Source of the DNA: a virus
DNA: 22,707 bases
Reading direction: 5' to 3' (one strand)
IMG/VR virus record: IMGVR_UViG_3300032893_001086
Span: 1 to 22,707 of that record
Position numbers and translations under genes: made by a program. The first letter of the stretch is position 1. Every line of letters begins with the position of its first letter. The notes under the pieces are model-generated. The model did no database searches, had not been told where the DNA came from, and was given only the letters and a program-made list of their open reading frames with translations. Of the stretch, positions 1 to 22,707 are shown in pieces.

Positions 1-803
1 GATATGATAAGCTCTACTTTAAGTCTGACGACAAACTCTACGGCCTAAACTCATCTGGCGTTGAAGTATTAATTGGACCTTCCACTGGAGGTTCTCAAAA
101 TCTATCCTCTGTATTAGTGACAGGTAATGATGCTGGAACCCATAACATTGTCAATGCTACAGCAATCGTAGCAGGCTCTGCAACCCCTGTATCACCCTTC
201 GGTGACCCAGAAGGACTACAATCCATCGGTGACGGCGTAGACCGACCTATCTATACAATGACCTTTGCCAATAACGGCCATGGCGCCCAAATGGCTTGGT
301 TAAAAGCTAGAGGGTCTCAAGCCTCTCCATCAGCTGTTAATAGCGGAGACGACCTTGGATTCCTGGCATTCGGTGGGTACGGTTCAAGCGCTTTTAATGA
401 GATCTTTGGTGTTATCGCCAGAGCCACTGAGAACTTCTCTAATACAGCGAACGGTTCTAAGCTCCTCTTCCAAAGTATCCCCAATGGCACAGCCGGTCGA
501 GTAAACCGCTGGGAACTGTCTCAAGACGGTAACTGGGTTGGCCTCACAGTAGGTGCTGGATTAAAGATTGCTGAAGGCAGTGATGCCCGCATGGGTAAGA
601 GCACTTTAGTGGGCGGCACGGTCACTGTTAACAATGCTAGCGTTACAAACAACACACGGATCTTCTTAACCAACCAGAACGGCGCCGGCACACCTGGCTT
701 CCTCTATGTATCAGCACGGTCCGCTGGCACAAGCTTCACTATCACTTCAAGCAGCGGAACAGACACCTCTGATGTTGCTTGGTTGCTTGTAGAACCATCA
801 TAA
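1..803 (+). CDS. Tail protein, 3' portion (5' end outside window)
   Basis: The reading frame is open from base 3 to the stop at 801-803, so this is the C-terminal part (about 266 residues) of a gene that begins before the window. The visible N-terminal stretch (YDKLYFKSDDKLYGLNSSGV) is a sequence style seen in phage tail-fibre or tail-spike proteins after the virion-binding region. The rest is rich in Gly, Asn, Ser and Thr, as expected for a beta-rich trimeric fibre or spike. I see no catalytic motif and no chaperone domain. A GTG at 117 could be mistaken for a start, but the frame continues upstream without a stop. The position directly before the lysis genes fits a late tail gene. Receptor binding is an inference. 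Confidence 0.7.
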   Translation, partial: YDKLYFKSDDKLYGLNSSGVEVLIGPSTGGSQNLSSVLVTGNDAGTHNIVNATAIVAGSATPVSPFGDPEGLQSIGDGVDRPIYTMTFANNGHGAQMAWLKARGSQASPSAVNSGDDLGFLAFGGYGSSAFNEIFGVIARATENFSNTANGSKLLFQSIPNGTAGRVNRWELSQDGNWVGLTVGAGLKIAEGSDARMGKSTLVGGTVTVNNASVTNNTRIFLTNQNGAGTPGFLYVSARSAGTSFTITSSSGTDTSDVAWLLVEPS

Positions 804-818
804 TGTAAATAGGATATT

Positions 819-1238
819 ATGCAAGGGATAAAAACCATTGCCATAGCTATAATAGCAGTATTTGCTCCTGCTAAGGCTGTACTTCTTACTGTAATGGTTT
901 TAACCCTGTGTGACCTGGCTACGGGACTCCTAGCAGCCTTAAAGCAACAAATACCCATAACTTCTAGTGGCCTTAAACGGACTGTAGTTAAGATACTGGT
1001 CTATCAGACGGCGGCTCTGTCTGCCTTCTTGGTGGAGCAATACCTTACCCCTATTGAGTTGCCGATTATGAAGATGGTGACAGGCCTAATAGGCGTTACA
1101 GAGCTTAAGTCAGTCTTAGAGAACCTAGACATCATATCCGGGGGTAGCTTCTTTAGTACCCTTATAAGCCGCCTAGCCCAAGGAGATACTAATGCCCCGC
1201 CGCAAGACGACCCGAAAGACCCTCCCTCAGCCGCGTAG
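819..1238 (+). CDS. Phage holin (Phage_holin_4-like)
   Basis: A 139-residue membrane protein expected to form the inner-membrane lesion that lets the endolysin reach the cell wall. Two hydrophobic segments are visible (about residues 5-42 and 57-75). Between and after them lie the signatures DLATGLLAALK (32-42), SSGLKRT (49-55) and ELKSVLENLD (95-104), which resemble the Phage_holin_4 family. The C-terminal tail is hydrophilic and rich in Pro and Asp, as usual for holins. It is the first gene of the lysis cassette. Its last 47 bases overlap the start of the rhomboid gene, and the SD for that gene (AAGGAG) lies inside the holin reading frame. Family call is confident from motif pattern and context; the lysis role follows from the family. 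Confidence 0.85.
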   Translation: MQGIKTIAIAIIAVFAPAKAVLLTVMVLTLCDLATGLLAALKQQIPITSSGLKRTVVKILVYQTAALSAFLVEQYLTPIELPIMKMVTGLIGVTELKSVLENLDIISGGSFFSTLISRLAQGDTNAPPQDDPKDPPSAA

Positions 1239-1785
1239 CCATTATCCCGCTACGGTCGCTATCCTCTTAATCTGCCTTCTTGTTCAAATAGCCTGTGAGC
1301 TCTTTCCAAGCCTAAGAGACCTTCTCTGTCTCACCTCTAGCCAGCCCTGGGGAATCCTCACCTACCAGTTCGCCCATGCCCATTGGCCTCACTTTATAGG
1401 CAATTTTATGTTTGGACTGCCCTTCCTAGCCTTTCTAGAGAGCCGGATAGGGGGTAGACGCCTGGTTCTCTGGTACGTGCTATCTGGGGCCATTTCAGCC
1501 CTATTCTTCTGGCTAATGGCAGGCATGGGAGGAGGCCTCATAGGCGCTAGTGGGTCATTATCTGGAGTGTTTATGGCAGTCTGTTTAACGTTTGGTAAGG
1601 CACCTGTGGATAAGTGCATTGGGGCAGTGATGGGAATGACTATGCTGTCTATGCAGGTTTTATTGGCTGCTACGGATATGTTCTCTGGTGTGGCCTATTG
1701 GGGTCATGTGGGGGGAATGATCTGTGGGGCTTTGTTAGTTTTGGGGGACTTGTGGAAGAAGCCATCCAAAAGGCTATCGCGTTAA
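1192..1785 (+). CDS. Rhomboid-family intramembrane serine protease
   Basis: A 197-residue polytopic membrane protein with all hallmarks of an active rhomboid, a protease that cuts transmembrane segments of other proteins inside the lipid bilayer. The catalytic serine motif GASG is at 118-121 (Ser120), the catalytic histidine motif WGHVGG at 170-175 (His172), and the oxyanion-region pair H67-x3-N71 matches GlpG H150/N154. Six hydrophobic segments can be drawn (about 20-38, 66-84, 90-110, 115-135, 142-160, 167-186), which is the six-helix GlpG core without a cytoplasmic domain. An AAGGAG SD sits 5 bases before the ATG. The gene overlaps the holin by 47 bases and the endolysin by 34, so it is translated as part of the lysis cassette. 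Substrates are unknown; holin, a spanin or a host membrane protein are possible. Confidence 0.9.
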   Translation: MPRRKTTRKTLPQPRSHYPATVAILLICLLVQIACELFPSLRDLLCLTSSQPWGILTYQFAHAHWPHFIGNFMFGLPFLAFLESRIGGRRLVLWYVLSGAISALFFWLMAGMGGGLIGASGSLSGVFMAVCLTFGKAPVDKCIGAVMGMTMLSMQVLLAATDMFSGVAYWGHVGGMICGALLVLGDLWKKPSKRLSR

Positions 1786-2261
1786 TTAAAGAGTTTGAAG
1801 GTTGTAAGCTTAAAGCCTATCAAGATCAAATGGGTCGATGGACGATTGGCTACGGTACAACTCAAGGAGCTCTTCTGAGCTTTGCAGACTATAAATCGTA
1901 CCCTCCAATAGAAGTGGGACAGGTTTGGACCCAGAATCAAGCTGAGTCAGCTTTGACAGAAACGTTAACTTGTATCTCTCAGCAAGTTGCGTCCGTCCTT
2001 GGGCAATCTCTTCTCTCAAGTCTGAATAGTAATCAGCTGGCCGCCGTGGTGGACTTTGTGTACAACCTGGGGATTGGGTCGTTTCAGCATTCGGGACTTC
2101 TACGAGGCGTTCGGTCTGGTAATATGCAAGCAGCTGCTGCAAACATTCTTCTATGGAATAGAGTTGGTTCGTATGTAATTCCAGGCCTAACAAGGCGGCG
2201 CCAGGCGGAATACCAGCTCTTCTTGACTCCTCCGACCGATCCCACAAATACTGCACAATAG
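1752..2261 (+). CDS. Endolysin, GH24 muramidase (T4 lysozyme-like)
   Basis: A peptidoglycan hydrolase that cleaves the MurNAc-GlcNAc bond. From a GTG at 1752 it is 169 residues, the usual size. The catalytic triad spacing of T4 lysozyme (E11, D20, T26) is reproduced exactly as E16, D25 and T31 in FEGCKLKAYQD...GRWTIGYG. The later AVVDFVYNLGIGSF and GLTRRRQAEYQLF segments are typical of the C-terminal lobe. The frame stays open up to 1614, but the upstream part would be an out-of-frame reading of the rhomboid gene. The GTG, preceded by a G-rich stretch at 1743-1747, gives a protein starting directly at the conserved domain. There is no signal peptide or signal-anchor segment, so export depends on the holin. 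Confidence 0.9.
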   Translation: MEEAIQKAIALIKEFEGCKLKAYQDQMGRWTIGYGTTQGALLSFADYKSYPPIEVGQVWTQNQAESALTETLTCISQQVASVLGQSLLSSLNSNQLAAVVDFVYNLGIGSFQHSGLLRGVRSGNMQAAAANILLWNRVGSYVIPGLTRRRQAEYQLFLTPPTDPTNTAQ

Positions 2262-2445
2262 CCATCTCAACCGCCACAGTCTGACTAAACGTCATGTATC
2301 TGGTGAGCTCGCCATATTCTTCTAATAGCTGCCACACACTGTAGCTACTGATCTTCACCTTATCGCAGTACTCACATTCGTAGAACTGGCCTGAGTTATT
2401 CTTAAAGAAGGCATGGTGATGATCTGTCCAATGGCATTTAATCAT
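1810..2445 (-). CDS. Hypothetical protein antisense to the endolysin
   Basis: Unrecognised 211-residue protein. The start is strong: GGAGG sits 5 bases upstream and the ATG overlaps the previous stop as ATGA. The first 61 residues lie outside the endolysin and have a possible metal-binding pattern: C4, H6, H9-H11, then CEYC at 24-27. The remaining 150 codons run antisense through the endolysin gene, because the first stop in frame is at 1810. That part is rich in Leu, Glu and Gln and may be helical, but its composition is also constrained by the opposite gene. Either the long overlap is real, or only the N-terminal part matters. It is the last gene of the leftward block. Confidence 0.5.
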   Translation of the reverse strand: MIKCHWTDHHHAFFKNNSGQFYECEYCDKVKISSYSVWQLLEEYGELTRYMTFSQTVAVEMAIVQYLWDRSEESRRAGIPPGAALLGLELHTNQLYSIEECLQQLLAYYQTERLVEVPNAETTQSPGCTQSPPRRPADYYSDLREEIAQGRTQLAERYKLTFLSKLTQLDSGSKPVPLLLEGTIYSLQSSEELLELYRSQSSIDPFDLDRL

Positions 2446-2633
2446 AGGGCCTCCAAATCAATAGGATCTAGATAAACAACGACTTTTACTGAATTTCCAT
2501 AAGGATCTTGATATACCTCTATTTGAATGGAAGCAGAATGAGAACATACACTCAAAACCTTTCCTCTGCAATCCTTATAAAATCCTTTAAGGATCACAAC
2601 TGGTTTGTTGAATGTACAGTCTTCCCACTTCAT
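2442..2633 (-). CDS. Small KOW/SH3-like protein
   Basis: A 63-residue protein. Residues 11-29 (PVVILKGFYKDCRGKVLSV) fit the KOW pattern of alternating hydrophobic residues, a G-x3-D/K-x2-G turn and a following Val. The remainder (IQIEVYQ, VKVVVYLD) adds beta strands, giving a small SH3-like barrel. KOW domains bind RNA or RNA polymerase-associated proteins in NusG and in ribosomal proteins; a regulatory role here is only an inference. The ATG overlaps the upstream stop (TAATG) and its own stop overlaps the next start (ATGA), so it is translationally coupled on both sides. Confidence 0.6.
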   Translation of the reverse strand: MKWEDCTFNKPVVILKGFYKDCRGKVLSVCSHSASIQIEVYQDPYGNSVKVVVYLDPIDLEAL

Positions 2634-2809
2634 TACTTCTTATCCTTGCTGCATTCATAGCTCTCTTTTACGCTAGACTCAAAGCAACCTAGCACGTCCA
2701 CAGCATAGATACATTTCATTAGGGCCAATTGACATTCCTGCATTTCTTTGTGAGGAAGGCCCTGGCACATCATTGCTACAACCATTAGGTAACTAGTAAA
2801 TAGACTCAT
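2633..2809 (-). CDS. Small Cys-rich exported protein
   Basis: A 58-residue protein chosen from the inner ATG at 2809, which has an excellent SD (AAGGAG, 6-7 bases upstream). A longer in-frame start at 2878 has none. Residues 1-16 (MSLFTSYLMVVAMMCQ) form a short hydrophobic signal-like segment. The mature part carries ECQLALMKC at about 28-36, then two more cysteines, so periplasmic disulphides are plausible. The C-x2-AL-x2-C pattern recurs in the 86-residue protein at 3959-4219. Function unknown. The start lies inside the 3' end of the tiny gene at 2793-2930. Confidence 0.6.
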   Translation of the reverse strand: MSLFTSYLMVVAMMCQGLPHKEMQECQLALMKCIYAVDVLGCFESSVKESYECSKDKK

Positions 2810-2930
2810 CGTCATCTCCTTCAGTAATTGGGTTTTGGATATCGTAAGCAACGTCCCATAAAACTTTAGTGGCCACAATACAGCAGGTGGCTAGGGTGAG
2901 GTGGTAGACAATGCTGGCTATGGCTTCCAT
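2793..2930 (-). CDS. Tiny membrane protein (45 aa)
   Basis: A 45-codon gene that starts at ATG 2930 with an AAGGAA SD 7 bases upstream and ends in TAG at 2793-2795. The product begins MEAIASIVYHLTLATCCIVA, a single hydrophobic segment at about 3-24, and ends in an acidic tail (ITEGDDDESIY). It overlaps both neighbours by short stretches, matching the packing of this block. The function is unknown; a one-helix membrane protein is all that can be said. Nothing else fills this stretch on either strand. Confidence 0.5.
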   Translation of the reverse strand: MEAIASIVYHLTLATCCIVATKVLWDVAYDIQNPITEGDDDESIY

Positions 2931-3073
2931 TGACGTTTCCTTTTAATAGGCTTTAAAAGTACATTGCTAGCTTTCTGCAATTGCTGCACGCATAGTCTAG
3001 CCTGTTTAATCACAGCCCGACCTTCTTTAGTCTTTGTGTATAACTCTTTTAAAATACTGTTTATGGCTTCCAC
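2918..3073 (-). CDS. Small basic protein with GTG start (51 aa)
   Basis: A 51-codon frame from GTG 3073 to TAG 2918. The SD is GGAGGAAGA directly upstream, which lies inside the last codons of the preceding gene. The product is helical and very basic (KELYTKTKEGRAVIKQARL; then LKPIKRKRQWKP at the end). It fills the gap between two better supported genes with 13-base overlaps at each end. No family recognised; nucleic-acid binding is possible from charge only. Confidence 0.45.
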   Translation of the reverse strand: MEAINSILKELYTKTKEGRAVIKQARLCVQQLQKASNVLLKPIKRKRQWKP

Positions 3074-3333
3074 TCTTCCTCCAAAATAGGACTACTGTAT
3101 AGGTCACTATCAGCCTTCTTCATATAGTTAACATAGACCCTATACTCATAGGCATCTGCAGTGAGACATTTCAGTGGGCCATTGCCGATTAAACAACCAT
3201 TGGCTAGCATCTCTCTTGCTAATTCATAGGCCATCTTTCGTATATCAAAACGACCTTTAAATCCTTTTACTGATTCTGGATTTATCCTTATCACCTGATA
3301 AACTCCAACACCTTTAAGTATTAGCGTGTCCAT
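3061..3333 (-). CDS. Hypothetical protein (90 aa)
   Basis: A soluble 90-residue protein with no family I recognise. ATG 3333 has a GGAGAG SD that overlaps the last codons of the upstream gene (13-base overlap). The sequence has a beta-like N-terminus (LILKGVGVYQVIRINP), a central amphipathic helix (IRKMAYELAREMLANG) and an acidic C-terminus (ILEEEWKP). This resembles a small alpha/beta protein. It belongs to the leftward array of small genes. Confidence 0.65.
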   Translation of the reverse strand: MDTLILKGVGVYQVIRINPESVKGFKGRFDIRKMAYELAREMLANGCLIGNGPLKCLTADAYEYRVYVNYMKKADSDLYSSPILEEEWKP

Positions 3334-3662
3334 TTACTCTCTCCGAAGGAGCACCCCTGATGATGGCCTGATAAAAGGGTGGGGCATGTACACTCGCTTT
3401 GCTCGTGGTTGTTCACTTTAAGGTGAACAGGCGTCTCTAATGAACAGTCATCTTTAAGGGATTCATAATAGGTTACTTTAGTGTCACTCATCAAGTAGCC
3501 ACCCTGTATGTCAGCATAACTAGTATAATCAAGAGTGTGTAAATTAGTGTAAGTGAGTTCTTTAGTTTTGGGATCAACTCCGCCTACAATACTCCCACAT
3601 GATTCCCACTCCACATACACAGGAAACCCAACCTCATCCACCACTTCTTTTAAAGTCTTCAT
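3321..3662 (-). CDS. Hypothetical protein (113 aa) with Cys/His-rich tail
   Basis: Starts at ATG 3662, which overlaps the stop of the 27-codon gene upstream as ATGA; a GGGGA lies a few bases before. The first part (MKTLKEVVDEVGFPVYVEW) looks like a short helix followed by a strand. The C-terminal 25 residues carry a cluster C-T-C-P...HH...C (HEQSECTCP and SGHHQGCSFGE) that could bind a metal ion. No known family; function unknown. Confidence 0.65.
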   Translation of the reverse strand: MKTLKEVVDEVGFPVYVEWESCGSIVGGVDPKTKELTYTNLHTLDYTSYADIQGGYLMSDTKVTYYESLKDDCSLETPVHLKVNNHEQSECTCPTLLSGHHQGCSFGESKWTR

Positions 3663-3742
3663 ACAGTCCCCATAACCAATACAACCATACCAACCAAAAC
3701 AATCACGTAAACCAATATAAGATTTTTCATGTCTGCACTCAT
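3659..3742 (-). CDS. 27-residue single-span membrane peptide
   Basis: A 27-codon frame locked between two genes by ATGA overlaps on both sides: its ATG at 3742 overlaps the stop of 3739-3957, and its stop at 3659 overlaps the ATG of the next gene. The sequence begins MSADMKNLILVYVIVLVGMV and is almost entirely one transmembrane helix. AGGAGA lies immediately before the first ATG, and a second ATG four codons in (3730) has better spacing from it. Many phages encode such small membrane peptides; the function is unknown. Confidence 0.5.
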   Translation of the reverse strand: MSADMKNLILVYVIVLVGMVVLVMGTV

Positions 3743-3957
3743 TCTCCTAGAATCCTCTTCACTTCAGCAAGAGCCTCGTTAGCTGTTATATGGTAAGAAT
3801 TTCCATGAAAATGATCTTGTAAATCATTTAGACATTTTTCCATCACCTTTGCAGCTAAGACAAATTTTTCAAGCTTACTCATATCAATATCAAAACCTTC
3901 ATAGGGTATGCCTTCACTATTCAATAGCTCATCGCCTAATTCACTTAACTTACTCAT
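3739..3957 (-). CDS. Hypothetical protein (72 aa)
   Basis: The inner ATG at 3957 is preferred because it has AGGAGG 5 bases upstream and lies just after the stop of the previous gene; the frame also offers a start at 3993 without SD. The product begins MSKLSELGDELLNSEGIPYE and is mostly helical, with a C-terminal ITANEALAEVKRILGE helix. There is no signal, membrane segment or metal motif. Function unknown. Confidence 0.6.
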   Translation of the reverse strand: MSKLSELGDELLNSEGIPYEGFDIDMSKLEKFVLAAKVMEKCLNDLQDHFHGNSYHITANEALAEVKRILGE

Positions 3958-3958
3958 C

Positions 3959-4219
3959 CTACCTCCTAATAGCCAAAACCCCGGCCCCTCCAACCACGAA
4001 CCCCACCGCTAGCCACAATAGTGGATTAGAGGGCTGCTCATCCACTTTACCCTCTAAGTCCTTCACTTCATCCTTAAGCATCACAATATAATTATCTTGT
4101 TCTTTTGCTACATCCAAGCATGTGTCTAGAGCAATGCTACAAGCATTTTTATCATGAGCATAAGCGCCGCACGACTGTATTAGGATCATTATAATTAATG
4201 TCTCAATGAGCTTGTTCAT
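3959..4219 (-). CDS. Exported coiled-coil protein with C-terminal membrane anchor (spanin candidate)
   Basis: An 86-residue protein with an N-terminal signal (MNKLIETLIIMILIQSCGAY), a periplasmic CSIALDTC motif followed by a coiled coil (about 38-57: AKEQDNYIVMLKDEVKDLEG), and a C-terminal transmembrane helix ending in IRR (64-86). Signal plus coil plus C-terminal anchor is the plan of unimolecular spanins, which link outer and inner membranes in phage lysis. The Cys in IQSC could be a lipidation site but is a poor lipobox, with Gln at -2. AGGAG lies 8 bases before the ATG. Alternatively it is a phage membrane protein of unknown role. Confidence 0.6.
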   Translation of the reverse strand: MNKLIETLIIMILIQSCGAYAHDKNACSIALDTCLDVAKEQDNYIVMLKDEVKDLEGKVDEQPSNPLLWLAVGFVVGGAGVLAIRR

Positions 4220-4515
4220 TTCTTAATCTCCTCAATGCAAATTAACCGGGCGGAGTGGGTTCTGCTTTTGCACATATAATCCATTTTGCATTCATGAAAA
4301 TCCCAGTACTCACCCATTTGTTGAATGCCGTGAACCTCAGGCGCATCCTTCAGGAGTTCCCGGAAGCGGGCGTTGGCCATATCCGCTAAATGCTGCCCAA
4401 AAAGTATTTCCCCCAGTTTTGCTTTCCACAAATCAGCTTCATTGTCTGGAACAATTTTAGCTAATTGAAAATCTGAACTTTTAAACGGGTTTTCCCAATC
4501 AATGACTTTGTTCAT
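4216..4515 (-). CDS. Hypothetical protein (99 aa)
   Basis: Soluble protein starting MNKVIDWENPFKSSDFQLAK, with two or three helices and a C-terminal half containing HECKMDYMC. A longer version from ATG 4533 (MRRFISMNKV...) is possible, with AAGGA upstream. The inner start has GGAG at 10 bases, a long spacing. Which is used cannot be settled here. It sits between two membrane/coiled-coil proteins. No family recognised. Confidence 0.6.
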   Translation of the reverse strand: MNKVIDWENPFKSSDFQLAKIVPDNEADLWKAKLGEILFGQHLADMANARFRELLKDAPEVHGIQQMGEYWDFHECKMDYMCKSRTHSARLICIEEIKK

Positions 4516-4738
4516 ACTTATAAATCTCCGCATCCATCTTGTTCCTTAATACCTCTATTTTAGCTTCTTCATTGGCATTGGTCAAATCAATCCTAGCAGA
4601 TAAGGCTTCTATTTGGGCTTTGTGGAGGCGGGACCCTTGGAGCCTAAGGGCTGCTACAAGCACGCCACATAGCAACACCGTAGACGCCAAGAGCCACTGT
4701 GTGAGACTTAATCGAAGATTTGATAGCCATGAGATCAT
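4499..4738 (-). CDS. Membrane-anchored coiled-coil protein (i-spanin-like topology)
   Basis: A 79-residue protein: a short cytoplasmic N-terminus, one transmembrane helix (about 15-32: LLASTVLLCGVLVAALRL) and an uninterrupted amphipathic helix to the C-terminus (AQIEALSARIDLTNANEEAK). N-terminal anchor plus periplasmic coil is the layout of Rz-type inner-membrane spanins, though it is shorter than most. The ATG overlaps the upstream stop as ATGA. Together with the exported protein at 3959-4219 it could make a spanin pair, but one gene separates them and neither is recognised by sequence. Confidence 0.55.
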   Translation of the reverse strand: MISWLSNLRLSLTQWLLASTVLLCGVLVAALRLQGSRLHKAQIEALSARIDLTNANEEAKIEVLRNKMDAEIYKYEQSH

Positions 4739-4983
4739 TTCTTTTTAGCCTTTTTTATAGGTTTAATCTCAATCAATTGTAGCCTATCGAAACTTTTTCC
4801 GCCATATCTATGATAGTCTATTTGGCCTCCATCAATCATAGTATCCTGTGGACAGTTACATGTCTTATAGTCATGGCGGTTCCAGCTAATACCAACCCAA
4901 CCACAATCCAAGCATAGTATCCCAAATACGCTCTTCTTAATAGGATCAAGTTTATATTGAATATAAGCTTGCTTTACATTCAT
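4735..4983 (-). CDS. Small zinc-ribbon phage protein
   Basis: An 82-residue protein with a Cys/His arrangement seen in a widespread phage family of unknown function: CLDC (24-27), NRHDYKTCNC (36-45) and MIDGG...YHRYGG (49-62). The cysteine pairs C24/C27 and C42/C44 plus H37 could hold one zinc ion. The C-terminus is lysine-rich (KPIKKAKKK). The start overlaps the previous stop by 3 bases. A nucleic-acid or protein-binding adaptor is plausible; nothing catalytic is visible. Confidence 0.6.
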   Translation of the reverse strand: MNVKQAYIQYKLDPIKKSVFGILCLDCGWVGISWNRHDYKTCNCPQDTMIDGGQIDYHRYGGKSFDRLQLIEIKPIKKAKKK

Positions 4984-5222
4984 CTAATCCGCCTTACTTT
5001 ATGTCCAGGTATTTTAGCTATGAAACTAGTAACATTATGCTCATCTTTAGGATCATTTTCAAATACTGTATGTACAATATAATAACCTTGTTTGGTCTCT
5101 TTAAGCAACCACCCACTAGTGACCATAGAAGATGGCGTGGCCCGTTCTTGTACACCACCACAAGAGCTGGTGTGGTCTATAGTCTCTATGACTACTAGTG
5201 GCAATTTATTTAGCTTACTCAT
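4980..5222 (-). CDS. Hypothetical phage protein (80 aa)
   Basis: The start at ATG 5222 overlaps the exonuclease stop as ATGA and is preferred over an upstream start at 5273 inside that gene. The pattern LVVIETIDHTSSCGG...SSMVTSGWLLKET...IPGHKVRRIR matches small all-beta proteins common in phage early regions ('VxxVGWLxxEd...IPr..V..I'). No function is established for that group. The product has no membrane segment. Confidence 0.6.
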   Translation of the reverse strand: MSKLNKLPLVVIETIDHTSSCGGVQERATPSSMVTSGWLLKETKQGYYIVHTVFENDPKDEHNVTSFIAKIPGHKVRRIR

Positions 5223-5950
5223 CTTATCTTCTTTGGTGAAGTGTGCCAGCCTCTGCAATCCTGACAAAACCATTTATACCTAATCGAGGTATTGGTAGCA
5301 TAGGTACCCCGCCGTTCAATGGCTTTAGAACCACACTTAGGACATCCATCCTTGCCTTCTAGGGCAGCCATATTAGGATGAGTATGCATCCAAGGCAACA
5401 ACCTATTATACAACTTCTCCAGTAGCTCCACATCCTTCTTATTATAGCTCTCCATAAGCTTCCAAGACTTAGTCTTATTAGCCATACAGTCCAGCCACAG
5501 ATCAAAACCCGGGGTCTTTATCTTCTTGCCTATACGCAGAAAGCGACAAAGGCTGTCAAGGCTATTGCTATTAAAAGCGAAATACTTACGGGCAACTTTG
5601 CGAGTGTCAACAGAAGGCACAATGCGGGTAGGCTTGAGCCCATGATAAATAAAACGAGCCTTAGCTTTCTTGTAATCAAATGTATCTCCGTTATGGGCTA
5701 CTGTTACATCTGCTGTCTGAAGCAGCTTGTGAAGTGCTTTAGCCAAAGCTTTCTCTTTGCTTTTGGCATTACCTTTAAAGTGGCGTAGACTGAGGCAAGA
5801 AACGCGGCTGTCCCCGGCATACTTCCAAGCGAAAGACAAGAGATGCCAAGTCTCCTTAACGTCAATTGCGTTCTGGTCATATATACCCCATGTGTATGAT
5901 AGGTTAGGCGCGGTTTCAATGTCGTAGAATAATATCTTTGGTTTACTCAT
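5219..5950 (-). CDS. DEDD-family 3'-5' exonuclease with C-terminal zinc ribbon
   Basis: A 243-residue nuclease of the RNase H-like/DnaQ fold (RNase_H_2-type). Exo I is YDIETAP with D10 and E12; exo II is AHNGDTFDYKKAKARF with N87 and D92; exo III is YNKKDVELL with Y169 and D173. This completes a DEDDy-type metal site. The C-terminus adds a zinc ribbon with CPKC (203-206) and CQDC (229-232). Such stand-alone exonucleases occur in many phages beside replication genes and may trim DNA ends or process nucleic acid during replication or host takeover. The start overlaps the CYTH gene stop as ATGA with a G-rich SD. Confidence 0.8.
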   Translation of the reverse strand: MSKPKILFYDIETAPNLSYTWGIYDQNAIDVKETWHLLSFAWKYAGDSRVSCLSLRHFKGNAKSKEKALAKALHKLLQTADVTVAHNGDTFDYKKAKARFIYHGLKPTRIVPSVDTRKVARKYFAFNSNSLDSLCRFLRIGKKIKTPGFDLWLDCMANKTKSWKLMESYNKKDVELLEKLYNRLLPWMHTHPNMAALEGKDGCPKCGSKAIERRGTYATNTSIRYKWFCQDCRGWHTSPKKIR

Positions 5951-6453
5951 AGCCCCTCACTAAACAGCTGATACAACGAATACGGCACAGGGGTTAGAGC
6001 AAATCGAAGCCTGTTGATCAAGTACGACACTTCTCTATCAACCTCATATAGGTCATCTGCTTCAACCTCTAAGAACACCCTATTCTTAGGATCTCCTTCG
6101 ACTTTATATAGACATATGACAGTAGCTTCCTCAAACACGGCGAACTCTTTAACTAGCTTTAGTGGCTTACCATAGAGTAGGGTCATAGCCCGCTTACAAT
6201 CCTTCATTGCACCACGTTCAAGCTTAACATTCTCTTCAATGCGATCAACTACAGTACCTTTATCTGTAACTTTAACCGTTAGCTCCCTGCTATTCTCTCT
6301 AAGGCGAACAAAGTCCACATTAGGAGCCTTCCAGTATAGGTCATAGCTAGTAGCATCGACAGTACAAGGAAACCCGCGCTTAAGAGTCTCCAGAGCATCT
6401 TCATAGGTCAACCCTTCCACTGTGAATTTACGTTCTATTTCACGATTATTCAT
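5947..6453 (-). CDS. CYTH-domain triphosphate tunnel protein
   Basis: A 168-residue protein with the signature of the CYTH (CyaB/thiamine triphosphatase) superfamily. The ExExK motif is at 5-9 (EIERK). Basic tunnel residues follow in FVRLRE (R50, R52) and LTVKVTDKG (K61, K65), and the acidic strand FLEVEA (E129, E131) lies near the end. All the strands needed for the triphosphate tunnel seem present, so it is probably active. CYTH enzymes bind or hydrolyse triphosphates: thiamine triphosphate, tripolyphosphate, RNA 5' ends, or ATP to cAMP in CyaB. The phage substrate cannot be told from sequence. It is coupled to both neighbours by overlapping stops and starts and has a GGAGG SD. Confidence 0.8.
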   Translation of the reverse strand: MNNREIERKFTVEGLTYEDALETLKRGFPCTVDATSYDLYWKAPNVDFVRLRENSRELTVKVTDKGTVVDRIEENVKLERGAMKDCKRAMTLLYGKPLKLVKEFAVFEEATVICLYKVEGDPKNRVFLEVEADDLYEVDREVSYLINRLRFALTPVPYSLYQLFSEGL

Positions 6454-6776
6454 TAGTCCTCCAGTTCTGCTAGAAACGCAGCATTACAAAGAAGATGGTC
6501 AATATGCCTTAAACCACTTTCTTTATCCAACAATTCCCCATTTTGTATACAATAAAGATGTCGAAGAAGAGCAGCTGTGTAACGAGATTTGGCATTAGGT
6601 ACCGTTCTCCATCCGTTAGGAGAATACTTCTTGGCACCAAATGTAAGTACACTAACAAGGCCAGCAATAGCCTTCCAAGGAAGAAGATCCCACCTAGGTT
6701 TACCATTATCATCCTTTGCTCCTGCTACGTGTAAATCTAGTTTTACTTCTGGCTGTTTTAGCTTTGCGTCGCTCAT
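6453..6776 (-). CDS. dATP/dGTP diphosphohydrolase-like protein (MazG-like, phage type)
   Basis: A 107-residue protein whose core (KPRWDLLPWKAIAGLV, FGAKKYSPNGWR, RYTAALLRHLYC, GLRHIDHLLCNAAFLAEL) matches the small phage dNTP hydrolase domain annotated as dATP/dGTP diphosphohydrolase. Members cleave dNTPs to dNMP and pyrophosphate; MazZ of 2-aminoadenine phages supplies dGMP to PurZ. The start at ATG 6776 has AAAGGAGAG 4 bases upstream. A longer frame to 6929 only re-reads the HNH gene and is rejected. It overlaps the HNH gene by 68 bases. Adjustment of nucleotide pools is the likely role; no PurZ is visible in this window. Confidence 0.7.
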   Translation of the reverse strand: MSDAKLKQPEVKLDLHVAGAKDDNGKPRWDLLPWKAIAGLVSVLTFGAKKYSPNGWRTVPNAKSRYTAALLRHLYCIQNGELLDKESGLRHIDHLLCNAAFLAELED

Positions 6777-7116
6777 CGTTCTCTCCTTTGGTTTTGATAT
6801 CGTGACATGGTCTACACAGTACTTGGAAGCCACTACACTCTGGAAACATCCGTAGCACATATTGGGCAATACCACCGGGTTCGGTGGGGCTTGTCGGCAA
6901 TACCGGCACAACTGGATCTTTGTGGTCAACTCTCACCTCTTTATTCTTATACACTTTACCGCATATGGCACATTTGTACAAGCCCCGATCCACCCTAGCT
7001 AGCTTCATGGCTTCCCCTCTTGGGGGCCATCTGAAACTGGCGCGGCGGAGGGTCCAACGGACGAACTGTTCTCGGAATTTGTTCCAGTCTGTTATAGGCT
7101 TTTCAGTCTTTGCCAT
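6709..7116 (-). CDS. HNH endonuclease
   Basis: A 135-residue nuclease with a zinc-stabilised HNH domain: CAIC (49-52), VRVDHKDPV (61-69, H65 as the general base) and LCRPCHDIKTKGEN (100-113). The C-terminus is a basic tail (KTARSKTRFTRSRSKG) suited to DNA contact. It is a free-standing enzyme here, not inside an intron. Its place between a replication protein and a nucleotide hydrolase could mean a homing-type nuclease or a role in replication or packaging. There is no strong SD; translation is probably coupled to the preceding gene, which it overlaps by 14 bases. Confidence 0.8.
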   Translation of the reverse strand: MAKTEKPITDWNKFREQFVRWTLRRASFRWPPRGEAMKLARVDRGLYKCAICGKVYKNKEVRVDHKDPVVPVLPTSPTEPGGIAQYVLRMFPECSGFQVLCRPCHDIKTKGENDERRKAKTARSKTRFTRSRSKG

Positions 7117-7396
7117 ATTTTATTGGACAGGGTATATAAGCAGTACCAAGTCCACCTGTTTTGGGAATAAGATTGAGAAACGAATTGGATTTATATATCA
7201 TCGCTCTAAGTAATGTATTAAAAGCCTCTTTCCCTTTTTTCCTTAATATTTCCTTTTCATCAAGCAACCTTTTAGATACCTTATCGTTATATCTACAAAT
7301 CAAATTATATTTTGAATAGTCAGCATCTGATAATGCACCTACTTCATAGTATTCTCGTATGATCCCATTAAAAGTGGACAGGTTAATCTTTTTCAT
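7103..7396 (-). CDS. Hypothetical protein (97 aa)
   Basis: An AT-rich, lysine- and tyrosine-rich soluble protein starting MKKINLSTFNGIIREYYEVG, mostly helical (LLDEKEILRKKGKEAFNTLL). It overlaps the primase-polymerase end and the HNH start by 14 bases each. Its composition differs from the more GC-balanced neighbours, which may point to separate acquisition. No family recognised. Confidence 0.55.
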   Translation of the reverse strand: MKKINLSTFNGIIREYYEVGALSDADYSKYNLICRYNDKVSKRLLDEKEILRKKGKEAFNTLLRAMIYKSNSFLNLIPKTGGLGTAYIPCPIKYGKD

Positions 7397-8189
7397 ATGC
7401 CCACTTAACTATCTTTTCGACTTCCTCTTCCGCTTTGGGCTCCTCGAATCCTCTATTAACCTCTCGCACAACCCACATCGATTCATCCATAGATACCATA
7501 CAATCGTTTTTAAGAGCCAATACGAGATCAAGGAGATGACGATGCCTAGAACCATTTATTCCGGCTCCTGTGAGTAAGGAGACCACTTGCCAGCATGAGA
7601 AGATGGACTCTCTACGTTTGCCTTCGCTCGCTGCCGCTTGCTTAACTCCTTCGTCATCGGGTAATACGTTTGGTAGAATGAGGGCTTGTCCGGGTTGCCT
7701 GGTGACCAATGTTTTGGTTCTCCCAGTTCTTTCATGAACTGCGCCCGGAAGTCGTATGAGGTGTAAGTGCCAGTAGAGCGAGAGATCAGCCAATGGCATA
7801 TTCTCCTTAACCCAATGCTTATCAAGAAGAGGGAGAATGTGACTAGGGTTGCAATCCCTACGTATACCAAAATGGCTACCACGACCACCTGTATCATATT
7901 CGACATAATCATATCCTTGCTCCTTTAACAGTTTCCTGGCCTGTAAGGCCCCTTCGGTATTGTCGAAGTCCACCCAGAGTCTTTGCGACCAGACAATACC
8001 TTTAAATCCAGCTGCTGTGCCCGCTGTGAGGGAGATAGCTTCTGCGTCTTCCCTGCGGACCGCATAGACCGAGCCGAACGCACATCCTTTCGATTGAAGA
8101 AGATCACTACGGTAAAAGACAGGAGGGCGACCAAGAGCACTGGTAAGAGAGCCAATGCGATAGTTAAAAACATTATGTAGATCATTCAT
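7383..8189 (-). CDS. Primase-polymerase of the archaeo-eukaryotic primase superfamily
   Basis: A 268-residue protein with the catalytic motifs of AEP primases. Motif I is WVDFDN (D74, D76), motif II is GGRGSHFGIR (S105-H106), and motif III is D135 followed by HLIRLPGAVHERTG (143-156). The C-terminal helical part from RHRHLLDLVLALKNDC to KIVKWAYEKD looks like a PriCT-type domain. It should make primers for, or start, phage DNA synthesis with the polymerase upstream. No helicase domain is fused. The ATG at 8189 lies only 3 bases from AGGA; a second ATG 4 bases later, in the +1 frame, has the better spacing (see findings). Confidence 0.8.
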   Translation of the reverse strand: MNDLHNVFNYRIGSLTSALGRPPVFYRSDLLQSKGCAFGSVYAVRREDAEAISLTAGTAAGFKGIVWSQRLWVDFDNTEGALQARKLLKEQGYDYVEYDTGGRGSHFGIRRDCNPSHILPLLDKHWVKENMPLADLSLYWHLHLIRLPGAVHERTGRTKTLVTRQPGQALILPNVLPDDEGVKQAAASEGKRRESIFSCWQVVSLLTGAGINGSRHRHLLDLVLALKNDCMVSMDESMWVVREVNRGFEEPKAEEEVEKIVKWAYEKD

Positions 8190-8198
8190 AAGTCCTTT

Positions 8199-8438
8199 CT
8201 ATACCGACCCCGACCCCGACCCCGACCACGACCTCGACCCCGACCCCGACCTCCACCCCGACCACGACCCCGACCTCGACCTCGACCCCGACCCCGACCC
8301 CGACCACGACCTCGACCCCGACCACGACCCCGACCCCGACCACGACCTCGACCTCGACCCCGACTCCGACCCCGACCTCGACCCCGACCTCGACCTCGAC
8401 CGAAGATATTTACATTTATAATATTGTTGGATCTTCAT
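8199..8438 (-). CDS. Ser-dipeptide repeat protein (RS/GS/WS)
   Basis: A 79-residue product. A short unique N-terminus (MKIQQYYKCKYL) is followed by about 66 residues alternating Ser with Arg, Gly or Trp. The repeat part is a direct translation of the hexanucleotide array at 8205-8402. The ATG overlaps the preceding stop as ATGA, so it should be translated, and the stop falls 10 bases before the primase start. The product would be disordered and basic, like RS-rich RNA-binding tails, but a purely DNA-level role of the repeat is equally possible. Trp every few dipeptides is unusual. Confidence 0.5.
   Translation of the reverse strand: MKIQQYYKCKYLRSRSRSGSRSGSESGSRSRSWSGSGSWSGSRSWSGSGSGSRSRSGSWSGWRSGSGSRSWSGSGSGSV
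8205..8402. repeat. Hexanucleotide tandem repeat, 33 units
   Basis: Thirty-three consecutive hexamers of the form CGACCN on the + strand (N mostly C, T or A) with no insertion or deletion. Only two units carry a change elsewhere (CCACCC and CGACTC). The array is far more GC-rich than its surroundings. The - strand contains repeated GGGG and GG runs separated by TC, which could form G-quadruplexes in DNA or in the transcript. It lies between the LSm-like and primase genes. Confidence 0.95.
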
Positions 8439-8701
8439 TTTAATATACCAAAGGATTCAATAGCTGATGTTTGTACATAGAACTCTTTAGCACCAAGAGG
8501 TTGTTCATCTGCATAGTTTTTATCTGTCCATGCACCTGTTTGATAAACAATTGCTGCATTTTCTAGTTTGACACAAGTTTGATTAACTCCAATAAGCTTA
8601 CCAGTATAAAAATAGTTAGCGCACAATAACGTTACTTTTTTACCAATAAGGGCTTCTAGCCCTTCTCCAGATACTTCAACTACTTCTTGTAATACTTTCA
8701 T
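8435..8701 (-). CDS. LSm/SH3-like small phage protein
   Basis: An 88-residue protein of a type common in phages. The segment GEGLEALIGKKVTLLCANYF continues into YTGKLIGVNQTCVKLENAAI and ends in YVQTSAIESFG. The pattern of strands with a G-x-L-x-G-V turn resembles an Sm-like barrel. No biochemical role is established for the phage versions. A strong SD (AAAGGAGAAG) precedes the ATG, which overlaps the polymerase stop as TAATG, so it is coupled to the polymerase. Confidence 0.65.
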   Translation of the reverse strand: MKVLQEVVEVSGEGLEALIGKKVTLLCANYFYTGKLIGVNQTCVKLENAAIVYQTGAWTDKNYADEQPLGAKEFYVQTSAIESFGILK

Positions 8702-10674
8702 TATTCTTCTCCTTTAAGTCCAGCCAGTGTTTGAAATGTCTTAATCTCTGCTTTAATCGGTACAGTTAGTTTAACCTCTTCATTAAGCTGTGTCAAGGCA
8801 TCTCTAAAGCACTTCTCAAGAGATTCAATTTCAGATCGGGGACATTGCCAGGAGGTGGAGTCATGGCAATCCACAAGCAAAGGACGCGCTTGAAGAGCGC
8901 TAACTTTAACACGTGCTTCAATGTTGAGAACCCAGAAACTAAGAAGATCATGCGCAGAGCTTTGAATAAACCTATTGGGTAAATCTTTGTATCTGGGGAT
9001 GGGTTTATCCCATATAGTACCATCACGTCGTTTAATTGGTATGGTGGTGGGCACTTGAATAATACGACCAACCGCGTTCCTAAGATATCCTTGTTGTTCG
9101 AATCTACGAAATAAAGCTTCATTCATCACCGCTACCTTTCTAAAATGCTTCCAATAAGCAGCAACCATTGCTTTGCATTCACTCAATGTAAAACTATGGC
9201 CAGCCTGTGTTAAGTTCTTATGTACTGTATATTCTGTTCCAGTATATTGAACGGCGAGTTGTATCACCTTAGCCACGTCTCTTTGAGCTTTAAACCGCTT
9301 CTTAATCTCACCGGTTATCGGCGCTAGGGGGTTATATCCTTTCTTTAGCTCCTCGTCTCCAGGGAAGAGTGTCAAAGCCAAGTCAAGATACACGTCCCCT
9401 AGGCCGTCCCTGAACACCTTTAACAGCGATGGGTCCTGGCTGTAATGTGCAGTGACCGCTGGTTCAACTGACACAAAATCAGCATGGACACCAGCCCATC
9501 CTTCATCACACTTAAGGCAGCCCATCAACTCCTTCTCATCAAAAGGTGCATTGAGAAGATATGGCTTAAACCCTGACAGTCTATAGGACACGGTGCCACA
9601 AGGATTAAACCTTGGGTGTAATCGTCCATTCTTTACTTCCTTAAGCCAGGGTTTAGCAAAGCTATTTAAGATTGTTTCTGATTGTTCAGCTTCTTTGAAG
9701 AACTCAATAAGAGATTCAATCTCTGGTTTACCTTTAGAAGCAAGTATAATTGAATCAGTAGCAGTAGAAGGTTTACCGGAATCAGTAGTGGCAAGCACAG
9801 GTAGGCCAATACAATCATAAAATAGCTCTCTTTTGTCTTTGTCCGAAGACAGTTTAAATTTCTTTTGCATGTCCCAGTTGGATAAAAACCGCTGTCTAGC
9901 TGCATCACTTGTATATTTAGCTGCTCGATCTTCCATCCACATACGTTCTAGTCTTTTAATATAAGGTGCCGCAAGCTCCATAAAGGCTGCTGTGTTAGCT
10001 TCCTTTGTATACGTTAGTTTGTCTATTTCCCTTTTTAGGGCATCTACAGAAACTAATATACCGCTGTCAGTACATTGTTGTAGTAGCCATGAATATTTAA
10101 CCATCTTCTCAAGCATCCACCAATAATCATGTTCATCAAAGAAAGGTTTTAGCTTACTATATGTAAGTGCAGTAGAAATAGCGTCAAGACAAGCATATTT
10201 AGACAAAGTAGCAAGATCTGCAAGATAGTGATCGCCTTCACTTAATTTACCTCCGCGAGCTTTAACCTGTTCTTCAAGTTCAGCATCTCCTCGCGCTGGC
10301 CAGCCCAATAACTCGACCTGTGCATCCTTAAGGCTATACGGGCGAGGGCCAGCTGGTGCAGCTGACATGTGCCACATAAGTCTAGTATCAGCATGCCAAT
10401 AGCTATTAATGCCAAGAACATGGTCAATCCAGATTTTATCATATGTATAGTTGTGTCCTATTAATTCATTAGTAGTGAGTAAAACCCTAAGTCGGGAAAC
10501 AATCATATCATAATTTTGATGTTTAATCCAAGTAGAAGTATTGTAATCATAATATTGTAAAGCCCAATATTCAATAGGATATAAACTATTTTCTTCGATA
10601 GGAGCAGTGGCCACGCCAAGAAGCTTACCATTCTTAGGATCAGTACCATATGTTTCTACGTCACATACAAGCAT
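8701..10674 (-). CDS. polA: DNA polymerase, family A, with 3'-5' exonuclease
   Basis: A 657-residue replicative polymerase. Exonuclease motifs: DVET (D5, E7), GHNYTYDK (N75, D79) and YACLDA (Y160, D164). Polymerase motif A is ADFVSVEPAV (D399). Motif B is RDVAKVIQLAVQYTG, with R465, K469, L473 and Y477 equivalent to E. coli Pol I R754, K758, F762 and Y766. Motif C is CHDSTS (H604, D605). All catalytic residues are present, so both activities should work. Two deviations are notable: Leu at the 762 position, and Ser in place of the usual Glu in HDE. The protein begins almost directly at Exo I, without a 5' nuclease domain, as usual for phages. There is no clear SD; an overlapping upstream frame may couple translation. 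Confidence 0.95.
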   Translation of the reverse strand: MLVCDVETYGTDPKNGKLLGVATAPIEENSLYPIEYWALQYYDYNTSTWIKHQNYDMIVSRLRVLLTTNELIGHNYTYDKIWIDHVLGINSYWHADTRLMWHMSAAPAGPRPYSLKDAQVELLGWPARGDAELEEQVKARGGKLSEGDHYLADLATLSKYACLDAISTALTYSKLKPFFDEHDYWWMLEKMVKYSWLLQQCTDSGILVSVDALKREIDKLTYTKEANTAAFMELAAPYIKRLERMWMEDRAAKYTSDAARQRFLSNWDMQKKFKLSSDKDKRELFYDCIGLPVLATTDSGKPSTATDSIILASKGKPEIESLIEFFKEAEQSETILNSFAKPWLKEVKNGRLHPRFNPCGTVSYRLSGFKPYLLNAPFDEKELMGCLKCDEGWAGVHADFVSVEPAVTAHYSQDPSLLKVFRDGLGDVYLDLALTLFPGDEELKKGYNPLAPITGEIKKRFKAQRDVAKVIQLAVQYTGTEYTVHKNLTQAGHSFTLSECKAMVAAYWKHFRKVAVMNEALFRRFEQQGYLRNAVGRIIQVPTTIPIKRRDGTIWDKPIPRYKDLPNRFIQSSAHDLLSFWVLNIEARVKVSALQARPLLVDCHDSTSWQCPRSEIESLEKCFRDALTQLNEEVKLTVPIKAEIKTFQTLAGLKGEE

Positions 10675-10921
10675 GGTTTCTTTCAGAAATGGGATAAATA
10701 AAATTTGCCCCGATTGTAGCGCTTCGGGGCCAGAGCGTATACAGAATAAAAGAAACCGCTGTATCTCGGTTAGGAGGTGAATTATTTATGGTTGGTGAGG
10801 CTTGATTCTCACTGTCAGAGGTGGGTTCAATACCACATCTCCAGGATACCATCCCGGGCTCTACTTGAGCTACTCTGTTTCCCTTACAATCTGTATTCCG
10901 ATTATAGGGTCTCTCGGTCAT
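10661..10921 (-). CDS. Doubtful ORF in the polymerase leader (86 aa)
   Basis: An open frame from ATG 10921 that ends 14 bases inside the polymerase gene. In its favour: it could provide coupling for a polymerase that lacks an SD, and it fills most of a gap in an otherwise gapless operon. Against it: the SD is weak (AGGA 11 bases upstream). The stretch GNRVAQVEPGMVSWRCGIEP also resembles the spurious peptide obtained by translating a tRNA gene, and this DNA folds as a tRNA-like cloverleaf. No family recognised. It may be not coding at all. Confidence 0.25.
   Translation of the reverse strand: MTERPYNRNTDCKGNRVAQVEPGMVSWRCGIEPTSDSENQASPTINNSPPNRDTAVSFILYTLWPRSATIGANFIYPISERNHACM
10707..10730 (-). 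terminator. GC-rich hairpin with AT-rich tail before the polymerase
   Basis: On the - strand GCCCCGA pairs with TCGGGGC (7 bp, loop of 10) and is followed by AAATTTTATTTAT. The U-tract is interrupted, so as an intrinsic terminator it would be weak. It could attenuate polymerase expression or simply mark the end of a structured RNA. Confidence 0.4.
10814..10879 (-). tRNA. tRNA-Thr(GGU)-like cloverleaf, degenerate
   Basis: On the - strand all four arms occur in tRNA order. The acceptor is CAGAG/CTCTG (5 bp plus two mismatches). TA follows at positions 8-9, then a D arm GTAGCTCA..TAGAGC with stem GCTC/GAGC. The anticodon arm CCGGG/CCTGG has a proper 7-base loop ATGGTAT (U33, anticodon GGU, A37). 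The T stem is GTGG/CCAC. It is not canonical: the D loop is only 5 bases and lacks GG, the T loop has 8 bases and lacks UUC, and no CCA is encoded. It may be a decayed tRNA gene, a tRNA-like regulatory fold or chance. Confidence 0.3.
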
Positions 10922-11033
10922 AATCTGCGTGTCCTCGGGTGACCTGATTAAGGTCTTATTTGGGTCTAATCACGACCACATTCCCCTTCGCCAGGACTTA
11001 TTGCACCTTGGCTCCACGCCGCAACCATTTATA

Positions 11034-11501
11034 CTATTGTTTCAACTTAGAACCGAACACGGTGAACACGTGGGCATCCTGGCCCTTCCATTCACCACCT
11101 TTAATCTCCTGGGTGCCTTGATAGGTGATCTTCACCTTCGAGCCTTCAGCGAGCTTGCTCATTGCTTTCGTAAGGCTTCCAGCTCCTGGAAGGCCAATGA
11201 GGTCCCCGTTGTCGAGTCGTACCAAGTAAGTAGCATTCTTAAACTTACCTGAGGTGAAGCTACGTGTATACGTACCTGTGATAGTTTGCCCTTTTTCGAG
11301 GATTTTAAAAGGGGATTTCGTCGGTTTCTTGGGTGCACTGGTACGATAGTAGTACTTAACTGGTTCAAGTCCACCAACTTGAAAGAACTCGTCAGAAGAA
11401 TCTTCTGAAGAGACTGCGATATTTGCTTCTGCCGCCGCTGTTTCGTTGTTGACATCTTCTAGTCCTTGTTCTGCATAGGTTTTAGTATTTGCTTTAGACA
11501 T
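11034..11501 (-). CDS. Putative single-stranded DNA-binding protein (OB-fold-like)
   Basis: A 155-residue protein with an acidic, flexible N-terminus (about 1-45) and a beta-rich core from about 66 to 150: KILEKGQTITGTYTRSF, TYLVRLDNGDLIGLPG, SKVKITYQG and KGQDAHVFTVFG. The strand pattern and the 'T-G-x-Y-x2-SF-x-SGKF' turn suit an OB fold as in phage ssDNA-binding proteins. It lies between a recombination nuclease and the DNA polymerase, as expected for an SSB. There is no acidic C-terminal tail of the usual SSB type, so the call is tentative. A strong SD (AAAGGAGATAAATA) precedes an ATG that overlaps the nuclease stop. Confidence 0.5.
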   Translation of the reverse strand: MSKANTKTYAEQGLEDVNNETAAAEANIAVSSEDSSDEFFQVGGLEPVKYYYRTSAPKKPTKSPFKILEKGQTITGTYTRSFTSGKFKNATYLVRLDNGDLIGLPGAGSLTKAMSKLAEGSKVKITYQGTQEIKGGEWKGQDAHVFTVFGSKLKQ

Positions 11502-12256
11502 TATTTATCTCCTTTGCTTGATACGTTAATAAAACCGTCTTCATCCACTTCGGATGTTCCTTGCATTAGACAGTTGTGAATGACTGTTAATGCATTCATA
11601 GATGCTATCACCTTCTCATGGTCCTTTGCAAGTCTTGTGATGACGCGTGTCATATCATCATAATTAACTGGAGGTGGGACCTTTTTCTCCACTAGTGTCC
11701 AGAAGTGTAACAGAGCTTTTAGGAGTTTTTCCTCATCCTTTTTGTTCCTTTCGACTTTTGTAATATAAATTGTTTCTTTACCGTCGAAGGTGACATAGTC
11801 AAGGTGAGTGGCTTTGGGCACCAACAACAACTGTTGCATGAGTTGCCAGTAATACTTTTTAGGTACTTTACCTTTTGAAGCCTCAATAAGATCTGCTTTA
11901 CCGGGAGTTTTGATTTCGAGTATAACCAAGCCATCTTCACTGAGTCCATCCAAGCTGGCTCGTATAAATGGGTAAACGGGATGCTCAACATTAGGAATAG
12001 AAACTTTTTTTCCTGTTTGCTGTATGTATAATTCTCTTGCTTTTGGCTCAAGATCTGTTCCTCTTTTCATAGCCACTGCAGCCATAATATGCGGCTCTTC
12101 TGGTTTAAGTAATTTCGTCTTCTCAGCCCATAACTCAAAAGGCGTTTTCCAAGGAGATTCACCCATTATAATTGGTGCGTCTGAAGCCCCTAGACCAGTT
12201 TCTCGGAACTTTAACCACTCTTTTGAACCTTGTTTTAAGTTATTGGATATTTTCAT
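11501..12256 (-). CDS. YqaJ/lambda-exonuclease family recombination nuclease
   Basis: A 251-residue nuclease of the YqaJ viral recombinase family (PD-(D/E)XK fold), which degrades one strand of double-stranded DNA ends to feed recombination. Motifs: QGSKEWLKFRETGLGASDAP at 9-28, E70 in GTDLEPKARELY, the catalytic D103 in ASLDGL, E114-x-K116 in ILEIKTP, and YYWQLMQQ with Q138. A partner annealing protein would be expected; the ssDNA-binding-like gene directly downstream may serve. It is the first gene of the leftward operon. The ATG lies only 8 bases after the -10 box and has no SD, so the message may be nearly leaderless. No other start before the conserved motif is available. Confidence 0.88.
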   Translation of the reverse strand: MKISNNLKQGSKEWLKFRETGLGASDAPIIMGESPWKTPFELWAEKTKLLKPEEPHIMAAVAMKRGTDLEPKARELYIQQTGKKVSIPNVEHPVYPFIRASLDGLSEDGLVILEIKTPGKADLIEASKGKVPKKYYWQLMQQLLLVPKATHLDYVTFDGKETIYITKVERNKKDEEKLLKALLHFWTLVEKKVPPPVNYDDMTRVITRLAKDHEKVIASMNALTVIHNCLMQGTSEVDEDGFINVSSKGDK

Positions 12257-12264
12257 GTAATTAC

Positions 12265-12293
12265 AGTATATATAATAATGTTAGACCTGTCAA
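12265..12293 (-). promoter_or_regulatory. Leftward early promoter (sigma70-like)
   Basis: On the - strand TTGACA (12293-12288), exactly 17 bases of spacer, then TATACT (12270-12265). This is a near-consensus host promoter. It should drive the long leftward block that begins with the YqaJ nuclease. The predicted transcript start (about 12258) is only two or three bases before the ATG at 12256. Confidence 0.8.
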
Positions 12294-12303
12294 TTAAAAG
12301 TAG

Positions 12304-12332
12304 TTGACCTTTACAATTAACTATGGTATTTT
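12304..12332 (+). promoter_or_regulatory. Rightward promoter A
   Basis: TTGACC (12304-12309), 17-base spacer, TATTTT (12327-12332) on the + strand. The expected start is near 12339, exactly where the sequence shared with the 18.1-kb region begins. The -35 box begins 35 bases upstream of the shared element here and 36 bases at the other copy. Confidence 0.55.
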
Positions 12333-12338
12333 TTGTAG

Positions 12339-12389
12339 TATGGTAGGCTAGACCTTACGCCGGCCAGACACGCTAGTAAGACAGTTTAC
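12339..12389 (+). ncRNA. Conserved structured leader, copy A
   Basis: Bases 12339-12367 match 18137-18165 at 24 of 29 positions. The conserved core TATGGTA-N-GCTAGAC-Y-TTA is followed by GC and GCCAG. Hairpin 1 pairs 12346-12348 (GGC) with 12359-12361 (GCC). In the other copy the outer pair is C-G instead of G-C, a compensatory change. Two further pairs are possible inside, with one bulged pyrimidine. Hairpin 2 pairs GTAA (12376-12379) with TTAC (12386-12389). It lies at the predicted start of the transcript into the 12516 gene block. A put-like antitermination element or other leader control is an inference. Confidence 0.55.
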
Positions 12390-12407
12390 ATACGAATATA
12401 CCTTTAT

Positions 12408-12445
12408 ATATCCAATACCCGCCGTTAAACGGCGCCTTTGGATAT
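12408..12445. promoter_or_regulatory. Long hairpin with CGCCGT core in the divergent control region
   Basis: An inner stem CGCCGT-TAA-ACGGCG (12420-12434) sits within an outer stem ATATCCAA (12408-12415) and TTGGATAT (12438-12445), separated by a small internal loop. It is not followed by a U-tract on either strand, so it is a poor intrinsic terminator. It could be an operator, an RNA structure in the 12516 leader or part of an origin. The sequence around the core (ATACCCGCCGT) has a looser relative at 18.27 kb. Confidence 0.5.
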
Positions 12446-12478
12446 TATATCTTAAGCAAAGTATTGTTCACAATATGC

Positions 12479-12506
12479 TTGCTTTTTGACAATAATAAGG
12501 TATACT
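12479..12506 (+). promoter_or_regulatory. Possible second rightward promoter close to the 12516 start
   Basis: TATACT (12501-12506) with TTGCTT (12479-12484) 16 bases before. The nearby TTGACA (12486-12491) is only 9 bases from this -10 and cannot pair with it. If used, transcription would start about three bases before ATG 12516, again nearly leaderless, mirroring the divergent promoter. Confidence 0.35.
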
Positions 12507-12515
12507 AAATAGGTA

Positions 12516-12749
12516 ATGAAGGAACTGGTAGTACATATTTATAAGTCTGACCTGGTCAAAGCAGTTGGTAAGGCTTATAGGGAAGTACTAAAGTCACTTT
12601 ACCGAGAGGGGTTTATTAACAGCTTTAAGGATGTAATAGAAGTTTACATGGACAAAGACAAAGCTGTTCACTTCCAGAGTGCACTGTCCTTTCACAGTGT
12701 TAAAGATGTTCCAATTGGACCTATTAAACATTACAAGAAAGAGGAATAA
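12516..12749 (+). CDS. Hypothetical protein (77 aa), first gene of the rightward block
   Basis: Soluble protein starting MKELVVHIYKSDLVKAVGKA, with alternating helix and strand elements and a basic C-terminus. No family recognised. There is no convincing SD (only AGG two bases from the ATG). It is downstream of either a 177-base structured leader or a nearly leaderless promoter. It ends directly against the next start (TAA then ATG). Confidence 0.6.
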   Translation: MKELVVHIYKSDLVKAVGKAYREVLKSLYREGFINSFKDVIEVYMDKDKAVHFQSALSFHSVKDVPIGPIKHYKKEE

Positions 12750-13031
12750 ATGAGTCTGTTTAAGAAAAATAAGAAACTAGAAGCCAACAATAATTTGCAA
12801 GCAATGCAGCAAGAGTTGAGTCAGCATATTTATAGACTTGGTGCTCTTAACTATCAAAAGTCTATTGTTAAATATCAGCTCAGCCAAATTGAAAATGAAA
12901 TTGTAGATATGATTAAAAAGGCTGATAAGTTAGATGCAGATTGCAATAAAGTAAGGCTACAAATTCAAGAAGAAATGAAAGCCAAAGTTGCAGAGGGACA
13001 GACAAATGATAAAGCTACTGAAGGCGCTTAA
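12750..13031 (+). CDS. Coiled-coil protein (93 aa)
   Basis: A highly charged helical protein: LQAMQQELSQHIYRLGALN, then ISQ-type heptads such as YQLSQIENEIVDMIKKADKL. A coiled coil covers about residues 12-80, and the tail is polar (EGQTNDKATEGA). GAGG lies upstream of the ATG inside the end of the previous gene. Its role is unknown; small coiled-coil proteins before packaging genes can be structural or regulatory. Confidence 0.65.
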   Translation: MSLFKKNKKLEANNNLQAMQQELSQHIYRLGALNYQKSIVKYQLSQIENEIVDMIKKADKLDADCNKVRLQIQEEMKAKVAEGQTNDKATEGA

Positions 13032-13323
13032 AAGATTTTACCTACCTCGTAGACTTCCAACGGGCATGGGTGAGTTTAATGCGTGGATTTCTGACATTGT
13101 TCTATTGTCTGGACTACCTGATAATGCTTCAACGAGACATCTTGCGGCTACTTTTATTCTTCATACTAATCCCAGTACTAATTATTTGTCTGTTTGGCAT
13201 ATCTCTCGTCAACTATGTAAAGCGGCGGCGTACCAAGTGGCTAGAGAAGTAGCTAAAGATACAGATCCTAAAAAGGTAACCAATGAGCAAACACAATTTA
13301 CAGCAGCTCCAACGGAAGTCTAG
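13006..13323 (+). CDS. Hypothetical phage protein (105 aa)
   Basis: The start at ATG 13006 is preferred over a TTG at 12988; it overlaps the coiled-coil gene by 26 bases. The core GMGEFNAWISDIVLLSGLPD, followed by STRHLAATFILHTNP and SRQLCKAAAYQVAREV, is a pattern I associate with small helical proteins encoded near phage packaging genes. Its function is not known. A hydrophobic frame at 13070-13252 overlaps it and is treated as a shadow. Confidence 0.65.
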   Translation: MIKLLKALKRFYLPRRLPTGMGEFNAWISDIVLLSGLPDNASTRHLAATFILHTNPSTNYLSVWHISRQLCKAAAYQVAREVAKDTDPKKVTNEQTQFTAAPTEV

Positions 13324-13690
13324 TTCGCTCAATGCGCTCACTAAGAAATGGTATCGTAAACTTGAAGAAACGGGCTTTAAAGATATCGAGGACCAAGAAG
13401 GTAGGCTTAAAAGCTGGACAGGCCATGTGCTTCATGATGAATTTGCAGAGCCCCTTCCTGAAAACCATAAGAAAGAATCATCAAAGATACATAAAACGTC
13501 TCAACAAGAGTATTACAGATTGGTTGGCCAATGTCTCTTTGATAAGACCTTTCCTTCTAAGGATTATAGGAAAACGTGGCAACTCCACGCGGAAGGTCTC
13601 TCATATAAAGAAATAGGTAGACTGATGGGCCTTTCAAAGCCTGGTGTACAACATCGTATTCGCAAGATGAGAACAATGTTCAAAATATGA
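13283..13690 (+). CDS. Helix-turn-helix protein (sigma region 4-like)
   Basis: A 135-residue protein with a C-terminal helix-turn-helix at about 98-130: KTWQLHAEGLSYKEIGRLMG continuing to LSKPGVQHRIRKMRTMF. This is close in style to sigma70 region 4 and to small phage regulators. The N-terminal 70 residues are polar and basic. AAGG lies 6 bases before ATG 13283. It could activate late genes or bind DNA ends at packaging. It overlaps the previous gene by 41 bases and the next by 4 (ATGA). Confidence 0.75.
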   Translation: MSKHNLQQLQRKSSSLNALTKKWYRKLEETGFKDIEDQEGRLKSWTGHVLHDEFAEPLPENHKKESSKIHKTSQQEYYRLVGQCLFDKTFPSKDYRKTWQLHAEGLSYKEIGRLMGLSKPGVQHRIRKMRTMFKI

Positions 13691-14007
13691 GAATCATCTT
13701 TAGACATAATGTACCCTCCGATGATAACTTCATCTTTGCAACTTATTTACGTAACCGATGGTTTGATAAGTCTAATAACACTACACTTAAACGAGCTACT
13801 TGGTCCAGCTTGCAGCATAAGAGGCTTGAGAGGTTCCTAAATGAACAAAAGATTGTTGTGGCTTGCCTTGATGAGGATAACGATACCATATGTGGTTATG
13901 CTTTCAACGATGATAATTCTCCATATGTGTACATCAAGCTAGGCTTCCGATCTGATGGGTTTGATCTAAAAAATAAACTATTGAAACAATTAAGTAATAA
14001 GGAGTAA
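13687..14007 (+). CDS. GNAT-like protein (106 aa)
   Basis: The layout IFATYLRNRWFDKSN, HKRLERFLNEQKIVVACLDE, TICGYAF and YVYIKLGFRSDGFDLKNKLL is that of a phage protein group related to GNAT acetyltransferases. The acetyl-CoA loop, normally R-x2-G-x-G/A, is reduced to RSDGFD, so catalysis is doubtful. The protein is shorter than typical GNATs. It is commonly placed near packaging genes in related phages, as here. The start is coupled to the upstream stop as ATGA. Confidence 0.6.
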   Translation: MRIIFRHNVPSDDNFIFATYLRNRWFDKSNNTTLKRATWSSLQHKRLERFLNEQKIVVACLDEDNDTICGYAFNDDNSPYVYIKLGFRSDGFDLKNKLLKQLSNKE

Positions 14008-14011
14008 ATAC

Positions 14012-14266
14012 ATGGCTATTTATAGGAAAATTAAGCACTTACAGGTTACAGATACCTTTCATGTGCCCGGTTATAAAACAATCGACAGCCGCACCTTAAA
14101 TACTACCAACTATCCTGGTATTGAAATGGTTCTATGTGACTACGGTGTTAATTGCACACTATCCACGGGAGTAGAGTTCCTAATCCCCTTTAACCGCATT
14201 GAAGCGGCTGTATATGTCTCAGCGGCCCGCAAGCCAGAGGATAAGATCGATGCTAAAGCGGCTTAA
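14012..14266 (+). CDS. Hypothetical phage protein (84 aa)
   Basis: A small, mostly beta protein: MAIYRKIKHLQVTDTFHVPG, then YPGIEMVLCDYGVNCTLSTG and VEFLIPFNRIEAAVY. Similar short proteins are frequent in phages, but I know of no function. A strong SD (AAGGAG) lies 7 bases before the ATG. Its last 17 bases overlap the next gene. Confidence 0.65.
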   Translation: MAIYRKIKHLQVTDTFHVPGYKTIDSRTLNTTNYPGIEMVLCDYGVNCTLSTGVEFLIPFNRIEAAVYVSAARKPEDKIDAKAA

Positions 14267-14756
14267 AGCTTGGGCCAAGAATCTATATGCCAAGGTGAGG
14301 CCCGCTAAGTCTGAATGGGCTCCATTTAAGGGCCAAGGTGCTTTTGGTATACCATTAAAAAGGCAGATCCTGAAGCGCACTCACTTCGCTCCAGGAGATC
14401 AATATAAAGTCGGTGAAGGCCGGGCTACTGTGCATGCTGACGAAGCGTCTATGCTAAAAGCGTTAGCTTTGACTGAGTACACCCGAATGAGGAAAGAAGA
14501 AAAGCTTACTAATAGAGCCATTGAGCTCATGCTTATGACCCCTGAAGAGTTACAACAGATTAAAGTTAACGAATACTTAGAAAAACGCATCCAACAACGT
14601 TCTTACTTATCAAAACTGATAGCTAAACTATTTCCCACTAATCCTGAAGAGCTTCAAAAGATTCCTTTACCAGCTCCGCAGGTTGAAGAAGCTAAAGAAA
14701 CAACAAAGGTTGAAGCTAAGGCCAAGGTTGAGGATGAGGAGCTTGTTAAAGTATGA
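14250..14756 (+). CDS. Hypothetical basic/helical protein (168 aa)
   Basis: The start at ATG 14250 has AGAGG upstream and begins MLKRLKAWAKNLYAKVRPAK. An earlier in-frame start at 14199 lies inside the previous gene and is less likely. The N-terminus is basic. The middle has two related 'PEELQ' helices (MTPEELQQIKV and TNPEELQKIPL). The C-terminus is a low-complexity Lys/Glu/Ala tail. No enzyme motif; possibly a virion or scaffold-associated protein. Confidence 0.6.
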   Translation: MLKRLKAWAKNLYAKVRPAKSEWAPFKGQGAFGIPLKRQILKRTHFAPGDQYKVGEGRATVHADEASMLKALALTEYTRMRKEEKLTNRAIELMLMTPEELQQIKVNEYLEKRIQQRSYLSKLIAKLFPTNPEELQKIPLPAPQVEEAKETTKVEAKAKVEDEELVKV

Positions 14757-14953
14757 AAAAACAGCAACATAAGTTCGACACTGTCAATATACCTTATAAT
14801 GGCATGATCATCCGTCAATGCACTCGAGTCGACAATGGTGTAACCCATTATGAGGTGGGTGAGCTAGCTTTATCCACTCTTAAAAAAGCTAGATTTGTTG
14901 TTGATGAAATCAAGGTTCTTATAGCAAAGGATAAAGAAAATGGAAACGTTTAA
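14753..14953 (+). CDS. Hypothetical protein (66 aa)
   Basis: The ATG overlaps the previous stop as ATGA. The product (MKKQQHKFDTVNIPYNGMII...) is a small alpha/beta protein with a three-strand N-terminal half and a C-terminal helix (STLKKARFVVDEIKVLIAKD). No family recognised. It overlaps the following gene by 14 bases. Confidence 0.55.
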   Translation: MKKQQHKFDTVNIPYNGMIIRQCTRVDNGVTHYEVGELALSTLKKARFVVDEIKVLIAKDKENGNV

Positions 14954-15146
14954 TAAATTAGTGGAGCTCACCAAAACAATCGGCATCATGCTCACTGTCC
15001 GTTATGTAACGGAACGTAACACATGGGCTTTACTACTTCATATCGACAAGACCACCGCCATTGGCTCCGAAGGCGATACATTTGAAGAAGTCTGTGAAGA
15101 CGCTCTTAAGCAATATAACTCAAAGACCAAGAGCTCTCTCAAGTAA
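14940..15146 (+). CDS. Hypothetical protein (68 aa), HicB-like fold possible
   Basis: The order helix, WALLLHID strand, AIGSEGDTFEEVCEDALKQY is reminiscent of the partial RNase H-like fold of HicB-type proteins. There is no DNA-binding domain and no HicA partner, so a toxin-antitoxin role is not supported. It is the last gene of the rightward block. Its 3' end overlaps the convergent small gene at 15120-15272 by 27 bases. Confidence 0.5.
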   Translation: METFNKLVELTKTIGIMLTVRYVTERNTWALLLHIDKTTAIGSEGDTFEEVCEDALKQYNSKTKSSLK

Positions 15147-15272
15147 GTCTAGCAAAGTATCAATAGTCATAATCAGCATTAGTTCTTTCTTAGTTGGATC
15201 GGTGAACTCAAGCTTCTTAAGCTCCTCCCAATGTTTTACAGTTTGTAAGTAAACACGGTATATAGGCTTCAT
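15120..15272 (-). CDS. Small hypothetical protein (50 aa)
   Basis: A 50-codon gene with an excellent SD (AGGAGG, 4 bases before ATG 15272). The product starts MKPIYRVYLQTVKHWEELKK and ends in an amphipathic helix (MTIDTLLDLLERALGL). It fills what would otherwise be a 138-base gap and is the last gene of the short leftward group. No function known. Confidence 0.55.
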   Translation of the reverse strand: MKPIYRVYLQTVKHWEELKKLEFTDPTKKELMLIMTIDTLLDLLERALGL

Positions 15273-15284
15273 TTGGCCTCCTAG

Positions 15285-15587
15285 TTAAAAAGAAAAAGCA
15301 TGCATTACAGCTATTGTACTACCTGCACCAAGCATATGTGACGCAAAGGCTTTATTTTGCTTAGTTGCCGTTGGGTATTCACTGTCGTCATAATAAGCAC
15401 AAGACATTCCCACCATAACATCTATAACCAAAGCAAACACATGTGATTCAATTTCAGTAGCTTTAAAGCCTTTCCTCATGATGGTGTAGCTGGCTGTGTG
15501 GGTGACGACGCCTAAGGTAAACATGCCTAGGTCGTTTGCTTGAACACTATTAGTTAGGGCTAATAGGGCTATAGTTAAGGTCTTCAT
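15285..15587 (-). CDS. Exported/membrane protein (100 aa)
   Basis: A clear signal peptide (MKTLTIALLALTNSVQA, cleavage likely before Asn) is followed by two further moderately hydrophobic segments (about 48-63 and 84-98). Single Cys and several His residues are present. The topology suggests a periplasmic or membrane-embedded phage accessory protein; superinfection exclusion would be one known type of role but is speculation. The start is one base after the previous stop. Confidence 0.6.
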   Translation of the reverse strand: MKTLTIALLALTNSVQANDLGMFTLGVVTHTASYTIMRKGFKATEIESHVFALVIDVMVGMSCAYYDDSEYPTATKQNKAFASHMLGAGSTIAVMHAFSF

Positions 15588-15588
15588 G

Positions 15589-15879
15589 TTACTTTCCCTC
15601 AGCTTTGTTGATCACGGATTTAATTAGCTTATAATCGTCATCTTGTTGGCTTGTAAATCCCTGCTCAACTGAAAGTTCTTCCAGTAAAAGTTGTGCAATT
15701 TTAAGGGCTTCGAGCATTTCAGGTGCAGCGACTATAAGGTTTGCATTTGCTTCTGAGTTTGGATCCATTATATTTATATCTGCAATTGTTGGATTGCTTT
15801 CATCTTTATGATCTTCACAATAGACCCATAAAGAGCCATTGCGTTGAATTGTGTGCCAAGGTCCTAGTGTATGCTTCAT
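15589..15879 (-). CDS. Conserved phage protein with ANANLIVAAPEMLEAL motif (96 aa)
   Basis: The first part, MKHTLGPWHTIQRNGSLWVY, and the segment EANANLIVAAPEMLEALK match a widespread phage and prophage protein family ('TPGPW...NA.LIAAAPELLEAL'). Its function is not established. A strong SD (GGAGG, 4 bases before the ATG) is present. The start overlaps the preceding tiny gene as ATGA. Confidence 0.7.
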   Translation of the reverse strand: MKHTLGPWHTIQRNGSLWVYCEDHKDESNPTIADINIMDPNSEANANLIVAAPEMLEALKIAQLLLEELSVEQGFTSQQDDDYKLIKSVINKAEGK

Positions 15880-16007
15880 TTTGCCTCCAATAAATCAATA
15901 CAAGCCATAAGATGCTCTAATGAACCTGTTAAATGTACATTGCTTAGTAAGACGAACCAGATGTTGTTGTTGCAATAGATTAGTTCATGTCGTTTATATT
16001 CGATCAT
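15876..16007 (-). CDS. Small hypothetical protein (43 aa)
   Basis: A 43-codon gene from ATG 16007 with AGGAG 7 bases upstream. The product MIEYKRHELIYCNNNIWFVL continues into a short helix (SLEHLMACIDLLEAK). It is coupled to the next gene by ATGA and is the first gene after the control region. Function unknown. Confidence 0.55.
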   Translation of the reverse strand: MIEYKRHELIYCNNNIWFVLLSNVHLTGSLEHLMACIDLLEAK

Positions 16008-16026
16008 CTGTTATCTCCTATGGTTT

Positions 16027-16032
16027 AGTATA
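16027..16032 (-). promoter_or_regulatory. Leftward -10 box before the 16007 gene
   Basis: TATACT on the - strand, about 20 bases upstream of the ATG at 16007 and 9 bases before its SD region. The -35 region (TTCAAT or TCAATT) is poor, so an activator may be needed. Confidence 0.4.
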
Positions 16033-16061
16033 AATGCATTATGGATGCCAATTGAAGTTAA

Positions 16062-16131
16062 GCTCAATTTAGCCACTTAACAGTTTATAAACTGTAAACT
16101 TAGTTTTTAGCATTTATGGCTAATTTGTAGC
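16062..16131. promoter_or_regulatory. Palindromic operator-like region
   Basis: The perfect 16-bp palindrome ACAGTTTATAAACTGT at 16080-16095 lies inside a second inverted repeat, TTAGCCA (about 16069-16075) and TGGCTAA (about 16116-16122). TAGCTAA-like sequences follow. It sits between the leftward 16007 genes and the rightward terminase genes. This suits a dimeric regulator controlling one or both directions. The rest of the 234-base gap is AT-rich to about 16180, then C/A-rich without G-rich SD. Confidence 0.6.
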
Positions 16132-16241
16132 TAAAGTAACTATTTATACACTGAAAACAGCTTAAACAGATTCTTTTTAAAACCTATACGAGCCACCAAA
16201 AACGAACCGGCCACGCAGGCCACACCAACCAAATCAACCAT

Positions 16242-16502
16242 ATGCCAGTCTCAAAGATAGACAAACTATATAAAAAGTCTCTTAGAATCATAGAACGGGA
16301 TATACAACACATCCAAAACCTCACCATAGGCGCTAAATTGGACCCAGACAGCGCTATGGACCTAGCCCGCTACGTAAAGCTTCTAGCAGACATGAAGAAG
16401 GCTCAGGAAGCAGCCGATAAGAAAAGAGCCGATACGGCCAAGGCAGCCACGAAAGACTTAACAGATGAACAAATCGAAGCAGCCCTCAAAGCCAAAGGTT
16501 AA
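16242..16502 (+). CDS. Small terminase-like protein (86 aa)
   Basis: A helical protein directly before and overlapping the large terminase. It starts MPVSKIDKLYKKSLRIIERD and has the segment LDPDSAMDLARYVKLLADMK, a helix pair seen in small terminase-associated proteins. The C-terminus is Lys/Ala-rich with DEQIEAALKAKG. It is shorter than most TerS proteins, and I see no helix-turn-helix, so the assignment rests largely on position. No SD: the leader before ATG is C/A-rich. Confidence 0.45.
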   Translation: MPVSKIDKLYKKSLRIIERDIQHIQNLTIGAKLDPDSAMDLARYVKLLADMKKAQEAADKKRADTAKAATKDLTDEQIEAALKAKG

Positions 16503-18042
16503 ACTTACACGGTCTGAAGCCTTAAGAGAGCTAGCCCGCCGCCGTGGCTTAATAGATGAGCCAGGAACATTCAGGCTAGAGAACTATTTATTCGACAAGC
16601 AGCTGGCGTTTGTAAGAGATCCTAGTGACTTTAAAGCAGCGGTGACAACGCGTCGATCGGGTAAGACTGAAGGTTGTGCAGCTGACCTAAATGACGCGGC
16701 CTCACGGTCTGAAGACTATGGTGTATTCCTCTACATCACTATCAACCGTAAGATGGCTAAACGTAACATCTGGCCTAAGCTTAAGATGATTAATAGGATG
16801 TTTGCCTTGGGCGGTGTGCCGAATGAGTCGGACCTAACTATTACATATCCTAAGGGAGGCATCATAATGTGCCTCGGCGCTGAGGATAGAGGGGCCATAG
16901 AGAACCTTCGAGGTCTGGCTATTAAGAAGGCTTATCTAGATGAGGTGCAGTCGTTTCCTGAGTATATTAGAGAGCTAGTGGACTTAGTGATCGGTCCGGC
17001 CCTTATGGACTATCAAGGCCAGCTCATCCTCATCGGCACGCCCGGTGCTGTGCCAGCTGGTTACTTCTATGACCTCACCAACCCGTCCAGCCCTAACTAC
17101 ATAGGCCAAGGATGCTCTAAGCATAGCTGGTCCTTCTTTGATAATCCTAAGATGCCCTATCTCAAGCTAGGTAAGACACACCAGGATGCTCTGGACCGTG
17201 AACTTAAACGTCGAGGGGTGACTGTAGCCGATCCTAGTATACAGCGGGAGTGGTTTGGTCGGTGGGTGACGGATGAGAATAGCCTTGTCTACCATTGGGG
17301 CCAGCACAACCACTACGACCAGTTACCACAAGGTAACTACCATTATCTTATCGGCCTGGACCTAGGGTTTGGAGATGCTGATGCTATAGCTTTACTTGCC
17401 TATAGTGATACATCGCTTAAGACCTACTTGGTTGAGGAGAAGATAACACGCGGTCAGGACATATCGGCTTTGGTTAAGCAGATTGAGGGTATGCTGGCCA
17501 AATACGATGTAGACAAGATTGTAGTGGATACAGGTGGTTTAGGTAAGAAGATAACAGAGGAAATAGCCAAGCGGTTCTCTGTACCTATGGTTGCGGCTGA
17601 GAAGACCCGTAAGATGGAATACATTGAACTTATGAACGATGCTATGCGCACAGGCAAGCTCATGATCAAGGCAACCAGTCAATTTGCTATGGATAGTGTG
17701 AAGGTTGAGTGGGATCATGACAAGTCTACGCCTGACCGTAAAGTCATATCCAATCGATTTCACTCAGACATATGTGACGCCGTGCTCTATGCATGGAGAG
17801 AGTCTTATTCCTACACTTATAAGGTCGAGAAGGCTGCACCAGAGTTTGGGACCAAAGAGTGGTCAGATGAGCAGTCGGAGATGATGTTTCAGGCCGAGCT
17901 TGAACGGCTTGAGGAAGCTAAGACGGTCGAGAATGAGCTTAAGGAGCGGTACACAGTTGAGCCTGATCTGAACGGTGTACAGAGACTGGATCGACCCAAG
18001 CTTAGGTACCAGGACCGGTTCGATAAAAGACGTAAGATATAG
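16465..18042 (+). CDS. terL: Terminase large subunit
   Basis: A 525-residue DNA packaging motor. The ATPase domain has Walker A TTRRSGKT (61-68), Walker B with KKAYLDEV (D159, E160) and the coupling segment LILIGTPG (187-194). The RNase H-like nuclease domain has GLDLGFGD (D299), KIVVDTGG (D355) and HSDICDAVLYAW (D435/D438). All catalytic residues are present. It cuts concatemers and drives DNA into the prohead through the portal encoded downstream. It overlaps the preceding small gene by 38 bases and has no obvious SD. Confidence 0.92.
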   Translation: MNKSKQPSKPKVKLTRSEALRELARRRGLIDEPGTFRLENYLFDKQLAFVRDPSDFKAAVTTRRSGKTEGCAADLNDAASRSEDYGVFLYITINRKMAKRNIWPKLKMINRMFALGGVPNESDLTITYPKGGIIMCLGAEDRGAIENLRGLAIKKAYLDEVQSFPEYIRELVDLVIGPALMDYQGQLILIGTPGAVPAGYFYDLTNPSSPNYIGQGCSKHSWSFFDNPKMPYLKLGKTHQDALDRELKRRGVTVADPSIQREWFGRWVTDENSLVYHWGQHNHYDQLPQGNYHYLIGLDLGFGDADAIALLAYSDTSLKTYLVEEKITRGQDISALVKQIEGMLAKYDVDKIVVDTGGLGKKITEEIAKRFSVPMVAAEKTRKMEYIELMNDAMRTGKLMIKATSQFAMDSVKVEWDHDKSTPDRKVISNRFHSDICDAVLYAWRESYSYTYKVEKAAPEFGTKEWSDEQSEMMFQAELERLEEAKTVENELKERYTVEPDLNGVQRLDRPKLRYQDRFDKRRKI

Positions 18043-18043
18043 C

Positions 18044-18070
18044 TTGTCAAGTTTTATTTCCCTGTATAAT
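18044..18070 (+). promoter_or_regulatory. Rightward promoter upstream of leader B
   Basis: TTGTCA (18044-18049), 15-base spacer, perfect TATAAT (18065-18070). The spacing is short for sigma70, but both boxes are good. It begins immediately after the terminase stop. Confidence 0.5.
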
Positions 18071-18100
18071 CATAGTCTTATAAAATAAATAAAATAGTTG

Positions 18101-18130
18101 TTGCAATTGCCTATAATCATGGTATATAGT
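18101..18130 (+). promoter_or_regulatory. Rightward promoter B next to the conserved leader
   Basis: TTGCAA (18101-18106) with TATATA (18123-18128, 16-base spacer) or TATAGT (18125-18130, 18-base spacer). The start would fall near 18137, at the first base of the element shared with 12339. The matching distance at both copies is the main support. Confidence 0.5.
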
Positions 18131-18136
18131 TGGTGA

Positions 18137-18191
18137 TATGGTACGCTAGACTTTATGCGAGCCAGTATGTAAGGCAGTAATGGCCGTTACA
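18137..18191 (+). ncRNA. Conserved structured leader, copy B
   Basis: Second copy of the leader element (24 of 29 matches to 12339-12367). Hairpin 1 pairs CGC (18144-18146) with GCG (18157-18159); relative to copy A the outer pair is swapped. Hairpin 2 is stronger than in copy A: TGTAA-GGC (18168-18175) pairs with GCC-(G)-TTACA (18183-18191). Transcripts from here run 190-250 bases before the first gene at 18384. Confidence 0.55.
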
Positions 18192-18202
18192 GGATAGTAA
18201 GA

Positions 18203-18230
18203 GTTATACCTACCCACAGGGTAAGGTAAC
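18203..18230 (+). promoter_or_regulatory. Strong hairpin in the 18384 leader
   Basis: CCTACCC-ACA-GGGTA-a-GG forms the core, and GTTA (18203-18206) pairs with TAAC (18227-18230) outside it. This gives about eleven pairs with small bulges. No U-tract follows, so it is not a standard terminator. It lies directly behind leader copy B. The rest of the gap to 18371 shows only an AGGAG/CTCCT weak hairpin near 18316-18340. Confidence 0.5.
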
Positions 18231-18371
18231 CAATCATAGGCCGTTCTCCCCATATACCCCGCCGTGTAACAGTACCACAAGGCTGATACCTTCTCCCAAA
18301 TATGAACCCATAATGAGGAGAAGTTTTAATACCTCCTATTTTCGATTTAAAGGACCCTAGAAGCCTTTCCC

Positions 18372-18383
18372 AGGATTAATCCT
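18372..18383 (+). promoter_or_regulatory. Palindrome abutting the 18384 start codon
   Basis: The perfect palindrome AGGATTAATCCT ends one base before the ATG. AGGA is the only SD-like sequence, and it can pair with TCCT next to the start codon. That could hide the ribosome site or bind a protein. Confidence 0.45.
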
Positions 18384-19382
18384 ATGCCCCTAGTCCAATC
18401 TCCCTCCAACAAAGCGTTTAAAAAGAATTTAAAGACCGAAATGAAGCACGGCAAGCCTCAAAAACAGGCGCTGGCCATTGCATATTCTACAAAGAGGGCC
18501 AATATGTCAAAAGGTGGAAAGATGAACCGAGTCAGTAAACATGGCTCTTCTGGGGAGATTGATCAAAGCCATCAAGTACTTAACTCTGGTGGCATGGCTA
18601 TGAACGACCAAAGCCATGAAGTGTACGACCACTCCTGCCCCAAATGCATGGCAATGGGTGGGGCTTGCATGTCCCAAGGAGGAATGGCCCAGCCTGCTGG
18701 TGGTGAGCCAGTGAGCCACAGGCCCACGAAAGACTTATACCCACACCGAAAGGCCATGGCCGAAGGCGGTGAAGTTGATGCTATGAAGCCCTTGCTCCAT
18801 GAGCCCAAGAAGCATAATCACATGATTGAAGATGTGATGGATCGTGACTCCCGTAGAGCAATGTTGGCTGAAGGCGGTGAAGTCAACGAACTTCGTTCTG
18901 TTGAACAGCATCCCGAGGACGGGAATGAGGAACTGCACCCGGACCGTGAAGCGGGTCATGATGAAGAAGATGACAGCCGAATGGGAATGGTTGACTATGG
19001 GGTGATGTCTGAAGAATCCTCAAAGAAACTTAATAGCTCCACCAGACCTCAAAAGAATGAACATATCTCCCTAGTTGATAGTATCATGGCTGATCGCAAA
19101 CGGATGGCTCGCGGGGGTAAAGTTGAAGACTACGAAAGCGACTCCCTCAGTTCTGATGTTGGTACTTTACATGGTCCTATTGATCATCCAGATGATTCGG
19201 ATATGGATAATGAATCAGGACTAATGGATGCTTCTCCTCAAGATGAGCGTCCACATGCTACAAGTGGCCGTGGTCCTAATAAAGAGCCAGTTCACTACAT
19301 GGACGAGCCCGACCATGATTCCAGTGAAGCCTCTCTTGTTGCTGAGATTTTGAAAGATAGAAAAAGACGTCGACGGGAGTAA
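18384..19382 (+). CDS. Repetitive low-complexity phage protein (DUF6496-like N-terminus)
   Basis: A 332-residue protein. Residues 5-38 (QSPSNKAFKKNLKTEMKHGK plus PQKQALAIAYSTKR) match the short conserved domain of DUF6496-type phage proteins. The rest is polar, with three copies of a basic MA-x-GG-x-V module (about 122-131, 157-167 and 239-247). Two of these follow a D-R-x-R/S-R segment, and the extreme C-terminus (EILKDRKRRRRE) is a partial fourth. DQSHQV/DQSHEV are also duplicated, and SCPKC (84-88) is a possible metal site. It probably acts in the head or DNA packaging because of its place between terL and portal; the role is unknown. Confidence 0.7.
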   Translation: MPLVQSPSNKAFKKNLKTEMKHGKPQKQALAIAYSTKRANMSKGGKMNRVSKHGSSGEIDQSHQVLNSGGMAMNDQSHEVYDHSCPKCMAMGGACMSQGGMAQPAGGEPVSHRPTKDLYPHRKAMAEGGEVDAMKPLLHEPKKHNHMIEDVMDRDSRRAMLAEGGEVNELRSVEQHPEDGNEELHPDREAGHDEEDDSRMGMVDYGVMSEESSKKLNSSTRPQKNEHISLVDSIMADRKRMARGGKVEDYESDSLSSDVGTLHGPIDHPDDSDMDNESGLMDASPQDERPHATSGRGPNKEPVHYMDEPDHDSSEASLVAEILKDRKRRRRE

Positions 19383-19383
19383 T

Positions 19384-19635
19384 ATGACTCTTCCCGATAT
19401 GAAGGCCCTCAAGGAGCTTTTAAAGCTTCTTAGGTCCCAGGGTGTATTGCAGTATCAATCCACCGATCTTAATTTAGTTCTTTCTGAGAGCCCACCTCCT
19501 GTTGTAACACGTAGAACTAAAGCTGAGCTAGAAAAAGCTTATGCAGAAGTTTCAGATGAATATGATGAAGATCCTAATGCAGAGATTGAACGGTTAATAG
19601 ATTATTCGAGCCGTCCTCCTGCAGAGGATTTGTAA
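19384..19635 (+). CDS. Hypothetical protein (83 aa)
   Basis: Begins MTLPDMKALKELLKLLRSQG, a helix followed by VLQYQSTDLNLVLSESPPP; the acidic C-terminus has EYDEDPNAEIERLIDYSS. Small proteins with this 'LLRxxGVLxY...LxLxLSE' pattern lie upstream of portal genes in other podovirus-like phages. Function unknown. GGGAG precedes the ATG, and the stop overlaps the next start (TAATG). Confidence 0.65.
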   Translation: MTLPDMKALKELLKLLRSQGVLQYQSTDLNLVLSESPPPVVTRRTKAELEKAYAEVSDEYDEDPNAEIERLIDYSSRPPAEDL

Positions 19636-19895
19636 TGGGACTTTTATTTGAACATTGGTTTACTGATGAGTTTAAAGACTTTAAGTTTGAAAAGAAATAT
19701 ATTCGTCCCTACGAGTATTCTATTGAAGAACGTGTAGTCAATGCCTTATGGTATCTTGCTCGAAAATATGGAACTCATCCAGAAAGCTTAAGACTCAATC
19801 AAACTAAACTAACTGAGCTTAAGCTAGCTCTTGGACATAGGTTTGATTATAAATTTGTAGGGCCTCTAGGATATACGTATCTCATGGCTAAATAG
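19635..19895 (+). CDS. Hypothetical protein (86 aa)
   Basis: A soluble aromatic-rich protein starting MGLLFEHWFTDEFKDFKFEK, with a helix ERVVNALWYLARKYGTHPES. It is coupled to the preceding gene by a one-base overlap. No family recognised. Its place between two head-region genes suggests a morphogenesis role, nothing more. Confidence 0.6.
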   Translation: MGLLFEHWFTDEFKDFKFEKKYIRPYEYSIEERVVNALWYLARKYGTHPESLRLNQTKLTELKLALGHRFDYKFVGPLGYTYLMAK

Positions 19896-19898
19896 TTT

Positions 19899-21821
19899 AT
19901 GGCTTTAAAGACTTCTCCAAAAGAAAAGACTGCAGGAACAAGAGTACAGCAAGTATTCCGTACTTCCAACAATCCAATGAATCAACCCAATATGGGCTAT
20001 CGTTGGTGGGAAGCCAAAGATGATAGGCAACGTGCAGAGCAACTTTGTGCCACCTTTGCTTATCTTAAATCCTCACAACAACCTCGTCTTCGACAATTAG
20101 CAATTTTTGCCCGCCTCTATAGTGGTCAGCCGTTGTTCAGTTTTATTGGGGCCAATATGTCCCTAATGGACCAGTACAGCCCTCTTGCCCCAAATCGACC
20201 CACCTATAACATAGTATCTTCAATCACAGGAACTCTGGTATCTCGTATTACTCAGAACCGCCCCTCTCCAACTTTCCTAACTGACAACGGCGACTACAAG
20301 GAACGTAATCTTGCGAAGAAACTTAATAGCTTTATTCTTGGCGAGTTCTACAGGATTAAAGCCTACGAAGTAGGCGAATACATCCTCACTGATGCTCTTG
20401 GCTGGGGTGGTACTGGTTGCCTTAAAGTCTATGAAGGTCAAGACAAGAAAGTCTGCATAGAGCGTAAGCTAGTTAGTTCATTGTTTGTTGATTTACAGGA
20501 AAGTGCCCATGGCGACCCAAGACGATTATATGAAGCAGCTCTTTACGATAGAGAAATGCTAAAGTCGATGTTTCCCGATAGGAAACATATCATCGAACAG
20601 GCAGAGAAGTCCACTGTTGATAAGTCTGCTCAGGCATCTAAATCAGTTTCTGATCTTGTGATGGTTGTGGAGGGATGGAGTCTCCCTTCTGGTCCCGACG
20701 CCAATGACGGCATGCATACTATCGCTTGTTCTTCTGGAGAACTCTTTAGTGAACCGTGGAAAAAGGAAAAGTTCCCCTTTGTATTCCTCCACCATCACAA
20801 GCGTGCTCTTGGCTTCTGGTCTATGAGTGTGGCCGAGAAGCAAATGGGTAGCCAGCTTGAATTAAATAGCCTCCTTGACACTATCTCCAAATCTATTAAA
20901 CTTACCGGGGTACCGAGGGTATTCTATGAGCAAGGCTCGAAAGTCAACAAAGCGTCGTTCTCGAACAAAATTGGTATACTCATTCCATATACAGGAGTTA
21001 AGCCCACTGTTGAAGTATCGAGTTGTGTTCCTGCTGAAATGTACCAGGAACGGGACCGAATTATTCAATATGCCTATAACGACGAAGGACTTAGTCAGCT
21101 GTCTGCTACATCCCAAAAACCGGAAGGATTGGATAGCGGAGAAGCACAAAGGGTGTATCAAGATATCAATGCGGAGCGGTTCGCGGCTCTTGAAAAACGT
21201 TATTCAAACTTCTATGTAGACTTAGCTTACCAGGTGATGGATCTCGTTAAGGACATCATTGAACGTGATGGCAAGTATGAGACAGTGTTTGTAGACCGTA
21301 AGAAGGGTCGTAGAGAGATCAGTCTAGATAATGTGGCTCTCCTTGATGACACATTTGTCATTCAGTGCTATACAGAATCCTCTCTGCCAAAAGATCCAGC
21401 AGGACGTCTCCAAAAAGTAACTGAAATGATTCAATCAGGAATGATTGACATTCAGGAAGGACGTCGCCTTCTCGACTTCCCGGACCTAGGGCAGCAAGAA
21501 ACTCTCGCTAATGCTGCCGAAGAACGGATTTATCAAGCCCTTGATGACATTGTCGAGCACGGTAAGTTTGAACCACCTGATCAATTCCTCCCTTTACCCA
21601 AAGCTGAACAGATTGTTGTTCAGTATATTAATCTTTATGCTCAATGTAAGCTTGAAGAAAAGAAAATGCAGTCCTTGAGAGACTGGTTTGCTGCCCTACA
21701 ACAGTTAAAAGCTCAAGCAATGCCTCCTCCAATGCCAGCTCCGCAGCCTCAAGCAGCTCCTCAACCTACTCCAACATCTCCCTTAGTGCCTAATAGCGCT
21801 AACCCAATGCCCCCACAATAA
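19899..21821 (+). CDS. Portal protein
   Basis: A 640-residue protein with the features of podovirus-type portals: NRPTYNIVSSITGTLVSRIT followed by QNRPSPTFLTDNG (about 98-130), a helical crown entry (RNLAKKLNSFILGEFYRIKA), TDALGWGGTGCLKVYEG (about 164-180) and ELNSLLDTISKSIK in the stem region. The C-terminal 40 residues are a Pro/Gln/Ala tail. It forms the dodecameric vertex through which the terminase pumps DNA. It lies downstream of terL and upstream of the scaffold gene, the usual order. No good SD is visible; the start is 4 bases after the previous stop. Confidence 0.88.
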   Translation: MALKTSPKEKTAGTRVQQVFRTSNNPMNQPNMGYRWWEAKDDRQRAEQLCATFAYLKSSQQPRLRQLAIFARLYSGQPLFSFIGANMSLMDQYSPLAPNRPTYNIVSSITGTLVSRITQNRPSPTFLTDNGDYKERNLAKKLNSFILGEFYRIKAYEVGEYILTDALGWGGTGCLKVYEGQDKKVCIERKLVSSLFVDLQESAHGDPRRLYEAALYDREMLKSMFPDRKHIIEQAEKSTVDKSAQASKSVSDLVMVVEGWSLPSGPDANDGMHTIACSSGELFSEPWKKEKFPFVFLHHHKRALGFWSMSVAEKQMGSQLELNSLLDTISKSIKLTGVPRVFYEQGSKVNKASFSNKIGILIPYTGVKPTVEVSSCVPAEMYQERDRIIQYAYNDEGLSQLSATSQKPEGLDSGEAQRVYQDINAERFAALEKRYSNFYVDLAYQVMDLVKDIIERDGKYETVFVDRKKGRREISLDNVALLDDTFVIQCYTESSLPKDPAGRLQKVTEMIQSGMIDIQEGRRLLDFPDLGQQETLANAAEERIYQALDDIVEHGKFEPPDQFLPLPKAEQIVVQYINLYAQCKLEEKKMQSLRDWFAALQQLKAQAMPPPMPAPQPQAAPQPTPTSPLVPNSANPMPPQ

Positions 21822-21888
21822 CATAAAAATTTTTATCTAACAGCGCAGCAACGCATAACAGTTCGCAGTTACGAACAAGGAAGTAAAA

Positions 21889-22707
21889 ATGGCCCTCAAT
21901 GTAACGAATAAAGCCCACTCGGCTAATTCTAACACTCCATCTAAGACAGAAACCAGATCTACAGTCAATATGGGTAAGCAAAGTGCCTCAACAGCACGTG
22001 TGCAAGCCCTAAAAGACAAGTTATCTGGTAAACCCCCCTCACAACCAGTAACTCCACGTCCAGCACGCACTTCTTCTAGAGCAGAAGAGATGGCAAAATT
22101 GAACAAATTTACCACAACCCCTCAAAATGTGGTCAATTCGTTACAATCTAAGCCTAAAACCTCTGCTAGAGCAGAAGAGATAGACTTTAACACCATAGCA
22201 CCGCCGCCAAGTGGCTTAGCACCTGGACAAACAGCTCCGATACCCCCTACCAATACTGTTGAAACCCCTCCGAAGGCCGTTGAAGCATCTAATGAGCCTC
22301 TGAGCCCTCAACAGGCTGCTATCGCCCGCGATATGCAGCGCTTACGGAAAGCCCAGCAAGCATTTAAAGCGGAACAGGAAGCCTGGAAGCAAGAACAGGC
22401 TAAGTATCTCCCTAAAGAGCGCCTCTCCTCCGACACGCTAAGGGTACTTGCTGAAGCAGGTATCACACCTGACAAACTGCTGGAACTACAGACCCAGCAG
22501 GCTGAATCACTCTCACCTCAAGAACTTCGAGAACGATTAAAAGCAGAATTAAAAGCAGAACTTCAAGCAGAAGTTAGGACTGAGCTGTCTGAAAGAGACA
22601 GTAAAGCTTATGAAGCAGTGAAACAGCAGATCAAGGCTGATGCCACGCTTTTGGTCGAGTCCAACCCAGAGTACGGGACAATCAAGTCAGAAGGTAGAAC
22701 TGATGAC
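21889..22707 (+). CDS. Head scaffolding protein, 5' portion (3' end outside window)
   Basis: The frame starts at ATG 21889 with AAGGAAG 5 bases upstream and stays open for 273 codons to the end of the window. The N-terminal half is disordered and rich in Pro, Thr, Ser and Lys. The later part has LRVLAEAGITPDKLLELQTQ (about 184-203), long charged helices (RERLKAELKAELQAEVRTEL) and VKQQIKADATLLVESNPEYG near the end. This is the typical organisation of podovirus scaffolding proteins encoded between portal and major capsid genes. It would guide prohead assembly and then leave. The 67-base gap upstream has a GTTCG/CGAAC hairpin (21861-21876) just before the SD. Confidence 0.8.
   Translation, partial: MALNVTNKAHSANSNTPSKTETRSTVNMGKQSASTARVQALKDKLSGKPPSQPVTPRPARTSSRAEEMAKLNKFTTTPQNVVNSLQSKPKTSARAEEIDFNTIAPPPSGLAPGQTAPIPPTNTVETPPKAVEASNEPLSPQQAAIARDMQRLRKAQQAFKAEQEAWKQEQAKYLPKERLSSDTLRVLAEAGITPDKLLELQTQQAESLSPQELRERLKAELKAELQAEVRTELSERDSKAYEAVKQQIKADATLLVESNPEYGTIKSEGRTDD
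22076..22181 (+). repeat. Direct 16-base repeat inside the scaffold gene
   Basis: CTAGAGCAGAAGAGAT occurs at 22076-22091 and 22166-22181, exactly 30 codons apart and in the same frame, giving TSSRAEEM and TSARAEEI. It looks like a small internal duplication of a charged peptide. Confidence 0.8.

Follow-up and report, generated by a model that had tools for sequence, protein, structure and literature searches.

We found that a phage lysis cassette includes a gene for a rhomboid intramembrane protease whose active site, as judged from its sequence, is intact and whose product is presumably proteolytic. The gene lies on a 22.7-kb virus record from IMG/VR, which we handled as a fragment and refer to in its entirety as the window. 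Two diverged homologs with full active sites were found in the lysis cassettes of related phages, which strengthens the original prediction of an apparently active rhomboid at this site. We consider it probable that the protein is an acquired phage rhomboid that is translated together with the lysis genes and cuts one or more single-pass inner-membrane proteins near lysis. The observations behind this reading are homology and fold, an active site present in three diverged homologs, two different positions within the lysis block, and absence of the gene from a sister group of phages.

Table 1. Lysis-region genes and small membrane-protein genes of the window
Feature	Coordinates	Strand	Characteristics
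Tail fiber C-terminus, 5' end cut by contig	3..803	+	Pfam K1-lyase_C, E = 8e-29
Holin	819..1238	+	139 aa; Pfam Phage_holin_4_1, E = 2.8e-8
Rhomboid intramembrane serine protease	1192..1785	+	197 aa, ATG start; S120/H172 dyad; Pfam PF01694, E = 7.3e-20
GH24 endolysin (phage lysozyme)	1752..2261	+	169 aa, GTG start; Pfam PF00959 Phage_lysozyme, E = 4e-33
Small type-I membrane protein, candidate substrate	3959..4219	-	Conserved across phage clade; topology screen
Small Rz-like protein	4499..4738	-	N-terminal TM, helical periplasmic part; companion of type-I protein; clade-wide homologs

Reading from the left end of the window, the plus strand encodes the end of a tail fiber, the holin, the rhomboid, and the endolysin, in that order (Table 1). 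The fiber, which has a K1-lyase C-terminal domain, lies directly upstream of the lysis cassette, and a fiber-like gene also stands upstream of the holin in three related contigs (G003, G004, and G224). The rhomboid gene overlaps the holin gene by 47 bases and the endolysin gene by 34 bases when the latter is read from its GTG at position 1752; both overlaps, and the coordinates of the reading frame, are exactly those originally predicted. The GTG 1752 start agrees with the N-termini of homologous endolysins, and a longer frame from GTG 1614 was dropped because the homologs start at the 1752 position. A strong Shine-Dalgarno sequence, AAGGAG, precedes the rhomboid ATG (aaggagatactaATG). Together, the overlapping genes and the Shine-Dalgarno sites point to a single transcript with coupled translation. 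By its location, the rhomboid gene belongs to the lysis cassette, and it would probably be cotranscribed with its neighbors. The window holin is 44 to 47% identical to the holins of related phages. As in a canonical holin-endolysin cassette, a holin is followed by a GH24 endolysin directly after the tail-fiber genes. Unlike the canonical arrangement, the window cassette has an additional intramembrane protease gene and no recognizable spanin in the operon; neither a canonical spanin nor an antiholin was identified anywhere in the window.

Beyond the endolysin, convergent genes on the minus strand encode small ORFs, an exonuclease, a CYTH protein, a PolA-type polymerase, and a YqaJ/RecE nuclease. 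This block is followed by plus-strand genes that include those for the large terminase (16465-18042) and a portal-like protein (19899-21821). The CYTH-domain protein (5947-6453, minus strand; Pfam E = 2e-5), found here in a small phage, is 42% identical to the one in G004, and the same strand encodes a protein with a dATP/dGTP diphosphohydrolase N-terminal domain (6453-6929; Pfam E = 2.5e-29). Just downstream of the polymerase gene, positions 8204-8401 hold 33 copies of the hexamer CCGACC in an open frame with a Ser/Arg/Gly/Trp-rich reading. Other long in-frame tandem arrays occur in the early region of the related contig G002 (L012, 8761-9161 and 10765-11215).

The assignments of the rhomboid and of the lysis genes are far beyond chance. 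For the rhomboid, Pfam gave 72 bits, the cut-off being 22.6. All seven active-site residues (H62, H67, N71, G118, S120, H172, and G175) are present, arranged as H62, H67-x3-N71, G118-A119-S120-G121, and G171-H172-V-G-G175, so that the protein has the Ser-His dyad in GxSx and HxxG, plus the H-x3-N motif, by which PF01694 members are recognized. The positions previously assigned to GASG with Ser120, WGHVGG with His172, and H67-x3-N71 were likewise correct to the residue. In a family alignment of 98 sequences, H62, H67, N71, and G118 were invariant and S120 was found in 96, while H172 and G175 were kept in 95 rhomboids, the other three having gaps. An alignment-based AlphaFold2 model (pLDDT 77, pTM 0.68) contained six long helices (residues 19-37, 65-86, 88-110, 119-134, 138-161, and 163-189), the fourth of which begins at about Ser120. 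The leading PDB matches of this model in Foldseek were all E. coli GlpG, with a TM-score of about 0.6 (0.64 for the leading matches). The predicted structure is therefore the six-TM rhomboid fold. Six hydrophobic segments had been proposed from the sequence; the model has six helices, but only four of the six segments passed a plain hydropathy cut-off and the other two depend on the model.

Relatives of the window were identified among IMG/VR contigs, four of which have a large terminase about 60% identical to its own; for a fifth the identity is 56%. In G003 (37.9 kb), the rhomboid gene adjoins the lysozyme gene. Read on the minus strand, its order is tail fiber, holin, endolysin, and rhomboid, with a 4-base overlap between the last two. 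The same order of fiber, holin, endolysin, and rhomboid was found in G224 (37.7 kb; recovered by a portal-based scan), with overlaps of 13 to 14 bases, so that genes of the lysis cassette overlap in all three rhomboid phages. The expectation that related phages would carry a rhomboid between holin and GH24 endolysin was thus borne out for the cassette but not for the position, since the gene lies between holin and endolysin in the window and after the endolysin in G003 and G224. Neither homolog has lost the catalytic Ser or His, a loss that the original prediction had named as evidence against itself. The portal proteins of G003 and G224 are 76 to 77% identical to that of the window. Between the window and G003, identity is 34% for the rhomboid (BLAST), 44% for the holin, 44% for the endolysin, 64% for PolA, and 77% for the portal.

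Trees of the portal and PolA proteins placed the window, G003, G224, and G002 in one subclade (100/100), to which the portal tree added G005 and G225. The window was basal among the three rhomboid phages in the portal tree (94/91), and the PolA tree gave no resolved order. All three subclade members with a visible lysis cassette carry the rhomboid; these three, all on metagenome contigs, are the only known lysis-cassette rhomboids of the subclade. No holin or lysozyme was detected on G002, G005, G225, and G001, which are fragments and are uninformative on the presence of the rhomboid. The rhomboid was absent from 16 sister-group contigs (G004 and fifteen others) with a holin-endolysin pair, many of which are nearly identical and one of which ends right after the endolysin. 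Among 50 portal relatives, a rhomboid was found in G224 only and a GH24 lysozyme in four, G224 included. Since close relatives have the holin-endolysin pair with no rhomboid, the latter is an accessory gene in the lysis block of this lineage and not a core lysis gene.

The three phage rhomboids are only 31 to 35% identical to each other. In a tree with 92 other rhomboids they formed one clade (100/95), to be read with some caution given the long branches, and a phage clade was also recovered when only two of the phage proteins were used. Across 169 aligned columns, 32 were identical in all three proteins, including seven of the seven chosen active-site columns (hypergeometric P of about 5e-6, a value that partly reflects ordinary family-wide conservation). 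Identical active-site columns amid such deep divergence are expected if the gene was acquired once and then selected for catalysis. The most likely history is a single ancestral acquisition, with the catalytic residues apparently kept and the gene remaining in the lysis block despite the change in order.

We compared the window rhomboid with known rhomboid groups. It shares with E. coli GlpG, the closest solved fold, and with other bacterial rhomboid proteases of PF01694 the six-TM core and the H-x3-N, GxSG, and HxxG motifs. Unlike GlpG, it has no N-terminal cytoplasmic domain and is encoded by a phage in a lysis operon. Membership in the GlpG group was rejected because this domain is absent and the score of about 21 bits is far below the curated cut-offs of models TIGR04239 and NF008155 (250 or 335). 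Rhomboid folds have also been catalogued in Caudoviricetes proteins, namely BFVD entries A0A6J5NSS0 ("rhombosortase [uncultured Caudovirales phage]") and A0A8S5Q3G3 ("Rhomboid family [Siphoviridae]") and PHROG 16931, which matched the window rhomboid with E = 3e-9. These catalogued proteins differ from it in sequence, at about 20% identity, and no link between them and lysis was reported in the open literature searched. Phage rhomboids as such are thus already known. No description of a lysis-operon rhomboid was found in 5.4 million open papers, a collection that does not cover subscription papers, and a 2025 review of the rhomboid superfamily makes no mention of phages or viruses.

Rhomboids were few in the phage-record collection, and several look like host sequence. 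When the window and G003 rhomboids were used as protein queries against 50,697 phage records, no significant match was returned, and no rhomboid match was found in the plasmids searched. We discarded four further rhomboids on the basis of their surroundings. One, in a record labeled Acinetobacter phage MD-2021a (CAKLQH020000010.1; L081), sits among chromosomal-type genes and carries no evidence of a lysis role. The genes around it include fepA, GlpG, and sulfatase genes, and the record looks like a mislabeled bacterial chromosome. A rhomboid on a fecal contig has housekeeping-like genes around it, and the neighbors of another, from an archaeal virus, are unnamed proteins; neither offers evidence of a lysis role. 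A rhomboid on a 132-kb IMG/VR contig (L062, 5878-6453) is beside type II topoisomerase genes, a nonlysis context.

Rhomboids favor single-pass type I or type III proteins with metastable TM segments (PMC7232013), and the gene for a dedicated rhombosortase is usually a neighbor of the gene for its only target (PMC3237569). A crude topology screen, whose thresholds missed the G224 copy, found only one window ORF with type-I topology, the small membrane protein listed in Table 1. Its layout consists of a signal peptide, C-x6-C, a coiled-coil-like middle, a Gly-rich C-terminal TM, and a basic tail, RR. In the window, 2.2 kb separate its gene from that of the rhomboid. The corresponding two genes meet tail-to-tail in G003 and G224, with overlaps of 55 and 8 bases, respectively. 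Given this abutment and the adjacency habit of rhombosortases and their targets, the type-I protein is the best phage-encoded candidate, although its chance of being the actual substrate is modest. A host type-I or type-III membrane protein is about equally likely to be the target, and the holin or another lysis protein is an improbable one. The type-I protein and its Rz-like companion have homologs throughout the phage clade, and since these include relatives without a rhomboid, the type-I protein does not strictly need the protease. The pair had no Pfam match and no significant PHROG match and is possibly an unrecognized spanin-like or envelope pair. An identity of the type-I protein as a u-spanin was unsupported, as the lipobox-like LIQSC of the window copy is weak and the homologs lack any such motif. 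A tethered endolysin released by the rhomboid was also rejected: by hydropathy the endolysin has no signal, anchor, or any hydrophobic segment, which makes the earlier suggestion that a membrane-tethered factor is released unlikely for this protein.

Rhombosortases offer the nearest parallel among curated subfamilies. TIGR03902 was the best such match of the window rhomboid (E = 6e-9), and both have the minimal six-TM size; moreover, the rhomboid genes of G003 and G224 adjoin the type-I gene, whose product ends in a Gly-rich TM and basic residues. Unlike in rhombosortase systems, there is no large secreted target. By the cut-off of that model (84 bits), the window rhomboid, at 36.1 bits, is not a member. 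The type-I protein has the Gly-rich TM and basic tail but no match to the GlyGly-CTERM model.

We propose that a cellular rhomboid was acquired once by the ancestor of the subclade and gave rise to a phage-lineage rhomboid. This protein would be translated together with holin and endolysin, presumably late in infection, and may then act on the envelope by cleaving inner-membrane proteins with a single TM segment near the time of lysis. Against this explanation, lysis in the wider clade does not depend on the rhomboid. We hold only tentatively to a more specific version, in which the rhomboid is a dedicated, functional lysis component and helps to time or complete lysis by processing either the phage type-I envelope protein or one of the lysis proteins. 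Its absence from sister phages and its unfixed position in the cassette would also suit a passenger (moron) gene that entered the late operon by chance and has a function unrelated to lysis. However, it always adjoins the endolysin and was kept in three of three visible subclade cassettes with every active-site residue intact despite 31 to 35% identity, and we regard a passenger as rather unlikely.

Alternatively, the rhomboid could regulate lysis timing by cutting the holin, or an unrecognized antiholin or spanin, and so set the moment of membrane permeabilization. The overlapping genes of a shared operon, and the retention of the rhomboid in the lysis block though its position moved, are consistent with such a regulator. 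Yet this holin family is common to the 16 rhomboid-less relatives, and its members are multi-pass, unlike most of the known substrates of bacterial rhomboids, which are single-pass type I or III proteins (PMC7232013). With no canonical spanin or antiholin identified in the window, we consider this role unlikely. There is a limited but real chance that the protease is instead directed at the host and, at a late stage of infection, clips a type-I inner-membrane or secreted protein (a receptor or a protein of secretion or of the surface). Such cleavage might, for instance, weaken the envelope, help to release progeny, or serve superinfection exclusion. Bacterial rhomboids do act on host type-I proteins and sorting tags (PMC7232013, PMC6219818), and the rhombosortase model TIGR03902, the best match though a weak one (E = 6e-9), points the same way. 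But all 61 sampled Pseudomonadota genomes, from one phylum, have rhomboids of their own, so a copy encoded by a phage would have to differ from these in specificity. Inactive rhomboid-like proteins, the iRhoms, also exist and were among the weaker fold matches of the window rhomboid, which raises the idea of a catalytically irrelevant membrane protein serving as a chaperone, an adaptor, or an extra holin-like protein. The active-site Ser, His, Asn, and Gly all persist in three homologs in which about 80% of positions have changed, and such a noncatalytic role is very improbable.

Control of phage lysis is known from holins, antiholins, endolysins (including SAR endolysins), and spanins. The presence of a rhomboid in the lysis block suggests that these phages make use of intramembrane cutting in ending infection. 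If the rhomboid is kept active there, it would add regulated intramembrane proteolysis to the control of phage lysis. It would also provide a compact system for the question of natural substrates, which concerns most bacterial rhomboids, in a phage proteome where proteins with a suitable topology are very few.
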